From: Leisingera caerulea DSM 24564
GTDB lineage: Bacteria; Pseudomonadota; Alphaproteobacteria; Rhodobacterales; Rhodobacteraceae
Assembly: GCF_000473325.1 (NCBI RefSeq)
Contig: NZ_KI421513.1
Span: 10,717 to 74,716, forward strand
Direction: 5' to 3'
DNA: 64,000 nt
A program made the position numbers and the translations under genes. Positions 1 through 64,000 of this stretch are shown piece after piece (position 1 is the first letter of the stretch; the number at the start of each line of letters is the position of its first letter). The notes under the pieces were generated by a model, which searched no databases, was not told the DNA's origin, and was given only the letters and a program-made list of their open reading frames with translations.

Positions 1-367
1 CACGGGCCAGCTCAGCAATCATAACCGCCATCCGGCGCCCGCCATAGGTTTCCGGCAGGCAGGCAAGCGAAGCGGCCACCATATCAGCATCATGATGACG
101 CGGCGAACTGCCGCCGCCCTGAATGCGGCCCTTTACACCTAAGCGGGCCTGTTCGATCAAGATCCACTCCATCCCGAAACCGGGACGCGCACCGGTTTCC
201 CGCTCAATCTCGTCAAAGTCCAACCCGACCTTTTCGCGCTGAAATGCCCACTCGATCAGCTCCAGAGCGCTGACTTCCAGCTTGCCAGTGCGCGGCGCCC
301 GAACAGTCACGACAGCTGTCCGCTGATTTTGGGCAAATGCCTCTTGACGCGCGATTGCCACGTTCAT
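1..367 (-). CDS. phage protein of unknown function, partial
   Basis: The reading frame starts at ATG 367 (MNVAIARQEAFAQNQ...) after a GGAGGT ribosome site and runs off the left edge after 122 codons, so the C-terminus is missing. It shows no signal peptide or membrane segment. The segment ending HHDADMVAASLACLPETYG followed by a basic GGRRMAV stretch looks like an ordinary globular phage protein. The start overlaps the stop of a tiny upstream frame by ATGA, which suggests coupled translation. I do not recognise a family; position at the end of the replication/early arm is the only clue to role. Confidence 0.7.
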   Translation of the reverse strand, partial: MNVAIARQEAFAQNQRTAVVTVRAPRTGKLEVSALELIEWAFQREKVGLDFDEIERETGARPGFGMEWILIEQARLGVKGRIQGGGSSPRHHDADMVAASLACLPETYGGRRMAVMIAELAR

Positions 368-429
368 GCCCGCACCTCCGCCCGCTGCGCCCGCGCCTCT
401 GCGGCCACCACTGCTACATGCTCGCTCAC
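364..429 (-). CDS. possible 21-residue coupled small ORF
   Basis: A 22-codon frame begins with GTG overlapping the previous gene's stop (GTGA) and ends with TGA overlapping the next gene's start (ATGA). It would encode a highly charged Ala/Arg/Glu helix. The double four-base overlap fills the only gap in an otherwise contiguous operon, which is the main evidence. It may instead be a passive spacer that lets ribosomes reach the downstream GGAGGT site, which lies within it. Confidence 0.35.
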   Translation of the reverse strand: MSEHVAVVAAEARAQRAEVRA

Positions 430-1040
430 GCCTGCATCCCTTCCTTCAATCCAGCCCCTGCCCGGGCCGCTTTGCCTTCAATCACCCACGCTTCGCACTT
501 CTTCAGCGTGCGCTCATACCAGCGGACGAATTCGCCCTGGTCGTGGATATCCGGGAACCCGCGCGACCGGCGTTCCATGATCTTCTGATATTCGCTGTTG
601 AACTCGGCAGCCTGCCGCCGCACCCGGTCTTTCTCAGGCCCCTTTGCCGGTGGCCGCTTGTTGTCCCGCCAGAACAGGTATTCCGCCAGCAGCACACCGT
701 CCCGCATTGCCTCCGCACCGGCACGGGACCGGAACCACCCCAGCAGCTCCGGCAGCTCATCAAGCGGGCGGTACTCCAGCGCCTCCGCCCAGCCCATCAC
801 GGTTGCACGGCAAGGCCAAAAGCATTTCGCCGAGCCTTCGCCCTTGGTCTGCAGGGACTGCTGCAGGGCAATCAGCCCCTTGTCGCTCATGTAGGCGATG
901 GAGTCGGCCAGCCGGTCCAGCATCGCCCGTTGCCTGTCCTCCGGCGTGCCCTTCGGAAACCTGAAGCCCAATTCCTGCAGCGGCTGTATCACCAGCCTCC
1001 GCACCCGGGCGCGCTTGCTTTCGGTTTGGTCACTGCACAT
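426..1040 (-). CDS. hypothetical phage protein, 204 aa
   Basis: The frame starts MCSDQTESKRARVRRLVIQP and is rich in charged and aromatic residues with no membrane segment. A Cys-Phe-Trp-Pro-Cys motif lies near residue 75 and several Trp residues follow. It is the first gene after the 21-bp repeat region and is coupled to the small frame downstream. The N-terminal basic part and the position behind the replication genes would fit a DNA- or RNA-associated early protein, but I recognise no family and assign no function. Confidence 0.7.
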   Translation of the reverse strand: MCSDQTESKRARVRRLVIQPLQELGFRFPKGTPEDRQRAMLDRLADSIAYMSDKGLIALQQSLQTKGEGSAKCFWPCRATVMGWAEALEYRPLDELPELLGWFRSRAGAEAMRDGVLLAEYLFWRDNKRPPAKGPEKDRVRRQAAEFNSEYQKIMERRSRGFPDIHDQGEFVRWYERTLKKCEAWVIEGKAARAGAGLKEGMQA

Positions 1041-1192
1041 CTGCCTTCACCACTCCTTTTTTCTAAGCCTGTCCGACCTATCCACAGGCAGCCCGTTCCC
1101 GATGGCGCGACCCGTGAATATCTTTTCTTCTAATTTCGTTTCTTCTCTTTTCAGCGGTTACAGAAACGGCGCAAAAAAAGGGACAAACGGAA

Positions 1193-1276
1193 CAGAACAC
1201 GGGAAATTCCGTGTTTTTCCGGGAATGTTCTGTAATTTTCACGGAATATTCTGTGACTGTCACAGAATGCACAGAT
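1193..1276. repeat. four tandem 21-bp iteron-like repeats
   Basis: Four adjacent 21-bp units lie at 1193-1213, 1214-1234, 1235-1255 and 1256-1276. Their shared core on the + strand is roughly TTTTC-CGGAAT-TTCTGTG; units 2 and 3 agree at 16 of 21 positions and the outer units are weaker. The last junction also forms the palindrome ATTCTGTGAC-T-GTCACAGAAT. The 21-bp period is two helical turns, so a protein would bind the same face each time. Neighbours are a DnaA-domain gene and a DUF1376-like gene, which suggests a phage origin or an operator array. Confidence 0.7.
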
Positions 1277-1290
1277 TGCGCTAAGCCCGA

Positions 1291-1911
1291 TCACGGCGCG
1301 CACTCCATCTGGAATTCATCCAGGGCCGAACGTATGAATGGTTCGCGCCGCTGCGTTCGCGGATAACGCTCTTCCAGCCAATCGTTGAAGCGCTCAAGGA
1401 AGCCAGGCGCCCGCAGAAGCTGCCCTGCGCCGATCCGCCCCTCGATCATCTCGCGCAGATCCTTTAGCCGCTTGTTGTACTTACGCTCTTCCTGTTCAGC
1501 CTTGTTCTTCCGGCTCGACCCCAGCGCCTCGACAGCCACTTCCGTCACAACCGGATGCGCCCACCGGATATCCCCGTTGTCGCACCGCACCCGGTGCCAG
1601 TTGTGCAGCGGGGTAATCTTGCGTTCATTCAGCGCGTGCCACTTTTCCAGCGGCAACCGCAGCTCATAGGCCAATTGCTCATCATCGCAGGGCAGCGTGC
1701 CAATGGGCGTTTCATCCTGCGCAATGAAGAAGAGCAGCATTCCATACCAGCCAACATCAGGATCAGCCTTCCGGCGGAACTCGCTGGCCCGCCAGCGCTT
1801 GAGGTTCCATTGCAGGAAGTAGTGCGAGTCCAGCCGGTCACTTGCTGAAATCGGGTATTCCTCCAAATCCTCGGCATCGATCGGCTGCAGATGCCTTGCG
1901 TGTGCATTCAT
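1291..1911 (-). CDS. DUF1376/YdaU-like phage replication-associated protein
   Basis: The ATG at 1911 is chosen because AGGAAGGGCAGG lies just upstream; a TTG at 1941 would add ten residues. After a polar leader the protein has a segment (about residues 25-90) with SHYFLQWNLKRW...VGWYGMLLFFIAQDE..LPCDDEQLA...W, which resembles the DUF1376 winged-helix domain found in phage replication proteins. The rest is a basic, helical tail. It lies directly upstream of the 21-bp repeats and downstream of the DnaA-domain gene, so a role in phage replication initiation or primosome loading is plausible but inferred. Confidence 0.6.
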   Translation of the reverse strand: MNAHARHLQPIDAEDLEEYPISASDRLDSHYFLQWNLKRWRASEFRRKADPDVGWYGMLLFFIAQDETPIGTLPCDDEQLAYELRLPLEKWHALNERKITPLHNWHRVRCDNGDIRWAHPVVTEVAVEALGSSRKNKAEQEERKYNKRLKDLREMIEGRIGAGQLLRAPGFLERFNDWLEERYPRTQRREPFIRSALDEFQMECAP

Positions 1912-1970
1912 TGCCCTGCCCTTCCTCTTGTTTTGTTCCAACCCGCCCTGCAGCAGGTCGCCAGTTCCGG

Positions 1971-2399
1971 TCAGCCTCGGCCCGCGCGGACCGTCGAAAA
2001 CGGTCGCCCGTGCGCATGCTCATGCCGGATGAAATCTGCGCTGCCTGCGCGCTCCGCCAGTTGCCGCCGCAGCTCGTCGTAATCGGCCTTGATATCCGGC
2101 CGCTTCTGGCAGCGCTCCCGCACCTGCTTGAGGCCGAAACAAACTGTCGTGTGACACTGCAGGTGCAGGGCCTCAGCAATTTGCGGTGTACTCAGCGACG
2201 TGCGGCTCCTGATCATCGCCATTGCCATCTGCCGCGGCCAGGACACCCGGCGTTCACGGCTGGGGCCGGTTATCTCCCTCTTGCCGAGCCGGTAATAGAC
2301 GCGGACAACCTCGATAATTTCCGACACATGCAGCCGCCTCTTGGGCGACGGCACTTCTTGCCCCTGGGTCGTTTCGTCAAGCGCCTGAGGGTCAGCCAT
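1971..2399 (-). CDS. orphan DnaA domain IV (DNA-binding) protein
   Basis: Residues about 25-105 match the C-terminal DNA-binding domain of the initiator DnaA: the helix SEIIEVVRVYYRL, the basic PSRERRVSWPRQMAMAMIR stretch, TSLSTPQIAEAL and the signature HTTVCFGLKQVRE, the equivalent of the DnaA-box contact motif. The AAA+ ATPase part is absent; the protein is only 142 aa against about 450 for DnaA. Such domain-IV-only proteins occur in phages and may bind DnaA boxes to redirect or block host initiator. The start overlaps the end of the methyltransferase gene by eight bases, so the two are co-translated. Confidence 0.85.
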   Translation of the reverse strand: MADPQALDETTQGQEVPSPKRRLHVSEIIEVVRVYYRLGKREITGPSRERRVSWPRQMAMAMIRSRTSLSTPQIAEALHLQCHTTVCFGLKQVRERCQKRPDIKADYDELRRQLAERAGSADFIRHEHAHGRPFSTVRAGRG

Positions 2400-3063
2400 T
2401 GATCAGCACTCCCCGGTCAAACTCGGCAAGCCCAAGCCCGCCGTCTGGGTAATCCCCGTCCCGCTCCAACTGCCCGCGGCACGGTGGCACCCAATGCAGC
2501 TCCGTCACGCCAGAGCGGTGATCGGCCAGGAACACCACCCAGCAATAGGCCGTTGCAGTGCTGCCTTTCGGGGCCAGCCGCCCCTTGTGCATCACAACAC
2601 GTTCGGCGAACTGCAGGACAAAGGCTGGCGGGCATTTGGCAAACAGATCCTCATACCGCCGCTGGCCTTCCAGAAAGGCACTGCGCACCAGAAACGCGCA
2701 GCCCTCGCGGCTTGTCCGCACAGCCCGCATGATGAATTGCTCAGCAAGCTTGAACGGCGGGTTTGAAATCGTCCAATCAACCGCCGCCGGGTCGTCGCCC
2801 CAAAGGTAGTCCCTGACCGGGAACCCCGCGCCGTAGTCGTGAACGTCCGCCGCATCGACTTGGTCAAAGATATCAGCCAGGACGCGCACCATGTGCCCCC
2901 GGTTGGCTGCAGGCTCACGCCCCACGCCGCCAGCAGTGAACCCCTGCGACACTAAAAACTGCCACAGCGCCCGCGTGGCCCACGGCGGCGTCGGGAAATC
3001 GTCAAGGCTGCTGTGCGGCTCGCTCCGCTGCTGCATGACGGCACTGGACTGGTTTTGCCTCAT
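2392..3063 (-). CDS. phage DNA N6-adenine methyltransferase-like protein
   Basis: The protein begins with a DDFPTPPWATRALW segment, then EPAANRGHM (about residues 49-57, motif I for S-adenosylmethionine) and SNPPF (about residues 99-103, the catalytic motif IV of N6-adenine methylases). This order is that of small phage Dam-type enzymes. It would methylate adenine in phage or host DNA, protecting against restriction or timing replication. Its ATG overlaps the stop of the preceding gene (ATGA). Target sequence cannot be read from the protein. Confidence in the fold is good and in DNA rather than another substrate moderate. Confidence 0.75.
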   Translation of the reverse strand: MRQNQSSAVMQQRSEPHSSLDDFPTPPWATRALWQFLVSQGFTAGGVGREPAANRGHMVRVLADIFDQVDAADVHDYGAGFPVRDYLWGDDPAAVDWTISNPPFKLAEQFIMRAVRTSREGCAFLVRSAFLEGQRRYEDLFAKCPPAFVLQFAERVVMHKGRLAPKGSTATAYCWVVFLADHRSGVTELHWVPPCRGQLERDGDYPDGGLGLAEFDRGVLING

Positions 3064-3500
3064 CAGGAGCCCTCCCCATCCAGCAAATAGACCGGCTTGT
3101 GATCAGCCAGCGCGCAGCACGTTGCCCGCCAAACACAGGCAGAGGAATGCCAGCCCGGCACTGGCGGAATAATCACCAGGTCCGCATAGCGCAGAACGCT
3201 TTCCGGCTTGGCCTCTTCCAGCCCGCATTCAAACGCCAGATAAGCCGGAGAAATCGGCAGCACGCCAGAAGCGGCAAGCTGCCCCATCCATTCCAGCGCG
3301 ATATCGGCCGCCAGCACCGGCCCGCCATCATGGAGCGCATAGGGCGAGGCCAGACAGGCCAGCTTTCCCGCGGCATAAGCGCCCGCATCGGCCAGCATCA
3401 GCTTGTCCCGGAAGAGGCCAACAGGTCGCCAGAACCACCCGAGCCAGACCCAATCCGGGTGTTCCGGGAAATCCAGCGCCGTATCTGACAAATCACGCAT
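3063..3500 (-). CDS. DUF1937-like (nucleoside 2-deoxyribosyltransferase fold) protein
   Basis: The 145-aa protein has the CLASPYALHD motif (about residues 49-58), an aliphatic AADIALEWMGQL helix, then GVLPISPAYLAFEC and a C-terminal YADLVIIPPVPGWHSS..VWRATCCALADHKPVYLL block. This pattern is that of the DUF1937/DUF4406 proteins, related in fold to nucleoside 2-deoxyribosyltransferases, common in phages and possibly involved in nucleotide salvage or modification. The ATG at 3500 follows GAGGGGG. Only 15 bases separate it from the U-tract of a terminator hairpin, so expression probably needs transcription through that hairpin. Confidence 0.6.
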   Translation of the reverse strand: MRDLSDTALDFPEHPDWVWLGWFWRPVGLFRDKLMLADAGAYAAGKLACLASPYALHDGGPVLAADIALEWMGQLAASGVLPISPAYLAFECGLEEAKPESVLRYADLVIIPPVPGWHSSACVWRATCCALADHKPVYLLDGEGS

Positions 3501-3515
3501 GCACTACCCCCTCGC

Positions 3516-3552
3516 AAAAAGGGGCGCACAGCGAAACACTCGCTGCGCGCCC
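3516..3552 (-). terminator. Rho-independent terminator before the DUF1937-methyltransferase-DnaA-IV operon
   Basis: On the - strand a 12-bp stem (arms 3552-3541 and 3533-3522) with a 7-base loop is followed by TTTTTG. The single non-Watson-Crick pair is G.U on the - strand but A.C on the + strand, which supports - strand function. The U-tract ends about 15 bases before the next start codon, leaving no room for a new promoter. Confidence 0.75.
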
Positions 3553-3569
3553 TAGTCCAACAGGGAGGG

Positions 3570-3603
3570 AAAAGGGGGCTGCTTGCAGGTACGCCTGCCC
3601 CCG
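3570..3603 (-). terminator. second, upstream terminator-like hairpin
   Basis: On the - strand GGGGGC and GCCCCC arms (or the nested GCAGG-CCTGC stem) form a hairpin followed by CCTTTTCC. It lies 18 bases ahead of the stronger terminator, so the leader holds two terminators in tandem. It overlaps the open frame from GTG 3729, so its folding could depend on translation. Confidence 0.55.
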
Positions 3604-3654
3604 TTCGGCGTGTCCCCGAGGTCTGCCCTCCTCGACACCTGCTGCATTTTCGCA

Positions 3655-3687
3655 GACAACCGGGAACTGTTCAAAGCCCCGGCTGCC
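3655..3687 (-). promoter_or_regulatory. leader hairpin 1, paired with hairpin 2 at 4397-4429
   Basis: On the - strand GGCAGCCGGG (3687-3678) pairs with CCCGGTTGTC (3664-3655) over ten base pairs, two of them G.U; on the + strand those two would be A.C mismatches. The downstream - strand flank CTGCGAAAA resembles that of hairpin 2 (CTGCGAAAT). The 5' arm extended to 12 nt also matches, by complementarity, the 3' arm of hairpin 2. This looks like one member of a duplicated regulatory RNA element upstream of tandem terminators. Confidence 0.5.
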
Positions 3688-3712
3688 TACCGCCGCCTTC
3701 GGAAAGTAACCG

Positions 3713-4153
3713 ATGGACAGCGTCTTCACCCCATGACAACTTCTGACTGTTTCCACACAACCAGAAACCACAGAACGAAAGAATTCAGTCACGACAGAAG
3801 TAAAATTCGGCAACGGCTCCGTCAGCTTTGTCAGCGCGGTAGACGCCACGCCCGCCAGCTCCAAAACCGAAAGCAATGTGACCATCCACAACGCGGAACA
3901 GCCGGGAACTCCAGCGCACTTCGAAGTAAGCCACATGATCAGCGCCTCATCTGAGCAGAATGGACTGCTGACCCGGAACACCTTCCACTGGACAACGCTG
4001 CTTCCAGCCGATTCAAACGCTCTTCCATACATTCGAGTTGAAGACGAAGCTGCGCATCAGATTGCGGGTGCACTACGTGAACTTGCGGATGCGGTTGAAG
4101 CAGACGTTGAGCGCGCTGACGCAGAGCGCGCCCAACGCGCTGAAGAAGACTGA
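3713..4153 (+). pseudogene. phage coiled-coil protein gene interrupted by an in-frame TGA
   Basis: An ATG at 3713 with GGAAAG upstream reads MDSVFTP and then TGA at 3734-3736, after which the same frame stays open to 4153 (QLLTVSTQPETTERKNSVTTEV... then NVTIHNAEQPGTPAHFEV...). The downstream part looks strongly coding and ends in an acidic coiled coil (AGALRELADAVEADVERADA). No standard start codon lies between the TGA and GTG 3878. A CGA-to-TGA change would explain it. Alternatives are a shortened product from GTG 3878 or a start I cannot see. Function is unknown. Confidence 0.5.
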
Positions 4154-4347
4154 GGCTTCCAGGCATAAGTGTATCCTCTTGCTGACCGGGGCCTGCGGTC
4201 CGCAAGGCCCTATCAATCCCGGCTGTGAGAGCATCACGGCAGAAACCCTCATCGGGAATAGCGGCAGCCGGGGCGAGCCCACGCTCCCGGCCGCCCGCAC
4301 GCTGCACCCCGTTGTCATCAGATGCAGGAGGGTTCCCGAAATGGCCG

Positions 4348-4371
4348 TTTTCTGGACGGGCAGCGGTCATT
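4348..4371. repeat. 23-bp motif, copy 1 of 3
   Basis: On the + strand the copy reads TTTTCTGGACGGGCAGCGGT followed by CATT. Further copies lie at 4942-4964 and, more diverged, 5427-5449. On the - strand the second and third copies begin at the stop codon of a gene, and this one at the stop of a 35-codon open frame. Role unknown; candidates are a 3' stabilising element or a + strand regulatory site, since copies 1 and 2 lie 100-160 bp before + strand genes. Confidence 0.5.
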
Positions 4372-4396
4372 GCGCACCCCCTTCAAGAATTTCGCA

Positions 4397-4429
4397 GGCA
4401 ACCGGGGCTTGTCCGCCGCCCCGATTGCC
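4397..4429 (-). promoter_or_regulatory. leader hairpin 2, paralog of hairpin 1
   Basis: On the - strand GGCAATCGGGGC (4429-4418) pairs with GCCCCGGTTGCC (4408-4397) over 12 base pairs with one U.G pair, which on the + strand would be an A.C mismatch. Loop is 9 nt. It shares arm sequence and the CTGCGAAA flank with hairpin 1, with base changes that keep pairing. It also lies 44 bp upstream of the + strand start at 4473, so a role in that gene's leader is an alternative. Confidence 0.5.
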
Positions 4430-4472
4430 TGCACCTTCCGCGGTACTCCACAACGCAACGAAAGGGATTCTC

Positions 4473-4733
4473 ATGAGCGCCGAGTTGGACGAACTTGACT
4501 TGATCGAAATGCTGACAGACCGGCTGGCCAATGCGAATGACAGGATCAAAGCCTTAGAGGACACCGTTTTTGTTGTTCTGAGGATCTTCGACACTATGGA
4601 GGGCGACAAGATTTCTGGCGCCCTCAAGATCCTTGCCGACAGCCGCCGGAAGGCAGGCAATCCCGAAATCGCCGCGGTGCACGAAGAGAACATTGACGCC
4701 TTGGCCAAGTCCAAAAGCATCATGCGGCACTGA
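4473..4733 (+). CDS. small acidic coiled-coil phage protein, 86 aa
   Basis: The start is ATG 4473 after GAAAGGG. The protein opens MSAELDELDLIEMLTDRLA and continues with ANDRIKALEDTVFVVLRIF, a heptad-like coiled coil, then a charged helical tail. It is a separate gene inside a longer open frame that begins upstream without support. Orientation is opposite to the leftward operon. I recognise no family; a small oligomeric regulator or adaptor is possible. Its start overlaps, head to head, a - strand 35-codon frame that I did not accept. Confidence 0.7.
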   Translation: MSAELDELDLIEMLTDRLANANDRIKALEDTVFVVLRIFDTMEGDKISGALKILADSRRKAGNPEIAAVHEENIDALAKSKSIMRH

Positions 4734-4758
4734 CGAGCGCAGCCACAGAAAGCCTCAA

Positions 4759-4869
4759 TCAGGGCCTCAGAAACCGGTGCAGGGCATCCAAAAACCCAGG
4801 AATTTCCCACGCTTTCGGCTCCTGCCCGATGGCATTTAGAGCTTGTCGAATTTTCTCTCTTCGATCCAC
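4759..4869 (-). CDS. possible 36-residue phage protein
   Basis: A GTG start at 4869 follows a near-perfect TTGGAGGTGAAAACA ribosome site. The product (VDRREKIRQALNAIGQ, then a WEIPGFLDALHRFL segment) looks like two amphipathic helices with an aromatic core. It is too short to place in a family. The ribosome site is the best in this part of the region and is the main reason to list it. No gene lies opposite on the + strand. Confidence 0.5.
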   Translation of the reverse strand: MDRREKIRQALNAIGQEPKAWEIPGFLDALHRFLRP

Positions 4870-4941
4870 TGTTTTCACCTCCAATTTTGGTTGACAGAAC
4901 GTCGCAAGGCACCAGGCAAGGCGCCGTATTCTTCCAGCGGC

Positions 4942-4964
4942 TTTCTGGACGGGCGCCGGTCATT
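4942..4964. repeat. 23-bp motif, copy 2 of 3
   Basis: On the + strand this copy reads TTTCTGGACGGGCGCCGGTC followed by ATT. It differs from copy 1 at only a few positions. On the - strand it starts at the TGA of the 61-residue frame ending at 4960. Confidence 0.5.
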
Positions 4965-5145
4965 CGCCGCCACCTGCGGCAGGAGCAAATTCGTACCGAC
5001 GCGTGACTTCGTAACCGCTGTCCGCATCCACCCAACGGAATTCCACCGTTGCCAACCGGTCAGAAAAGGCAGCCAAAAGGTTGCGCTCAACCTCATTAAC
5101 CTGACCATCAGGAGAACTCTTACCAATGATATCAGTTTCAGACAT
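4960..5145 (-). CDS. small phage protein, 61 aa, overlapping a divergent gene
   Basis: The product (MSETDIIGKSSPDGQ..., then ATVEFRWVDADSGYEVTRRY, ending AGGGE) reads like a beta-rich small protein and is preceded by GAGGA. Its first 20 bases overlap the start of the + strand zinc-ribbon gene at 5126, so the two genes are divergent with overlapping 5' ends. Either could be a shadow, but both translations look coding. No family recognised. Confidence 0.5.
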   Translation of the reverse strand: MSETDIIGKSSPDGQVNEVERNLLAAFSDRLATVEFRWVDADSGYEVTRRYEFAPAAGGGE

Positions 5146-5413
5146 TCTGAAGATCCTCGACAAAGCACCGATTTGGACGACGCTGAAAGAAATGCCCCAG
5201 CGCATCGAGGCCCTGGAGGCCCGGGTCGCCGAACTGGAGGCAAAACCGGCAAAGGCGGAGCACCTCGAAACCTGCGAACTCTGCGGCAAGCCCGCCAAGG
5301 TGACGGACCTGAAAGATCACCCGCATTTCGGCACTTTCGGCGTGAAACTTCGCACGGTAACTTGCGAAGACGGGCACTCGATTGAGTACAAGTGGGACCC
5401 CAACAAGCAGTAA
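5126..5413 (+). CDS. coiled-coil and zinc-ribbon-like small phage protein, 95 aa
   Basis: Residues 1-45 form an amphipathic N-terminus and coiled coil (LPQ-like helix then RIEALEARVAELEAKP). A Cys-x2-Cys pair (CELCGK, about residues 51-54) is followed by HPHFGTFGVKLRTVTC and EDGHS, which together resemble a small zinc-binding module with a Cys/His second half. Similar short proteins are common in Rhodobacterales prophages, but I know of no assigned function. AGGAG lies upstream at a longish distance. The start overlaps the divergent 61-residue frame. Confidence 0.8.
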   Translation: MISVSDILKILDKAPIWTTLKEMPQRIEALEARVAELEAKPAKAEHLETCELCGKPAKVTDLKDHPHFGTFGVKLRTVTCEDGHSIEYKWDPNKQ

Positions 5414-5426
5414 GGGCGACCAGCCG

Positions 5427-5449
5427 TATTCAGGACGGGCGGCACTCAT
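5427..5449. repeat. 23-bp motif, copy 3 of 3 (diverged)
   Basis: On the + strand TATTCAGGACGGGCGGCACT then CATC aligns with copies 1 and 2. On the - strand it begins directly at the TGA that ends the 5449-5772 gene, the same placement as copy 2. Confidence 0.4.
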
Positions 5450-5772
5450 CACGCCGCCCTCGCCAGCGCATCACCGAAAAACGCAGCCGCGCCCGGATCG
5501 GTCAGCATGACCAGCAGAGCGGTGTGGCTGGCGGGCGCGGTCACCGCGCCCCACCAGTTCAGCGCGGTCTGAAAGCTCACATCGCAGAACAGCGCAACCT
5601 CGCGCGGGCTGCGGAAGCGGGCGCGGAAGTAGGCAGACCAAAGATCAGGTGCAGCAGCCTTCAGCGCATAGGGGTCAAACTGATTTGACCAAGACTTTTG
5701 ACCGGCCGCCGCGCCACGCTCACCGCATGGCACATCATTGTTCACAATCAGGGTCAGGCGGGGGCGGCTCAT
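5449..5772 (-). CDS. hypothetical phage protein with HTH-like segment, 107 aa
   Basis: The protein has a short basic N-terminus, then SPREVALFCDVSFQTALNWW (about residues 53-72), which has the spacing of a helix-turn-helix, and an Ala-rich C-terminus. GGGAGG precedes the ATG at 5772, which overlaps the stop of the Cro-like gene (ATGA). As second gene of the leftward operon it may be a transcription or replication regulator, but the family is not recognised. Confidence 0.7.
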   Translation of the reverse strand: MSRPRLTLIVNNDVPCGERGAAAGQKSWSNQFDPYALKAAAPDLWSAYFRARFRSPREVALFCDVSFQTALNWWGAVTAPASHTALLVMLTDPGAAAFFGDALARAA

Positions 5773-6047
5773 GCGGCTGCCTCCCCGCTTTCCGCTTGTT
5801 TCGGCGCCTCGAGGACTTCGCCAGCGCCAGCCCGAACTGCGGGCACCCTGTCAACAAGCAACTCAACCCAGCAATGAACCGGAACCGCACCGGCTGTGGC
5901 CTTGTCGATCCTTACCGCCAACTCCAGGCTAGGCTTCGCCGCACCACTCGACAACCGAGAGATGACACCCTGCGTCACGCCAACCGAATCAGCAAACTCG
6001 CTCTGCCGAATTCGGTTCTTCTTCAAATAAGTAGAAAGCTGCCTCAT
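5769..6047 (-). CDS. Cro-like / YdaS-type HTH transcriptional regulator
   Basis: The frame is open from 6149, but the sensible start is ATG 6047 (MRQLSTYLKKNRIRQSEFAD). Residues 1-55 form an HTH: RQSEFADSVGVTQGVISRLSSG with SLELAVRIDKAT after it, as in Cro/YdaS proteins. The remaining 35 residues are Ala/Glu-rich. It is the first leftward gene, divergent from the CI-like repressor, so it probably represses repressor transcription on induction. No Shine-Dalgarno site is present and the predicted -10 ends six bases before the ATG, so the mRNA is predicted to be leaderless. Confidence 0.8.
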   Translation of the reverse strand: MRQLSTYLKKNRIRQSEFADSVGVTQGVISRLSSGAAKPSLELAVRIDKATAGAVPVHCWVELLVDRVPAVRAGAGEVLEAPKQAESGEAAA

Positions 6048-6052
6048 GGCGC

Positions 6053-6095
6053 GAATATTCCCGACCGGAATATTCTTGTCAAGAATGCATATTCC
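6053..6095. promoter_or_regulatory. immunity-region operator cluster
   Basis: The palindrome ATTCTTGTCAAGAAT (6072-6086) sits between copies of GAATATTC (6053-6060 and 6068-6075) and a further ATATTCC (6089-6095). The half-site ATTCTTG recurs twice at 6669-6698 upstream of the rightward gene. These are the likely binding sites of the two HTH proteins. Confidence 0.65.
6054..6082 (-). promoter_or_regulatory. leftward (cro-side) promoter, leaderless
   Basis: On the - strand TTGACA (6082-6077), a 17-base spacer and AATATT (6059-6054) lie six bases before ATG 6047, so transcription should start at or next to the A of the start codon. The -35 box is embedded in the operator palindrome, which explains repression by a bound dimer. 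Confidence 0.65.
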
Positions 6096-6105
6096 CCAGC
6101 GTGTT

Positions 6106-6134
6106 TTGCCACGATCTACGGCCTGTGGGATAGT
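6106..6134 (+). promoter_or_regulatory. repressor (CI-side) promoter, leaderless
   Basis: TTGCCA (6106-6111), a 17-base spacer and GATAGT (6129-6134) are followed by GCGCC and ATG 6140. The predicted start of transcription is therefore at the start codon, as for lambda cI from PRM. Both divergent genes would share this property. Confidence 0.5.
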
Positions 6135-6139
6135 GCGCC

Positions 6140-6445
6140 ATGAGTGCAATCAAGAGACTTCGCAAGCTCAAAGGGTGGAACCAGAGCACGCTGGCTGAAG
6201 CTGCGGGCTTGGAGCAATCAACGATTTCGAAGATCGAACGCGGCTGGGACGGAGCAACCCTGCGCAGCCTGTCTCTAATCGCCCAAGCCCTTGATGTTCC
6301 TATGTACCAGCTATTCCTTGAGGATCATCAACTCGCAGAACTTAAGCTTCTGGAGGTTTTTCGAACCCTCCCGGCTGAGCGCCAACAGGGTTGGCTGGAT
6401 ATGGCGAAATCGGTACTAGACCACCCTCAAACAACTTCGCAATAA
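6140..6445 (+). CDS. XRE-family phage repressor (CI-like)
   Basis: Residues 4-58 are a classical XRE helix-turn-helix: IKRLRKLKGWNQSTLAEAAG, LEQSTISKIERG, then ATLRSLSLIAQALDVPMYQLF. The C-terminal 40 residues form a short helical tail (LLEVFRTLPAERQQGWLDMA), too small for a LexA-type peptidase domain, so induction is not by self-cleavage of the lambda CI kind. It is divergent from the Cro-like gene and probably maintains lysogeny through ATTCTTG operators on both sides of itself. No Shine-Dalgarno site is visible. Confidence 0.85.
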   Translation: MSAIKRLRKLKGWNQSTLAEAAGLEQSTISKIERGWDGATLRSLSLIAQALDVPMYQLFLEDHQLAELKLLEVFRTLPAERQQGWLDMAKSVLDHPQTTSQ

Positions 6446-6506
6446 GATCATCGACCTGGCCGGGCGTCATTGCTGAAATCAGCTTTTGGAATTCTTTTTC
6501 CATCAT
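6342..6506 (-). CDS. possible small protein convergent with the repressor gene
   Basis: From ATG 6506 (AAGGT upstream) a 54-residue frame reads MMEKEFQKLISAMTPGQVDD..., then a Pro-rich tail. The N-terminal part looks coding, but the last 100 bases lie antisense to the end of the repressor gene, which is certainly coding. It could be a real overlapping gene or a shadow with a chance start. Confidence 0.35.
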   Translation of the reverse strand: MMEKEFQKLISAMTPGQVDDLIAKLFEGGLVPISPYPANPVGAQPGGFEKPPEA

Positions 6507-6668
6507 AGATTTACCTTGCGTAATCCCCCACCCGCATAGCGGAAACCCGCGGATGTTCATCGCAGAACATCAGTCACTTAGTGGTTACCCACATGACCTC
6601 CACCAGAGGCCATAGGTCGACTCGCGACAACTCGCCACGCATCAGGAATAGTCTCGTCAGGAATTTTT

Positions 6669-6701
6669 ATTCTTGACACACATATTCTTGACGGGAATAA
6701 G
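6669..6701 (+). promoter_or_regulatory. rightward promoter with repressor half-sites
   Basis: TTGACA (6673-6678), a 17-base spacer and AATAAG (6696-6701) precede the GGAGG site and ATG 6730. ATTCTTGAC occurs twice, at 6669-6677 and 6684-6692, the second running into ATTCTTGACGGGAAT across the -10. The same half-site builds the immunity operator, so this promoter should be repressed in the lysogen. Confidence 0.65.
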
Positions 6702-6729
6702 TTCACCCTATCAACCGATGGAGGATTGA

Positions 6730-6999
6730 ATGCAAGACATGACCAACACCGCCCGGCAAATCGTCGGCTCACCGGAACACTACCTGGACGATACCGGCCT
6801 GTTCACCCAGGCATGGGCCGCCATGAAGGCCGCCCGCGGCCAGGGCTTTGACCCGGCGCGCCTGCGCGCGGCCCATCTGATCGACCGGCCGGAACCGGCG
6901 CCGGAGCCGACAGACCAGACCCTTGCGCGCGTCGGCGCCAAGGTACGCGCGCTCATCGCGGAGAAAAACATCCCGGTGCCGCGCCGCAATGCAGCCTGA
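6730..6999 (+). CDS. hypothetical phage early protein, 89 aa
   Basis: ATG 6730 follows GGAGG at ideal distance and the rightward promoter. The protein (MQDMTNTARQIVGSPEHYLD...) is mostly helical, with a Pro/Glu linker and a C-terminal ARVGAKVRALIAEKNIPVPR helix. No family recognised. A 33-codon frame (6989-7090) starts inside its last codons by overlap and ends just before the terminator; it may be a coupled peptide but has no other support. Being under repressor control, the gene is likely expressed on induction. Confidence 0.7.
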   Translation: MQDMTNTARQIVGSPEHYLDDTGLFTQAWAAMKAARGQGFDPARLRAAHLIDRPEPAPEPTDQTLARVGAKVRALIAEKNIPVPRRNAA

Positions 7000-7093
7000 C
7001 GCACAGTCCGTTGCTGCCGCCCCCGTAACCGCATCTGAAACCGGAAACACCGGCCGCGCACGCCCAAGGGCACCACCCCACCCAAAATAGCCG

Positions 7094-7130
7094 AAAGCGG
7101 CGCGTGACGGAGGATTGACGCGCCGCTTTT
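7094..7130. terminator. strong bidirectional terminator
   Basis: AAAGCGGCGCGT (7094-7105) and ACGCGCCGCTTT (7118-7129) form a perfect 12-bp stem with T-runs on both strands. It separates the rightward 6730 gene from the leftward 7234-7635 gene and can serve both. Confidence 0.85.
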
Positions 7131-7233
7131 CATTGAGGTTTCGCGCCCGTCTTGCGGCGCGGATCAGCGCGGGCAGCGCAATCCTCCAAACTGACCGCTG
7201 TCCGCGCACCACCAAAAAGGATGCATCATGCAA

Positions 7234-7635
7234 TCAGGAACGGGACTTCTGATGAATCGTCGGTTGGTCAAGAGCCGCCAGACAGTCGCCAACACAGTAA
7301 CAATCCTTACCGTGGCCGGAACAAAGCTTGGAAATGGCCTCGCCAATATCGGCTCGTTTGTCTTCCGGAACGCGCGCACGCGCGGCGGCAAGGTTTATGG
7401 CAGCCTCCTGCAAAGCAACGACAGCCTCACAGATCGCAGAGCTGTCGATACCCGATTGCTGCCGAACACCCTCGAAACGGGCGGCCATCCTGGCCGGACC
7501 ACAATCGCTGCATCGCTCCAGCGTTTCCTTCGGCGCCATCCCGGTTATCAGATCCACTTTCTGTGCGGCTATTTCAAACGCGCGCTGAGCCCTGGCGTAG
7601 TTAATAACTTCAGTAAGTTCCGGATCTTTTTTCAT
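7234..7635 (-). CDS. hypothetical phage protein with Cys pairs, 133 aa
   Basis: The protein starts MKKDPELTEVINYARAQRAF and is largely helical, with RCSDCG near residue 42 and CSGHGKDCYC near residue 107, possibly a metal-binding pair of sites. Helices between them are Ala-rich (EAVVALQEAAINLAAARARV). A GGGTAGGG site precedes the ATG. It is the only leftward gene in the right arm and is bounded by terminators, so it may be expressed independently, for example in the lysogen. Family unknown. Confidence 0.7.
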   Translation of the reverse strand: MKKDPELTEVINYARAQRAFEIAAQKVDLITGMAPKETLERCSDCGPARMAARFEGVRQQSGIDSSAICEAVVALQEAAINLAAARARVPEDKRADIGEAISKLCSGHGKDCYCVGDCLAALDQPTIHQKSRS

Positions 7636-7796
7636 CTAAACCCTACCCGCCGCAATCAATCAGCCGGCTTTTGCAAGTCTAACCTTCGCTCTTACATCCG
7701 CAAATACCCATCATCGCTATTACGACCGGACACCCGCAAAGCTCATTATACTTTAACGCGCACCGCTGCGAATAGTTCCTGCGACGGTGTGCCGCT

Positions 7797-8168
7797 ATGA
7801 AGGCCGGTTCTCAGAGGCTTTACGCAGCCGCCCGCAGCATGCGCGCCTGCGACCGGTTCGGCCAGGCGATGCTGCTGCAGGAACTGGGGGGCACGATCAC
7901 CCCGGGCAGCACGGACCCCGGCGACCGCTTCGACTTTGACGCTGTGCGCTGGCACGTGAACCTGCTGGGCATCTCCGCCTCAGGTGACGATATGCCCGGC
8001 GCGCTGGACGCCTGGATGCGCTCGGCGCAGGTGTTTCACAACATCGACGGCACCCGCCGCGCCACCGATGGCCGCCCGGATTGCCCCTATGGCGGCCAGG
8101 GCACGCCCGAAGACGCCATCCGCGCAGAACTTCTGCATCAAGCCACAAGAGTTGCCGAGGCCACTTGA
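7797..8168 (+). CDS. hypothetical phage protein, 123 aa
   Basis: The protein starts MKAGSQRLYAAARSMRACDR and has a mixed alpha/beta character with conserved-looking FDFDAVRWHVNLLG and AWMRSAQVFHNIDG segments. No signal peptide or membrane helix. It opens the rightward operon after a TATACT-containing intergenic stretch near 7745 that could be its promoter. A strong terminator follows at 8189. Family unknown. Confidence 0.65.
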   Translation: MKAGSQRLYAAARSMRACDRFGQAMLLQELGGTITPGSTDPGDRFDFDAVRWHVNLLGISASGDDMPGALDAWMRSAQVFHNIDGTRRATDGRPDCPYGGQGTPEDAIRAELLHQATRVAEAT

Positions 8169-8188
8169 AACCTGCGCCTTCGCAAACT

Positions 8189-8225
8189 GGCCGGGGGCAC
8201 GTCCCGAACCGCCCCCGGCCCTTTT
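8189..8225 (+). terminator. Rho-independent terminator inside the rightward gene cluster
   Basis: GGCCGGGGGC (8189-8198) and GCCCCCGGCC (8211-8220) pair perfectly and are followed by CTTTT. Genes from 8317 on therefore need read-through, antitermination or their own promoter. Confidence 0.8.
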
Positions 8226-8316
8226 CCAGAAACCAAACCCCGCCAGATCCGCCGGGCGCGGCAAAGTCCACCACTCACGAAGCCGCGCCGCGCCCGCCCT
8301 GCAGAAAGGCAAGCCA

Positions 8317-8592
8317 ATGCCCACGGAACAGAAAAAGCGCTTTGAGGATCTGCCGCCATCGACGCAGGCAGGCATCCTCTGCAATGACCCGCGGTTTCAG
8401 ACCTTCGCAGCCCAACGCTGCGGCTACCCGGACAAGCAGCTCACCCAAGGCGGCGCGGCTGAATACGTCCGCCAGGTCTGCCAGGTCAGCAGCCGCTGCG
8501 CGCTGCTGCACGATCAAGCCGCCGCCGACCGCTTCCAGGCCCTGCGCACCGAATTCGACGCATGGACCGGCAAACTCGCAACCCCGCGTTAA
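8317..8592 (+). CDS. hypothetical phage protein, 91 aa
   Basis: ATG 8317 follows AAAGG; the longer open frame upstream is not supported. The product (MPTEQKKRFEDLPPSTQAGI...) contains QTFAAQRCGYP and YVRQVCQVSSRCALL, and a C-terminal helix ending FDAWTGKL. Three Cys residues lie in the middle. It resembles small proteins that precede DUF2303 genes in Rhodobacterales prophages, but no function is known to me. Confidence 0.7.
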   Translation: MPTEQKKRFEDLPPSTQAGILCNDPRFQTFAAQRCGYPDKQLTQGGAAEYVRQVCQVSSRCALLHDQAAADRFQALRTEFDAWTGKLATPR

Positions 8593-8609
8593 GAAAGGAA
8601 CCTCGCGTG

Positions 8610-9029
8610 ATGACCCTTGCCAAGCCCCCCGCCATCCAAAACGCAGAACCCCATGACCCGTACAAAATGCGTAGCCTCGAACAGATCCTGCGCCTGTTCG
8701 ATGGCGGCGACTTCCTGCAGCAGCTCATGAAGGATCACCGGCAGTTGCAGCATGACCTGCTGGACCACAAAGCAGAACACGGCACCAAGGGTTGCCAGGG
8801 CAGCATGACGATCACCGTCAGCTACGCACTGGGCAAATCCGGCGACGTGGATATGGGCGCAACGGCCTTGTTCAAAGGCCCGAAAAAGCCCGCCTCCAGC
8901 GCCGCAGCCTTCCTGAACGAACAGGGCGAGCTGACGCTTTACAGCCCCATGATGAAGCAGATGCACGAGCCCGTGCGCGACGTCACCGACTACGACCCCG
9001 AAACCGGCGAAATCCGCGATCCGGATTAA
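8610..9029 (+). CDS. hypothetical phage protein upstream of DUF2303, 139 aa
   Basis: The start is ATG 8610 after AAAGGAACC (GTG 8607 is in frame). The N-terminal half is helical and charged (YKMRSLEQILRLFDGGDFLQ); the second half contains a beta-like GSMTITVSYALGKSGDVDMG segment and ends DYDPETGEIRDPD, a common tail in phage DNA-metabolism accessory proteins. It sits immediately before the DUF2303 gene and is probably co-expressed with it. Role unknown. Confidence 0.7.
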   Translation: MTLAKPPAIQNAEPHDPYKMRSLEQILRLFDGGDFLQQLMKDHRQLQHDLLDHKAEHGTKGCQGSMTITVSYALGKSGDVDMGATALFKGPKKPASSAAAFLNEQGELTLYSPMMKQMHEPVRDVTDYDPETGEIRDPD

Positions 9030-9072
9030 GCCGGCCCCTTCCGAAACCCGCAGAAGACAGAGGAAAGACCAG

Positions 9073-10068
9073 ATGGCCTACGACGACCCCGAAGTGATGA
9101 AGAACCCAGCCGAAACCATGCTCCAGGTGATGGAGGATATCGGCTACCACAAAGCTGTTGATCTGAACGACAGCCTGGACCTGACCCGGCCCGAGCTGGT
9201 GACTGTTCCCAAGCACCGTGAGGTCAAAGACCTGACACCTCAGATCCGCAGCGCCGCCGAGTTCCTGAAACCCGCCCGCCGCAAGGGCACCGCCCGGCTT
9301 GAAGACCTCAACAGCCTGATCGGCTGGGCCAACCGCTTCAAGGGTGAAACGTCGGCGCTGTACGCCAAGCCGGATATGAGCGCGCCCACGCTGACCTGCA
9401 TTGCGGATTACCACGCCCAAGGCCCGGCGGATCAGATCAGCGTGACCGGAGACCCCACCGCCCGGCACTGCCACCACAAGGCAGTCTACAGCTTCCCGCT
9501 GTCCGACGAGTGGCAGGCATGGATGGGCGTTTCCGGCGAGGCGCTGGAAAAGGACGATATGGGCGAGTTTATCGAGGCCAACGCCAAGGACGTCATGGAC
9601 CCCACACCGGCCATTCTCACTGGCAAGGAAGATGAGAAGAAGCATCAGCCGTGGGAAAACCGTTTGATCCGCACCGCCAGCCAGATCGAGGGCAAATTCG
9701 GCCAGCTTCACACGCTGCTGCAAATGTCCAAGCAGTTCCAGGTGTTCGAAACCAGCGACCTTACCGTGTCGACCAACCGCGACACGGGCGAGGCTGAAAT
9801 CAGCTTTGTGAACGAACACAAGGACGCTGCAGGCAAACCGCTGAACATTCCGAACCTGATCATCATCACGATTCCGGTGTTCCGCGGCGGCGCACCCTAC
9901 CGCATGGCCGTGCGGTTCCGTTACCGCAAGACGGGCGGGAAAATCCGCTTCATCCTGTCGCTGTACAACCCCGAGAAATCCTTTGAAGCCGCCTTCAAGG
10001 AAGCCGTTGAACAGGCTGAAAAGGAAACGGAATTGCCGCTGTTCTACGGATCGCCGGAAGCCGCCTAA
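9073..10068 (+). CDS. DUF2303 family phage protein
   Basis: The 331-aa protein matches the DUF2303 layout: a helical N-terminus, LEDLNSLIGWANRFKGETSA (about residues 77-96), the TCIADYH segment, then RHCHHKAVYSFPLSDEWQAW and MGEFIEANAKDV. The C-terminal half has VFETSDLTVSTNR and a beta-rich IPNLIIITIPVFRGG block. DUF2303 proteins are common in phages of Proteobacteria, usually among recombination or early genes; biochemical function is not established. AGAGGAAAG precedes the ATG. A GCCCCCTC-GAGGGGGC hairpin follows at 10091-10113. Confidence 0.9.
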   Translation: MAYDDPEVMKNPAETMLQVMEDIGYHKAVDLNDSLDLTRPELVTVPKHREVKDLTPQIRSAAEFLKPARRKGTARLEDLNSLIGWANRFKGETSALYAKPDMSAPTLTCIADYHAQGPADQISVTGDPTARHCHHKAVYSFPLSDEWQAWMGVSGEALEKDDMGEFIEANAKDVMDPTPAILTGKEDEKKHQPWENRLIRTASQIEGKFGQLHTLLQMSKQFQVFETSDLTVSTNRDTGEAEISFVNEHKDAAGKPLNIPNLIIITIPVFRGGAPYRMAVRFRYRKTGGKIRFILSLYNPEKSFEAAFKEAVEQAEKETELPLFYGSPEAA

Positions 10069-10137
10069 GCCCTATCGGGTTTCTCTTTCTGCCCCCTCAT
10101 AGATCGAGGGGGCATCGACGGAAACCAGGAGGTTCAG

Positions 10138-10479
10138 ATGCCCCGCAATATGTCATTCGCGCTGACGACGGATCAGATGCACGACCGCACCAAGACGGTC
10201 ACCCGCCGCTTTGGATGGTGGTTTCTGAAGCCCGGCGACGTGGTGAATGCCTGTGTGAAGTGCATGGGCCTCAAGCCCGGCGAGAAGGTTCAGCGCATCT
10301 GCCAGATCCGCATTATCAGCACCCGCCGGGAACCCCTGAACGCCATCACGGCGGAAGACTGCGCCCGCGAAGGCCTCCCCGAATACGCGCCGTCCGATTT
10401 CGTCAACATGCTGTCCGCCCACCGCGGCTGCGCGCCGGAAGAGCCCGTGAACCGCATCGAATATGAGTTTCTGGACTGA
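10138..10479 (+). CDS. ASCH-domain (PUA-like) phage protein
   Basis: The 113-aa protein starts MPRNMSFALTTDQMHDRTKT and has the VTRRFGWWFLKPGDVV segment, then ICQIRIISTRREPLNAIT and a closing EEPVNRIEYEFLD. A basic KTVTRR motif followed by a beta-barrel with a 'LKPGD' turn is typical of ASCH domains, which bind RNA or modified nucleotides. Phage copies are common; the target here is unknown. AGGAGG lies just before the ATG. It lies within the rightward cluster between DUF2303 and the PrtN-like gene. Confidence 0.75.
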   Translation: MPRNMSFALTTDQMHDRTKTVTRRFGWWFLKPGDVVNACVKCMGLKPGEKVQRICQIRIISTRREPLNAITAEDCAREGLPEYAPSDFVNMLSAHRGCAPEEPVNRIEYEFLD

Positions 10480-10494
10480 TCAGGAGTTGAAGAA

Positions 10495-10752
10495 ATGAAC
10501 ACCTTTTGGCTCCTCACCGCCAAATACGAGGGCAACCCCCTAGTTCCCGTCGACGCATTGCGTGCTGACTATTTCAACGGCATGAGCAGGGACGTGTTCC
10601 TAAAGAAGGTCGAGAGTGGAGAGATCCCCTTGCCCCTCACGCGCTTAGGCGAGGGACAGAAAGCTCCGCGCTGCGTTCACATTTCGGATTTGGCCAAGTA
10701 CTTTGACGACTGCGCCGAACAGGCCAGGAAGGAACTGAAGCGGAAAATTTGA
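10495..10752 (+). CDS. PrtN-like (pyocin activator family) regulator, candidate excisionase/activator
   Basis: The 85-aa protein has the layout of the PrtN family: MNTFWLLTAKYEGNPLVPVD, a DYF segment, MSRDVFLKKVESGEIPLPLT and a VHISDLAKYFDDC segment. PrtN activates pyocin genes in Pseudomonas; in Proteobacterial prophages family members often sit at the prophage end beside the integrase, where an excisionase-like or activator role is suspected. AGGAG precedes the ATG. It is the last phage gene before the AT-rich border, and no integrase follows. Confidence 0.8.
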   Translation: MNTFWLLTAKYEGNPLVPVDALRADYFNGMSRDVFLKKVESGEIPLPLTRLGEGQKAPRCVHISDLAKYFDDCAEQARKELKRKI

Positions 10753-11011
10753 AGGTGAGGCATTCCGCAAGTTATTCCTTAAAGTATGCCTCGCCCCAAA
10801 ATTTGAGAGAAAATCACTATTTTACGGCGCCTTACAAACGCATAAATCCAATAACAAATCGCCACGATGTGATGGTTGCGATTTACGCATCTTGCGGGAT
10901 TCGGTCAAGCCGCCGCGGAGCCGCCGGTCACACCGATGTGAGCGCCGCCGCCCCTTGCCTGCCCGCTGGCTGACGTGTTCCTGTGGCCGGGCACACTGAC
11001 GGAGGCACGCG
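10753..11011. other. prophage-host junction region, probable attachment site
   Basis: No gene is seen. The first 150 bases are clearly AT-richer than either side. They hold the inverted repeat GAGGCAT (10756-10762) with ATGCCTC, and AAATCGC with GCGATTT inside an imperfect CGCATAAATC-GATTTACGCA repeat (about 10840-10890). GC-rich host-like sequence resumes near 10910. An attachment core or integrase arm sites are likely here, but the matching left copy is outside the window. Confidence 0.4.
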
Positions 11012-11701
11012 ATGCAGGATCCCATCCGGCTGTTCTACTGGCCGACCCCCAATGGCTGGAAAATCTCCATCGCGCTGGAGGAGATGGGCCTGCCCTACGA
11101 GGTTACGCTGATCGACATCGGCAAGGGGGACCAGTTCGCGCCGGAGTTCTTGAAGATCTCCCCCAACAACCGCATGCCCGCCATTGTGGATCCGGACGGG
11201 CCCGGCGGCGCACCAGTCTCCCTGTTCGAAAGCGGCGCCATCCTGCAATACCTCGCCCGCAAGACCGGGCGGTTCTACGGCGCGGACGAACGCGCCCGGC
11301 TGATGGTGGATCAATGGCTGATGTGGCAGATGGGCGGCCTCGGCCCGATGGCGGGCCAAGCGCATCATTTCCTCAAATATGCAGCCCAAGACTTGCCCTA
11401 CGCCAAGGACCGCTACCGCAACGAAGTCGCCCGCCTCTATGGCGTGCTGGACCGGCAGCTGGCGAAAACTGAGTATGTCGCGGGCGCTGATTTTACGATT
11501 GCCGACATGGCGGTCTGGCCCTGGGCCTCGCTCTGGGAAGGCCAGCAGCAAGTGCTGGACGACAAGCCGCATCTGGCCCGCTGGCTGGATCTGATGTGGT
11601 CCCGCCCCGGCGTCGCGGCGGGCCGGGCGCTGCATGCGGACCTGCGGGCCGACCGGTCTGACAGCAAGGCCCAGCAAGTAATTTTCGGCCAATCCCGCTA
11701 A
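11012..11701 (+). CDS. yfcG: glutathione transferase, YfcG/YghU-type disulfide-bond oxidoreductase
   Basis: The protein closely follows E. coli YfcG: an N-terminal thioredoxin-like domain with YWPTPNGWKISIALEEMGLP, ISPNNRMPAIVDPDG and LFESGAILQYLA, then an all-helical domain with QMGGLGPMAGQAHHF and DFTIADMAVWPW. Family members lack the usual catalytic Cys and use glutathione to reduce disulfides. Length (229 aa) fits. It is the first clear host gene after the prophage. Followed by a hairpin terminator. Confidence 0.9.
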   Translation: MQDPIRLFYWPTPNGWKISIALEEMGLPYEVTLIDIGKGDQFAPEFLKISPNNRMPAIVDPDGPGGAPVSLFESGAILQYLARKTGRFYGADERARLMVDQWLMWQMGGLGPMAGQAHHFLKYAAQDLPYAKDRYRNEVARLYGVLDRQLAKTEYVAGADFTIADMAVWPWASLWEGQQQVLDDKPHLARWLDLMWSRPGVAAGRALHADLRADRSDSKAQQVIFGQSR

Positions 11702-11746
11702 ACCGCGCACCCGCAGCGCACCGCAGGTGCGCTGCCCGGCCCAAGG

Positions 11747-11777
11747 CTTGGCGCCTCATCTGTGATGAGGGGCCAAG
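11747..11777. terminator. bidirectional terminator-like hairpin between yfcG and yciB
   Basis: CTTGGC and CCTCATC pair with GATGAGG and GCCAAG across a TGT loop, with one unpaired base on each side. It lies between convergent genes. No long T-run is present, so it may act as a stability hairpin. Confidence 0.5.
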
Positions 11778-11807
11778 GCGCGGGAGCCCGCCCTTGCCTG
11801 CCGCCGG

Positions 11808-12419
11808 TTATTCCGCCGGGCCTGCCTCTTCCTCGTCGCCGTATTTCTGGAACAGCTGCCCCTGGAACATGAAGAAGGCAAACATCGCCACCGGCAGGCC
11901 GAATGTCTTGAAATAGACCCAGGTCTCGGTGCTCTGCGTGCGCCAGATCAGCTCATTCGCCATCGCGAGGCCAAAGAAGAAGGCGCACAGCCGCCGCGTG
12001 AGGATCATCCAGCCCTCCTGCTTCAGGGGCATCAGCTCCTCCATCACCACCTTGAGCCAGCTTTGGCCGCGCATCAGGCCGATGCCCAGCAGGCCGCCGA
12101 ACAGCACATAGAGCATCGTCGGCTTCATCTTGATGAAACGGTCATCGTTGAACCACACCGACATGCCGCCGAACAGCACCACCAGGATCAGCGTCGCAAA
12201 CTGCATCCGCGACAGATGGCCGGTCAGCTTCCACAAGGCGAGCGTTGACGCCACCATCAGCGGGATGAACGCCGCGGTGATGACGATGAAGCCCTTGTAT
12301 TCGCTGCCGCCGATCAGAAACACCTCATCCTTCAGCTTCAGATAGCCGATGAAGAACAGGACGATGGGTCCAAGCTCCAGCACCATCTTCAAGGTCGGGT
12401 TGATCTTCTTTGCGGCCAT
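11808..12419 (-). CDS. yciB: inner membrane protein YciB (septation protein A, IspZ)
   Basis: Starting at ATG 12419 (AGGAGGC upstream), the 203-aa protein has five to six membrane helices and the family hallmarks: LKMVLELGPIVLFFIGYL, WKLTGHLSRMQFATLILVVL, FGGMSVWFNDDRFIKMKPT and ANELIWRTQSTETWVYFKTF. YciB proteins interact with cell elongation and division machinery in the inner membrane. Longer open frames upstream of the start are not supported. The gene sits 33 bases after an EamA transporter gene, suggesting an operon. Confidence 0.92.
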   Translation of the reverse strand: MAAKKINPTLKMVLELGPIVLFFIGYLKLKDEVFLIGGSEYKGFIVITAAFIPLMVASTLALWKLTGHLSRMQFATLILVVLFGGMSVWFNDDRFIKMKPTMLYVLFGGLLGIGLMRGQSWLKVVMEELMPLKQEGWMILTRRLCAFFFGLAMANELIWRTQSTETWVYFKTFGLPVAMFAFFMFQGQLFQKYGDEEEAGPAE

Positions 12420-12451
12420 GGGGCCTCCTGTCTGCTCTACTTGCGGCGGTC

Positions 12452-13354
12452 TCAGCCGCCCATTTCCACTATCACGGCGCCCAGGGCGATCAAAGCCATC
12501 AAGGCAATCCGCCGCGGCCCCACGGTTTCCTTCAGGACCAGCCAGCCGATCAGCGCCGCAAACACGGTCGAGGTCTCGCGCAGCACCGCCGCCTCCCCCA
12601 CCTTGTCCAGCCTTGTGGCCAGCATGATCGCCCCAAAGGAGGCGAACGCCACCAGCCCGCCAAAGAAGCCCCGGACCATCAGCGGCCCCGGCGCGGGCGG
12701 TTCCGCCATGCTGCGCCAGCGGGCAAAGGCAATCACCGGAAACACCAGCCCGTCGATCATGAAAAACCACGCGAGGAAGGTGAACGGATCCGCCGTCGCC
12801 CGGATGCCATAGGCGTCATATGTGGTGTAGGCGGCCACAAACAAGCCGGTGATAAAGGCAAACAGCAGTGCGATCCCGAGGGTGTCGCGGTTGGCTTCCA
12901 GGAAGACAAAATTATAGGCCGCCAGACCAAAGATCCCGGCCAGCAGCACCGCCACCCCCAGCCATTGGACCGGGGTGAACACCTCGCCGAACAGAAAGAA
13001 CGAACCGATCACCGTGAACAGCGGCCCGGTCCCGCGCACCACCGGGTAGACCACGGTATAGCTGCCCTTGGTATAGGCCAGCGCCTGAAACAGCTTGTAG
13101 AAAACGTGGATCACCCAGGCAACGGCGAAGATCACCCACATGTGCGGCTCCGGCCAGGGCACCACAAACAGCGCAAAGGGCGCCGCCATCACGCAATAGG
13201 AAAAGTCGATCGCCCCGCGCGACAGCCAGGGGTCATGCCGCCCCTTTTGCAGCGCGCCGAAGACTGCGTGCAGGAAGGCTGCCCAGATCGCCAGGAACAG
13301 CGCGGCCTGATGCCCGGCCTCGGTGCTTTCCAGGGAGATCAGCCAATCGCTCAA
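12452..13354 (-). CDS. EamA/DMT-superfamily permease
   Basis: The 300-aa protein has about ten hydrophobic helices in two halves, as expected for EamA transporters; the second half contains VLRETSTVFAALIGWLVLKE, the typical penultimate EamA motif. Substrate is unknown; relatives export amino acids or metabolites. It ends just upstream of yciB in the same orientation and overlaps no other supported frame. Confidence 0.85.
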   Translation of the reverse strand: MSDWLISLESTEAGHQAALFLAIWAAFLHAVFGALQKGRHDPWLSRGAIDFSYCVMAAPFALFVVPWPEPHMWVIFAVAWVIHVFYKLFQALAYTKGSYTVVYPVVRGTGPLFTVIGSFFLFGEVFTPVQWLGVAVLLAGIFGLAAYNFVFLEANRDTLGIALLFAFITGLFVAAYTTYDAYGIRATADPFTFLAWFFMIDGLVFPVIAFARWRSMAEPPAPGPLMVRGFFGGLVAFASFGAIMLATRLDKVGEAAVLRETSTVFAALIGWLVLKETVGPRRIALMALIALGAVIVEMGG

Positions 13355-13440
13355 ATCAAATGCCTTTGCGCCGGATGAGACCGCCGGGGGCTGCCTGCCC
13401 CCGGACCCCCGAGGATATTTTCAGCCAGATGAAGGACGGA

Positions 13441-14607
13441 TCAGGTCTGTTCCAGACCAGTAAGGGCTGCCGCAAACTCTTCCGGATCAAACGGCGCCAG
13501 GTCGTCGATCTGCTCGCCCACCCCGATGGCGTGGATCGGCAGGCCGAATTTGTCCGCCAGTGCCACCAGCACGCCGCCCTTGGCGGTGCCGTCCAGCTTG
13601 GTCATCACCAGGCCGGACACATCCGCCAGCTTCTGGAAGGTGCCCACCTGGCTCAGCGCGTTCTGGCCGGTGGTCGCATCCAGGACCAGCAGGGTGTTAT
13701 GCGGCGCTGTCTCATCCTTTTTGCGGATCACGCGAACAATTTTCGACAGTTCTTCCATCAGGTCGGCGCGGTTCTGCAGGCGGCCCGCGGTGTCGATCAT
13801 CAGAAGGTCGGCGCCCTCTTCCTGCGCCTTGGTCATGGCGTCAAACGCCAAGGAGGCCGGGTCGGAGCCTTCGGGGGCGGTCAGCACCGGCACCCCGGCC
13901 CGGTCGCCCCAGACCTGCAGCTGTTCGACAGCTGCCGCGCGGAAGGTATCGCCCGCCGCAATCACCACCTTCTTGCCCGCGCCTTTGAACTGGCTCGCCA
14001 GCTTGCCGATGGTGGTGGTCTTGCCGGAGCCGTTCACCCCAACCACCAGCACCACCTGCGGGCGTTTCGCATAGATCGGCAGGGGTTTGGCCACCGGCTC
14101 CATGATGCGCGCGACTTCCTGCGCCAAGAGTTCCTTGATCTCGCGGCTGGAGACCTTCTTGCCCATCCGCCCCTCGGCCAGGTTGGCGGTCACCCGCAGC
14201 GCGGTGTCCACCCCCATGTCGGCAGCGATCAGCAGCTCTTCCAGCTGCTCCAGCATATCGTCATCCAGCGCCCGGCGCGGCTCGGCGGCGGCGGTGCGCC
14301 CCATCAGACGGCCCAGCAGGCCCGGGGATTTCTTTTCCGGCTCAGGTGCAGGCGCCGGCCTGGACGCCGCCGCCGGCTGCGGTGCAGGCTCGGGTTCGGG
14401 CGCAGGCTCCGGCTCGGCAGCTGGCTCCGGCTGCGGAACCGGCGCGGGCGCGGGCTGCTCCGGCGTCACCGCCGGGGCCGCTGCCAGGGCCTCCGCCACC
14501 TCATCCGCAGCGCTCTCCGCGCCCTCCTCGACAATCGCATCGAGCCCCTGCTCGAGCTTGGAGGAGGATTTGAACAGCCGCTCCTTGAGCTTTGAGAAAA
14601 ACGCCAT
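13441..14607 (-). CDS. ftsY: signal recognition particle receptor FtsY
   Basis: The 388-aa GTPase has an acidic, Pro/Ala/Glu-rich N-terminal A region (to about residue 90), then the NG domain: GVNGSGKTTTIGKLA (about 189-203, P-loop), DTFRAAAVEQLQVW, DTAGRLQNRADLMEEL, TKLDGTAKGG and a C-terminal GVGEQIDDLAPFDPEEF. FtsY docks SRP-ribosome complexes at the membrane for co-translational insertion. The A region carries repeated PEPAAEPEPA blocks. Downstream yciB/EamA genes lie in the same direction. Confidence 0.98.
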   Translation of the reverse strand: MAFFSKLKERLFKSSSKLEQGLDAIVEEGAESAADEVAEALAAAPAVTPEQPAPAPVPQPEPAAEPEPAPEPEPAPQPAAASRPAPAPEPEKKSPGLLGRLMGRTAAAEPRRALDDDMLEQLEELLIAADMGVDTALRVTANLAEGRMGKKVSSREIKELLAQEVARIMEPVAKPLPIYAKRPQVVLVVGVNGSGKTTTIGKLASQFKGAGKKVVIAAGDTFRAAAVEQLQVWGDRAGVPVLTAPEGSDPASLAFDAMTKAQEEGADLLMIDTAGRLQNRADLMEELSKIVRVIRKKDETAPHNTLLVLDATTGQNALSQVGTFQKLADVSGLVMTKLDGTAKGGVLVALADKFGLPIHAIGVGEQIDDLAPFDPEEFAAALTGLEQT

Positions 14608-14684
14608 CTTGGTCTCCGCAAAAGGGTCTGCCCCTCACCTAATGCGGATTTGGGCGGAGTGCAAAGCGCAAGGCGCCGCGTTCC

Positions 14685-15323
14685 TCAGGAAAATACCGCC
14701 AGAAAGCCCGCTTGCGCCCCCCAATAGAGCGGCCAGACCGCAAACGGCGTGATCCGGCGCAGCACGTGGTCCTCCGGCAGCACAAAAGTCTCCGCCGCCA
14801 GCACCATGTCCGACAGCATGAACGCTGCGGCCGCGGCAAAGGCCCAGGTGCCAAGCGGCAGCGTCAGCGCAGCCGCCCCCATGCCAAGGATGATCGGGAT
14901 ATAGGCCAGCACCGCCCCTTTAAGTGCGCCTGCCCGCGGCGCCAGAATGCGCGCCATCACCAGCCCCAGCACCAGCAGCAGCCCCGCAATGGCAAACCCC
15001 GGCATCTCCAGCAGCCGCGCCGGGCCGCTCGCGTCCCGCGTCAGGAACAGCACCGCATAGGCCAGATGCCCGGCGGCAAAGGCGCCGACGCCCGCCATGA
15101 ACGCTCCCTCGCCGTCGCGCGACAGGAACAGATCGCCCAAGGCGCACAGGCCCAGCGCAACGGCCAGCAGCCAGGGGGCCCCTGCCAGCAGCGCCGCAAC
15201 CGCCAGAAGGGCCACAGACGCCGTCTTCACCAGGCTGCGCAGCAGCCCGGGCGGCTGCGCGGCCGTAAACAGATAGATCAGCGCGCAGGCCGCCGCCGCC
15301 CGCAGTGCCAGTTCCGCCGTCAT
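14685..15323 (-). CDS. YhhN/TMEM86-family lysoplasmalogenase-like membrane protein
   Basis: From ATG 15323 (GGGAGGCAGGGC upstream) the 212-aa protein has about eight membrane helices, with family-typical LGLCALGDLFLSRDGEGAFM, a GHLAYAVLF segment and AFMLSDMVLAAETFVLP. The conserved acidic residues in the membrane (GD, SD) match the YhhN family, to which mammalian lysoplasmalogenase TMEM86B belongs; activity of bacterial members is less certain. A longer upstream frame is not supported. Confidence 0.85.
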   Translation of the reverse strand: MTAELALRAAAACALIYLFTAAQPPGLLRSLVKTASVALLAVAALLAGAPWLLAVALGLCALGDLFLSRDGEGAFMAGVGAFAAGHLAYAVLFLTRDASGPARLLEMPGFAIAGLLLVLGLVMARILAPRAGALKGAVLAYIPIILGMGAAALTLPLGTWAFAAAAAFMLSDMVLAAETFVLPEDHVLRRITPFAVWPLYWGAQAGFLAVFS

Positions 15324-15471
15324 GCCCTGCCTCCCCTTTGATTTTCCGCCACTTTGTCCCCGCAGGGCGCGTATCGTCAAAGGTGACCACGCGGGAACCG
15401 GGGCAGAAGCCGCCCGGCCGCCCGCCACGCAAGGCTTGGCGCCGGCGCCGGTCCTGAGGCACAATGGCGTC

Positions 15472-15867
15472 ATGCGCAGACTGATGATTCTCCTGCTGGC
15501 AGCCCTGCCCGCCCCGCTGGCGGCAGGCGAGCCGCTCGGCGCCGCGGAATTCGACCGCTACACCCAGGGCCGCACGCTGTTTTATGGCTTCGGCGGCTCC
15601 CTCTACGGGGTTGAGCGCTATCTGCCGGGCCGCCGCGTGATCTGGTCCTTCCTGGACGGCAGATGCCAGGACGGAACCTGGTACGAGGAGGCGGGCCGGA
15701 TCTGTTTCGTCTATGAAAACCGCGACGACCCGCAGTGCTGGACCTTCGAGCTGTCACCCAGAGGTCTGACCGCCCGGTTCGAGGATGACCCGGCCTCGAC
15801 TGAGCTGTACGAGGCCGAGGACATCGGCGAGGAGATGCTGTGCTACGGCCCCGACGTGGGCACCTGA
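15472..15867 (+). CDS. secreted hypothetical protein, 131 aa
   Basis: The start at ATG 15472 gives a clean signal peptide (MRRLMILLLAALPAPLAAGE). The mature part contains TQGRTLFYGFGGSLYGVERY, RRVIWSFLDGRCQDGTWY and ICFVYENRDDPQCWTF, with four Cys that could form disulfides in the periplasm. Similar small secreted proteins occur in Rhodobacterales without assigned function. It is divergent from the YhhN gene and convergent with xseA. Confidence 0.75.
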   Translation: MRRLMILLLAALPAPLAAGEPLGAAEFDRYTQGRTLFYGFGGSLYGVERYLPGRRVIWSFLDGRCQDGTWYEEAGRICFVYENRDDPQCWTFELSPRGLTARFEDDPASTELYEAEDIGEEMLCYGPDVGT

Positions 15868-15886
15868 GACCGCCGGAAATGCCCCG

Positions 15887-17374
15887 CTAGAACAATGAGC
15901 CCTGGCTGCCGCCCGGTTCCGCCGCGGATTTTTTCGGCGCTTGGGCGGTGCCGCCCTCCAGATCCAGCGTGCCATCGGCAAACTCGATCTGCAGGGCGCC
16001 TGCCTTGGCGGCGGCGGCTCTGGTGGTCAGGATCTCCTCGCCTGAGCGCACCACTGCATAACCGCGCTCCAGCGTCGCCTTATAGCTGAGAATTTCCAGC
16101 TGCCGGCCCGCAGCGGCAAGCGCCTGCCGCTGGCGGTCTATGCGTAAAGACTGCGCCGCATCCAGCCGCTGGCCCAATTGCGCAAGCCGGTCCCGCTGCT
16201 GTTTCACTTCCCGCTGGATCGGCCGCAAGCTGAGGCGCGAGGACAGGTTCTGCAGCCTGTTGCGCCGCCCCTCAACCAGCTGGCGCAGGGTGGCCGGGCG
16301 CAAGGACGCCGCGGTTTCGCTCAGATGCACCCGGCGGCGCTGCACACCGGAAATCAAGGCCCCCGGCAGCCGGTCGGCAATCCGGTCCAGCCGCTGGCGC
16401 GGGGTTTCCAGCAGCGTATCCGGCTTGGGCAGCGCGCGGGCCAGATCGTTCAGCCGCTGGCGGCGCTGCTGCACCGCCTGCCCCGCAGCCCTAGTCAGCC
16501 GCGCGCCCTGGTTTTCGCTCCAGGCCATCAGCTCCAGCCGCACCGGCACAGCCAGCTCTGCCGCTGCGGTCGGGGTCGGTGCGCGGCGGTCGGAGACGAA
16601 GTCGATCAGCGTGGTATCGGTCTCATGCCCCACAGCGGAAATCAGCGGGATTTGCGAAGCCGCCGCCGCACGGGCCACTATCTCCTCGTTGAAGCCCCAC
16701 AGATCCTCGATCGAGCCGCCGCCGCGGGCCACAATGATCAGATCGGGCCGCGGCAGCGCGCCGCCCGGCGTCAGCCGGTTGAACCCTTCGATGGCGCGGG
16801 CCACTTCGGGGGCGCAGTTCTGCCCCTGGACCGCCACCGGCCAGACCAGCACCTTGCGCGGGAAGCGGTCGCGCAGCCTGTGCAGAATATCCCGGATCAC
16901 CGCGCCGGAGGGCGATGTCACCACCCCGATGATCTGCGGCAGATAGGGCAGCGCCTTCTTGCGCTCGGGCGCAAACAGCCCTTCCGCTTCCAGCTGCTTC
17001 TTGCGCTTCTCCAGCAGCGCCATCAGCGCACCCTGGCCGGCAACCGCCACCTCATCGACGTTCATATTGTACTTGGACTGCGCGCCAAAGGCCGTCAGGC
17101 GGCCGGTCACCACCACCTCCAGCCCTTCCTCGGGCACCACCGACAGGCCGGAAATCTGCCCCTTCCAGGTGGTGCAGGCCAGCACAGAGCGGTCATCCTT
17201 GATGTCATAATACAGGTGGCCGGAGCGCGCCTTGAACACCCGGCCCACTTCGCCCCTCACCCGGATGCGGCCAAAAGTGCCCTCCAGCGTGCGCTTCACC
17301 TCGCCGGAAATCTCGGAGACGGTGAATTCAGGAGCATTCTGCCCCGGCTGAGGATCGTCAAACAGGTCGGACAT
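15887..17374 (-). CDS. xseA: exodeoxyribonuclease VII large subunit
   Basis: From ATG 17374 (MSDLFDDPQPGQNAP) the protein has an N-terminal OB fold (FTVSEISGEVKRTLEGTFGR, GHLYYDIKDDRS), the catalytic core with IGVVTSPSGAVIRDILHRL, ARGGGSIEDLWGFNEEIVAR, SAVGHETDTTLIDFVSDRRA and PTAAAELAVP, then a long coiled coil and a C-terminal ERGYAVVRSGEEILT segment. It degrades single-stranded DNA with the small subunit XseB, not in the window. It is divergent from purD, an arrangement seen in related genomes. Confidence 0.97.
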   Translation of the reverse strand: MSDLFDDPQPGQNAPEFTVSEISGEVKRTLEGTFGRIRVRGEVGRVFKARSGHLYYDIKDDRSVLACTTWKGQISGLSVVPEEGLEVVVTGRLTAFGAQSKYNMNVDEVAVAGQGALMALLEKRKKQLEAEGLFAPERKKALPYLPQIIGVVTSPSGAVIRDILHRLRDRFPRKVLVWPVAVQGQNCAPEVARAIEGFNRLTPGGALPRPDLIIVARGGGSIEDLWGFNEEIVARAAAASQIPLISAVGHETDTTLIDFVSDRRAPTPTAAAELAVPVRLELMAWSENQGARLTRAAGQAVQQRRQRLNDLARALPKPDTLLETPRQRLDRIADRLPGALISGVQRRRVHLSETAASLRPATLRQLVEGRRNRLQNLSSRLSLRPIQREVKQQRDRLAQLGQRLDAAQSLRIDRQRQALAAAGRQLEILSYKATLERGYAVVRSGEEILTTRAAAAKAGALQIEFADGTLDLEGGTAQAPKKSAAEPGGSQGSLF

Positions 17375-17508
17375 CGGGCGGCTGCTCTCCTGCGGCACAG
17401 GTGGTTCTTGTTTTGAGTTCGCGCGCAGCATAGAACGCGCCGCAAGCAAGGCAAGCCCCGGACAGCGCCGGGATGCCTCTCGGCTCAGGCAGATCGGAGA
17501 ACATGCAG

Positions 17509-18774
17509 ATGAACATCCTTATCCTCGGCAGCGGCGGGCGCGAACACAGCCTGGCCTGGGCGGTGATGCAGAACCCCAAGTGCGACAAGCTGATCGTGGC
17601 GCCGGGCAACGCAGGCATCGCGCAGATCGCCGATTGCGCGTCGTTTGACATTGAGAACGGCGGCGCAGTGGCCGCCTTTGCCGAGGAAAACGCCATCGAC
17701 TTCGTGATTGTCGGCCCCGAGGCCCCGCTGGCCGCAGGCGTTGGCGACCGGCTGCGCGAGGCCGGCATCCTGGTCTTCGGCCCGTCTGAGGCGGCGGCGC
17801 GGCTGGAAGCCTCCAAAAGCTTCACCAAGGAAATCTGCGACGCGGCAAACGCCCCCACCGCGGGCTACGGACATTTCACCGATGCGGACGCCGCCAAGGC
17901 CCATGTGCGTGCCAATGGCGTGCCCACCGTGGTCAAGGCCGACGGTCTGGCCGCTGGCAAGGGCGTGATCATCGCGATGACTGAGGACGAGGCCATGGCG
18001 GCCATCGACGATATGTTCGGCGGTGTCTTCGGCGGGGCCGGCGCCGAGGTGGTGATCGAGGAGTTCATGGAAGGCGAAGAGGCCTCCCTGTTTGTGCTGG
18101 TCGATGGCGAGGACGTGCTGGCGATCGGCTCCGCCCAGGACCACAAGCGCGTCGGCGAAGGCGACACCGGCCTCAACACCGGCGGCATGGGCGCCTACTC
18201 CCCCGCGCCGGTCTTGTCGGCAGAGGTCGAGGCGCGCGCGATGGAAGAGATCGTGAAGCCCACCATGAAGGTGATGGCAGAGCGCGGCATGCCTTATCAG
18301 GGGGTGCTTTATGCCGGCCTGATGATCCAGGACGGCAAGCCCCGGCTGGTGGAATACAACGTCCGTTTCGGCGATCCGGAATGCCAGGTGCTGATGATGC
18401 GGCTTGGCGCCCAGGCGCTGGACCTGATGCACGCCGCGGCAGAGGGCCGCCTGGGCGAGGCGCAGGTGAACTGGGCCGACGACCACGCGATCACCGTGGT
18501 CATGGCGGCAGAGGGCTATCCGGGGTCTTACGAAAAGTTCTCTGAGATAAAGGGCCTGGACGCCCTGCCCGAGGACAGCAGCAACATGGTGTTCCACGCG
18601 GGCACCCAGGAACAGGACGGCAAGATGCTGGCCGTCGGCGGCCGGGTGCTGAACGTGACCGCCCGCGGCGGCTCCCTGCAGGAGGCCCGCGACCGGGCCT
18701 ATGCCATGGTGGACGGGATCGACTGGCCGCAGGGCTTCTTCCGCCGCGACATCGGCTGGCGGGCGCTGAAGTAA
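17509..18774 (+). CDS. purD: phosphoribosylamine-glycine ligase
   Basis: The protein (MNILILGSGGREHSLAWAVM...) is a typical 421-aa ATP-grasp GAR synthetase: PGNAGI, FVIVGPEAPLAAGVGDRLRE, VVKADGLAAGKGVIIA, IEEFMEGEEASLFVLVDG, NTGGMGAYSPAPV and VEYNVRFGDPECQVLM. It catalyses step two of purine synthesis in the cytosol. ATG 17509 is preferred; ATG 17503 is a close alternative with GGAG nearer. A GCAGGCG-CGCCTGC hairpin at 18787-18804 follows. Confidence 0.97.
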   Translation: MNILILGSGGREHSLAWAVMQNPKCDKLIVAPGNAGIAQIADCASFDIENGGAVAAFAEENAIDFVIVGPEAPLAAGVGDRLREAGILVFGPSEAAARLEASKSFTKEICDAANAPTAGYGHFTDADAAKAHVRANGVPTVVKADGLAAGKGVIIAMTEDEAMAAIDDMFGGVFGGAGAEVVIEEFMEGEEASLFVLVDGEDVLAIGSAQDHKRVGEGDTGLNTGGMGAYSPAPVLSAEVEARAMEEIVKPTMKVMAERGMPYQGVLYAGLMIQDGKPRLVEYNVRFGDPECQVLMMRLGAQALDLMHAAAEGRLGEAQVNWADDHAITVVMAAEGYPGSYEKFSEIKGLDALPEDSSNMVFHAGTQEQDGKMLAVGGRVLNVTARGGSLQEARDRAYAMVDGIDWPQGFFRRDIGWRALK

Positions 18775-18786
18775 GTCGGCTGGCCC

Positions 18787-18866
18787 GCAGGCGCTCCCGC
18801 CTGCTTTCGGTCACTCACAGATTGCCCTTCGCAGTTGGGCGCGGCCGGGCGCTGCCGCGCCCGGCG
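18787..18866. repeat. structured intergenic repeat family 1, copy A
   Basis: The copy contains a GCAGGCG-CTCC-CGCCTGC hairpin (18787-18804), the shared CGCAGTTGGG segment and a second stem GCCGGGCG (18844-18851) with CGCCCGGC (18858-18865). Copies B (20908-20985) and C (53937-54010) share the order CTCCCGCC, central stem, GTTGGGCC, GC-rich stem. The central stem is decayed here. The first hairpin may double as purD terminator. Confidence 0.55.
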
Positions 18867-19012
18867 GCGGCATCCGGCCGCACACTTTCCACCTGAAAAT
18901 GCCCCTTGGCGCAGCAGTCCGGCAGACAGGGCGCAGCCGCCCCGGCGCTGGCGCTTCGGCTGCGCTCCCGCCGGGCAAGCGCGCTTGATAACCTGCAGCC
19001 GGAGCCGCAGCC

Positions 19013-20737
19013 TTAAAAGCTGTTCAAATCACTCAGCAGCAGGAACCGCTTGCGGAACTGATCCAGCATCTCCGGCTCCAGGAAATCTGCCGGGTGGGTC
19101 GTGCCGAAGGCGGAAAAGGCCCGGTCCTTCATTTCGGAGAGCTGCCGTTCGATGTCCAGTTGCCCGATGCCGGACGGCAGGCCCAGCGCGGTCTCGAAAA
19201 CGCTGCGCAGCGGCGGCGACCCGATGATGTTATACCAATGGGCATTTTCGCTGCCGCCCGCATCCGCGACATCCTGCAATTCGCGCTCCAGCGCCAGCGC
19301 CAGCCGCATGTTCGGATCCGAGTTGCCGATTTCGATTTCAAACTGGCGGGTGGTGTAAAGCTCGGCCAGTTCCTCGGCAAACCCTTCAGGATACTCCCGG
19401 CTGGTCTGCCCCTCGTTGAAGGAGAAAGCCTGCACCATGGATTTCAAACCGGTATCATAGTGCAAGTTGGCATAGGAGGTGCTGGAGGAGAGGTCAGAGT
19501 CAAACGCCTTGAGCACGGTATCGAAATCGGTGCTCCGCTTGCTTTGGCCGAACAGGTCCAGCGTCGCCTCGAACAGGTTCAGATCGAATACCAACTCCCG
19601 CGGGTTGGTAAAGGTGCCCAGCTTGTCGGTGATCTCATCCGCGAACACCTGCATCTTGCTGACAGGTTCAGGCCATTCGTTCTGGAAGGCCTCTGCAAAA
19701 TCGTAAAAGGCCAGATTTTCCGGCTGGTTGACAAAAGAATTCGGGTCGGACAAATCTGATTCCAGCACCTGCCTCAGATAGGTTTCGCCCCGGTCGCTGA
19801 GGTTGAAAGTCTCCAGCGCATCCGCCAGCAGCGGCGGGTTCGACAGCAGCTCCTCCGGGTCGGTCATGGCGTTGATGTCCGGCCAGCCAAAGCCAAAGGC
19901 CTCTGACACCGCCAGATAGCGCTTGTCCTCCAGCTGGTTGACGAAGGAATCGGGATCGGTGGTGTCCGAATTCAGCACCCGCCGCAGGAAATCCGGGTAA
20001 GTTCTTTCCAGACCGAACGTGTCAATGACGGCCTGCAGCAGGTTTTCATCCTCCAGCAGATCATCCGCGCTGGCGAGGCCTTCGGTGTGCTGGTTGAATT
20101 CGGCAACCAGCGCCTCGATGCTGTTTTCATACTCCGGCACCTGGCCGAAATTGAACTGCCCCGCAAAGTCCGCATAGCGCGGATCAGACAGTTTGTTGGC
20201 AAAGGAGTCGGGGTCTTCCAGGTCGGATTCCAGGACTTTCTGCAGAAAGAACTGATTGTTCTCCATCCCCTCCAGACCGGCGTTGCCAAGCGCCTTGCGC
20301 AGCAGGGTGCCGTTGGACAGCAGATCATCCGGCGTGGTGATGCCCGCAAATTCGCTCCCCGCCCTGGCACTGGGCAGCTTGGGGCCGTCCGCGCTGCCAA
20401 AGCCAAAGGTTTCCGCCAGCGCCTGATACCGGCTGTCGTTCAGCCGGTTCACGATCGACTTGGGGTCGCTCATATCCGATTCGAGCACCTGCTTGATGAA
20501 GGCCCTGTTGTTGATGTCCTCATCCAGGCCAAAGGCGCCCAGGGTCACGGTCAGCAGGTTGTAGTCGTCCAGCAGCTGGTCGGCTGACTGAATGCTGGTG
20601 ATCCGCTGCGTGAAATCCTGCACCGTCCGGTCAAGGACGGGCGATTTCTCAAAAACCTCCTGCTGCTGGTCCCGGGTCCGCTGCAGGAAGCTCCATCCTG
20701 CGATGCCGGTGCCGAACACATATGGCGTAAAGCTCAC
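19013..20737 (-). CDS. DUF1217-type tandem-repeat protein
   Basis: A GTG start at 20737 after AGGGGAGA gives SFTPYVFGTGIAGWSFLQRT. The 574-aa protein consists of about five related units of about 100 residues, each with LL...LGAFGL, a block like VLESDMSDPKSIVNRL (also VLESDLEDPDSFANKL, VLNSDTTDPDSFVNQL, VLESDLSDPNSFVNQP) and an F-x-FG end; the fifth is degenerate. No signal peptide. This matches the DUF1217 family of alphaproteobacteria, often near flagellar genes, though none lie here. Cellular role is not established. Confidence 0.8.
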   Translation of the reverse strand: MSFTPYVFGTGIAGWSFLQRTRDQQQEVFEKSPVLDRTVQDFTQRITSIQSADQLLDDYNLLTVTLGAFGLDEDINNRAFIKQVLESDMSDPKSIVNRLNDSRYQALAETFGFGSADGPKLPSARAGSEFAGITTPDDLLSNGTLLRKALGNAGLEGMENNQFFLQKVLESDLEDPDSFANKLSDPRYADFAGQFNFGQVPEYENSIEALVAEFNQHTEGLASADDLLEDENLLQAVIDTFGLERTYPDFLRRVLNSDTTDPDSFVNQLEDKRYLAVSEAFGFGWPDINAMTDPEELLSNPPLLADALETFNLSDRGETYLRQVLESDLSDPNSFVNQPENLAFYDFAEAFQNEWPEPVSKMQVFADEITDKLGTFTNPRELVFDLNLFEATLDLFGQSKRSTDFDTVLKAFDSDLSSSTSYANLHYDTGLKSMVQAFSFNEGQTSREYPEGFAEELAELYTTRQFEIEIGNSDPNMRLALALERELQDVADAGGSENAHWYNIIGSPPLRSVFETALGLPSGIGQLDIERQLSEMKDRAFSAFGTTHPADFLEPEMLDQFRKRFLLLSDLNSF

Positions 20738-20907
20738 GCTGCTGTCTCCCCTAAAACCGCTCCGGGCCGGGCGGGCCGCCCGGATCTGCCCATCCGGCAC
20801 AAGATTAGCCCAAGGTGGTGAATAAACCGGAAACGGATCTGGAGACTTTCGGACCGCGGGTTAACCGCGGGCAGACGGGCATCCCGCACCGGCGGCAGCA
20901 GGCCGCG

Positions 20908-20985
20908 AGCGCTCCCGCCCGCTCCATCCCATCCCCGCGGGGATGGGCGCCGCAGTTGGGCCGGGCGCCGCGCACAGCGCGGCGC
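20908..20985. repeat. structured intergenic repeat family 1, copy B
   Basis: Layout: GAGCGCTCCCGCCC, the perfect central stem CCCATCCCC-GC-GGGGATGGG (20928-20947), CGCAGTTGGGCCGG, and a terminal stem GCGCCGCGC-ACA-GCGCGGCGC (20965-20985). Copy C has a different central stem sequence that still pairs. It ends ten bases after the 3' side of the FG-GAP gene. Confidence 0.6.
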
Positions 20986-20994
20986 GGACAGCGC

Positions 20995-21836
20995 TCAGCG
21001 GCAGGCCAGCGCCTGCCGCAGGCCCGTGTCCGGCCGGTACGCGCCGATGTCCCGGGTGGCGATGCGGCCCTCCTGCAGCCGCGACGCCATAATCCGGCGC
21101 CAGCCGCCGCTGACCGTCACCAGCTCGGGCCCCTGGCCGCAATCGCGGATGCCGGAGGTAATGAAATCCTGGCCGATGCGGTGGTTGGTCAGGCCGGGCG
21201 CACTGGCAGCCTCGCTGAGCTTGCCGTCCTCAAACCGCCAGATCCGCAGGATCCTGGCCAGGTGCGGACGGTCGATATAGGCGATTTCCACATGCCCGTC
21301 GCCATCCAGATCCGCCGCTCCGACGGGGGCCAGCCAGCGGTGGCTTCGGCCGATGTAGGGCGTCTGTGCAATCAGCTCCAGGCGGCCGCCCCGCAATCCG
21401 TAGACGGCAATCTGCGCCCCCTTGCTGCGATGGCTGCGCACGGTGATAACTTCCGGAAGACTGTCGCCGTCAAGATCGGCCAGGCGCGGCGCCAGGTCCT
21501 CGAACACATGGGCCTGGTCCAAAGTCACGCTGACACCGCACCGGTCCGGCAGCGCCGGGGACCAGTAGCGCAGCGTCTCCGGCTCCAGCGCATCGCCCAG
21601 AACCCCATGCCCGTAGCGGCCTGTCAGGTCCTCATAGGCGGCTTCCGCTTCGCCCAGCCGGACCAGCGAACCCTCCACGGTGCCCGGGCTAGAAGACGGA
21701 TCGGGTCCACAGCCGCCACCTGCCTGCGCCGCAGAGCCCGCCAAGGCCAGCCCCAGGCACAGCGCTGCCCAGGCGCGGCGGGCGGAACCGGGCCGGGCGC
21801 GCATCCGCAGACGCCGCGCTGCCGGCCCGGCACGCA

Positions 21837-21837
<1 letters not shown>
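20995..21837 (-). CDS. secreted FG-GAP/VCBS-repeat protein
   Basis: A basic N-terminus followed by AWAALCLGLALAGSAAQA gives a signal peptide, and Cys residues follow. Two calcium-binding-like repeats, LADLDGDSLPEVITV and GAADLDGDGHVEIAY, are typical of FG-GAP/VCBS beta-propeller blades in periplasmic or surface proteins. The start overlaps the stop of the ferredoxin gene (ATGA), so the two are translated together although no functional link is obvious. Substrate or partner unknown. Confidence 0.8.
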
Positions 21838-22286
<449 letters not shown>

Positions 22287-22326
22287 TCACTCTGGAAATT
22301 TCTCAACCACAGAGCCTGTTTGCCTC

Positions 22327-22764
22327 ATGCCAGCCCCCTCTGCAGCCTCTTCCGCAGCCCCTGCCGCCGCGCAGGCCGGCCGCGCCCGGCCCTGGCCGCG
22401 CCCGCCTCATTGCCTGCCTGCCGCCCGCCTGCAGGAGCCGCCGGAAAATGCCCGCGTCACCGTCGCCGGCCTGGTGATCCTGCGCCAGCGCCCGGGCACC
22501 GCCAAGGGGGTCATTTTCGTCACGCTCGAGGATGAGACAGGCGTCGTCAACGTGATCGTCTGGCGCAAGATCTACGAGGCGTTCCGCCGCGCGGTGATCT
22601 CCGGGCGGCTGCTGCGCGTCACCGGGCGGCTGCAGCGGGCGCATGCGGTCACCCATGTGATTGCCGAAACGGTCGAGGACATCTCCCCCATGCTCGACCT
22701 CCTGCTGGCAGAGCAGGGCCGCCAGGGCGATCCGGCCTTTGCGGACGGCAGCGAACTGGGCTAG
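22327..22764 (+). CDS. stand-alone C-terminal OB-fold fragment of error-prone polymerase DnaE2
   Basis: Residues about 40-125 ([52 protein letters not shown], then [14 protein letters not shown]) match the OB-fold tail of DnaE2, normally at the end of a protein of over 1000 residues. The first 40 residues are a Pro/Ala-rich stretch with no likeness to polymerase. No polymerase remnant is seen upstream. It is probably a gene remnant or duplicated tail; a small nucleic-acid-binding protein is the alternative. No good ribosome site precedes the ATG. Confidence 0.65.
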
Positions 22765-22813
22765 GCTGCCGCCAAAGCACAAGCGCCCGGCACCGCCCGC
22801 AGCGCTGACCGCA

Positions 22814-22873
22814 GGCACGCTTACATTAGGCACGCTTACATTAGGCACGCTGACAACAGCCACGCTGACAAAG
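22814..22873. repeat. four tandem 15-bp repeats upstream of a lipoprotein gene
   Basis: Units are GGCACGCTTACATTA twice (22814-22843), GGCACGCTGACAACA and GCCACGCTGACAAAG. They end ten bases before ATG 22884. The array could influence transcription or translation of the lipoprotein and could vary in copy number by slippage. Confidence 0.8.
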
Positions 22874-22883
22874 GCATCCGGGC

Positions 22884-23414
22884 ATGACGCCACCCCTCAT
22901 CACGACCTGCCGGCGTCTCGCGCCCGCGCTGCTGCTGGCCGCCCTGGCGGCGCTGCCCGCCTGCGTTCCGCCGCCGCCCGGCGGCGATGTCACCCGCGCC
23001 GGGCGCTATGCCCCGCCCGGCGCGCCGCCCGGCACCTGCTGGAGCAAACACACCTCCCCCGCCGTGATCGAAACCGTCACCAGCCAGGTGCTGGCGGAAC
23101 CGGCTCAGCTGGACAGCAGCGGCCAGGTCATCCGCCCAGCCATTTTCCGCACCGACACCCGCCAGCAGATCGTGCAGCCGCGGCAGGAGCGCTGGTTCGA
23201 GATCCCCTGCCCCGCCAGCATGACGCCTGAGTTCATCCGCACGGTTCAGCGCGCCCTGGCCGCCCGCGGGATCTACGACGGCCCCATTCACGGCCAGATG
23301 GACTCCGCCACCCGCACGGCGGTGCAGCGCTACCAGAAGCCGCTGGGGCTGGACAGCGGCACCCTGTCGCTGGACGCCGCCCGCAAGCTGGGGCTGGTCG
23401 CAGTGGCAGGCTGA
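22884..23414 (+). CDS. lipoprotein with peptidoglycan-binding domain
   Basis: The N-terminus ends in the lipobox LAALPAC (about residues 21-27), so the protein should be lipid-anchored after a Pro-rich linker. Residues about 110-170 (MTPEFIRTVQRALAARGIYD, MDSATRTAVQRYQKPLGLDS) form a peptidoglycan-binding-1 domain. The middle part has TDTRQQIVQPRQERWFEIPC. It probably tethers the outer membrane to the cell wall or helps a hydrolase find it. Upstream 15-bp repeats abut the start. Confidence 0.85.
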   Translation: MTPPLITTCRRLAPALLLAALAALPACVPPPPGGDVTRAGRYAPPGAPPGTCWSKHTSPAVIETVTSQVLAEPAQLDSSGQVIRPAIFRTDTRQQIVQPRQERWFEIPCPASMTPEFIRTVQRALAARGIYDGPIHGQMDSATRTAVQRYQKPLGLDSGTLSLDAARKLGLVAVAG

Positions 23415-23502
23415 ACCACCCGGTTCAGTTCCCCGGTTCCCCGGCGGCCAAGCCTCTGCTAAGCTCCGCCGGACTGGGCTCCAGACGCAAAGAGACTTGG
23501 CC

Positions 23503-24171
23503 ATGCTGACAACCCGCCTGCCGGATTCCGGCTTCCTCTCCGGCGCCTCGGGCCCGCTGCGCCGGATGCTGGAGAGCCAGGCCACAGAGGTGCGCCTGCG
23601 CCAGGGGGAAGTGCTGTTTGAACAAGGCGATGCGGGCGATGCGCTTTATGCCATTGCCGAAGGCGCGCTGGAGTTCTCGGTGCTCTCCGCTTCCGGCCGC
23701 AAGCTGTCGCTCGACATGATGCGCCCCGGCGCGGTGTTCGGCGAAATCACCCTCTTTGACCCGGGCGAGCGCACCGCCACCGCCATCGCCGCCGAGCCCA
23801 GCCGGGTGCTGCGCCTGCGCAGCGGCGACGTTCTGGCCCAGATCCGCCAGCACCCGGATCTGGCCGCCGACCTGTTGCGGCTGGCCGGGCAGCGGATGCG
23901 CTGGATGAACACCCAATTGAACGAGCAGGTCTTCCTGCCGATGCCGGTGCGGCTGGCGCGCAAGCTGCTGTATCTCGCACCCGAGGGGCGCGACGGACGG
24001 GTCGCCCTGTCACAGGCGGAACTGGCTGAATTTGTCGGCGCCACCCGCGAGGCGGTGTCCAAAACCCTGGCCGCCTGGAAGCGCAACGGGCTGGTCAGCA
24101 TCAGCCGCGGCGGGGTGCAGATCCTCGACCGCACCGAACTGGCCGTGCTGGCGGAGCCGGATTCCATCTAA
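23503..24171 (+). CDS. Crp/Fnr-family transcriptional regulator
   Basis: ATG 23503 is used; a TTG two codons earlier is possible. Residues about 10-125 form a cyclic-nucleotide-binding-like beta barrel (LRQGEVLFEQGDAGDALYAI, GAVFGEITLFDPGERTAT), a dimer helix follows, and residues about 165-215 are a winged helix (LSQAELAEFVGATREAVSKT, WKRNGLVSISRGGVQI). There are no Fnr-type N-terminal cysteines, so it is not an oxygen-sensing FeS protein. The signal and targets are unknown. No operon partner is adjacent. Confidence 0.92.
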   Translation: MLTTRLPDSGFLSGASGPLRRMLESQATEVRLRQGEVLFEQGDAGDALYAIAEGALEFSVLSASGRKLSLDMMRPGAVFGEITLFDPGERTATAIAAEPSRVLRLRSGDVLAQIRQHPDLAADLLRLAGQRMRWMNTQLNEQVFLPMPVRLARKLLYLAPEGRDGRVALSQAELAEFVGATREAVSKTLAAWKRNGLVSISRGGVQILDRTELAVLAEPDSI

Positions 24172-24404
24172 CCCTGCCCGCGGCTGGCAGTTTTTGCGGA
24201 TTTCAGCACTAAAATCCGCGCACTGTAATCCCGGTCACAGAAGCCCCGGCACTGAGGCAGCATAACCGTTTCATAGACAGCCATTATCCGTTCCATCCCA
24301 ATGGCTGCCTGTCCAACAAGAGCCATGTGCCCGCCAGCACATGGCTCTTCCCTTTCCTGCCCTCCGTGCCCTCCGCGCCTGCCGCTGCCCGGCAACCGCC
24401 GCGC

Positions 24405-24455
24405 GCAAAAGTTTTCTGAAAACTTTTGCCTAAGACTTTTCAGAAAAGTCTTAGG
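24405..24455. repeat. two abutting perfect palindromes
   Basis: GCAAAAGTTTTC-T-GAAAACTTTTGC (24405-24429) shares its last base with CCTAAGACTTTTC-A-GAAAAGTCTTAGG (24429-24455). Both are perfect, with one-base centres, and share the core ACTTTT/AAAAGT. They can form a cruciform or two back-to-back hairpins. I have an impression that similar units recur in roseobacter genomes, which a genome scan would test. Confidence 0.85.
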
Positions 24456-24484
24456 CCCGGACCGCACAGCAAAGACCGGACAGC

Positions 24485-24512
24485 AAAAAGGCCGGGCAAC
24501 CGCCCGGCCTTT
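24485..24512 (-). terminator. degP terminator
   Basis: On the - strand AAAGGCCGGGC, the loop GGTT and GCCCGGCC followed by TTTTT form a perfect intrinsic terminator 34 bases after the degP stop. The + strand version also has Ts and could end Crp/Fnr transcripts. Confidence 0.88.
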
Positions 24513-24545
24513 CCGGCATAGCCTCAAGGCATCACGCGCCCCGGA

Positions 24546-25994
24546 TCACTCCGCCAGGTTCAGCGCCACAAAACGCGGCTCGCCGCCGCGGCGCACCAGC
24601 AGCAGCAGTGACTTGCGGCCTGCCTCTTTGGCTTCCTCGACCCGCGCTTCCAGATCACTGATCGAGGTGACCTTCTGCTGGCCCGCCTCGGTGATCACAT
24701 CGCCCGCGCGCAGGCCCTTCTCCCAGGCTTCCGACGTCTCATCCACCGACAGAATCGCCAGCCCCTCGACGTCTTCGCCGACATTCAGCTCGCTGCGCAT
24801 CTGCTCCGTCAGAACACCAACCGACAGCCCCAGAAGCTCTTTCTCGGTGCTGCCCGGCGCATCGCCGCTGCCGTCCGGCTGGGACGACGGCCCGCGCTCC
24901 GCATCCTCGCGGCGGCCCAGGGTCACCCGCAGGGTTTCGGTCTTGCCTTCGCGGTAGACCACAACGCGCACGGTCTTGCCGACCTCGGCGTTGCCGACCT
25001 GACGCACCAGGCTGCGGGTGTCGCGCACATCGGCGCCATCAAAACTGACGATCACATCGCCGGCCAGAACGCCCGCCTCTTTCGCGGGGCCTTCCGGAAC
25101 GTCGGTCACCAGCGCGCCGCGGGCCTTTTCCAGCCCGATCGCCTCAGCAAGGTCCGCATCCACATCCTGGATCTTCACACCCAGCCAGCCGCGGCGGGTC
25201 TCGCCGAATTCCTTCAGCTGCTCAACCACCCTGACCACCACGTTGGACGCCATCGAGAAGCCGATGCCGATGGAGCCGCCGGTGGGCGACAGGATCGCGG
25301 TATTCACCCCGACCACATCGCCGTCCATGTTGAACAGCGGTCCGCCGGAGTTGCCCCGGTTGATCGCTGCATCGGTCTGGATGTAATCGTCATAAGAGCC
25401 CGAAAGCTCGCGGTTGCGGGCCGAGACAATGCCCGCCGACAGCGAGAATCCCTGTCCCAGCGGGTTGCCCATCGCAACCACCCAGTCGCCAACGCGCGCA
25501 GTGTCGCTGTCGCCGAATTTGACAAACTTCAGCGGCGCCGGCGCCTTGACCTTCAAGAGCGCGATATCGGTGTTGGGATCGGTGCCGATCACCTCGGCCG
25601 GCAGCAGCTTCTTGGGCTGGCCTTCGCCGGGGAAGAACTCGATCTCGATCTCATCGGCGCCGTCGATCACATGGTTGTTGGTGACGATATAGCCGTCCTC
25701 GGAGATCACAAAGCCGGAGCCCAGCGCCGAGGAGCGGCGCGGCCGGTTGCCATTGCCGTTGCCGTTGCGGTCCTGGAACTCGCGGAAGAAATCCTCAAAC
25801 GGCGAGCCCTCCGGCACGATGCCCTGCGGCCCGGTGCGCCCCTCCACCACGGTGGTGGTGGTGATGTTGACAACCGACGGGCTCACCCGCTCGGCCAGCG
25901 GCGCCAGGCTCTCGGGCCGGGCCATTGCGGTTACCGCCTGCATCAGCAGGACCGCCATGCTCAGCACTGCAAGCCAGATCAGGCGCATCGTCAT
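24546..25994 (-). CDS. degP: Do-family periplasmic serine endopeptidase (DegP/HtrA)
   Basis: From ATG 25994 the protein has a signal peptide (to about residue 25), a trypsin-like domain with catalytic His108 (TNNHVI), Asp143 (NTDIALL) and Ser216 (GNSGGPLF), then two PDZ domains (about 285-370, RGWLGVKIQDVDADLAEAIG; and from 400, LLGLSVGVLTEQMR). It degrades or refolds misfolded envelope proteins. The gene follows hflK-hflC-DUF2065 in the same orientation after 290 bases, so it may be in the same regulon or have its own promoter. A terminator follows. Confidence 0.93.
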   Translation of the reverse strand: MTMRLIWLAVLSMAVLLMQAVTAMARPESLAPLAERVSPSVVNITTTTVVEGRTGPQGIVPEGSPFEDFFREFQDRNGNGNGNRPRRSSALGSGFVISEDGYIVTNNHVIDGADEIEIEFFPGEGQPKKLLPAEVIGTDPNTDIALLKVKAPAPLKFVKFGDSDTARVGDWVVAMGNPLGQGFSLSAGIVSARNRELSGSYDDYIQTDAAINRGNSGGPLFNMDGDVVGVNTAILSPTGGSIGIGFSMASNVVVRVVEQLKEFGETRRGWLGVKIQDVDADLAEAIGLEKARGALVTDVPEGPAKEAGVLAGDVIVSFDGADVRDTRSLVRQVGNAEVGKTVRVVVYREGKTETLRVTLGRREDAERGPSSQPDGSGDAPGSTEKELLGLSVGVLTEQMRSELNVGEDVEGLAILSVDETSEAWEKGLRAGDVITEAGQQKVTSISDLEARVEEAKEAGRKSLLLLVRRGGEPRFVALNLAE

Positions 25995-26285
25995 GCCCCT
26001 GCTGCCTGCCTGGCCGGAAATTGCAATTGCCTGTGGCTGCACGGAACTACTCCTTGTCCTGTCTAATTCTTGTTCTCCCCCGGCCCGGCGCAAACACCAG
26101 ACACGCCCGGGGGAGTCTTATGCACCCAATGTAGGAACTTCCGCCCCGCCCGCAACAAATGTTGCAAGGAATAAAGCGGCTGTGAGCCGGAAATCCGGCC
26201 GCAGCCGCGGGCGCAGGCCCTGATGGCGCCACCCTAGCAGGGAAAGTTTGAATTTCCGCTGAAATTCTGCGGGCGCCGCACTGCC

Positions 26286-26480
26286 TCAGAACCCAAGCAG
26301 GAAGGCCAGCCAGACCAGGATCAGCCCCAGTGCCAGCGCCGCCAGCCCGGCGTTGCGGCGCTGCTCCTCGCTCAGCATCCGCAGCATCTCCAGCAGCCGC
26401 TCCACAAGCGAAGGGGCCAGTGCGTACACCAGCCCCTCTGCAACCAGCACCAGCCCGAGAGCCAGCAGGACGAATCCCAT
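26286..26480 (-). CDS. DUF2065 (YjeT-like) small membrane protein
   Basis: The 64-residue protein has two membrane helices (MGFVLLALGLVLVAEGLVYA and NAGLAALALGLILVWLAFLL) joined by a charged LLEMLRMLSEEQRR loop, the DUF2065 pattern also found in E. coli YjeT beside hflKC. Its ATG overlaps the hflC stop (TAATG), so it is translated with HflC and may be a small subunit or modulator of the HflKC complex. That role is inferred from position. Confidence 0.9.
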   Translation of the reverse strand: MGFVLLALGLVLVAEGLVYALAPSLVERLLEMLRMLSEEQRRNAGLAALALGLILVWLAFLLGF

Positions 26481-27361
26481 TACTGCACCGCCGGCTTGCC
26501 GCCAGACGATTTCAGGTAGTTGAAGAAATCGGAATCCGGCGACAGCACCATCGAGGAGTTGCTCCCCTGCAGGGCGCCGACATAGGCGTTGAGGCTGCGG
26601 TAGAACTCAAAGAACTCCGGGTCCGCCCCATAAGCCGTGGCAAAAATCCCGTTCCGCTCGGCATCCGCTTCACCGCGGATCACCTCAGCCTCGCGTTCGG
26701 CTTCCGACACCAGCTCGACCTCGGTCCGGTCGGCCTGGGCGCGGACGCGCTGCGCCGCCTCTTCACCGCGGGCGATCTCATCCGCCGCTTCCCGCTCGCG
26801 CTCGGCGCGCATCCGGGCAAAGGTGGCTTCCAGGTTGGCCTGCGGCAGGTCGGTGCGCTTCAGCCGCACGTCGATCACCTCAAGACCCAGCTGGCGGGCC
26901 TGGGTGATCGCGCCGTTGCGGATCCGCAGCATCAGCGCGGCCCGGTCCGACGACAGGATGTCGTTGGAGCTGACAGAGCCCAGCACCTCGCGGGTTTGCG
27001 CCCGCATGATCTTGTCCAGGCGCGATTCCGCGGCACCGATGCCGCCGGCACCAACCGCCTGGCGGAAGGTATCCACATTGGCAATCCGGTAGCGCGAGAA
27101 CGCATCCACGATCAGGCGGCGGTCATCCAGCGGGGTGACTTCCAGCGGGCCGACTTCCAGGCTCAGGATGCGGTCGTCGTAACGCACAACGTTGTCGATG
27201 ACCGGCAGCTTGAACGCCAGGCCCGGCGTCTCCTTAACGTCGACCACCCGGCCAAAGCGCAGCACCAGCGCCTTTTCACGCTCGTCCACGATAAAGACCG
27301 CCGACAGCGCTGCAATGCCCAGAACCACAAGGATGGGCAGAAGAAGAGTAGATTTCCGCAT
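26480..27361 (-). CDS. hflC: HflC, SPFH-domain subunit of the FtsH-regulating complex
   Basis: The 293-aa protein has one N-terminal membrane anchor (STLLLPILVVLGIAALSAVF), then an SPFH/band-7 domain (FIVDEREKALVLRFGRVVDV, GLAFKLPVIDNVVRYDDRIL) and a long helical region with ARMRAEREREAADEIARGEE. HflC and HflK form a membrane cage around FtsH protease and regulate its activity. Start overlaps the hflK stop (ATGA). Confidence 0.97.
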   Translation of the reverse strand: MRKSTLLLPILVVLGIAALSAVFIVDEREKALVLRFGRVVDVKETPGLAFKLPVIDNVVRYDDRILSLEVGPLEVTPLDDRRLIVDAFSRYRIANVDTFRQAVGAGGIGAAESRLDKIMRAQTREVLGSVSSNDILSSDRAALMLRIRNGAITQARQLGLEVIDVRLKRTDLPQANLEATFARMRAEREREAADEIARGEEAAQRVRAQADRTEVELVSEAEREAEVIRGEADAERNGIFATAYGADPEFFEFYRSLNAYVGALQGSNSSMVLSPDSDFFNYLKSSGGKPAVQ

Positions 27362-28515
27362 CAGTTGCCCTCCTGCTGCTTGCGCAGCTCATTCAGCGGC
27401 AGATAGGGCACAACGGCCTGGCCGCCTTCGCCGGTGGTGTCATCCAGGATGATCTTGTCCACACCGCTCAGCACTTGCTCCATGGTCTCCAGGTACAGGC
27501 GTTTGCGGGTCACCTCAGGCGCCTTCTGGTATTCCTCCAGAACCGCGCTGAAGCGGCTCGCCTCACCCTGGGCTTCGTTCACCACCTGGGCGCGGTAGGC
27601 CTCGGCCTCTTCCAGCGTCTGCGCGGCCTGGCCGCGGGCGCCCGCCAGCTTGCGGTTGGCATAGGCATCGGCCTGTTTCTCAAGCCGGTCACGCTCCTGG
27701 CCTGCCGACTGCACTTCGCGGAAGGCGTCTTTCACCGGCTCTGGCGGGTCGGCGCCGTCAAAGTTCACCCGGACGATATTCACGCCGCTGTTGTAGCTGT
27801 CCAGCGTCAGCTGAATCAGTTCTTCCAGACGGGCGGTGATGGCGCCGCGGTCGCGGTTCAGGATCGGCGCCAGCTCGGACTGGGCGATGATCTCGCGCAT
27901 GGCCGATTCCGACACTGCGTTGATGGTGGTGCGCGGGTCGCGCAGGTTGAACAGGAACTGGGCCGGATCGGAGATGTTCCAGACCACCTGGAAATCCACG
28001 TCGATGATGTTTTCATCGCCGGTCAGCATCAGACCGGCCTCGCCGCCGCGCGAACCGGCGCCGATGTTCTCGGTCTGCTCGACCCGCACCGGGATCACCT
28101 CATAGGTGACCAGCGGCCAGGGGGCAAAGTTCAGGCCCGGCTGGCCGGTGTCCGAATACTCGCCCAGGAACAGTTCAACCGACTGCTCTTCCGGCTTGAC
28201 GGTATAAATGCTGGCAAAGCCCCACAGAACCGCAGCGGCAACAGCCGCCAGGCCCAGCGTGCCTTTGGTGAACAGCGGCGCGCCGCCGCCCGGGCCGCCG
28301 CGTCCGCCGCGGCCGCCGCCCTTGCCGCCGCGCCCGCCCATCAGCACGCGCAGCTGCTCCTGGCCTTTCTTCACCAGCTCGTCGATTTCGGGGATCTGAG
28401 GCTCATCCGGCTTGCGGCCGCCGCCGCCATTGTTGCCGCCGTTGTTGCCCCGGTTGCCTCCTCCGCCGCCGGAGGAGCCGCCGCCCCCCCATGGGCCACC
28501 GCTATTGCCCGCCAT
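27361..28515 (-). CDS. hflK: HflK, SPFH-domain subunit of the FtsH-regulating complex
   Basis: The start at ATG 28515 (MAGNSGGPWGGGGSSGGGGG) gives a 384-aa protein with the usual very Gly-rich cytoplasmic N-terminus, DEPQIPEIDELVKKGQEQLR, a second Gly-rich stretch, a membrane helix (LGLAAVAAAVLWGFASIYTV) and an SPFH domain (LFLGEYSDTGQPGLNFAPWP), then coiled coil. It is first in the hflK-hflC-DUF2065 operon. The upstream extension of the open frame is not supported. Confidence 0.97.
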   Translation of the reverse strand: MAGNSGGPWGGGGSSGGGGGNRGNNGGNNGGGGRKPDEPQIPEIDELVKKGQEQLRVLMGGRGGKGGGRGGRGGPGGGAPLFTKGTLGLAAVAAAVLWGFASIYTVKPEEQSVELFLGEYSDTGQPGLNFAPWPLVTYEVIPVRVEQTENIGAGSRGGEAGLMLTGDENIIDVDFQVVWNISDPAQFLFNLRDPRTTINAVSESAMREIIAQSELAPILNRDRGAITARLEELIQLTLDSYNSGVNIVRVNFDGADPPEPVKDAFREVQSAGQERDRLEKQADAYANRKLAGARGQAAQTLEEAEAYRAQVVNEAQGEASRFSAVLEEYQKAPEVTRKRLYLETMEQVLSGVDKIILDDTTGEGGQAVVPYLPLNELRKQQEGN

Positions 28516-28595
28516 TTGTCTCCTATCCGTTTGCTGCCGCCCGTGATCCTTCACGATGGGCGGCATGTGGTGTCAGTTATTGCCGGCGCCGCGTC

Positions 28596-29951
28596 TTATC
28601 TCGAGCGCACCGGAGTCTTCAGCGTTACCAACTCTTCCGACATTGTCGGGTGCACCGCAACCGTGCGGTCGAAATCTTCCTTGGTCGCGCCCATCTTTAC
28701 GGCGATTCCCGCCAGTTGGATCATCTCTCCCGCACCAGGTGCGACGATATGGCAGCCCAGCACCTTGCGGGTTTCCTTGCTGACGATCAGCTTCATCAGC
28801 ACCCGCTGCGCCCGTCCGGCAAAGCTTTGCTGCATCGGCTTGAAGGACGTCGCGTAGACCTCGACCGGTTCGCGCTCGCCGGCCTCTTCCTCGCTCAGCC
28901 CGATGGTGCCCATCTCCGGCTGGGTGAAAATCGCCGTCGGGATCAGCTCATGGTCGGGGCTGGTCGGGTTGCCCTTGAACACGGTCTCGACAAAAGCCAT
29001 CGCCTCGCGGATCGCCACCGGCGTCAGGGCCACCCGGTCGGTCACATCACCGATCGCATAGACCGACGGCACCGAGGTCTGGCTGTACTCGTCAACGACG
29101 ATTTCGCCGTTGCGGCCGCGCTCCACGCCGATCTCTTCCAGGCCCAGGTTGTCCGCATTCGGGTTGCGGCCGGTGGCATACATAACCTTGTCGAACAGGC
29201 GCTCCTGCCCGTTGGTCGATTTGACCCGGATCTTGTCCCCGTCCTGGCGCATCTCCAGCACGTTGGTGCCCAGATGCACATCAACGCCCGCCTGGCACAT
29301 CTCCTCAGAGATCAGCCCGCGCGCCTCGTCGTCAAAGCCGCGCAGGATCTGCGCACCGCGGTAGTACTGGGTGGTCTTAACGCCCAGCCCGTTCATGATA
29401 CCCGCAAACTCGCAGGCGATATAGCCGCCGCCGACGATCAGCAGGCTTTCGGGCAGCTTGTCCAGGGTGAACATCTCGTTCGAGGTGACCGCCAGCTCGC
29501 AGCCCGGGAAGTCCGGCACAGACGGCCAGCCGCCGGTGGCGATCAGGATATGCTTGGCGGTCTTGCGGGTGCCGTCGGCCAGTTCCACCGTGTGGGCATC
29601 GGCCAGCTTGGCGCGCTGGTCAAAGCTTTCGACCCCGTTGTTCTTGAGGATATTGCGGTAGACGCCTTCCAGCCGGTCCAGTTCGGCGTGCAGCTTGCCC
29701 CTGAAGGTATCCCAGTTGAAACCGCCGGGCTGGATGTCCCAGCCATAGGCCTGGGCGTCCTCCACCATGCCTGCGTATTCAGAGGCAAACACCATCAGCT
29801 TCTTCGGCACGCAGCCGCGGATCACGCAAGTGCCGCCGTAGCGGTCTTCCTCTGCCAGCGCCACCTTGGCGCCTTCCTGCGCCGCCACGCGGGCTGCCCG
29901 CACCCCGCCGGAGCCGCCGCCGATGACAAACAGATCATAATCAAAGCTCAT
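28596..29951 (-). CDS. gor: glutathione-disulfide reductase
   Basis: From ATG 29951 (MSFDYDLFVIGGGSGGVRAA) the 451-aa flavoprotein has the FAD dinucleotide motif at residues 10-15, the redox disulfide Cys42-Cys47 in GGTCVIRGCVP, an NADPH-binding domain (LLIVGGGYIACEFAGIMNGL), VYAIGDVTDRVALTPVA and the C-terminal HPTMSEELVTL with the catalytic His. It keeps glutathione reduced in the cytosol. rpiA follows upstream in the same orientation, separated by about 390 bases. Confidence 0.96.
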   Translation of the reverse strand: MSFDYDLFVIGGGSGGVRAARVAAQEGAKVALAEEDRYGGTCVIRGCVPKKLMVFASEYAGMVEDAQAYGWDIQPGGFNWDTFRGKLHAELDRLEGVYRNILKNNGVESFDQRAKLADAHTVELADGTRKTAKHILIATGGWPSVPDFPGCELAVTSNEMFTLDKLPESLLIVGGGYIACEFAGIMNGLGVKTTQYYRGAQILRGFDDEARGLISEEMCQAGVDVHLGTNVLEMRQDGDKIRVKSTNGQERLFDKVMYATGRNPNADNLGLEEIGVERGRNGEIVVDEYSQTSVPSVYAIGDVTDRVALTPVAIREAMAFVETVFKGNPTSPDHELIPTAIFTQPEMGTIGLSEEEAGEREPVEVYATSFKPMQQSFAGRAQRVLMKLIVSKETRKVLGCHIVAPGAGEMIQLAGIAVKMGATKEDFDRTVAVHPTMSEELVTLKTPVRSR

Positions 29952-30337
29952 GAATATCCGCCCTTTGCATGTCTTGTGCTGGTATCCCACAACGGAGCAC
30001 CAAACGCCATATGCCCAAGTGGGCGTTATTGCGCCGCTTTCAACCTTTTGGCGCGGATTCACGCGGGGTTGTGAACGGGATGGCCGCGGACCGGCAGGCC
30101 GCGGACGGCGCCAATCCCCTGCGCCAAGTCCGCCGAACCCGCAGAAGACGGAATCCGGCGCGAATTCCGACCTGAAATCCTGGGAGGATTTCGGTCCCGT
30201 TTCAGCCGGCCGCCTTCAATTCACCCGCCCCCGGTTTCCGCGCCGGAAACCGGGCCGGACTCCTTGCAGGAATTCGGCTTGCAGCGCGGTGGCCTTGCCC
30301 CTGAAACTGCAGGGCGCAACCTTGCTGCCCCGTCAGC
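29952..30337. other. gor-rpiA intergenic region with hairpins
   Basis: No gene is seen. CCCGGTTTCC-GCGCC-GGAAACCGGG (30230-30254) is a perfect ten-bp hairpin, and GAAATCC-TGGGA-GGATTTC lies at about 30172-30190. Neither has a convincing T-run, but either could terminate or protect rpiA mRNA. The gor promoter should lie in the first 150 bases on the - strand; I cannot pinpoint it. Confidence 0.55.
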
Positions 30338-31126
30338 TCAGTCCTGCAGGTCGGTGAACAGGTTGTCGTTCTCGACGAAATCCAGCTTGTCCTTCTCGAC
30401 GGTGCCTTCGTTGATGTCGCGCACCTCGACCCGGCCGTCGCCATAGCCGATCACCACGGTGTCGCAGATGTCGATGAACAGCCCGTTCTCGATCACCCCG
30501 GGGATCTGGTTCAGCACCAGCGCCAGCTGGCGGGCGTTGCCGATGCGGTTCAGGTGCAGGTCGAGGATATAGTTCCCCTCATCCGTCACAAACGGCGCAT
30601 CGCCGTTCATCCGCAGCGTGGTGCTGCGGCCCATCACGTCCATCGAAACCAGGGTTTCCTCGATCAGCGCCTGGCTGCTCTGCCAGCCAAAGCGCAGCAC
30701 CTCCACCGGCAGCGGGAAGGCGCCCAGCGTCTCGACCGATTTGCTGGCGTCCGCAATCACCACCATCTGATCCGAGGCCGTGGCGACGATCTTCTCCTGC
30801 AGATGCGCGCCGCCGCCGCCCTTGATCAGGTTCAGGTCGGCATCGAACTCATCGGCGCCGTCAATGGTCATATCCAGCCACTTGGCCTCATCCAGCGACA
30901 CCACGTTGATGCCCACATCGCGGGCCAGCGCGGCGGTGCGCGACGAGGTCGGCACGGCGGTGATCTTCAGCCCGTCCTTCTGCACCATCTCGCCCAGGCA
31001 GCGCACCAGCCAGGCCGCGGTGGAGCCGGTGCCCAGGCCGACCCGCATCCCGTCCTCCACCATTTCGGCCGCCCGCTTGGCAGCTACGAATTTCGCCTTG
31101 TCGATGGGCGACAGTTCTCCGGTCAT
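30338..31126 (-). CDS. rpiA: ribose-5-phosphate isomerase A
   Basis: From ATG 31126 (MTGELSPIDKAKFVAAKRAA) the 262-aa protein has GLGTGSTAAWLV (phosphate loop), ITAVPTSSRTAALARD, the catalytic DGADEFDADLNLIKGGGGAH and EKIVATASDQMVVIADASK. It interconverts ribose 5-phosphate and ribulose 5-phosphate in the pentose phosphate pathway. The frame extends upstream but homology begins near this start. Divergent from the methyltransferase gene. Confidence 0.96.
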   Translation of the reverse strand: MTGELSPIDKAKFVAAKRAAEMVEDGMRVGLGTGSTAAWLVRCLGEMVQKDGLKITAVPTSSRTAALARDVGINVVSLDEAKWLDMTIDGADEFDADLNLIKGGGGAHLQEKIVATASDQMVVIADASKSVETLGAFPLPVEVLRFGWQSSQALIEETLVSMDVMGRSTTLRMNGDAPFVTDEGNYILDLHLNRIGNARQLALVLNQIPGVIENGLFIDICDTVVIGYGDGRVEVRDINEGTVEKDKLDFVENDNLFTDLQD

Positions 31127-31263
31127 GTGTTCGGCTCCGTGAAACGCGTTTGCGGCGGTTATAGGCAGTTTGCCGCCCGTGTGCGAGAGGGGTTTTGCAG
31201 CGGCGCCCCCAACAGTGGAAATCCCGGCATTTCGCACTAGTCCTCAAGGCCTGACGGAGGGAC

Positions 31264-32043
31264 ATGATGCTGCAATTCGACGAGGAAACCGCCCGCGTGC
31301 TGGAAGACGCCTACCGGGGCGCGGATATTTCGCGGCGGCGGCGCGCCAGCTTCGACGCGCTGGCGCCGCAGCCGGGCGACCGCATCCTGGATCTCGGCTG
31401 CGGCAACGGCCTGCTGACCGAGGAACTCGCGCGCGCCGTCGGCCCCGCGGGCCATGTGGCCGGGCTGGACGCCAGCCCCGACATGCTCGCCGCCGCCCGC
31501 CAGCGGCTGCAGGGGCGGGACAACACCACGCTGACGCAAAGCGATGCCGCCAGCCTGCTGTTTGAGCCGGAAAGCTTCGACAAGGCGGTGTCGGTGCAGG
31601 TGTTCGAATACATCACCAGCCGCCGCCCGGTGCTGCGCGCGCTTCACAAAGTGCTGAAGCCCGGCAGCCGCCTGGTGATCGGCGACATTCACTTCGATAC
31701 ATTTGCCTGGCACAGCGACAACCGCGCCCGGATGCAGCGGTTTCTGGAGATCTGGGACAATCACCTGGCCGAACGTGCGGTGCCCGCGCGGCTGCCCGAG
31801 GAGCTGCAGGACTGCGGTTTTGCGCCGGAAGCGATGCAGCCTGTCACGATCTGCGACACCAGCCTGCGGCCCGACGGCATGGCGGCCATGATGATCCGCC
31901 TGATCCGCGCCTATGCGGTGCAGACCGAAGCCACCGACGAAGACGACGCCGCCGCCTGGGCGCAGGAGCAGGAAGAACTGGCGGCAGAGGGCCGGTTCTT
32001 CTTCTCGCTCACCCATTTCGTCTGCACCGCCCGGCGGCAGTAG
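31264..32043 (+). CDS. class I SAM-dependent methyltransferase
   Basis: The 259-aa protein has motif I RILDLGCGNGLLTEELARAV (about residues 38-57), then GLDASPDMLAAARQRL (motif II) and a FDKAVSVQVFEYI motif IV, followed by LRALHKVLKPGSRLVIGDIH. This is the Methyltransf_11/UbiE-like pattern; substrate unknown, probably a small molecule. GGAGG precedes the ATG. Stands alone and convergent with the hydrolase operon. Confidence 0.88.
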   Translation: MMLQFDEETARVLEDAYRGADISRRRRASFDALAPQPGDRILDLGCGNGLLTEELARAVGPAGHVAGLDASPDMLAAARQRLQGRDNTTLTQSDAASLLFEPESFDKAVSVQVFEYITSRRPVLRALHKVLKPGSRLVIGDIHFDTFAWHSDNRARMQRFLEIWDNHLAERAVPARLPEELQDCGFAPEAMQPVTICDTSLRPDGMAAMMIRLIRAYAVQTEATDEDDAAAWAQEQEELAAEGRFFFSLTHFVCTARRQ

Positions 32044-32164
32044 CGGGCAAATGCGCTTGTCAAAACCGGACAGGAACACGGATGTACCGGCTTACGCCCT
32101 TACAGAAAGCGGATAGGCAGAACAGGTTTTCCCGAACCAGCAAGCATCGCTGCAACTCCGATGG

Positions 32165-32938
32165 TTACGCGTTGTCACCGCAGCCTTCCTGCAGGAAGTC
32201 CCGGATCAGGGAGTGGAACAGGGCCGGTTTTTCCAAGTGCACCGCATGGGCGGCACCGGGCACCACTGACAGGCGCACGTTGGGCAGGTTGGTCCACAGC
32301 GACTCCACCTGGGGCCAGCGGTAAGAGCGGTCGGAATCGCCCCAGACCACCAGCGTCGGCATGGTCAGCCGCGGCAGCGCCTGCCGCCCGTCCCAGCTTG
32401 CCATTGCCCCAAGCGCAGCCAGCGCGGCCTGCGGGCTGGCCTGGGCGCCGACCTCTGTCAGCAGCGGGTAGCCGCGCGCCTTGGTGCCTGATTTGAACCA
32501 GGTTGCCCCGATGCGCGCGATGGTTTCTGCCACGCCGTCGGCCAGCAGCCGTTCGCGGGAGACGGTGATGGGTTCGAACCGGTCCGGCATCAGGCCCAGC
32601 GGGCCGGTTCCATAGAGGATCAGCTTCTGCACCGCCGCGGGCCGGGCGGCGGCCATTTCCTGAGCAATCATGCCGCCCATGGAATGGCCCATGAGGATGA
32701 ACTCCGGAACCTTCAGGCTGTCGAGAAGGGTGAGGACCGCCTCTGCCATTGCGGCGATGGTGCTGCAACCGGGCAGGCCGGCGGCGGCGCCAAACCCTGG
32801 AAGGTTGGGCGCGATGACATCGTACTCGCCGCTGAAGGCATCGATCTCGCTTTGCCACTGGGCAGCACCGCCCAGATAGCCGTGCACCAGCACCAGAACC
32901 GGGCCGGAGCCGGCACGCAGATAGGGGAGGTCCGGCAT
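32165..32938 (-). CDS. alpha/beta-fold hydrolase linked to the TRAP operon
   Basis: The start at ATG 32938 overlaps the dctM stop (TGATG). The 257-aa protein has the oxyanion HGYLGGAAQW, nucleophile motif GHSMGGMIAQE, the acid in VVWGDSDRSYRWPQ and the final His in AAHAVHLEKP, all in the expected order. Being the last gene of the TRAP operon, it may hydrolyse an ester, lactone or conjugate of the imported substrate; the substrate is unknown. Confidence 0.88.
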   Translation of the reverse strand: MPDLPYLRAGSGPVLVLVHGYLGGAAQWQSEIDAFSGEYDVIAPNLPGFGAAAGLPGCSTIAAMAEAVLTLLDSLKVPEFILMGHSMGGMIAQEMAAARPAAVQKLILYGTGPLGLMPDRFEPITVSRERLLADGVAETIARIGATWFKSGTKARGYPLLTEVGAQASPQAALAALGAMASWDGRQALPRLTMPTLVVWGDSDRSYRWPQVESLWTNLPNVRLSVVPGAAHAVHLEKPALFHSLIRDFLQEGCGDNA

Positions 32939-34239
32939 CAGCGCATCTGCTCCGGCAGCCACAGCGCCACGTCGGGCGACAGGATGAGAATGGAGATGAG
33001 CAGGATCATCGCAGCGATAAAGGGCAAACAGCCCATGATCACGTCGCCGATGCTCACCTGTTCGCGGCCGATGGCCTGAATGACATAGAGGTTCAGGCCC
33101 ACCGGCGGGGTCAGCACCGCAATTTCCATGGTGATGGTGTAGACAACCCCGAACCAGATCAGATCAAAGCCGGCGGCATCCATCAGCGGGTAGATGGTCG
33201 GCAGCGTGATAAAGGTCATCGACACCGGTTCCAGGAACATGCCGAGAAGGATGTAGAACACAAGCACGATGGCCAGGACGGTATAGGGCGACAGCTCAAA
33301 CGACAGGAACAGGTCGGTGAACTGCTGCGGCACCCGGTAATAGGTCAGCACAAAGCCGAACAGCACGCCGGCCGACAGCAGCAGCCCGAGATAGCCCATG
33401 GTACGCATGGTGGCAAAGATGGCGCCCTTGAAGCCCTGCCAGTTCAGGCCGCCGACCCAGAAGGCCAGCACCACGGTCAGGAGCGCGGCAACGGCGGCGG
33501 CCTCGGTCGGGGTGGCGATGCCCGCATAGATCGCGACAGTGATCACCAGGCCGATCAGGATGACAGGGCCGATGGTGCTGAGGATCATCTTCAGCGGCAT
33601 CTTCGCGGCGTCTTCGCTGCCGGGGATGTCCTCAGGCTTCATCATGCCCCAGACCAGCACCACCACCACAAAGCTGGAGACCAGGATCAGCCCGGGAATG
33701 ACGCCCGCAATGAATAAATCTCCAATGCTCTGGTCGGTCACGATGCCGTAGAACAGCAGGATCAGGCTGGGCGGGATCAGCACCGACAGGGTGCCGCCTG
33801 CGGCCAGCACGCCGCTGGACAGGCGCTTGCCGTAACCCAGCCGCAGCATTTCCGGCAGCGCGACACCGCCGATGGTGAGCGCCCCCACCATCGAGGAGCC
33901 GCAGACTGCACCGAAGCCGGCGCTGGCGCCGATGGAACCATAGGCGGCAGACCCCTTGATCCGGACGCCCTGGTGCAGGAACTGGTAGAGGTTGGGGCCG
34001 ATGCTGGAGCGCCCTATCAGTTCGCCCAGGAAGACGAACAGCGGCACCGCCAGCAGGATGTAGTCGATCCAGACACCCCAGAGCTTCAGCTCAGACGAGA
34101 CAATGGAGGTTTCCCAGCCCTGGATCTGCCAGAGAAACGGCAGCGACGCTGCCGCCAGGGCAAAGGGGATAGGCAGGCCGATGGTGATGAACATCATCAG
34201 CAGGCCCAGCAGGCCGAGGCCGACAGTATACCATTCCAT
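32938..34239 (-). CDS. dctM: TRAP transporter large permease, DctM type
   Basis: From ATG 34239 (MEWYTVGLGLLGLLMMFITI) the 433-aa protein has about twelve membrane helices, with family motifs GASAGFGAVCGSSMVGALTI, VLAAGGTLSVLIPPSLILLF and LFIAGVIPGLILVSSFVV. It forms the transport channel with the DctQ subunit and receives substrate from DctP, powered by an ion gradient. Start overlaps the dctQ stop (TAATG). Confidence 0.95.
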   Translation of the reverse strand: MEWYTVGLGLLGLLMMFITIGLPIPFALAAASLPFLWQIQGWETSIVSSELKLWGVWIDYILLAVPLFVFLGELIGRSSIGPNLYQFLHQGVRIKGSAAYGSIGASAGFGAVCGSSMVGALTIGGVALPEMLRLGYGKRLSSGVLAAGGTLSVLIPPSLILLFYGIVTDQSIGDLFIAGVIPGLILVSSFVVVVLVWGMMKPEDIPGSEDAAKMPLKMILSTIGPVILIGLVITVAIYAGIATPTEAAAVAALLTVVLAFWVGGLNWQGFKGAIFATMRTMGYLGLLLSAGVLFGFVLTYYRVPQQFTDLFLSFELSPYTVLAIVLVFYILLGMFLEPVSMTFITLPTIYPLMDAAGFDLIWFGVVYTITMEIAVLTPPVGLNLYVIQAIGREQVSIGDVIMGCLPFIAAMILLISILILSPDVALWLPEQMR

Positions 34240-34748
34240 TAGAGGTCTCCCGACGGGGCCGGTGTGCGGATCAGGCGGATCAGACGCAGCGCGGCATAAA
34301 GTGAGAACAGCACCAGCGCCGCCGCGCCGGGGGCCCAGAACGCATAGCGGGGCCAGTGCAGGATTTCGGAGGCAACGCCCGAGTTGAACGAGCGGATCGT
34401 GGCGCTGACCCCGGCATAGGAAAAGAAGCTGCCGACACCCAGCATCAGGATGTGGTTCACGATATCCAGAGCCCGGCGGGCGCCGGGGCGGAGCAGCTCC
34501 GTGATCATCGTGACCTTGGGAAAGGCGTCTTCGCGCAGCGCGTAGGCAAGGCCGGCAAAGGCGACCGGAAACAGCAGCAGGGCCGTGGCTTCGGTCACCA
34601 TCCGGTCGGGTTTTCCCAGGCCGTAGCGCACGAAGACACCGTAAGAGATCCACAGCATCTGAACCAGAACCACAGCGGCGCCCGCTCCGGCCAGCCAGAC
34701 GACTGCACGTTCCACGGCCCGGATCAGGCGGTCTAAACCGTCATCCAT
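34239..34748 (-). CDS. dctQ: TRAP transporter small permease, DctQ type
   Basis: ATG 34748 follows AAGGAG. The 169-aa protein has four membrane helices (VVWLAGAGAAVVLVQMLWIS, TALLLFPVAFAGLAYALRED, IVNHILMLGVGSFFSYAG, GAAALVLFSLYAALRL) as expected for DctQ. It links DctP docking to the DctM channel. Middle gene of the dctPQM operon. Confidence 0.92.
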   Translation of the reverse strand: MDDGLDRLIRAVERAVVWLAGAGAAVVLVQMLWISYGVFVRYGLGKPDRMVTEATALLLFPVAFAGLAYALREDAFPKVTMITELLRPGARRALDIVNHILMLGVGSFFSYAGVSATIRSFNSGVASEILHWPRYAFWAPGAAALVLFSLYAALRLIRLIRTPAPSGDL

Positions 34749-34822
34749 GACAGGGCTCCTTGTTGGAGGTGTACAGATCCCGGCGGCGGGCAAGGTGCCG
34801 CACCGCCGGGCCGGGGGGAGTC

Positions 34823-35806
34823 TCAGGGCGCGTGGCTTGCCAGCAGGGAGCGGATGCTGTCGGCCATTTCCGCGCCGCAGGCCTCGTTCACCGTTTCATC
34901 CCACTTGGGTTTGACGCTGGCGATCAGGGCCTCGCGCTGCTCGTCCGGAATGGACACCGCCGCGCCGCCGCCCTGCATCACCGCATTGCCGACCTGCTGG
35001 TCGACCCAGGCCTCATAGCGCGGCTGCAGCCATTTTTCGGTCTCTGCCGCAGCCGCCGTCAGCGCGGCCTGCTCCTCTGCGGTCAGGGCGTCGAACTTGT
35101 CCTTGTTCATCATGTACTGGATGTTGCCGTAGAACAGGTTGGCGTTGACCATGTAGGGCATCACGGTCCACAGCTTCCAGGAGCTGTAGGTGGCAACCCC
35201 CATGTTGATGCCGTCCACGACACCGCGTTCGGCCGACTGGAACACTTCCTTGGGCGCCACGAACACCGGCTCGCCGCCCCAGGTCTCGATCATCATGCTG
35301 ACCAGCGGCCCGATGGAGCGTACCAGCTTGCCGTCAAGCTTGCCGATATCGCTGATCGGCTCTTCGAACCACCATTCCTGATCGTAGGAGTAATTTGAGT
35401 TGAACAGCGGCACCAGGCCGGCGTTTGCCGCCTCATCCCGGATCAGCTCTGCGTAGGCAGCATCAAGCCCGGTCTGGTCCTCCAGGCTCACCTCGGCGGG
35501 GTAGAGCGAGGTGACCGCGTAACAAGGCAGGCGGTTGTCGGCGTTGATCCAGCTGATGTCGGAGACGCCGCCCTGAACGGAATCCACGCCCTCGGACCAG
35601 CCGTGCAGCGTGGCCGAGGGGAACACTTCAACCTTGACCGAGCCGCCGGTCTTTTCCGCCACCAGCTCCGCAAAATGGGTGAAACCCTGATAGCGGATGT
35701 CGGATTCGTTCACATAGGTGCTGAGGCGCAGCGTTGTCTCGGCGGAGGCCGCGCCTGCGGCCAGGGCAGCCGCCAGGGCAACCGCGGATGTTGTCGTTCT
35801 GATCAT
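34823..35806 (-). CDS. dctP: TRAP transporter substrate-binding protein, DctP type
   Basis: A signal peptide (MIRTTTSAVALAAALAAGAA, cleaved near ASA-ET) is followed by a DctP fold: LRLSTYVNESDIRYQGFTHF, KVEVFPSATLHGWSEGVDSV, the LDGKLVRSIG segment and VDGINMGVATYSSWKLWTVM. GGGAGGAACG precedes the ATG. It captures substrate in the periplasm. The neighbouring cuyA suggests cysteate or another sulfonate as ligand, but the binding residues cannot tell. Confidence 0.94.
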   Translation of the reverse strand: MIRTTTSAVALAAALAAGAASAETTLRLSTYVNESDIRYQGFTHFAELVAEKTGGSVKVEVFPSATLHGWSEGVDSVQGGVSDISWINADNRLPCYAVTSLYPAEVSLEDQTGLDAAYAELIRDEAANAGLVPLFNSNYSYDQEWWFEEPISDIGKLDGKLVRSIGPLVSMMIETWGGEPVFVAPKEVFQSAERGVVDGINMGVATYSSWKLWTVMPYMVNANLFYGNIQYMMNKDKFDALTAEEQAALTAAAAETEKWLQPRYEAWVDQQVGNAVMQGGGAAVSIPDEQREALIASVKPKWDETVNEACGAEMADSIRSLLASHAP

Positions 35807-35960
35807 TCGTTCCTCCCTTGAAACTCGGGCTTCATGGCGCCTCTCACGGACGCCGGACCCGTGGCTCCCCTTTTGGTGATTTTGGCCTGAGGCCCGGGAT
35901 GCCTGACCGGAAGGCTAGGTGCTGCCGTGCGGGGTTGGCCAACTCAAAAAATACATTAAA

Positions 35961-35979
35961 CTATGCGGAAATCGCATAG
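35961..35979. promoter_or_regulatory. LysR-type operator upstream of dctP / LysR 1
   Basis: CTATGCG-GAAAT-CGCATAG is a perfect inverted repeat containing the T-N11-A pattern of LysR sites (TGCGGAAATCGCA). It lies between divergent dctP and the LysR gene, 43 bases before the TTG start. Confidence 0.65.
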
Positions 35980-36021
35980 ATGTTTGTTTCCAGTATCTTG
36001 CTGCTGGTCTGGAGGGGTCAA

Positions 36022-36906
36022 TTGGATATCAACTGGCTGCGGGACTTTACCTGCCTAGCGCGGACGCTGAACTTTACCCGGGCTGCGGAGGAGCGGAACA
36101 TCACCCAGTCGGCCTTCAGCCGGCGGATCAAATCGCTGGAGATCTGGATGGGGGTGCCGCTGATTAAACGCTCCAGCTACCCGGTGCAGCTGTCCGAAGC
36201 CGGCCAGCAGTTTTTGCCGGTGGCGCTGGAGCTGATTGCGAACCTCACCGACATCCGCCAGACCTTGCGGGCGCAGGAGCAGGGCAGCACCGCGTTTCAG
36301 CGCGTCGCCGTGCTGCATACGATCTCGGTCAATTACCTGTCGCGGCGGATCGCCGAGCTGGAGGACAGCATCCCGAACCTGCGGGTGCGGATCTATTCGG
36401 ACAACCTGCGCACCTGCTGCCAGCTGCTGTCGGAAGGCACCTGCGATTTCCTGCTGTATTACCGGCACAAGGACGTGCAGCCGGTGTTCGACGAGGCGCA
36501 GTTTGCCCGCAAGGATATCGGCGTGGAGCTGATGCTGCCCGTGGGCGAAGCCGCCGCGGCACGCGCCGGGGGATGGGATCTGGACCGCGGCGGGCGCGCG
36601 CGGTTCCCCTACCTGGGCTATGATCCCAGCAGTTTCCTGGGATCGGTGGTTGACCAGACCATCGGCAATCGCACCCCGCCCCTGTCGCTGCGCTACATGG
36701 ATGCGCTCACCGAAGCCATCAAACGCCGGATGCTGTCCGGCAGCGGCATCGCCTGGCTGCCCGAAAGCGTCGTGGCCAGTGAACTTGCCGCTGGCCAGGT
36801 TGTTCAGGTCGGCGGGCCCGCGTGGCAGGCAGAGCTGACCTTGTCGCTGTTCTGCTCGCTGGAGCGGCTGGACAAGACCGGGCTGCAGGTTTGGGAAGCG
36901 TTATGA
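36022..36906 (+). CDS. LysR-family regulator 1, probable regulator of the TRAP operon
   Basis: A TTG at 36022 directly after CTGGAGGGGTCAA is preferred to ATG 35980, whose extra residues look hydrophobic and out of family. The 294-aa protein has the HTH LDINWLRDFTCLARTLNFTR-AAEERNITQSAFSRRIKSLE (residues 1-40), then a substrate domain ending PESVVASELAAGQVVQVGG. It is divergent from dctP across a palindromic T-N11-A site. The 3' end overlaps the next LysR gene by six bases. Confidence 0.9.
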   Translation: MDINWLRDFTCLARTLNFTRAAEERNITQSAFSRRIKSLEIWMGVPLIKRSSYPVQLSEAGQQFLPVALELIANLTDIRQTLRAQEQGSTAFQRVAVLHTISVNYLSRRIAELEDSIPNLRVRIYSDNLRTCCQLLSEGTCDFLLYYRHKDVQPVFDEAQFARKDIGVELMLPVGEAAAARAGGWDLDRGGRARFPYLGYDPSSFLGSVVDQTIGNRTPPLSLRYMDALTEAIKRRMLSGSGIAWLPESVVASELAAGQVVQVGGPAWQAELTLSLFCSLERLDKTGLQVWEAL

Positions 36907-37797
36907 CAGGCCGGGGCAGTCCGGAGCATCGCCCAGCAGGCGCCAGACTGCTTCCTCCTGACGGCTGCTGCGCCCGGCAAGCCGGATCATCACCACGCTC
37001 AGCTCTTCCGCGGGCAGGCCGGGCACCCGCAGCAGGCGGCCGGCCTCAAGATGCGGCCTGACCAGGCTCTGGGGCAGCCAGGCCACGCCGATCCCGTCCA
37101 GGGCATATTCACAGGCCGCCAGCGTCAGCGCGGTTTCGGCCTTGGGCAGCAGGACGGTGCCGTCCGGCAGCCTGGGATGAATCGCGTGGCTTGCCACCCG
37201 GCCGAGAAATACATCGGACGGATAGGTGATAGCGGGGATCTCCGCCTGCGCCAGCGCGGGCCTAAGGGCGGGCGCAGCCACCGGCACCAGCTGGTCGGTT
37301 CCCAATGCGCGGGTGCCGAAGGCATCGGGCAGCGCAAGGTTTCCGCCGCCGGTCCAGTCATAGGCGACGGCGAAATCCGCGTCGCCTGACAGCAGCTGCA
37401 TCAGGCAGGCATCGCGGTTGCCGGAGCGCACCCGCACGGGCTGGTTCTGCGCGGACGTCAGCAGTTTCACGATCCAGGGCGATATGGTTGCCGTGATCGC
37501 GTGCTGGCAGGCAAAGGCGACGCCGCGGCCGCCGCTTTCTGCTGAGATCTTCAGATCATGCTCAAGACGGCGCAGGCGGGCGCTCAGCTCGCGCAGTTCA
37601 GGCTCCATCGCCATCACGCCGGGCAGGATCGTCACCGGCTTGCGGGAGCGGTCGAACAGAACGGCGCCAAGGCGGGTTTCGATACCCCGCACCCGCCGGG
37701 TAAAGGCGGGCTGGGTCAGCAGGCGCTGTTCTGCCGCGCGCGCCAGGGAGCCGGTGTCAATCACCGCAAGTATGTCGTCGATCCAGTCCAGCTGCAT
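36901..37797 (-). CDS. cuyR: LysR-family regulator 2, probable CuyR
   Basis: The 298-aa protein has an N-terminal HTH (MQLDWIDDILAVIDTGSLAR-AAEQRLLTQPAFTRRVRGIE), then a ligand domain ending GVAWLPQSLVRPHLEAGRLL. It is divergent from cuyA with a 120-base gap holding a T-N11-A box, the arrangement described for cuyR-cuyA in marine roseobacters. It should sense cysteate or a metabolite. Naming is by position. Confidence 0.75.
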   Translation of the reverse strand: MQLDWIDDILAVIDTGSLARAAEQRLLTQPAFTRRVRGIETRLGAVLFDRSRKPVTILPGVMAMEPELRELSARLRRLEHDLKISAESGGRGVAFACQHAITATISPWIVKLLTSAQNQPVRVRSGNRDACLMQLLSGDADFAVAYDWTGGGNLALPDAFGTRALGTDQLVPVAAPALRPALAQAEIPAITYPSDVFLGRVASHAIHPRLPDGTVLLPKAETALTLAACEYALDGIGVAWLPQSLVRPHLEAGRLLRVPGLPAEELSVVMIRLAGRSSRQEEAVWRLLGDAPDCPGLS

Positions 37798-37849
37798 GGC
37801 AGCAGATTACTTGGAATTACCCGTAACATGCAAGAACGGCAATTTATGG

Positions 37850-37862
37850 TGCGAATTTTGCA
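37850..37862. promoter_or_regulatory. LysR-type operator upstream of cuyA
   Basis: TGCGAATTTTGCA is an interrupted inverted repeat with the T-N11-A signature. A further ATGCAA lies at 37828-37833 and forms a wider repeat with its TTTTGCAT end. It sits between the divergent LysR gene and cuyA. Confidence 0.55.
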
Positions 37863-37919
37863 TTAGTTTACCGTGCTGAGGCTGGGTAACTTGCACCAAA
37901 TCCACGTTAGGAGAGACCC

Positions 37920-38936
37920 ATGCATCTTGCCCGCTTCCCACGCCGTTTCATCGCGCATCTGCCCACGCCGCTGGAGCGTCTCGACCGCCTGAGCAAGGAA
38001 CTGGGCGGGCCTGAGATCTGGATCAAGCGGGACGATTGCACCGGCCTGTCCACCGGCGGCAACAAGACCCGAAAGCTGGAATTCCTGATGGCCGAGGCAG
38101 AGCTGGAGGGGGCCGATATGGTGATGACCCAGGGCGCCACCCAGTCCAACCATGCCCGCCAGACCGCCGCTTTTGCGGCCAAGCTGGGCATGGACTGCCA
38201 CATCCTGCTGGAGGACCGGACAGGGTCGGACAACGCCAATTACAACAACAACGGCAATGTGCTGCTGGACCACCTGCATGGCGCCACCACTGAAAAACGC
38301 CCGGGCGGCCTGGACATGAATGCCGAAATGGAGGCCGCGGCCGAGACGCTCCGCGCAGACGGCAGGAAGGTCTATACGATCCCTGGCGGCGGCTCCAACC
38401 CGACCGGCGCGCTGGGGTATGTGAACTGTGCCTTCGAGATCCTGCAGCAGGCCAATGCGGGCGGGCTGAGGATCGACCATATCGTGCATGCCACCGGTTC
38501 TGCCGGCACCCAGGCAGGGCTGATCACCGGCCTGAAAGCGATGAACGCGCAGATCCCGCTTTTGGGCATCGGTGTCCGGGCGCCCAAGCCCAAACAGGAA
38601 GAGAACGTTTATAACCTGGCCTGCGCCACAGCGCAGAAACTCGGCTGCGCCGGGGTGGTCCAGCGCGAGGATGTTGTCGCCAACACCGATTACGTCGGCG
38701 AGGGCTACGGCATCCCGACCGATGGCGGCCTGGAAGCGATCCGCATGTTCGCGGAACTGGAGGCGATCCTGCTTGATCCGGTCTATTCCGCCAAAGGGGC
38801 TGCAGGCTTCATCGACCTGATCCGCAAGGGGCATTTCAAGAAGGGCGAGCGGGTGGTCTTCCTGCACACAGGCGGCGCGGCGGCGCTGTTCGGATATGAT
38901 GCCGCCTTTGATCACAAGGCCCGCTGGGCATCCTGA
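37920..38936 (+). CDS. cuyA: L-cysteate sulfo-lyase
   Basis: The 338-aa protein belongs to the D-cysteine desulfhydrase/ACC deaminase family: [20 protein letters not shown] with the PLP lysine at about 49, [15 protein letters not shown], the [16 protein letters not shown] segment, and [20 protein letters not shown]. Sequence closely follows CuyA of Ruegeria pomeroyi, which cleaves L-cysteate to pyruvate, sulfite and ammonium. GGAG lies near the ATG. Downstream is a sulfite-exporter-like gene. A D-cysteine desulfhydrase is the alternative name for the same family. Confidence 0.88.
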
Positions 38937-38948
38937 TCCGCCTCCTTC

Positions 38949-38980
38949 TGTGCGGTCCGCCAACATAGGGCCGCACATTT
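38949..38980 (+). terminator. attenuator-like hairpin between cuyA and cuyZ-like gene
   Basis: TGTGCGG (38949-38955) pairs with CCGCACA (38971-38977), extended by GTCC with AGGG, followed by TTT. It could reduce read-through so that less exporter than enzyme is made, or protect the cuyA mRNA end. Confidence 0.5.
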
Positions 38981-39053
38981 CCTGAAGAATGCCGCGCCTG
39001 CCCCATGACCGGGGTCAGCGCGTGCATTTGCACCTCCGTTCGGGGAGAGGCCA

Positions 39054-40040
39054 ATGACTCCGGCGATCAAATCGCACTGGGACAGCCATTCCGGCGGCAT
39101 ACTGCTCGTCTGCGTGATCGCCGCTGCTGCAACATTCCTGTCCGAGCACTATGGCGCGCCTGTAATGCTGTTTGCGCTGCTGATAGGGATGGCCTTCCAT
39201 TTCCTGAACGGCGATCCGGCATTCTCGCCCGGCCTGGAGTTTTCTGCCAAGACCCTGCTGCGCATTGGCGTCGCTCTGCTGGGATTGAGGCTGAGCATTG
39301 GCGATGTGGAGAGTGTGGGGCTGAGCGCGGTGGCCGCAGTGGCCGGATTTGTCATTGCCACCCTGGCCTGCGGGGCTGCTTTGTCCTTCCTGTTAGGCCG
39401 CCGCCTTGCTTTCGGCCTTCTTGCCGGCGGATCCGTGGCGATATGCGGGGCCTCCGCCGCGCTTGCCATTGCGTCCGTTCTGCCTCCGCGCAGCGGCCGC
39501 GAGCAGGACACCCTGTTCGTCGTGATCGGCGTTACCACCCTTTCGACAATCGCCATGATTGTCTATCCGGTCCTCTTTGCCGCGCTGGGGATGAGCGATC
39601 TGGAAAGCGGTTTCCTGATCGGCGCCACCATCCACGATGTCGCACAGGTGGTTGGGGCTGGCTATTCCATCGGCGAAGAAGCCGGGGTCATTGCCACCTT
39701 TGTGAAGATGGTCAGGGTGGCATTGCTGCCCGTGGTGATGCTTCTCGTCATGGCCAGCTTCCGCGGCGCACAGACCCAAAGGCTGTCGCTGCCGTGGTTC
39801 CTTGTTCTGTTTATTGCCCTGGCGGTTCTTGCCAACACCGTGCCAGTGCCGCAGGGACTATCCGATGCGGCAGGCGCACTGTCGCGCTGGTGCCTCGTCA
39901 TCGCCATCTCCGCACTCGGCGTGAAGACCAGCCTCGCCACGATCCTGAAGGTGAAACCCAGCTACGGTATCATCCTGCTTGCCGAGACGCTGTTTCTCCT
40001 CGCCTTGGCGGTCGCCTTTGTCATTGGCTTCGGTTTGTAA
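39054..40040 (+). CDS. cuyZ: YeiH/UPF0324-family transporter, probable sulfite exporter CuyZ
   Basis: The 328-aa protein has about ten membrane helices and the UPF0324 pattern: APVMLFALLIGMAFHFLNGD, AKTLLRIGVALLGLRLSIGD, SVAICGASAALAIASVLPPR, FLIGATIHDVAQVVGAGYSI and SALGVKTSLATILKVKP. GGGGAGAGGCC precedes the ATG. Members beside sulfo-lyase genes are proposed sulfite or sulfate exporters. Position 117 bases after cuyA supports CuyZ; direction of transport is inferred. Confidence 0.75.
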   Translation: MTPAIKSHWDSHSGGILLVCVIAAAATFLSEHYGAPVMLFALLIGMAFHFLNGDPAFSPGLEFSAKTLLRIGVALLGLRLSIGDVESVGLSAVAAVAGFVIATLACGAALSFLLGRRLAFGLLAGGSVAICGASAALAIASVLPPRSGREQDTLFVVIGVTTLSTIAMIVYPVLFAALGMSDLESGFLIGATIHDVAQVVGAGYSIGEEAGVIATFVKMVRVALLPVVMLLVMASFRGAQTQRLSLPWFLVLFIALAVLANTVPVPQGLSDAAGALSRWCLVIAISALGVKTSLATILKVKPSYGIILLAETLFLLALAVAFVIGFGL

Positions 40041-40363
40041 GCGCGAGCGATCAAAGCTCTGCAGAAAACCTCAAAGTTGCCCGCAGGACCTCTGCCGCGT
40101 CATTCTCTGACGGGCGGCAAGTCCTGCCGCTTTACAGCCAGCAACAACGGACAAGCCTGCCGGACGTGCTGCTGCCGGCGCAAACAGCAGGAAATCCACA
40201 CGTCCGCTCAGGGCTCTGAACCACCTTCCGCCGCGGTGGGCCGCAGGCGTCTCTCCGCCGCTCAAGGCCCTGCCTGGCAAACATGCATCACAAAGGCGGG
40301 TTTCCTATTGGAAACGCCGGAAACGGACACATATTCCGCGCGTCTGCGTCATACTATTGCGCC
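40041..40363. other. intergenic region with no supported feature
   Basis: No gene, clear terminator or repeat is seen. The last 60 bases (CATATTCCGCG, CATACTATTG) are slightly AT-richer and may contain the promoter of the GST-sdaA pair. Confidence 0.4.
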
Positions 40364-41071
40364 ATGAAACCCGAATACCGCCTCCACTATGCCCCCGACA
40401 ACGCCTCACTGGTCATCCGGCTGGTGCTGGAGGAGCTTGGCCAGCCTTATGAAACCGTTCTGGTCGACCGCAAGGCGCAGGCGCAAAACAGCGCCGAATA
40501 CCGGGCGTTGAACCCGAACGGGCTGATCCCGGTGCTGGAAACCCCGGACGGTGCGGTGTTCGAGACCGCCGCCATCCTCCTGTGGCTCTCCGAACGCCAC
40601 GCCGCGATGGCGCCGCAGCCCGGCAGCACGGATCGCGCGGTGTTCCTGAAATGGCTGTTCTTCGCCTCCAACACCCTGCATGCCGACCTGCGGATGCTGT
40701 TCTACCCGGATAAATACATCGGCGATGCAAAGCCCCATCAGGACCAGCTGCAAACCGTGCTGCGCCAGCGCCTGCACCGCCACCTGACCCATCTCGACCA
40801 GGCCGCCGCCGCCCGCCCCGCCTGGCTCGGCGCGCCGCAGCCCTCTGTGCTGGACTATTACCTGGCCTGCCAGTTACGCTGGATGGCGCTCTACCCGGCG
40901 CAGGCTAACAAATCCTGGTTCACCCTGGCCCATTACCCCAGCCTGCAGCGCCTCTGCGCCGCGCTGGAGCACCGTGCCGCCGTTGCCGAGTCGCGCGAGG
41001 CCGAGGGCCTCGGCGCCACCCCGTTCACATCCCCGGCCTACGCCAATCCCCCAGAAGGATCAGCCACCTAA
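40364..41071 (+). CDS. glutathione S-transferase family protein
   Basis: From ATG 40364 (MKPEYRLHYAPDNASLVIRL) the 235-aa protein has an N-terminal thioredoxin-like half with ALNPNGLIPVLETPDGAVFE and TAAILLWLSERH, and a helical C-terminal half. The catalytic Ser appears as NASLVIRL. The stop overlaps the sdaA start (TAATG), so the two are translated together, though no direct pathway link is known. Substrate unknown. Confidence 0.88.
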   Translation: MKPEYRLHYAPDNASLVIRLVLEELGQPYETVLVDRKAQAQNSAEYRALNPNGLIPVLETPDGAVFETAAILLWLSERHAAMAPQPGSTDRAVFLKWLFFASNTLHADLRMLFYPDKYIGDAKPHQDQLQTVLRQRLHRHLTHLDQAAAARPAWLGAPQPSVLDYYLACQLRWMALYPAQANKSWFTLAHYPSLQRLCAALEHRAAVAESREAEGLGATPFTSPAYANPPEGSAT

Positions 41072-42444
41072 TGTTCCTCTCCGTTTTCGACATGTTCAAA
41101 GTGGGCATCGGCCCGTCGTCCTCCCACACTATGGGGCCGATGGTCGCCGCCGCGCGCTTCCTCGACATGATGCGTGCCTCGCCGTTTGAATTCCACGGGC
41201 TGCGCGCCTCGCTGCACGGCTCGCTCGCCTTCACCGGCGTCGGCCACGCCACCGACCGCGCCACCATCCTCGGCCTCGGCGGCTTTGTCGCCCATGACTA
41301 TGATGACGAGAAGGCAGAGGCCTTCCTGGCGGAGCTGGCGAAGACCCATAAGATGCACCCGGAGGGGCTGGGCGAGCTGCACTTCGACCCCAAGGCCGAC
41401 ATGATCTTCGACTACGATCACGCGCTGCCGGGCCACGCCAACGGCATGATCCTGATGGCAACCGACGCCCAGGGCGACGTGATCCTCAAGCAGGTGTTCT
41501 ACTCGATCGGCGGCGGCTTTGTCGTCACTGAGGAGGAACTGGCCGCAGGCAAGGCGACCGACGAGGGCGACCCGGTCCCCTACCCGTTTAAATCCGCGGC
41601 CGAGATGCTGGAAATGGCCAAGGCCAGCGGCAAGTCGATTGCCGACATGAAGCGCGCCAACGAAATCTCCCGCGGCTGCTCCGAGAGCCTCGCCAAGGGC
41701 ACCGCCCGCATCTGGCAGGTGATGAACGACTGCATCAACCGCGGGCTGGAGCGCGACGGCATCCTGCCCGGCGGATTGAAGGTGCGCCGCCGCGCCAAGG
41801 GCATCTATGACGCGCTGATGGCAGAACGCGGCCTGAATCAGACCGCGCCGCACACCATCAACGACTGGATGAGCGTTTACGCGATGGCGGTGAACGAGGA
41901 AAACGCGGCTGGCGGCCAGGTTGTGACCGCCCCCACCAACGGCGCCGCAGGCACCCTGCCGGCTGTGATCCGCTATTACCTCGACCACGTGCCCGGCGCG
42001 TCGGAGGCCCATGTCGAGGATTTCCTGCTGACCGCCGCCGCCATTGCCGGCCTCGTGAAATACAACGCGTCCATATCGGGTGCCGAGGCAGGCTGCCAGG
42101 CAGAGGTCGGCTCTGCCTCAGCAATGTCCGCCGCGGGCCTCTGCGCGGTGATGGGCGGCACGCCCGAACAGGTGGAAAACGCGGCTGAAATCGCGCTGGA
42201 GCATCATCTGGGCATGACCTGCGACCCCGTGAAGGGCCTGGTGCAAGTCCCCTGCATCGAGCGCAACGGTCTGGCGGCAATCAAGGCGGTCTCCGCCGCC
42301 TCGCTGGCCTTGCGCGGCGACGGCCAGCACTTCGTGCCGCTGGACGCCTGCATCGAGACCATGCGCCAGACCGGCGCCGACATGCACGACAAGTACAAGG
42401 AAACCTCTCTCGGCGGCCTGGCGGTGAACGTGCCGAACTGCTGA
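41071..42444 (+). CDS. sdaA: L-serine ammonia-lyase (iron-sulfur, SdaA type)
   Basis: The 457-aa single-chain enzyme starts [20 protein letters not shown] and continues with [11 protein letters not shown], the beta domain; the alpha domain carries three Cys likely to bind [4Fe-4S]: [21 protein letters not shown] and VPCIERNG. It converts L-serine to pyruvate and ammonia. Coupled to a GST gene upstream. Confidence 0.97.
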
Positions 42445-42514
42445 GGTTCCGGGCTCCTTAGGGACACCCTCTTGGGCCGTGGCGCGCAGCGGCACGGCCC
42501 GCGCCTGACCTTCC

Positions 42515-42546
42515 CGTCATGCCGGAGACATGCTTTCAGCATGACG
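42515..42546. repeat. dispersed hairpin repeat family 2, copy 1
   Basis: CGTCATGC (42515-42522) and GCATGACG (42539-42546) form a perfect 8-bp stem; the unit continues AAGGCGC. A second copy lies at 48421-48452 with CGTCATGC and GCACGACG. Both stand in intergenic DNA beside GC-rich GCAGG/CCTGC sequence. Confidence 0.55.
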
Positions 42547-42697
42547 AAGGCGCATTCGCGCCCTCCCAAGGGCAGGCCCGCGCCTTGTGGTGCGGGACGC
42601 GGCAACTGGCGCGCGTTCCTTGCAAAGGGACGCAACGTCTCTCCTTCTCCCGCAACTCCAGCTTGCGCCGTTTACCGTGCAGGCCTAGCCTGCCGCC

Positions 42698-43612
42698 ATG
42701 ACACAGGACCGGCCCCTCCTCGGCATCGCCTTGATGCTGGGCTTCTGCATGGTGATCCCGCTGGGCGACGCCATTGCAAAACTGCTGACCAACCGCGTGC
42801 CGGTTGCCCAGATCGTCTTCATCCGTTTTGCCGCCCAGGCCGCGATCCTGCTGCCGCTGGCGCTGGCCCTGCGCCTGCCGCTCAGCCTGTCGCGCCGGGT
42901 GGCGCCGCTCCTGTTCCTGCGCACGCTGCTGCAGATGGGCGGCATTGCCGCCATGTTCACCGCCTTCCGCTACCTGCCGCTGGCCGATGCGGTGGCAATT
43001 GCTTTCGTGATGCCCTTCCTGATGCTGCTCTTGGGCAAATTTGTCCTGCACGAGAACGTCGGCCTGCACCGCCTCGGTGCCTGCGTGGTTGGCTTCTCCG
43101 GCACCCTGCTGGTCATTCAGCCCAGCTTCGCCGCCGTCGGCTGGAACGCGCTCTGGCCGCTCTTGGTGGCGGTGATCTTTGCCCTGTTCATGCTGATCAC
43201 CCGCAAGATCGCCAAGGAGACCGATCCCATCTCGGTCCAGGCGGTGGCGGGCGTCATGGGCACGGTGCTGCTGGCCCCGGTGCTGCTGATCGGCGATGCC
43301 GCCGGCGTTGCCGCCCTTTCCACCGCCCTGCCGCCGCAGGACACCTGGAGCCTCTTGGCCGCCGCAGGCGCCCTCGGCACCGTCGCCCACCTTCTCATGA
43401 CCTGGAGCCTGCGGTTCGCCCCCACCTCCACCCTCGCCTCGATGCAATACCTGGAGATCCCGGTGGCGGTGTTCTTCGGCTGGCTGATCTTTGCGGAACT
43501 CCCCAACACGCTCGCCGCCTTCGGCATCCTGCTGACCATCAGCGCGGGCCTCTATGCAGTGATGCGCGAGCGCAAGCCCTCCGAAACCGAAGAGCGCATC
43601 AACCCCGCCTGA
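42698..43612 (+). CDS. EamA/DMT-superfamily permease
   Basis: The 304-aa protein has ten membrane helices in two EamA halves: RPLLGIALMLGFCMVIPLGD, FRYLPLADAVAIAFVMPFLM, and TSTLASMQYLEIPVAVFFGW near the end. Substrate unknown. The last 14 bases overlap the convergent thiamine pyrophosphokinase gene within a 12-bp repeat array. Confidence 0.88.
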   Translation: MTQDRPLLGIALMLGFCMVIPLGDAIAKLLTNRVPVAQIVFIRFAAQAAILLPLALALRLPLSLSRRVAPLLFLRTLLQMGGIAAMFTAFRYLPLADAVAIAFVMPFLMLLLGKFVLHENVGLHRLGACVVGFSGTLLVIQPSFAAVGWNALWPLLVAVIFALFMLITRKIAKETDPISVQAVAGVMGTVLLAPVLLIGDAAGVAALSTALPPQDTWSLLAAAGALGTVAHLLMTWSLRFAPTSTLASMQYLEIPVAVFFGWLIFAELPNTLAAFGILLTISAGLYAVMRERKPSETEERINPA

Positions 43613-44297
43613 GATCCCGCCTGAGATCCTGCCTGAAATCCAGCCTCAGCGCGCGCAGCACCTCCGCCAGCAGCCGCCGCGGCACAATCGCCAGCAGGCC
43701 CGGCCCGTCCGGCAGCAGCCGCACCGGACCCAGCGCCCGGTTCGAGGTGCCGATCCGCCCCATCGGCGACATCACCAGACCCTCGATCGGCCACTCCAGC
43801 CCCTCCGAACGCCCCGTCGCCTCCTGCATCGGGAACAGCGAAATCACCTCGCCCGCCCGGGCCGGCAGCGCCACCTCATGCGTCAGGTGAAAGATCACTT
43901 CGGTTTCGCCAATCAGCACGCACGGCGTCTGATGCCCCTGCACCAGCGTGCTGAACGCCGCCAGCTGATGATCCACCCGCGCCCCCAGGAACCCGACCGC
44001 CAGCACCGCCGGCGCCGCAATCGAGCGCAGCGCCTTGTCGAAATCGGTGCTGTCCTGCTCCGCCACCGGGTGCAGCGCCTCCGGCGGCAGCTGCGCCCGC
44101 ACGTCCTCGCTCAGCGAGTCGAAATCCCCGATCACCGCCTGCGGCCAGTATCCCGCCGCCAGCGCCGCCGCCGCGCCGCCGTCCGCCGCCACCAGCTTGG
44201 GCGCCAGCGCCAAGGCCTCCGCCAGCGCGCCAGTGGCGATTTCACCGCCGCCAATCAGGGTGATTGGTTCCGGTGCTTCAACAATCAGTCTGTCCAT
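43599..44297 (-). CDS. thiamine pyrophosphokinase
   Basis: From ATG 44297 (MDRLIVEAPEPITLIGGGEI) the 232-aa protein has the TPK motifs ADGGAAAALAAGYWPQAVIG, GDFDSL, DSTDFDKAL and GFLGARVDHQLAAFSTL, giving the catalytic Asp residues. It makes thiamine diphosphate from thiamine and ATP. Its C-terminal tail DFRQDLRRDLRRG is encoded by 12-bp repeats that also cover the stop of the convergent EamA gene. Confidence 0.9.
   Translation of the reverse strand: MDRLIVEAPEPITLIGGGEIATGALAEALALAPKLVAADGGAAAALAAGYWPQAVIGDFDSLSEDVRAQLPPEALHPVAEQDSTDFDKALRSIAAPAVLAVGFLGARVDHQLAAFSTLVQGHQTPCVLIGETEVIFHLTHEVALPARAGEVISLFPMQEATGRSEGLEWPIEGLVMSPMGRIGTSNRALGPVRLLPDGPGLLAIVPRRLLAEVLRALRLDFRQDLRRDLRRG
43606..43641. 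repeat. three tandem 12-bp repeats across two stop codons
   Basis: CGCCTGAGATCC occurs at 43606-43617 and 43618-43629, then TGCCTGAAATCC to 43641. The array holds the EamA stop and encodes the repeated Asp-Leu-Arg-Arg tail of thiamine pyrophosphokinase on the other strand. Copy number change would alter that tail by four residues per unit. Confidence 0.8.
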
Positions 44298-44404
44298 TCG
44301 GCATATTCCCGCCTGTTTTGGAAACAGGTCACAATCTGAACACAAAATGATACGATCAATTGCACGGATTCGAGCAAAATTGGTCCTTCCAGCCAATAAG
44401 GTGA

Positions 44405-46543
44405 ATGGCAACAGATGTGGCGAAGACGAGCGAGCTGATGGTACACAACAACAAAGTCTTGACGGTATCCTATGGAACCTTTTCCTGCACATTGGAAGGG
44501 TTCGAGGACTCGTTCGGCACGATGAAGGCCATCGCTGAGTATTTCCGCGACCTGGCAGCGGATGACCGTTACTTCGGCGCAGAGCCGCCGCAGCCCGATG
44601 CCGACATGCTGGCCCGCATTGCCCAGCGCGAGATCGCCCGCCAGGTCGAGGCCCGCACCAGCGACGGCGGCATCCACCTGCGCGCCGCCACCCCGGCGCT
44701 CGGCGCCGCCGCCGCACCGGCTCCGGCGCCTGCCGCCGAACCGGCGGCAGAGCAGCCCGCCCCTGCCCCGGCAGAAGAACCGGCAGCCGCACCGGAGGCA
44801 GCGCAGCCCGCCTCCACGCCGGAACCGGTTGCAGACACCGCCGCGGACGAAGCAGACACCCAGACCGTCGAAGCCGCCGCAGCAGCAGCAGCGGACGAAG
44901 CAGCCGCGGTCGACGCAGCTGAGCACGCCGCAGAAGAAACCGCCGAAGCCGAAGCCGAAGCCGAAGCCGAAGCCGAAGCCGAAGCCGAAGCCGAAGAAAC
45001 CATCGCCGCGGCCCTGGAAAACGCAAGCGCCGCAACGCAGGACACGGAGCGTAAAGACACCCCGGCAGTCGAGCTGCTGGAAGTCAACGAGGCCGCCGCG
45101 GAAGAGGACGCCAGCACCCCGCAGGCAGCCGAAGCCGAAGAACAGGCCGACGAACCCGCCCCGCGTATGGAAGAAGCGGAAGAAGAGGACAGCGTGCCCG
45201 CCGCCGACAGCATCGCCGCCAAGCTGCAGCGCATCCGCGCGGTGGTGGCCCAGGCACCCGAAGAAGACTTCAGCGAAGATGAGCACGCCGACGACGTGCT
45301 GGAAAACGCCGCCGAGGAAATCACCAGCGCGCTGATGGAGGACGACGGCACCGGCGCACCGGATTTCGATGACGAGGGCGACGACGAGATCGCCAGAACG
45401 CTGGACCGCCTGGACTTGGGCCGCGCAGCGGCGCAACAGCCGGAGACCACCGCAGAGGCAAGCGCCGGCGGCGCCGACGACGGCTCTGACGGCAGCCTGT
45501 TTGCGGATTTGCAAGACAGTGCCGCAGCGGACCGCAGCGAGGACGCAGCAGCCCGCAGCCCGGCAGCAGAGGAAGACGCCGCTCAGGCCCCCGCTCCCGA
45601 ACCCGCGCCCGCGCCGCGCGTGCGCATCACCAAGGTCAAGCGCACCGATTTCGACAAGGCCCTCGCCTCCGGCCGCCTGCAGGACACCGGCAGCCGCCCG
45701 CAGCCGCAGCCCGAACCGGCGGAGCTGTCGGAGGAGGACGAAGCCGACCTGATGCGCGAGCTGGCCGAGGTGGAAGCGGAAATCCTGGCCGCCTCTGAGC
45801 TGCCCGGCGAAGACAGCACTGATGACACCGCCCCTGACACCGCCGGGGCCGGTGCAGCCGCGGATCAGCCGGCCGGATCAAGCCTGGCGGACAGCGATGT
45901 CAGCCGCCTGATGGCCGCCGCCGACGCCAAGCTCGAAGAACCCGAATCAGCCTCCTCGCGCGAGGCTTACAGCCACCTGCGCGCCGCCGTTGCCGCCGCC
46001 AAGGCCGGCCCGGCAGGGGGCACAGGCGGCAGCGACGACGCCCAGGCCTACCGCGAGGATCTGGCCAGCGTGGTCCGCCCGCGCCGCCCCGAAGCCCGCC
46101 ACGCCGGCGCCGAGCGCCCGCCCGCCCCGGCGTCCCGCCCGGCACCGCTGAAACTGGTGGCAGCCCAGCGCATCGACCAGGGCGCAGCCGCCGATCAGCC
46201 GGTGCGCCCGCGCCGGGTTTCGGCCGCGGTTCTGGGCGAGGAAGCGGAAACCGGCGGCAGCGGTTTCGCGGCTTACGCCGCCGAGCGCGGCGCCGCCGAG
46301 CTGCACGAGCTGCTGGAAGCCGCCGCCGCCTACATGAGCTTTGTCGAGGGCCGCGACCACTTCTCGCGCCCGCAGCTGATGAACAAGGTGCGCAGCGCCG
46401 GCAGCAGCGAATTCAACCGCGAAGACGGGCTGCGCTCCTTCGGCCAGCTCCTGCGCGACGGCAAAATCGAACGCTCCGGCAACGGCCGGTTCACCGCCTC
46501 CGGCGACATCGGCTTCAAGCCCGGAAAACGCGCCGCGGGCTAA
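44405..46543 (+). CDS. large acidic Ala/Glu-rich protein with conserved ends
   Basis: The 712-aa protein has a conserved-looking N-terminus (MVHNNKVLTVSYGTFSCTLE, GFEDSFGTMKAIAEYFRDLA, then DGGIHLRAA), a long low-complexity middle of Ala, Glu, Asp and Pro, and a C-terminal winged-helix-like domain (FVEGRDHFSRPQLMNKVRSA, REDGLRSFGQLLRDGKIERS). This layout suggests DNA or protein tethering at both ends of an acidic disordered linker. AAGG precedes ATG 44405. No signal peptide or membrane segment. I recall annotations as hypothetical or chemotaxis-related, without proof. Function unknown. Confidence 0.8.
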   Translation: MATDVAKTSELMVHNNKVLTVSYGTFSCTLEGFEDSFGTMKAIAEYFRDLAADDRYFGAEPPQPDADMLARIAQREIARQVEARTSDGGIHLRAATPALGAAAAPAPAPAAEPAAEQPAPAPAEEPAAAPEAAQPASTPEPVADTAADEADTQTVEAAAAAAADEAAAVDAAEHAAEETAEAEAEAEAEAEAEAEAEETIAAALENASAATQDTERKDTPAVELLEVNEAAAEEDASTPQAAEAEEQADEPAPRMEEAEEEDSVPAADSIAAKLQRIRAVVAQAPEEDFSEDEHADDVLENAAEEITSALMEDDGTGAPDFDDEGDDEIARTLDRLDLGRAAAQQPETTAEASAGGADDGSDGSLFADLQDSAAADRSEDAAARSPAAEEDAAQAPAPEPAPAPRVRITKVKRTDFDKALASGRLQDTGSRPQPQPEPAELSEEDEADLMRELAEVEAEILAASELPGEDSTDDTAPDTAGAGAAADQPAGSSLADSDVSRLMAAADAKLEEPESASSREAYSHLRAAVAAAKAGPAGGTGGSDDAQAYREDLASVVRPRRPEARHAGAERPPAPASRPAPLKLVAAQRIDQGAAADQPVRPRRVSAAVLGEEAETGGSGFAAYAAERGAAELHELLEAAAAYMSFVEGRDHFSRPQLMNKVRSAGSSEFNREDGLRSFGQLLRDGKIERSGNGRFTASGDIGFKPGKRAAG
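44942..44995 (+). repeat. GCCGAA hexanucleotide microsatellite, nine copies
   Basis: Nine uninterrupted GCCGAA units lie in frame inside the acidic protein and encode alternating Ala-Glu. Slippage would lengthen or shorten the linker by two residues per unit without frameshift. Confidence 0.95.
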
Positions 46544-46563
46544 GCCCCGCACAGCACAAACAA

Positions 46564-46591
46564 AAAAGGCGGCCCCGCAAGGCCGCCTTTT
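46564..46591 (+). terminator. terminator after the acidic protein gene
   Basis: AAAAGGCGGCC (46564-46574) and GGCCGCCTTTT (46581-46591) pair across a CCGCAA loop with flanking A and T runs. It lies 21 bases after the stop at 46543. Confidence 0.88.
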
Positions 46592-46656
46592 CTTTTGCAA
46601 ACCGGATCCAGCTTCATCTGGCCGGAAATATCCCGGGGTGAATTGGCCGTCAGGCC

Positions 46657-46705
46657 AAGAGGGGCAGCGCCCCTCTTCCGATCAAACCTGAGGGGCAGCG
46701 CCCCT
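46657..46705. repeat. two GAGGGGC-AGC-GCCCCTC hairpins at the 3' side of DUF2842
   Basis: AAGAGGGGC-AGC-GCCCCTCTT (46657-46677) and AGGGGC-AGC-GCCCCT (46691-46705) are tandem hairpins with the same loop. They lie at the 3' end of the leftward purA-DUF2842 operon and may terminate it or protect the mRNA. Confidence 0.55.
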
Positions 46706-46708
46706 AAC

Positions 46709-46948
46709 TTATTGGTCTTCACCGGCGTCCGGGTCTGCCTGACCCACGCCGCGGAACACGAATTTGAACGGCAGCACCCAGACGATGCCCAGCGCCACAT
46801 AGACGATCAGCTCAAGCCACAGCGGCGGGCGGTCCAGCCAGTTCATCACCGTGACCGCGGCCACTATGTACAACGGCATCCCCACCAGCAGGATCACCAG
46901 GGCCCAGCGCCGCCGGGCCTTGTAGCTCAGGCCCTTGCCGTCAGCCAT
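46709..46948 (-). CDS. DUF2842 small membrane protein
   Basis: The 79-aa protein ([20 protein letters not shown]...) has two membrane helices and the DUF2842 pattern: LSYKARRRWALVILLVGMPL, WLDRPPLWLELIVYVALGIV and PFKFVFRGVGQADPDAGE. The start overlaps the purA stop, so it is translated with PurA. Function is not known. Confidence 0.88.
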   Translation of the reverse strand: MADGKGLSYKARRRWALVILLVGMPLYIVAAVTVMNWLDRPPLWLELIVYVALGIVWVLPFKFVFRGVGQADPDAGEDQ

Positions 46949-48261
46949 CAGTCGGCAAACGGGTCGGTCACCAGGATGGTGTCGTCCCGCTCCGGGCTGG
47001 TGGACAGCAGCGCCACCGGGCATTCGATCAGCTCTTCCACGCGCTTCACGTATTTGATCGCATTGGCGGGCAGGTCGTTCCAGCTGCGCGCGCCCTCGGT
47101 CGACTCGCTCCAGCCCGGCATTTCCTCATAGACGGGCACGCAGCGGGCCTGCTGGTCGGCGGCAGTCGGCAGGTAGTCAAGGCGATCGCCGTCCAGCTCA
47201 TAACCGGTGCAGATCTTCAGCGTCTCAAACCCGTCCAGCACATCCAGCTTGGTCAGCGAAATACCGTTGATGCCGGAGGTGGCGCAGGTCTGGCGCACCA
47301 GGCAGGCGTCGAACCAGCCGCAGCGGCGCTGACGGCCGGTGGTGGTGCCGAACTCATGGCCGCGGGTGCCCAGACGCTCGCCGTCCGCGTCCGGGTTGCC
47401 CTCGGCGTCCAGCAGCTCAGTCGGGAACGGGCCCTCGCCCACACGGGTGGTATAGGCCTTCACGATGCCCAGCACATAGTCGATCGAGCCCGGGCCGATG
47501 CCGACACCGGTGGCCGCCTGGCCCGCAATCACGTTCGAGGACGTGACAAAGGGATAGGTGCCGAAATCAATGTCCAGCAGAGCGCCTTGCGCGCCTTCGA
47601 ACAGGATCCGCTTGCCCGCCTTGCGCTTCTCGTTCAGCACCTTCCAGACCGGCGCCGCAAACGGCAGGATCTGCGGGGCGATCTTTTTCAGCTGTTCAAT
47701 CAGAGCGTCGCGGTCCACCGGGTCGACGCCCAGGCCCTTGCGCAGCGGGTCATGGTGCTGCAGCGCGCGGTCGACGCGGGCTTCCAGCGTGGCCTCATCC
47801 GCCAGGTCGGCAACGCGGATCGCACGGCGGCCCACCTTGTCCTCATATGCCGGGCCGATGCCGCGGCCTGTGGTGCCGATCTTGGTGCCCTTGGAGGCCG
47901 CCTCTTCGCGCGCCCGGTCCAGCTCGCCATGCAGCGGCAGGATCAGCGGCGTGTTTTCGGCGATCATCAGGGTTTCCGGGGTGATCTCCACGCCCTGCTC
48001 CTGAACGGTCGCGATTTCCTTCATCAGATGCCAGGGGTCCAGCACCACGCCATTGCCGATGACCGACAGCTTGCCGCCGCGCACCACGCCCGAGGGCAGC
48101 GCGTGCAGCTTGTAGACCTTGCCGTCAATGACCAGCGTGTGGCCGGCGTTATGGCCGCCCTGGAAGCGGGCGATCACGTCTGCACGCTCGCTCAGCCAGT
48201 CCACGATCTTGCCTTTCCCTTCGTCGCCCCACTGGGCGCCGACTACGACGACATTGGCCAT
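46948..48261 (-). CDS. purA: adenylosuccinate synthetase
   Basis: From ATG 48261 ([20 protein letters not shown]) the protein has the P-loop [67 protein letters not shown] and [20 protein letters not shown]. It makes adenylosuccinate from IMP and aspartate with GTP. AAAGGACC precedes the ATG. DUF2842 is coupled downstream. Confidence 0.97.
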
Positions 48262-48936
48262 ATCCGGTCCTTTACAGTCTGGTTCAAACCCACGCTCATA
48301 TAGCGATGCTGCGCAGGCAGTGGAACCGCAAATTCGCCGCGGCAGGCGCTTATTCACGGGGTACTTTGCCTTCCCCGCCCGGAATCAAGCCGCAGGCGCC
48401 GGGCGAGCGCCTGCCCGCCCCGTCATGCCGGGGGCGTGCTTGCAGCACGACGCTGGCGCTCTGGAGAGGGCAGCGTGCCGCTGATAACCCGTACGGACTT
48501 TGCAGGGATAAATTGCCATGCACAGCCGTTGCAGCGCCACCCCGCGGGCAAGCGCCCGCCCTGATCATCTGGCTCACCTGCCATGTGTTGCGCACCCGCC
48601 GCACGCCCCGTTCACGCGACCCTCATGCCCCTATGCCATGCTCCCAGACGATCGCGATCCCCCAGCCATGGTTCCCGCGCGCGGGGCCATGATACGAGGC
48701 GCAGGCATCTGTGTGGCTGCCTGCGCAACACCCGGAGAACGGCCCTGATAAAAAGGGGGTCGTCCAGGATATCCTGTCCGAGCAGGCCCCCCGCGGGGTC
48801 TGTCCACCTCCACCCGGCGGCGCCGCCCCCTTAAATGGGACATTGCGCTAAACGGCGCGAAGCGAACGAAAAAACAGAAACGGCAAAAAGAAACCGCCCA
48901 GGCCGCCCAGGCCCCGGCGGCCAAACCTGCGCGCGC
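48262..48936. other. long intergenic region with one dispersed repeat
   Basis: No gene is supported in this 675-base gap between purA and the nitrile hydratase accessory gene. Copy 2 of the hairpin repeat family lies at 48421-48452. The rest is GC-rich with several short open frames on both strands that look non-coding. The purA promoter must lie in its first 150 bases. Confidence 0.6.
48421..48452. repeat. dispersed hairpin repeat family 2, copy 2
   Basis: CGTCATGC (48421-48428) and GCACGACG (48445-48452) form an 8-bp stem with one pair that is G.U only on the - strand. The loop CGGGGGCGTGCTTGCA resembles that of copy 1 at 42515. Confidence 0.5.
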
Positions 48937-49269
48937 TCAGCCGCGCAGATGCACCGGCGCGCCATGCGGCGTACTCAGATACGCCTCCTCCCAGCGGCTG
49001 CGCATCACCTCGGCCTCCGCACGCGAGGCCGCGCCGTCCTCGGCCAAAAACACCTCCAGCGTCTCCAGCCAGGCGCGGAAGTAATCCTCGCCGCCATCCA
49101 GCTCCCGGCTCAGTCCATGGCGCTTGAGCGTCGCGGAAAACCGCTCCACCCACTCCCCCCAGCTGAACCGCCCGGCCTCATTCAAATGCACCGTCAGCGC
49201 AAAGACCTGCGCGTGCCAGGGTTCTGCAAAAACCGGCTCCGGCGCTGCAACCTCAGGACATCCCCTCAT
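48937..49269 (-). CDS. nitrile hydratase accessory protein (P14K/activator type)
   Basis: The start at ATG 49269 overlaps the beta-subunit stop. The 110-aa protein contains FAEPWHAQVFALTVHLNEAG, FSWGEWVERFSATLKRHG and YFRAWLETLEVFLAEDG, which is the fold of the beta-subunit N-terminal half. Such small proteins insert cobalt into the alpha subunit by subunit exchange. Third gene of the alpha-beta-accessory operon, so cobalt maturation is likely. The upstream extension of the frame is antisense noise over the beta gene. Confidence 0.85.
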   Translation of the reverse strand: MRGCPEVAAPEPVFAEPWHAQVFALTVHLNEAGRFSWGEWVERFSATLKRHGLSRELDGGEDYFRAWLETLEVFLAEDGAASRAEAEVMRSRWEEAYLSTPHGAPVHLRG

Positions 49270-49943
49270 AGCGGCTCCAGATAGCTCTGCCACAGGTCCA
49301 GCACCACCTCGTCCTCCGGATGTTCGGCATGCGCCCACAAGGCGCTGGCATGAAACCGCACCGCATAAAGCGGCTCCGGCGCCTCGCCCAGCCCATGGGC
49401 GCTGCTGTCGGGGAACACATGAGTGCCGTGCAGCCTCAGGATATAGCCCTGCGCCCCGGCGGCATACTGCGGCAGCCTTGTATGCCCGCCATTCACCAGC
49501 GCGCTGTCGGCGGGGATTCGCGCCCGTACCGCCTGCCCCGGCGTGAACCGCGGCTTCGGCCCGCCTGCGCGGTCCGCCGGGCCGCCCTTGGCCAGCACGC
49601 TGGCAACATTCTCCGCCTTCAAGGCCCGCTCCGCCAGCGCATGCAGCCCGGCAGCGCCCTTGCCCTGCAGGTCTTCGCGCGTCAGCACGCCCTTCTCCAC
49701 CAAGAGATCCGCCAGCGCCGCAATCCATTTCTCATAGTAGGAAAACCGCGTGTAGTCCTTGGGCGAGAGCTGTTCGCGGGCGTGCCGTGAGGTGTCGATG
49801 TTCCACTGCCCCAGCGCGCCGCAGGCCAGCGTCACCGCCAAGGCGCGGGCGTGCCAGTCCTCGGCAAAGACCGGTGCGTCCTCCGCCTCGGGCACCACCG
49901 GGCCGTCGCCGAATCGCCCGCCCATGTCATGCACCCGGGTCAT
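49266..49943 (-). CDS. nthB: nitrile hydratase beta subunit
   Basis: The 225-aa protein starts [20 protein letters not shown] and contains [40 protein letters not shown] and the C-terminal [20 protein letters not shown], then [20 protein letters not shown] with [16 protein letters not shown]. It pairs with the alpha subunit to hydrate nitriles to amides. Its ATG overlaps the nthA stop. Confidence 0.93.
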
Positions 49944-50566
49944 GCCGGCGCCTCCCCCGGCTGCCGCGCCAGGCCGGTGCCGATCATGCTGTCGCGGGTG
50001 ACCAGCGCCGCCAGGTTCTCCTCGCTCATCCCCTCTGTGCCCTCAGGGCGCATCGGCAGCACCAGATAGCGGACCTCCGCCGTCGAATCCCAGACCCGCA
50101 CAGCGGTCTCTTCCGGCAAGGCCACACCAAACTCCGCCAGCACCTTGCGCGGCTCGCGCACCGCGCGGGCGCGGTAGGAGTCGGATTTGTACCAGCCCGG
50201 CGGAATGCCCAGCAATGGCCACGGGTAGCAGCTGCAGAGGGTGCACACGACCATATTGTGCTGTGCGGCGGTGTTCTCCGCCACCACCATATGCTCGCCC
50301 TGGCGGCCGTAATAGCCCAGCTCCGCCAGCACCGGATCGGCATCCGCCAAGAGCGCCGCCTTGAACTCCGGATCGCTCCAGGCCTTGGCCACCACCCGGG
50401 CGCCGTTCTGCGGGCCGATCCGGTTCTGGTAGGTGTCGATGATCTCCTCCAGCGCGGCGGGGTCGATCAGGCCTTTCTGTACAAGAATCGTTTCCAGCGC
50501 CTTGACCCGCAAAGCAGGGTCCGGCGGCAGAAGGGCGTGCGGGTGGTCGTGATGATCATGGGGCAT
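49940..50566 (-). CDS. nthA: nitrile hydratase alpha subunit, cobalt type
   Basis: From ATG 50566 ([20 protein letters not shown]) the 208-aa protein has the metal site [10 protein letters not shown] at about residues 106-115. Thr in VCTLCSC indicates cobalt; iron enzymes have Ser there. Other motifs: [57 protein letters not shown] and [20 protein letters not shown]. The frame extends upstream without support. Operon order alpha-beta-accessory. Confidence 0.93.
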
Positions 50567-50738
50567 AAAAAAACTCTGCCCCGCCCCAACCCCCTGCGTC
50601 CAGTCACAAAGCACCGGCACAGCGGCCTCTGACTGCACGTCACAGGTGCTGCCCGGCGTCAGGCAAACTCCGCCCTTGCCCCCCCGGGCAATCTTGCCTA
50701 TTTACCGCCCGATACTCAGCCAACCGCCGCAGGGACTC

Positions 50739-51104
50739 ATGGAAAACGTTGTTCTCATCATCCATCTTCTTCTGGCTCTCGGCCTCATTGCCGTGGTGCT
50801 GCTGCAGCGCTCCGAAGGCGGCGGTCTGGGCATGGGCGGCGGCGGCGGCGGCGCCATCTCGGGCCGTGCGGCGGCCACCGCGCTCGGCAAGGTGACCTGG
50901 CTGCTGGCGATTGCCTTCATCTGCACCTCGATCACCCTGACCATCATGGCAGCGCAGAAATCCGCGGGTTCCTCGGTCACCGACCGGCTGGCAGCTCCGC
51001 AAACCGAAGACGGCGGCGCCCCGGCGGTGCCGGCACCGCTGGGCAGCGACCTGCTGCCGCCCAGCGAAGGCGACAACGCGCCGCTGGTTCCCAGCGCCGA
51101 CTAA
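50739..51104 (+). CDS. secG: protein translocase subunit SecG
   Basis: From ATG 50739 the 121-aa protein has two membrane helices (MENVVLIIHLLLALGLIAVV and TWLLAIAFICTSITLTIMAA) around the typical LLQRSEGGGLGMGGGGGGAI loop, then a Pro/Ala-rich periplasmic tail. It is the auxiliary subunit of the SecYEG channel. Followed by a terminator and pyrG, an adjacency common in this group. Confidence 0.95.
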   Translation: MENVVLIIHLLLALGLIAVVLLQRSEGGGLGMGGGGGGAISGRAAATALGKVTWLLAIAFICTSITLTIMAAQKSAGSSVTDRLAAPQTEDGGAPAVPAPLGSDLLPPSEGDNAPLVPSAD

Positions 51105-51129
51105 CCTACTACACCTTGAGAGGGTTTTA

Positions 51130-51170
51130 GGAGCCGCAACAGCATCTTGCGGTTCCCTTGCGCTTTTTGT
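51130..51170 (+). terminator. secG terminator / leader hairpin before pyrG
   Basis: GGAGCCGCAA (51130-51139) pairs with TTGCGGTTCC (51147-51156) with one G.U pair, followed by CTTGCGCTTTTTG. The T-run is nine bases away, so efficiency may be partial. Confidence 0.6.
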
Positions 51171-51276
51171 GCGAATCCTTTATTTATGAAGTCCCGTGAT
51201 GCTGCGGTTTTTGGACTGATTCCGAGGACCGCCGGGCAGCTAGATTCTGACTTCTCACGGGGGCAGCCGAACACTC

Positions 51277-52920
51277 ATGGCGCGTTTCATCTTTATCACT
51301 GGCGGTGTTGTTTCATCCCTGGGCAAAGGCCTGGCTTCGGCGGCTCTGGGGGCGCTTCTGCAGGCCCGCGGATACTCCGTCCGCCTGCGCAAGCTGGACC
51401 CCTATCTGAACGTCGACCCGGGCACCATGAGCCCGTTCGAGCACGGCGAGGTGTTCGTCACCGACGACGGCGCCGAGACCGACCTGGACCTCGGCCACTA
51501 CGAGCGCTTCACCGGGGTTCCCGCCCGCAAGACCGACTCGATCTCCTCGGGCCGGATCTACACCAACGTGCTGGAGAAGGAGCGCCGCGGCGACTACCTC
51601 GGCAAGACCATTCAGGTCATTCCGCACGTCACCAACGAAATCAAGGACTTCATCTCCATCGGCGAGGATGAGGTCGACTTCATGCTGTGCGAAATCGGCG
51701 GCACCGTCGGCGACATCGAGGGCCTGCCCTTCTTCGAGGCGATCCGCCAGTTCGCCCAGGACAAGCCGCGCGGCGAATGCATCTTCATGCACCTGACCCT
51801 GCTGCCCTACATCAAGGCCTCCGGCGAGCTGAAGACCAAGCCGACCCAGCACTCGGTGAAGGAGCTGCGCTCCATCGGCCTGGCGCCGGACATCCTGGTC
51901 TGCCGTTCTGAGGGCCCGATCCCGAAGAAAGAGCGCGAGAAGCTGGCGCTGTTCTGCAACGTGCGCCCGGATTCGGTGATTGCCGCGCAGGACCTGAAAT
52001 CCATCTACGAGGCCCCGCTGGCCTATCACCGCGAAGGTCTGGACCAGGCGGTTCTGGATGCCTTCGGCATCGCCCCCGCCCCCAAGCCGAACCTGGAGCG
52101 CTGGGAAGATGTGGCCGACCGCATCTACAACCCCGAGGGCGAAGTTCGGGTGGCCATCGTCGGCAAATACACCCAGCTGGAAGACGCCTATAAATCCATC
52201 GCCGAAGCCCTCACCCACGGCGGCATGTCGAACCGGGTCAAGGTCAAGATCGAATGGGTCGACGCGGAACTCTTCGACAAGGAAGACGCCGCCCCGCACC
52301 TGCAGGGCTTCCACGCGATCCTGGTGCCCGGCGGCTTTGGCGAACGCGGCACCGAAGGCAAGATCAAGGCAGCCCAGTACGCGCGTGAAAACAAGGTCCC
52401 CTACCTGGGCATCTGCCTGGGCATGCAAATGGCGGTGATCGAAGCTGCGCGCAACGTGGCAGGCATCTCCGAAGCGGGGTCGGAAGAGTTCGACCACGAG
52501 GCCGGCAAGAAACGCTTTGAGCCGGTTGTCTACCACCTCAAGGAATGGGTGCAGGGCAATATGACCGTCGAGCGCAAAGTCGGTGACGACAAGGGCGGCA
52601 CCATGCGCTTGGGCGCCTATGACGCGACGCTGCTGGAAGGCTCCAAAGTGTCCGAGGTCTACGGCAGCACCCACATCGAAGAACGCCACCGCCACCGCTA
52701 CGAGGTCGACACCAAATACCGCGAGCAGCTGGAGGAATGCGGCCTCAAATTCTCGGGCATGTCGCCGGACGGCCGCCTGCCGGAGATCGTGGAATGGTCC
52801 GATCACCCCTGGTTCATCGGCGTGCAGTTCCACCCGGAGCTGAAATCCAAACCCTTTGCGCCGCACCCGCTGTTCGACGGTTTCGTGCGCGCGGCCAAGG
52901 ACGCCTCGCGTCTGGTCTGA
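51277..52920 (+). CDS. pyrG: CTP synthase
   Basis: The 547-aa enzyme has an N-terminal synthetase domain ([60 protein letters not shown]) and a glutamine amidotransferase domain ([16 protein letters not shown] [38 protein letters not shown] with the nucleophile Cys, and [12 protein letters not shown]). It makes CTP from UTP with glutamine. A T-rich terminator follows at 52945. Confidence 0.98.
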
Positions 52921-52944
52921 CAAGCAGCACAGCACCTGGAACTG

Positions 52945-52976
52945 AGGGCGCGGGCACATCAGCCAGCGCCCTTTTC
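52945..52976 (+). terminator. pyrG terminator
   Basis: AGGGCGC pairs with GCGCCCT across a 14-base loop and is followed by TTTCTTTT. It isolates pyrG from the downstream orphan gene. Confidence 0.75.
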
Positions 52977-53097
52977 TTTTCCCGCGGCCATGTTGACCGC
53001 GGCCGGATGCGCCCTCTAGGCTTTCAGCATTATGGTTAACAAGTCACCGGCCCGTTCCGCCTGCCTATGAGGGCCGGAAGGTAAGGGGGATATTTAC

Positions 53098-53922
53098 ATG
53101 GCGAAAACCACCGAACAGCTGCGGAAAGAATATGAGACTGCGCTGAAAGAGCTGGGTCAGGGCAAGAAGCAATTTTCACACGTTGTGAAGGCATGGGACG
53201 CCCTCGAGAAGTCGGTCGGAAAAGAAGAGAAGGCCGTTCTCAAGGAATACAAGTACTCGATCGACTATATGTTCGGGGACGAGGGCAGAAAAATGCTGCA
53301 AAAATTCAAATCGCAATTCGACAGCGAAATCGCCATCTCTAAAAGCCCCCTCAAAACGGTTTACAACAAGGAATGGCGGGCACTTGTCAAATGCGCAAAT
53401 GCCTCCAAGAACAGCGTGGTGAAGACAAGCGGCAAAGCCGTCGGAAGTGCGCTCGACACGTTCCAAAAAGATTTTGACGAGTACAAGAAAAACTATGTGA
53501 AAGGATACTGTGTCGGAGACCCCAAGGATGCAGAGAAAGCACTGGCATCCGCTGAGGCCCTGCACGAGGCCTTGAAAAAATTTTCCAATGCCGGCATCGG
53601 CCGTATCTCTGAAATCAACCAGAATCTGATCAGGCTCAGGGAAAATTCAGACCCGCTGGATGAGAAGCGCCTCGCCAAAACGATTTCCGACCGGGAAGCG
53701 AAACAGCTGAAAAAGCTGAATAAGGCCATTGACGCGAACAAAGCTGATTTAAAGAACGGCTTGAAGGAACTCGTTGAATTCACCCAGCTTCTGCAGGGAA
53801 AGATGGAAAAGAAGATCCGCAAGCTGGCCTTGATCGTGAGGGAGGGAGTCAGGGACGCAAAAGAGTTCCACCGCCGTGTGAACGCCATGAAGCAGCGCAG
53901 GGGCACAGTGTTTGAAAACTGA
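53098..53922 (+). CDS. lower-GC coiled-coil orphan protein, 274 aa
   Basis: The protein is almost entirely helical and Lys/Glu-rich (MAKTTEQLRKEYETALKELG, EKSVGKEEKAVLKEYKYSID, AKQLKKLNKAIDANKADLKN, LQGKMEKKIRKLALIV), with an internal GDPKDAEKALASAEALHEAL stretch. There is no signal peptide or membrane helix. GC content and codon use (many AAA, TTT, GAA) are clearly lower than in flanking genes, which suggests acquisition. GGGGG precedes the ATG. Bounded by terminators on both sides, so it is a single-gene unit. No family recognised. Confidence 0.8.
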   Translation: MAKTTEQLRKEYETALKELGQGKKQFSHVVKAWDALEKSVGKEEKAVLKEYKYSIDYMFGDEGRKMLQKFKSQFDSEIAISKSPLKTVYNKEWRALVKCANASKNSVVKTSGKAVGSALDTFQKDFDEYKKNYVKGYCVGDPKDAEKALASAEALHEALKKFSNAGIGRISEINQNLIRLRENSDPLDEKRLAKTISDREAKQLKKLNKAIDANKADLKNGLKELVEFTQLLQGKMEKKIRKLALIVREGVRDAKEFHRRVNAMKQRRGTVFEN

Positions 53923-53936
53923 CGCCCAGGCAGGCC

Positions 53937-54010
53937 GGGCTCTCCCGCCCGTCCCGGATCAATCGCAGATTGATCCGTCCCGTTGGGCCCGGCGCCGCTG
54001 CGCGGCGCTG
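53937..54010. repeat. structured intergenic repeat family 1, copy C
   Basis: Layout: GGGCTCTCCCGCCCGTCC, the perfect central stem CGGATCAATC-GCA-GATTGATCCG (53955-53977), CGTTGGGCCCGG, and terminal stem GCGCCGC-TGC-GCGGCGC (53992-54008). The central stem differs from copy B but still pairs fully, evidence that the fold is kept. Confidence 0.6.
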
Positions 54011-54023
54011 GGAGAGAACAGAA

Positions 54024-54049
54024 AAAGGCGGGCCGCTGGCCCGCCTTTT
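54024..54049. terminator. bidirectional terminator between the orphan and DUF983 genes
   Basis: GGCGGGCC-GCT-GGCCCGCC (54027-54045) has A-run and T-run flanks and can terminate both convergent genes. Confidence 0.88.
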
Positions 54050-54079
54050 GCTTTTTGATTGAATGCGTTTCCGGCGCGC

Positions 54080-54460
54080 TCAGAAACCGTGCATCCGCTT
54101 GGCCCATTGATAGGCCACCACCAGCCCCTTCATCCGCGGCAGCATGATCAGCGAGGCGCCCACGGTGATCACCGACATGATGATCGCCAGCGTCCAGGGG
54201 TCCGGGCGCATCTGGGTGTAGACGATGTGCAGCGCAAAGCCGAGGATGTGGCCGACCACCAGGATCGTCAGATAGGCCGGGCCGTCATCGGCGCGCTGAT
54301 GGTGCAGCTCCTGGCCGCATTCCGTGCAGCTGTCGTTCACCTTGAGATAGCTGTGCAGCAGCTTGCCGCCGCCGCAATTCGGGCAGCGCAGCCGCAGCCC
54401 CTTCAGAAGCGCAGGCTTCAGCTCCCGCTGGTCCTGGTGCAAAACGTCGGTCCCGGTCAT
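54080..54460 (-). CDS. DUF983 membrane protein
   Basis: From ATG 54460 (MTGTDVLHQDQRELKPALLK) the 126-aa protein has an N-terminal zinc ribbon (LRCPNCGGGKLLHSYLKVND then CTECGQELHHQRADDGPAYL) and two membrane helices. This is the DUF983 pattern; relatives are found near cytochrome oxidase assembly genes elsewhere, but here it is divergent from a MocR regulator. Function unknown. Confidence 0.9.
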   Translation of the reverse strand: MTGTDVLHQDQRELKPALLKGLRLRCPNCGGGKLLHSYLKVNDSCTECGQELHHQRADDGPAYLTILVVGHILGFALHIVYTQMRPDPWTLAIIMSVITVGASLIMLPRMKGLVVAYQWAKRMHGF

Positions 54461-54509
54461 CGCGCGTCTCCTTGGGTTGCGCCGCCTGATAGCGCGATTC
54501 CCGGATTGA

Positions 54510-54541
54510 ATGCAATCAATATGCAATCATTCATGTTGCAT
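54510..54541. promoter_or_regulatory. candidate MocR operator
   Basis: ATGCAATCA occurs twice (54510-54518 and 54521-54529) and the second copy forms the inverted repeat ATGCAA-TCATTCATG-TTGCAT (54521-54541). It lies between divergent DUF983 and MocR genes, in an AT-rich patch; direct-repeat operators are typical for MocR/GntR proteins. Confidence 0.6.
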
Positions 54542-54605
54542 TTATTGCCGCACTCCTGCATTGAACCAATCAATCACGGCACAATGCCGTTTCGGAGACA
54601 CGGCA

Positions 54606-55976
54606 ATGAAACAATGGACCCCTGCCCGGCTGGACGGCGCCCGCCCCCGCTATCTGGAGCTGGCCGAGGCAATCAAATCCGACATTGACGCAGGCGTGCT
54701 GGAACCCGGCGACCGGCTGCCGCCGCAACGGCGGGTGGCGCAGGAGCTGGGGCTGGATTTCTCCACCGTGTCGCGCGGCTATGCCGAGGCGGTGCGGCGC
54801 GGCTATATCGAGAGCTTTGTCGGCCGCGGCACCTATGTGCGCGCCGCCGAGGCCCTGCCCGGGCGCCCAGATCCGCGCCGGGCGCTGGAAGAAGACCCGA
54901 AAATGAACATGCCGCCGGAGCCGGACGATCCGGCATTGCTGGCGCGGATGCAGAAGGGCTTGGCGCATGTCGCCGCCAACCTGCAGCCGCTGCTGCGCTA
55001 CCAGTCGGTGACCGGCAGCCCCCAGGACCGCGCCACTGCGGCGGACTGGATGCAGGCCAACGGCCTGCCCTGCGTGCCGGAGCGCCTGGTGATCACGCCG
55101 GGCGCCCATGCCAGCATCTATGCGATTCTGACGGTCCTGTGCGAGCCTGGCTCCACCGTGCTGTGCGAAGACGTGACCTATCCCGGGCTGCGGTCCATCG
55201 CGGCGCGGCTGGGCATCCGGCTGATCGGACTGGCCGGAGACAAGGACGGCGTCCAGCCGGATGCGCTGGAGAAAGCCATCACCGGCCACTGGCCCGCGGC
55301 GCTGTACCTGAACCCGACGCTGCAGAACCCGACCACCAGGACCATGCCGGCCAAGCGGCGGCAGGAGATTGCCGCGGTGCTGCAAAAGCATGACCTGCCG
55401 CTGATCGAGGATGACGCCTATTGCTTTGTCGACAATGGCGCCCCGCAGGCGGTCAGCAGCCTGATCCCCGATCTCGGCTGGCATATTGCCGGCCTGTCCA
55501 AGTGCTTCGGCGCGGGTCTGCGGCTGGCCTATACCACGGTGCCGCAGCGCGCTGTGCTGGGGCAGTTCAGCCAGGCGCTGCGCTCGATGCATGTGATGGT
55601 GTCGCCCTTGAACCTGGCGCTGCTGGGCCGCTGGATCGAGGATGGCACCGCCGCCGCGATCCAGAAATTCATCCGCAAGGCGGCCGCGGAACGGCAGGCG
55701 CTGGCGGGGGAGGTGCTGAAGGACTGCTTCACGGACAGCGATCCGCTGGCCTTCAACCGGTGGCTCACCCTGCCCCGCGGCACCAGCCGGGCCGAGGTGA
55801 TGGGCCGCATGGCGGGCCGCCAGATCGGCATCATGCCCAGCGATGCCTTCACCGTCACGGGCCTGCCGCAGGAGGCGGTGCGGGTCTGCCTGGGCGGGCC
55901 GATCGGGCTGGAGGAGCTGCGCGCGGACCTGATTGCGCTGAACGATGCCGTCAACCGCAAGGACTGGCTGGGCTGA
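54606..55976 (+). CDS. MocR-type GntR regulator with aminotransferase domain
   Basis: From ATG 54606 (MKQWTPARLDGARPRYLELA) the protein has an N-terminal GntR winged helix (residues about 15-80, LPPQRRVAQELGLDFSTVSR, GYAEAVRRGYIESFVGRGTY) and a class-I aminotransferase domain (ITPGAHASIYAILTVLCEPG, LYLNPTLQNPTTRTMPAKRR) with PLP lysine in HIAGLSKCFGAGLRLAYT. MocR proteins bind PLP and often control vitamin B6 or amine genes. Its target may be the divergent gene or itself. Confidence 0.93.
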   Translation: MKQWTPARLDGARPRYLELAEAIKSDIDAGVLEPGDRLPPQRRVAQELGLDFSTVSRGYAEAVRRGYIESFVGRGTYVRAAEALPGRPDPRRALEEDPKMNMPPEPDDPALLARMQKGLAHVAANLQPLLRYQSVTGSPQDRATAADWMQANGLPCVPERLVITPGAHASIYAILTVLCEPGSTVLCEDVTYPGLRSIAARLGIRLIGLAGDKDGVQPDALEKAITGHWPAALYLNPTLQNPTTRTMPAKRRQEIAAVLQKHDLPLIEDDAYCFVDNGAPQAVSSLIPDLGWHIAGLSKCFGAGLRLAYTTVPQRAVLGQFSQALRSMHVMVSPLNLALLGRWIEDGTAAAIQKFIRKAAAERQALAGEVLKDCFTDSDPLAFNRWLTLPRGTSRAEVMGRMAGRQIGIMPSDAFTVTGLPQEAVRVCLGGPIGLEELRADLIALNDAVNRKDWLG

Positions 55977-56024
55977 GCTGCGGCTGATAAGATTGCGCCG
56001 CACCGCACCGCAGAGAGGTTCCGC

Positions 56025-56357
56025 ATGACCCGCGCCTTCCGCAGCCTGATCGAACGCCAGCTGGCCAAGGCGCAGGCCGAAGGGCAGCTGCAGGGGCTGG
56101 AGGGCGAAGGCAAGCCGCTGCCGGACCGCAGCGGCGAGGCGCTGGCGGACCCGGCAATAGCGGCGGGGATGCGGATCATGGCGCAGGCCGGTGTGGTGCC
56201 GGAGGAGTTCCGGCTGAAGGCGGAACTGGACGCGGCGCGCAAGGATTATGCCGCCCTGACGGACCCGCAGGCGCGCAAGGCGGCAATGGCGCGCATTGCG
56301 GATCTGGAGATGCGCTGCAACATGGCGCGCGATGCGCGGAAATCCTTCCTCCGTTAG
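56025..56357 (+). CDS. DUF1992 (DnaJ-C28-like) protein
   Basis: The 110-aa protein has the DUF1992 pattern LIERQLAKAQAEGQLQGLEG-EGKPLPDRSG then VVPEEFRLKAELDAARKDYA. Related domains occur in DnaJ homolog DNAJC28; the role in bacteria is not known. Small stand-alone gene 48 bases after the MocR gene, possibly co-transcribed. Confidence 0.85.
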   Translation: MTRAFRSLIERQLAKAQAEGQLQGLEGEGKPLPDRSGEALADPAIAAGMRIMAQAGVVPEEFRLKAELDAARKDYAALTDPQARKAAMARIADLEMRCNMARDARKSFLR

Positions 56358-56439
56358 CGCAACACCCCGTTGTTTCCCGCGCAATTCACGGTATAGACAG
56401 CGCCAAGACATCACACCATCCGCAAGAGAGTGAGGCATT

Positions 56440-57342
56440 ATGGCCAAAGACGCTTCCGTACAGCAGGCACAACTCGACCGCATCGCCAACGGCAAAGGCT
56501 TTATCGCCGCGCTGGACCAGTCGGGCGGCTCCACCCCGAAGGCGCTGAAGCTTTATGGCGTGAACGAGGACGCCTATTCGAACGACGACGAGATGTTCGC
56601 CGAGATCCACAAGATGCGCACCCGCATCATCACCTCGCCGAGCTTCACCCAGGACCGCATCCTGGGCGCGATCCTGTTTGAAAAGACCATGGACGGCGAG
56701 ATCGAAGGCAAGCCGACCGCAGAGTTCCTGTGGAACGACTGCGGCGTGGTGCCCTTCCTGAAGGTCGACAAGGGCCTGGCGGACGAGGAAAACGGCGTGC
56801 AGATGATGAAGCCGATGCCGGAGCTGGACGCGCTGCTGGCGCGCGCCAACGGCAAGGGCATCTTCGGCACCAAGATGCGTTCGGTCATCAAGGACGCCAA
56901 CGCCGAGGGCATCAAGGCGGTTGTCGCGCAGCAGTTCGAAGTGGGCCAGCAGATCGTTGCGGCCGGCCTGGTGGCGATCATCGAGCCGGAAGTGGACATC
57001 AACTCTGCCACCAAGGCCGAGGCCGAAGAGCTGCTGAAGGCAGAAATCAAGGCCCAGCTGGACGCCCTGCCGTCCGATTCCAAGGTGGCGCTGAAGCTGA
57101 CCATCCCGACCAAGCCGGGCCTGTATGACGATCTGGCGGACCACGCCAATGTGGTGCGGGTTGTGGCGCTGTCGGGCGGCTACACCACCGATGACGCCTG
57201 CGCGCGCCTGGCGCAGAACCCCAAGATGATCGCCTCCTTCAGCCGCGCCCTGACCGAGGGCCTGAATGTGGCGATGAGCGATGAGGAATATGACGCCGCG
57301 CTTGGCGCCAATATCTCCAAGATCTACGACGCGTCGCTGTAA
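56440..57342 (+). CDS. fda: class I fructose-bisphosphate aldolase
   Basis: The 300-aa protein has [60 protein letters not shown] and a lysine-containing [14 protein letters not shown] block that carries the Schiff-base Lys. Sequence follows bacterial short class I aldolases. It cleaves fructose 1,6-bisphosphate in the cytosol. A GAGGCATT site precedes the ATG; terminator at 57367. Confidence 0.94.
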
Positions 57343-57366
57343 TCCAGCCGCCGTCCAGATGTGATG

Positions 57367-57399
57367 AGGGCCGCGCCTGCTGAGGCTGCGGCCCTTTTT
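57367..57399 (+). terminator. fda terminator
   Basis: AGGGCCGC (57367-57374) and GCGGCCCT (57388-57395) form an 8-bp stem followed by TTTTT, 25 bases after the stop. Confidence 0.85.
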
Positions 57400-57458
57400 G
57401 TGTGCAGGCGGGCGGGCGGTCCCGCAGACCGGCCTGCACCCCGGGGTCAGGCGGCAGA

Positions 57459-57734
57459 TCAGACCCCGGAGCGCCCGGCGCAGCAGACCGCCAGCACCAG
57501 GCCGGCGCCGCTGAGGAAGGGCAGCCAGAAATAGCGCAGCGCCGCCAAGGTGAACCAGCCGGGCTGCGCTGCCGGCGCCTGGCCGGCGCCGCCGAGCCAG
57601 ACCCAGAACACCAGCGCCGCGGCCGAGATCAGTACCCCGCTGAAGGCGAGCAGCCAGCGGGCGGAACTAGGCATCCGCGCCTCTGCCGCGGCGTGCCGTT
57701 CCGCGGCCCGGCTGGCGGCAAGCCATCCGCTCAC
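57459..57734 (-). CDS. small two-helix membrane protein, 91 aa
   Basis: A GTG start at 57734 overlaps the upstream gene's stop (GTGA). Two membrane helices (WLLAFSGVLISAAALVFWVW and YFWLPFLSGAGLVLAVCCAG) follow a charged N-terminus (MSGWLAASRAAERHAAAEAR). No family recognised. Translational coupling to the 65-residue gene upstream suggests joint function at the membrane. Confidence 0.65.
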   Translation of the reverse strand: MSGWLAASRAAERHAAAEARMPSSARWLLAFSGVLISAAALVFWVWLGGAGQAPAAQPGWFTLAALRYFWLPFLSGAGLVLAVCCAGRSGV

Positions 57735-57928
57735 GCCGCTTCGGTCAGCGACGGGCGCAGGCCAGTGCAGCTGACCCGGTTTTCGTTTGAGGCCAGGTAG
57801 CGCTGCGCCTCCTCACGGTTGCCGAAGCTCAGGGCCTCGTCATAGAAATATGTGATCCTGTCCCCGGTCCGGGACAGCAAGGCGCCGCTCTCAAACAAAA
57901 TAAACCACTTCTTACGCACCAGATGCAT
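57731..57928 (-). CDS. hypothetical protein, 65 aa
   Basis: ATG 57928 follows GGAGTGAGG. The product MHLVRKKWFILFESGALLSR then GDRITYFYDEALSFGNREEA and YLASNENRVSCTGL looks like a small alpha/beta protein. No family recognised; the frame upstream of this ATG is not supported. Coupled downstream to the two-helix membrane gene. Confidence 0.7.
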   Translation of the reverse strand: MHLVRKKWFILFESGALLSRTGDRITYFYDEALSFGNREEAQRYLASNENRVSCTGLRPSLTEAA

Positions 57929-58342
57929 CAGCCTCACTCCTTTCTGAAGCCCGGCCCAGGGCGGTCTCAGCCTGGCCGGTTCCACTGCAGTTCCAGAGGG
58001 TGCGCGCAGCCGTCCGGGTCCCCCGCTGTCCGTCTGCCAGGTGCTGGATCTGCCCCTGTTGCGCCCTCTTGAAGTCAGGTTTTGCGCCCAGAGGTTGCCA
58101 AAAGGTTAACAGGTCTTTCTGCTGGTTTTACGCGGCATTATTCTGCCGGCAGGCGGCGGTTTCCCGCTTGCGTCGGCGGATTTACGTAAAATTTGGCAAA
58201 AACCCGCCGTTGCAGTTTTCAAGGCTGTTTTTCAGCAAAAAACCCCTTGCCGGGCGCTGCCGCCCCGCCAGGCGGCGGGACGGTTTCAACCGGGCAAGAG
58301 GAGACGGCCCGGAGCCGCGTTCAGCACCGGGCCGCGCTGCCC
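57929..58342. other. intergenic region with no gene
   Basis: No gene is supported. The part from 58070 to 58240 is AT-richer (TTGCCAAAAGGTTAACAGG, TTTACGTAAAATTTGG) and could contain the promoter of the leftward 65-residue gene or a regulatory site. A GC-rich hairpin CCCGCC-AGGC-GGCGGG lies near 58263-58280 at the 3' side of the enoyl-CoA hydratase gene and may terminate it. Confidence 0.5.
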
Positions 58343-59128
58343 TCAGCGGAAGTTCGGCGGGCGCTTTTGCAACTGGGCGGTGACCGCCTCCATCTGGTCG
58401 GGCTTGCCGATCAGCGCCAGCTGTTCGGCGCTTTCGGCCAGCAGCACCTCGGCCTGGGAGGCGCCGCTTTCGGCCTGGGCAATCAGCCGCTTGGCGGCGC
58501 GGATTGCCGAGGGGCTTTGCGCAGCGATGGCGGCGGCCAGCTCATTGGCGCGCGACAGCGGGTTGCCGGCCAGTTCGGTCACCAGCCCCCAGTCCAGCGC
58601 CTGCTGCGCGCCGATCTTTTCCGCCGTGTAGGTCAGGCGGCGCAGCACGTCGGAGCGCACCAGCCGCGGCAGCAGCGCCATGCCGCCCATGTCGGGGATC
58701 AGCCCCCATTTCATTTCCATCACCGACAGCTGCGCATCGGGATGGGCGACGCGGATATCGGCGCCCAGAGCGATTTGCAGCCCGCCGCCGAAACAAGCGC
58801 CATGCACCGCGGCAATCACCGGCACCGGCACCCGGCGCCAGACCATCGCCACCTCCTGAAAGGCGTTGGCGTCGTGGTGGGTGCGGTCCATCACATAGCT
58901 GTCGAGGTCGCGCTGCGCCAGCACGGCGAAGCTGGCCATGTCGAGCCCGGCGCAGAAACTTTTGCCGGAGCCCGACAGCACCACCGCGCGGGCATCCGAG
59001 GCGGCCACTTCCTGTCCGGCGGCGATGATCGCGTTCACCATCTCCTCGTCCAGCGCGTTGTGCTTGTCCGGACGGGCAAGCGTGACATAGGCGATGTTGT
59101 CCTTGTAGCCGGTGGTAACTCTGGCCAT
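58343..59128 (-). CDS. enoyl-CoA hydratase/isomerase (crotonase) family protein
   Basis: The 261-aa protein has the crotonase motifs ARPDKHNALDEEMVNAIIAA, SGSGKSFCAGLDMASFAVLA (oxyanion hole) and IAAVHGACFGGGLQIALGAD, then EMKWGLIPDMGGMALLPRLV. This variant lacks the clear catalytic Glu of typical enoyl-CoA hydratases at the second site; Asp in PDMGG could act as an isomerase residue. Substrate unknown. GGGGAGAAG precedes the ATG. Confidence 0.9.
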   Translation of the reverse strand: MARVTTGYKDNIAYVTLARPDKHNALDEEMVNAIIAAGQEVAASDARAVVLSGSGKSFCAGLDMASFAVLAQRDLDSYVMDRTHHDANAFQEVAMVWRRVPVPVIAAVHGACFGGGLQIALGADIRVAHPDAQLSVMEMKWGLIPDMGGMALLPRLVRSDVLRRLTYTAEKIGAQQALDWGLVTELAGNPLSRANELAAAIAAQSPSAIRAAKRLIAQAESGASQAEVLLAESAEQLALIGKPDQMEAVTAQLQKRPPNFR

Positions 59129-59245
59129 GGTCTTCTCCCCGCTGAAATTTCCCGGGCAGCCTGCCCCGGAACCGGACCTGTTTCCAGTGCAACGTGGGGG
59201 CAGGCAGGCCTTGCCCCGCTCAGCCGCTTGGGGTTATCTGCCGCC

Positions 59246-60358
59246 ATGACTGGCCCCCGCTATACCCCGCTTGCCCTCTCCCTGCCCGCCGCCGTGCCCT
59301 TTGTCGGGCCGGAAACCCATGAGCGCGAGCGCGGCGCGCCTTTTGCCGCGCGGCTGGGGGCGAATGAAAACATTTTCGGCCCCTCGCCCAGGGCAGTGGA
59401 GGCGATGGCGCAAGCCGCCGCGGAGATCTGGAAATACGGCGATGCGCAAAGCCATGACCTGCGGCTGGCGCTGGCGGCGCATCACGGGGTGCAGCCGGAA
59501 AACATCATGGTCGGCGAAGGCATCGACGGCTTGCTTGGCTGCCTGGTGCGGCTGCTGATCGGCCAGGGCGACGCGGTGGTGACCTCGCTGGGGGCCTATC
59601 CGACGTTCAATTACCATGTCGCGGGATTTGGCGGGGTGATCCACACGGTGCCCTACAAGGACGACCGCGAGGATCTCGCGGCCCTTTTTGCCAGGGCGGC
59701 GGAGGTAGATGCCAGGATCGTGTATCTGGCCAATCCCGACAACCCGATGGGCAGCTGGCACAAGGGCGCAGACATTGCCGCGGCGCTGGACACGCTGCCG
59801 GAGGGCTGCCTGCTGCTGCTGGACGAGGCTTATGTGGAATGCGCGCCCGAAGGCACCGCGGCGCCTGTCAGCGCCGATGATCCCCGGGTGATCCGGATGC
59901 GGACCTTCTCCAAGGCTTATGGCATGGCCGGGGCGCGGGTGGGCTATGCGCTGGGGCATCCGGAGCTGATTGCCGCCTTCAACAAGGTGCGCAATCATTT
60001 CGGGATGAACCGGGCGGCGCAGGCCGGCGCGCTGGCGGCGCTGCAGGATCAGGACTGGCTGGCGCAGGTGCTGGCGCAGATCGAGGGCGCGCGGGCGAAG
60101 ATTGCAGAGATTGCCGCGCAAAACGGCCTGAGCGCCCTGCCCTCGGCCACCAACTTCGTGGCAATCGACTGCGGCCGGGACGGGGCATTTGCCAAGGCGG
60201 TGCTGGACTCGCTGGTGGATCAGGGCGTTTTCGTGCGGATGCCCTTTGCGGCGCCGCAGAACCGCTGCATCCGCGTCAGCTGCGGGCCGGACGCTGAGCT
60301 GGAGGCCTTTGCCGCCGCGCTGCCGCGGGCGCTGGAGGCTGCGCACGGGGCAGGCTGA
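59246..60358 (+). CDS. PLP-dependent aminotransferase, histidinol-phosphate type
   Basis: From ATG 59246 (MTGPRYTPLALSLPAAVPFV) the 370-aa fold-type I enzyme has AARLGANENIFGPSPRAVEA, GEGIDGLLGCLVRLLIGQGD, YLANPDNPMGSWHKGADIAA and the PLP Lys in RTFSKAYGMAGARVGYALG. Motifs are those of HisC/CobD relatives; with no his genes nearby it may act on another amino acid. Divergent from the crotonase gene. Confidence 0.88.
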   Translation: MTGPRYTPLALSLPAAVPFVGPETHERERGAPFAARLGANENIFGPSPRAVEAMAQAAAEIWKYGDAQSHDLRLALAAHHGVQPENIMVGEGIDGLLGCLVRLLIGQGDAVVTSLGAYPTFNYHVAGFGGVIHTVPYKDDREDLAALFARAAEVDARIVYLANPDNPMGSWHKGADIAAALDTLPEGCLLLLDEAYVECAPEGTAAPVSADDPRVIRMRTFSKAYGMAGARVGYALGHPELIAAFNKVRNHFGMNRAAQAGALAALQDQDWLAQVLAQIEGARAKIAEIAAQNGLSALPSATNFVAIDCGRDGAFAKAVLDSLVDQGVFVRMPFAAPQNRCIRVSCGPDAELEAFAAALPRALEAAHGAG

Positions 60359-60448
60359 ATCCCGCCAGCGGCACAGCACTCGCGGCGGTTTTACCGGACA
60401 TTCACCACTCCTGTACTACCATTTTACAGTAGTACCTGGAGATAAGTC

Positions 60449-60643
60449 ATGCGTGACCACGAACTGCCGGACGGCATGCCGGATTTCTTCACTGCCGCGA
60501 TCACTTTTGCCGGGATCAACCTGATGTGGATCTTCTTTGTGATCTGGGTGATGTACGGGATGGTTCCCGTGCTGGTGCTGGCGGTGCTGATCAACCATTT
60601 CATCACCCGGCTGGAAATCCGGCTGAACTCTCAGAAGGCGTGA
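60449..60643 (+). CDS. small membrane protein, 64 aa
   Basis: GGAGATAAGTC precedes the ATG. The product has an acidic start (MRDHELPDGMPDFFTA) and one or two membrane helices (FAGINLMWIFFVIWVMYGMV, PVLVLAVLINHFITRLEIRL). It looks real because of the ribosome site and hydrophobic pattern, but no family is recognised. Confidence 0.6.
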   Translation: MRDHELPDGMPDFFTAAITFAGINLMWIFFVIWVMYGMVPVLVLAVLINHFITRLEIRLNSQKA

Positions 60644-60673
60644 CGCCGCCCTGCGCCTGCAACCGGCTGCCTG

Positions 60674-61882
60674 CTAAGCGCCCGCCAGCGCGGCAGCGGC
60701 CGCTTCCAGCGCGCCTTTCCCATGCGGGATGTCCAGCGCCCTGAGGCCGGTTTCGATACCGCCCAAGAGGCCCATGATCATATGCCCGTTGACATGGCCC
60801 ATGTGGCCAAGCCGGAAGAAGCCGTGCCAGTCCGGGCTGCGGGGCGGCGCCATGCCCAGGCCGATGCCCAGGGTCAGGCCCAGGTTCTGCTCCAGCCACA
60901 TCCGCAGCTCAGTGCCCAGCGGCGATCCGATCCGCAGTGCGGTGACCGCGTGGGAACGCAAGGCGCGGTCCGGCACATTCATCCGCAGCGGGCCGTCGGC
61001 GCCCCAGGCCTCGCAAGCGGCCCAGATGGCGCGGGCCAGATGGGCGTGGCGGGCCCAGACCGCCTCCATCCCCTCGGCGTGGATCATGTCCAGCGCGGCG
61101 CGCAGCCCGTAGAGGTGATGGGTGGGCGCGGTGCCGCCGAAATACTGATAGAACTCCTCCGGGTTGGCGCGCGGCTCCCAGTCCCAGTAGCGGCTGATCC
61201 GCGGCAGTGCGCGGCGCGCTTCGGCGGCGCGGGCGTTGAAGAACACAATGCCCAGGCCCGCAGGCACCATCAGCCCCTTCTGGCAGGCGGTGATCATGAC
61301 GTCGACGCCCCAGCCGTCCATCTCGAACCGGTCGCAGCCGAGCGAGGCGATGCAATCGGCCATCAAAAGCGCCGGGTGGCCCGCGGCGTCCAGGGCCCGG
61401 CGCAGGGCGGCGACGTCGTTGCGGATCGAGCTGGAGGTGTCTGCATGCACCGCCAGCACCGCCTTGATGCGGTGGCCGGTGTCTGCGGCCAGCGCTGCGG
61501 CGATCCGGTCCATGTCCCAGGGCGCGTGATTGCCGAAGTCCAGGATGTCCGTCTCGACGCCCAGCCCCTGGGCCATTTCCGCCCAGCCGATACCAAACCG
61601 GCCCGAGGAGGGCACCAGCACCCTGTCGCCCGGCTGCAGGGTGTTCTGCAGCGCGGCCTCCCAGGCGCCGTGGCCGTTGGCGATATAGATCGCAACCTCA
61701 TGCTGCGTGCGCGCCACCCGGCGCAGATCGGGGATCAGGGTGGCGGTCATCTCCACCAGCTCGCCCGCGTAGATATTGGGAGAGGCCCGGTGCATCGCCT
61801 GCAGCACCTGGTCCGGAATGACCGAAGGCCCGGGGATGGCAAGGTAAGACCGGCCTGCCGACACGTTCACTGATCCGTTCAT
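60674..61882 (-). CDS. class V aminotransferase (alanine/serine-glyoxylate type)
   Basis: The 402-aa protein has AIPGPSVIPDQVLQAMHRAS, ANGHGAWEAALQNTLQPGDR, LAVHADTSSSIRNDVAALRR, DCIASLGCDRFEMDGWGVDV, and the PLP Lys in MITACQKGLMVPAGLGIVFF. This is the pattern of alanine-glyoxylate and serine-glyoxylate aminotransferases. The serine type would fit methylotrophic or photorespiratory glyoxylate use in marine bacteria. AGGGAACACC precedes the ATG. Confidence 0.9.
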   Translation of the reverse strand: MNGSVNVSAGRSYLAIPGPSVIPDQVLQAMHRASPNIYAGELVEMTATLIPDLRRVARTQHEVAIYIANGHGAWEAALQNTLQPGDRVLVPSSGRFGIGWAEMAQGLGVETDILDFGNHAPWDMDRIAAALAADTGHRIKAVLAVHADTSSSIRNDVAALRRALDAAGHPALLMADCIASLGCDRFEMDGWGVDVMITACQKGLMVPAGLGIVFFNARAAEARRALPRISRYWDWEPRANPEEFYQYFGGTAPTHHLYGLRAALDMIHAEGMEAVWARHAHLARAIWAACEAWGADGPLRMNVPDRALRSHAVTALRIGSPLGTELRMWLEQNLGLTLGIGLGMAPPRSPDWHGFFRLGHMGHVNGHMIMGLLGGIETGLRALDIPHGKGALEAAAAALAGA

Positions 61883-62090
61883 CTTAGGTGTTCCCTGCAG
61901 CGCGGAAGACGCCCCTGCCCGCCGCGGTTGATCTGTCCTGCCACACTAGCCGCACAACGCGCCGGGTCAATTCCGCAGAGCGCTGCGTCACGGCGAATTG
62001 CTTGCGCCCTGCTGCCCACCTGCTTAAATGGCGCAGGAACGACAGGGAAAGGCCCGCAATGACACGAATTTCCTGCCGGAAATCGCTGCA

Positions 62091-63956
62091 ATGAGTCAGA
62101 AACCGCACAAGTCCTCGAAGGAGCTGTTCGGCTGGCTGTGGCGCGGATACCTGCGTCATTACATCGGGCTGCTGGGCGTCGCCGTGATCTTTATGCTGGT
62201 GGAAGGCGCCACCATGGGCGCGCTTGGCTATATGATGCAGCCGATGTTCGACCTGGTGTTTGTCGCGGGCAATTCCGACGCGCTGGTCTGGGTCAGCCTG
62301 GCGTTTCTGGCGATCTTCACCCTGCGGGGCGTGTCCAGCGTCACCCAGAAGGTGCTGCTGAGCAAGGTATCGCAGACCTCTGCCGCGCATCTGCGCAAGG
62401 ACATGCTGGCGCGCCTGATCCGCCAGGACCCGGCATTTCACCAGCAGCACCCGCCGGGGCTGCTGATCCAGCGGGTGCAATCGGACGTCAATGCGATCAA
62501 CGCGGTCTGGCAGGCGGTGATCACCGGCGCGGGGCGCGATCTGGTGGCGCTGGTGGCGGTGCTGGGCGTGGCCTTCAGCATCGACTGGCGCTGGACCCTG
62601 ATCCTGCTGATCGGGGTGCCGGTGCTGCTGCTGCCGATCGCCTCGATCCAGCGCTATGTGCGCAAGAAGGCGTCGCGGGCGCGGGATCTGGGGGCTGATC
62701 TGGCGACCCGGCTGGACGAGATTTTCCACGGCATCGTGCCCGTCAAGCTGAACCGTCTGGAGGAGTATCAGGCCCGCCGGTTCGGCGAACGCCAGGACGA
62801 ATTTGTCCGCTCCGAGGTGAAGGCGGCCTTTGGCACCTCCTCGATCTCCGGGATGACCGACATCATGGCCGGTGTCGGCTTTATGGCGGTGCTGCTGTAT
62901 GGCGGCAATGAGATCATTGCCGGGGAAAAGACCGTCGGCCAATTCATGAGCTTTTTCACCTCGATCGGCCTGTCGTTTGAACCGATGCGGCGGCTGGCCA
63001 ATATCTCGGGCGTGTGGCAGGGCGCGGCGGCGGCGCTGGAGCGCATCAAGGAGCTGCTGGATGCGCCGATCCTGCTGAGCGAGCCTGCCGCGCCGAAGCC
63101 GGCGCCGGAGGGGCTGCCGGAAATCAAGCTGGAAGGCGTCGGCCTGGCCTATGGCGATGCCAGGATCCTGAACGGGCTGGCGCTGGAGGCCGAAGCGGGC
63201 AAGACCACTGCGCTGGTGGGCGCCTCGGGCGCGGGCAAATCGACGATCTTCAACCTGCTGACCCGGATGGTCGATCCGCAGACGGGGTCTGTTACCGTCG
63301 GCGGGGTTGAGGTCACCGATCTGAACACCGCGGATCTGCGCAGCCTGTTTTCGGTGGTGACGCAGGACGCGATGCTGTTTGACGAAACCTTGCGTGAAAA
63401 CATCGTGCTGGGGCGCACCGATGTGAGCGATGAGGAGCTGCAGGCGGCGCTGGACGCCTCGCATGTGGCGGATTTCCTGCCCAAGCTGGAGCATGGCCTG
63501 GAAACCCGCGTGGGCCCGCGCGGCTCTGCCCTGTCGGGCGGCCAGCGGCAGCGGGTGGTGATCGCGCGGGCGCTGCTGCGCAACACGCCGGTGCTGCTGC
63601 TGGACGAGGCGACCTCGGCCCTGGATGCGCAGTCGGAGAAGGTGGTGCAGCAGGCGCTGGACAAGCTGGCGGGCGGGCGCACGACGCTGGTGATCGCGCA
63701 TCGGCTGTCGACCATCCGCAACGCCGACAAGATCGTGGTGATGGACCGCGGCCAGGTTGTGGATCAGGGCAGCCATGACGAGCTGCTGGCGCGCGGCGGC
63801 ATCTATGCCGACCTCTACCGGCTGCAATTCCAGGACGGCAAGACGGTGGTGGACACCTCCAGCATCGCCGCCCAGGCGGAGCAGGTTCCGGAGGGCGCGG
63901 CGAACAACGGCAAGGAACGCTGGTTCCGCCGCTTTGCGCGCAAGGTGTTCGGGTAG
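62091..63956 (+). CDS. ABC transporter, fused permease/ATPase (MsbA-like exporter)
   Basis: ATG 62091 (MSQKPHKSSKELFGWLWRGY) is preferred over 62028. The 621-aa protein has six membrane helices (residues about 20-300), then an ATPase domain with Walker A VGASGAGKSTIFNLL, a Q-loop at VTQDAMLF, the signature SALSGGQRQRVVIARALLRN, Walker B VLLLDEATSALD and the switch HRLSTI. It is a type IV exporter related to MsbA, moving lipid or drug substrates; substrate unknown. Confidence 0.95.
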   Translation: MSQKPHKSSKELFGWLWRGYLRHYIGLLGVAVIFMLVEGATMGALGYMMQPMFDLVFVAGNSDALVWVSLAFLAIFTLRGVSSVTQKVLLSKVSQTSAAHLRKDMLARLIRQDPAFHQQHPPGLLIQRVQSDVNAINAVWQAVITGAGRDLVALVAVLGVAFSIDWRWTLILLIGVPVLLLPIASIQRYVRKKASRARDLGADLATRLDEIFHGIVPVKLNRLEEYQARRFGERQDEFVRSEVKAAFGTSSISGMTDIMAGVGFMAVLLYGGNEIIAGEKTVGQFMSFFTSIGLSFEPMRRLANISGVWQGAAAALERIKELLDAPILLSEPAAPKPAPEGLPEIKLEGVGLAYGDARILNGLALEAEAGKTTALVGASGAGKSTIFNLLTRMVDPQTGSVTVGGVEVTDLNTADLRSLFSVVTQDAMLFDETLRENIVLGRTDVSDEELQAALDASHVADFLPKLEHGLETRVGPRGSALSGGQRQRVVIARALLRNTPVLLLDEATSALDAQSEKVVQQALDKLAGGRTTLVIAHRLSTIRNADKIVVMDRGQVVDQGSHDELLARGGIYADLYRLQFQDGKTVVDTSSIAAQAEQVPEGAANNGKERWFRRFARKVFG

Positions 63957-64000
63957 TCATCATGACCTGTTCCGCCTGGCCGAAAGGCCGGGCAGCGCCC

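Follow-up and report, generated by a model that had tools for sequence, protein, structure and literature searches.

The DUF1937-like gene in the early region of a prophage of Leisingera caerulea DSM 24564 is preceded by a conserved element which has the letters of its linker and terminator in common with SorX (RF02784) and SorY (RF02651), two small RNAs of Rhodobacter. In the window, i.e. the whole stretch of 64,000 nucleotides that was analysed, the element occupies positions 3498..3610 of the minus strand. Our favoured interpretation, which we consider somewhat probable, is that of a phage-borne SorX/SorY-type RNA module which terminates the majority of early transcripts and probably gives rise to an RNA acting in trans, the genes behind it depending on read-through.

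The span of the element is that of its match with covariance model R1, which in the own genome reached 123 bits (G000:C7:14214-14326), a score obtained by construction as the window sequence is among the eight members of the model. Read 5' to 3' on the minus strand, it consists of a 5' stem (hairpin 1, 3574..3602, defined by its fold and by covariation on 17 copies), a linker of 17 bases between the two hairpins (3553-3569), the stem of an intrinsic terminator (hairpin 2, 3522..3552, defined by fold, terminator scan and covariation), the U-tract TTTTT (3516..3520), preceded by C, the Shine-Dalgarno-like GAGGGGG of the DUF1937-like gene (3507..3513) and its start codon. The core of the linker, CTCCCTGTTGGAC (3555..3567), is proposed as a pairing seed with an anti-Shine-Dalgarno part. 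A minus-strand terminator that ends 15 bases ahead of ATG 3500, too close for a promoter to fit in between, had been described in the initial annotation and is borne out by the sequence. As minus-strand RNA, hairpin 2 forms an uninterrupted stem of 13 pairs with −27.7 kcal/mol, a stability reached by none of 200 shuffles, whereas the stem of the plus-strand RNA is interrupted (−23.4 kcal/mol); these energies, computed for both strands as had been suggested, fit the earlier remark that the non-canonical pair is G.U on the minus and A.C on the plus strand. The number of terminator-like sites in 1-9000 is ordinary (9 versus 10.6 ± 2.9 in shuffles), and the 14-pair terminator at 3522-3552 is the best of these nine. 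Hairpin 1 alone (−16.1 kcal/mol) is no better than chance, as 26 of 200 shuffles were as good, and the TTTT behind it (3570-3573) is found in the window only, the eight other DUF1937-type copies being devoid of such a T run. Of the two tandem terminators described earlier, hairpin 2 was therefore kept as a terminator, and for hairpin 1 the designation 5' stem of an RNA is more apt. The most conserved feature is the linker between the hairpins, which had been overlooked in the first reading.

Behind the element, the DUF1937-like gene (3063..3500; Pfam PF09152, 18 bits, under the cut-off of 23) is followed by a DNA methyltransferase gene (2392..3063; phrog_799, E 8.7e-48) and a gene with a DnaA C-terminal domain (1971..2399; PF08299, E 6.3e-16), all on the minus strand. 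The presumed first gene of the early transcript is a Cro/repressor-like HTH gene on the same strand (5769..6047), for which we chose the inner ATG (6047) as start; the frame 5769-6149 matches HTH_3 (E 2.8e-6) and the repressor family phrog_35 (E 2.7e-7). A second early gene (5449..5772, minus strand) had no family match in Pfam or PHROGs, and its homologue immediately precedes the element in L012 and DUF1937 in L004. A scan of the minus strand from 3500 to 6054 gave no site resembling the consensus used, which may not suit this bacterial group, and the nearest upstream promoter-like site on this strand is TTGACA-17-AATATT at 6082-6054, just ahead of the inner ATG, a candidate early promoter by consensus match only (10 of 12 positions). 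Since an HTH regulator lies upstream, the methyltransferase and DnaA-domain genes lie behind, and portal and head-decoration genes follow farther along the same strand beyond the window, the region is a prophage early region with the element placed after the first early genes. In this it resembles lambda tR1, on which N acts and which is a terminator after the first early gene, and HK022 put likewise consists of two stem-loops. The analogy with lambda N/Q, HK022 put and P4 immunity drawn in the initial annotation found no further support, as neither an N, Q or put partner nor one of P4 type was seen among the Pfam and PHROGs families scanned, and the linker of the element is of a host small RNA type.

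The presumed early transcript contains other small features. Three 39-nt direct repeats (4344-4382, 4937-4975 and 5423-5461; 72-77% alike) each open a minus-strand frame (MTxARPE..) immediately after another frame has ended, a pattern suggestive of repeated insertion of small cassettes into the space that separates the element from the early regulator genes; similar starts occur upstream of the element in L002 and L010. Three small plus-strand frames are located at 3878-4153, 4474-4733 and 5126-5413, the last with two CxxC-like pairs recognised by eye; two of the three were compared with PHROGs and gave no convincing match.

No curated Rfam match was found within the window. A permissive search gave SorX with 27.3 bits (E 0.0009) and SorY with 25.9 bits (E 0.02), both under the respective gathering scores of 46.6 and 111 bits. 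Among the eight relatives, six matched one or both families at E up to 1 (best L010, 34.5 bits; none in L012 and L006 at this limit), and six of seven other phage-type copies did so at E up to 0.1 (L036 gave no match at this limit), with 41.7 bits for L037 (SorX) and 41.6 bits for L093 (SorY) as the best scores, all matches of phage-type copies remaining under the curated thresholds. SorX is an expressed small RNA that is processed by RNase E and associated with Hfq, and both SorX and SorY have been described as host stress RNAs. Element, SorX and SorY are alike in having a 5' hairpin, followed by the linker ACCUCCCUGUUGGAC directly before an intrinsic terminator; the linker of the window reads CCCUCCCUGUUGGAC and is one letter off at the 5' end. 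They differ in that the stems of the element are unlike those of SorX and SorY, and that it stands in a phage gene setting with a gene start 15 bases behind the U-tract. The conserved terminator arrangement of the first reading stands; the SorX/SorY core of linker plus terminator had been missed.

Exact CTCCCTGTTGGAC is present four times in the own genome, namely in the element, in SorX (95.3 bits, same linker), in a second host RNA (L024; SorX 57.1 and SorY 55.7 bits, the latter also under the SorY threshold of 111) and at the end of an aminotransferase gene. Under one fixed rule, a terminator was detected behind all four of these sites and behind none of eight one-mismatch copies; when one mismatch was allowed in the 13-mer, no enrichment was seen (12 versus 9 backwards). 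The element, SorX and the second host RNA are predicted to be built alike, with a 5' hairpin, an open linker and a terminator, and in the minimum-energy fold of L010 part of the linker is paired with the 5' stem region. The aminotransferase gene, of class III, is a host gene that ends in the same linker and terminator (L022, 1501-1513) and possibly represents an unrecognised 3'-end small RNA. No OmpR gene was found beside SorX within 1.5 kb on either side of L023.

A search for DUF1937-like proteins yielded 14 loci (L001-L014), located in the own genome and, with the own genome always counted in, in 8 of 149 genomes of the family and 6 of 21 of the genus. When all 14 loci were scanned with the element model on both strands, the same element of ∼110 nt was found at the DUF1937-type gene start in nine (L001, L002, L003, L006 and L010-L014). 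The placement of these genes behind a conserved terminator, which the initial annotation had proposed to look for in related prophages, thus recurs. Four loci (L004, L005, L007 and L009) gave no model match, and L008, itself a partial protein match, gave a weak one of 21.9 bits ∼1.3 kb from the gene; in L004, the homologue of gene 5449-5772 runs almost directly into DUF1937. As five of the 14 loci are without the element at the gene, the DUF1937 operon can do without it. The own genome carries a second gene with its element copy on another contig (L002, 65% protein identity), and this contig (G000 C8, with L002, L020 and L237) contains a second prophage-type region with its own element before the DUF1937-like gene. 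A search for relatives by peptide patterns in genome contigs and viral contigs confirmed none, and two weak matches to phage phi6 (E 4), obtained in INPHARED with the 118-base element, were judged to be chance.

The exact 15-mer ACCTCCCTGTTGGAC was searched in 385 genomes of the class. It was present in all five genomes of the family of the window, at nine sites that all precede a terminator, and in 2 of the 380 other genomes, at two sites of which neither does. A covariance model of the eight copies gave matches in 45 of 394 family genomes at E 0.001; sorting by eye on 29 of 30 loci (L050 was blank) showed that the strongest matches are phage-type elements, that many weaker ones resemble host SorX/SorY-type RNAs, and that at least two (L041 and L051) are without the linker. 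In IMG/VR, the 15-mer occurred in 119 stretches (46 non-redundant) and its reversed form in 34 (23). A terminator was detected behind 31 of 44 non-redundant copies and 96 of 116 in all, leaving 13 of the 44 without one. On the antisense side one was detected in 3 of 46 cases, behind the reversed 15-mer in 4 of 22 non-redundant cases (5 of 33 in all), and at random positions of the same contigs in 31 of 460; these counts omit 3 of the 119 viral matches (2 of the 46) and 1 of the 34 controls, which are cut by the locus end.

Gene settings were compiled for the 31 non-redundant viral copies with terminator and 11 genome loci, L036 giving no row. The genes found include a CII-like regulator followed by another gene (L038, PHROGs), a CII-like regulator followed by RusA (L096, the regulator by eye), DNA methyltransferases (L036 by PHROGs, L040 and L115 by eye) and small HTH-like genes (L070 and L176, by eye); other copies stand behind a major-head-like gene (L065, a weak partial PHROGs match; L104 and L121, by eye) or a terminase-like gene (L079 and L099, by eye). 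Promoter-like sites of their own precede 4 of 31 viral copies versus 22 of 620 random places, too few for own promoters to be a general rule. About 40 viral contigs of 45-49% G+C (L065, L072, L068, L089 and alike) carry linker and terminator behind a major-head-like gene, and in L065 a promoter-like site lies just upstream, for which reason this copy may be a free-standing small RNA gene. On contig C3 of G230 (381913-382080; L233 and L235), two SorX-like copies of linker plus terminator are arranged in tandem ∼150 bases apart.

The complement of the linker contains CAACAGGGAG, by its sequence a good ribosome-binding site. The pattern CAACAGGGAG-N3-14-ATG was found nine times in the own genome versus none backwards, and 250 times versus 9 in 61 family genomes, where ∼25 of the ∼150 matches listed are, by eye, the opposite strand of SorX/SorY-like sites; in the window there is no second CAACAGGGAG beyond the element's own complement. 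At seven of the nine sites a long frame starts, and five of these frames encode transporter proteins by Pfam (two OpuAC-type, one SBP_bac_8-type and one SBP_bac_5-type binding protein, and one oligopeptide-type ABC ATPase), the remaining two being a luciferase-like monooxygenase and a CoA-transferase. These are candidate targets. In PMC8307010 and PMC6238624, SorX is reported to be cut from a 3' end by RNase E and to act on the mRNA of a spermidine transporter subunit, and SorY to act on the malate transporter mRNA takP.

In order to weigh RNA structure against coding, 17 chosen copies were aligned. Both stems covary: 95.6% of cells pair and 17 of 22 pairs have two-sided changes, values reached by none of 500 shuffles and far higher than in slid controls, in an alignment that was fitted to the model and hence leans towards it, and that omits copies such as L153, L042, L083, L048 and L057 although they were matched (the search took 55 loci). 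In the eight close copies alone the signal is weak, with three such pairs (reached by 192 of 500 shuffles) and a covariation score reached by 2 of 500. The initial annotation had further pointed to a frame reading through both hairpins to 3493, overlapping the next start, and to its translation as a factor that could decide folding. The frame is indeed there (3493..4032, minus strand; its stop TGA overlaps the start at 3500), and 17 of 18 copies have a frame that spans the element and stops within −6 to +5 of the next start, versus 11.7 in shuffles; the 18 are those of 20 chosen copies with an assigned start (L037 and L093 left out), and the nominal tail of 0.001 is inflated by the kinship of the copies. 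In 12 less related copies the figure is 11 versus 8.3 expected, with a tail of 0.035 that kinship likewise overstates, and the stop of the DUF1937 group is a consequence of the conservation of the first codons. The peptide sequence itself is not conserved. Of the phases in which the linker can be read, none is open throughout the 20 copies, that of the window and another one each being open in 14, and L083 having none at all (for L001 the test stops in the loop, though the frame is open to 3493), and in five gap-free copies whose frame ends over the next start, substitutions number 79/104/85 at codon positions 1/2/3. Without a third-position bias or a common open phase, a conserved leader peptide was rejected.

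A translated frame whose peptide does not matter is possible, the through-frame being open more often than expected. Ribosomes on it would open the terminator and the Shine-Dalgarno sequence, so that early translation sets read-through and couples translation. We regard such an attenuator as unlikely, although the excess of through-frames is more in keeping with translational control than with a small RNA alone, which weakens our favoured interpretation, and although such a frame starts right behind the upstream gene in L012 and L006. UpsM reportedly has an sORF over its terminator, in R. sphaeroides only (PMC5089854). Against the attenuator stand, besides the substitution pattern, the want of a common phase and the kinship of the copies, that the same linker is kept in SorX and SorY, which are described as non-coding. 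An improbable explanation, too, is a switch acting in cis only, by which a ligand, a protein or alternative pairing would open the terminator and the terminated RNA would be without function. The terminator touches the Shine-Dalgarno sequence of the next gene in several unrelated contexts, and pairing of the latter with the linker is predicted in part of the copies, but this result is mixed (the row for L001 is invalid, a T run in the loop having been taken as U-tract); moreover, the most conserved letters are those of host small RNAs behind which no gene is placed in this way, and other phages have the module behind capsid- or terminase-like genes.

Those same capsid- or terminase-like genes, together with the host aminotransferase gene, end in linker plus terminator and would agree with a plain terminator free of regulation, whose linker aids termination or RNA stability in this bacterial family, e.g. 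by Hfq binding. For a general feature of terminators, four exact copies are a low number in a genome of 5.3 Mb, and the enrichment of the linker complement at start codons would not be accounted for, which makes this explanation quite improbable. Very unlikely is a promoter inside the element that serves the DUF1937-like gene, since no promoter-like site is present on the minus strand in 3500-3610, even if promoters of this group may deviate from the consensus scanned.

According to the interpretation that we favour, an RNA module of SorX/SorY type, transcription from a promoter near 6050 would reach the element and mostly stop at the U-tract. The 3' end, which RNase E might trim as it does in SorX, would be retained as a small RNA whose pairing partners are ribosome-binding sites like CCAACAGGGAG, many of which precede transporter genes. 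A minority of polymerases would read through and express the genes behind the element, whose Shine-Dalgarno sequence may also pair with the linker in cis.

Compared by description only, two known RNAs share this anatomy of a terminator with genes directly behind it, a likeness of anatomy alone for which a common transcript is presumed. DicF of the E. coli Qin prophage is a small RNA of a prophage operon with genes behind it; PMC5069750 and PMC10448788 describe it as cut from the operon transcript, with one 3' end at an intrinsic terminator. It differs from the element in its host and in that its function is known, whereas that of the element is proposed only. UpsM, from the 5' leader of the dcw operon of Rhodobacteraceae, is made by a leader terminator, and the operon behind it lives on ∼1% read-through (PMC5089854); unlike the element, it belongs to a host operon. 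A literature text search for CCUCCCUGUU found no paper, and the matches listed for longer linker strings, in a search outside which most subscription papers lie, concern eukaryotic viruses or cells by title, none being phage or bacterial. Word searches found neither sRNA, small RNA nor DUF1937 in a survey of Rhodobacteraceae prophages (PMC8224337), and neither Rhodobacter nor Roseobacter in a review of phage small RNAs (PMC12197685).

More tentatively, and as a possibility rather than a probability, temperate and lytic phages of one bacterial family may repeatedly have taken up the seed-plus-terminator core of host SorX/SorY and set it at their own transcript ends. In temperate phages, it would have a dual role as a trans-acting RNA that lowers host nutrient transport and as a gate on replication genes. 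Read-through and the translation of the first gene behind it would then be subject to feedback, either from host targets that engage the seed or from ribosomes on the through-frame. The element may thus have host genes under its control and at the same time restrain those of the phage. If true, SorX and SorY, known as host stress RNAs, would be extended to a phage-borne class present in many viral contigs, and phages might copy a host small RNA seed to steer host uptake while using the terminator of the same RNA to time their early genes.
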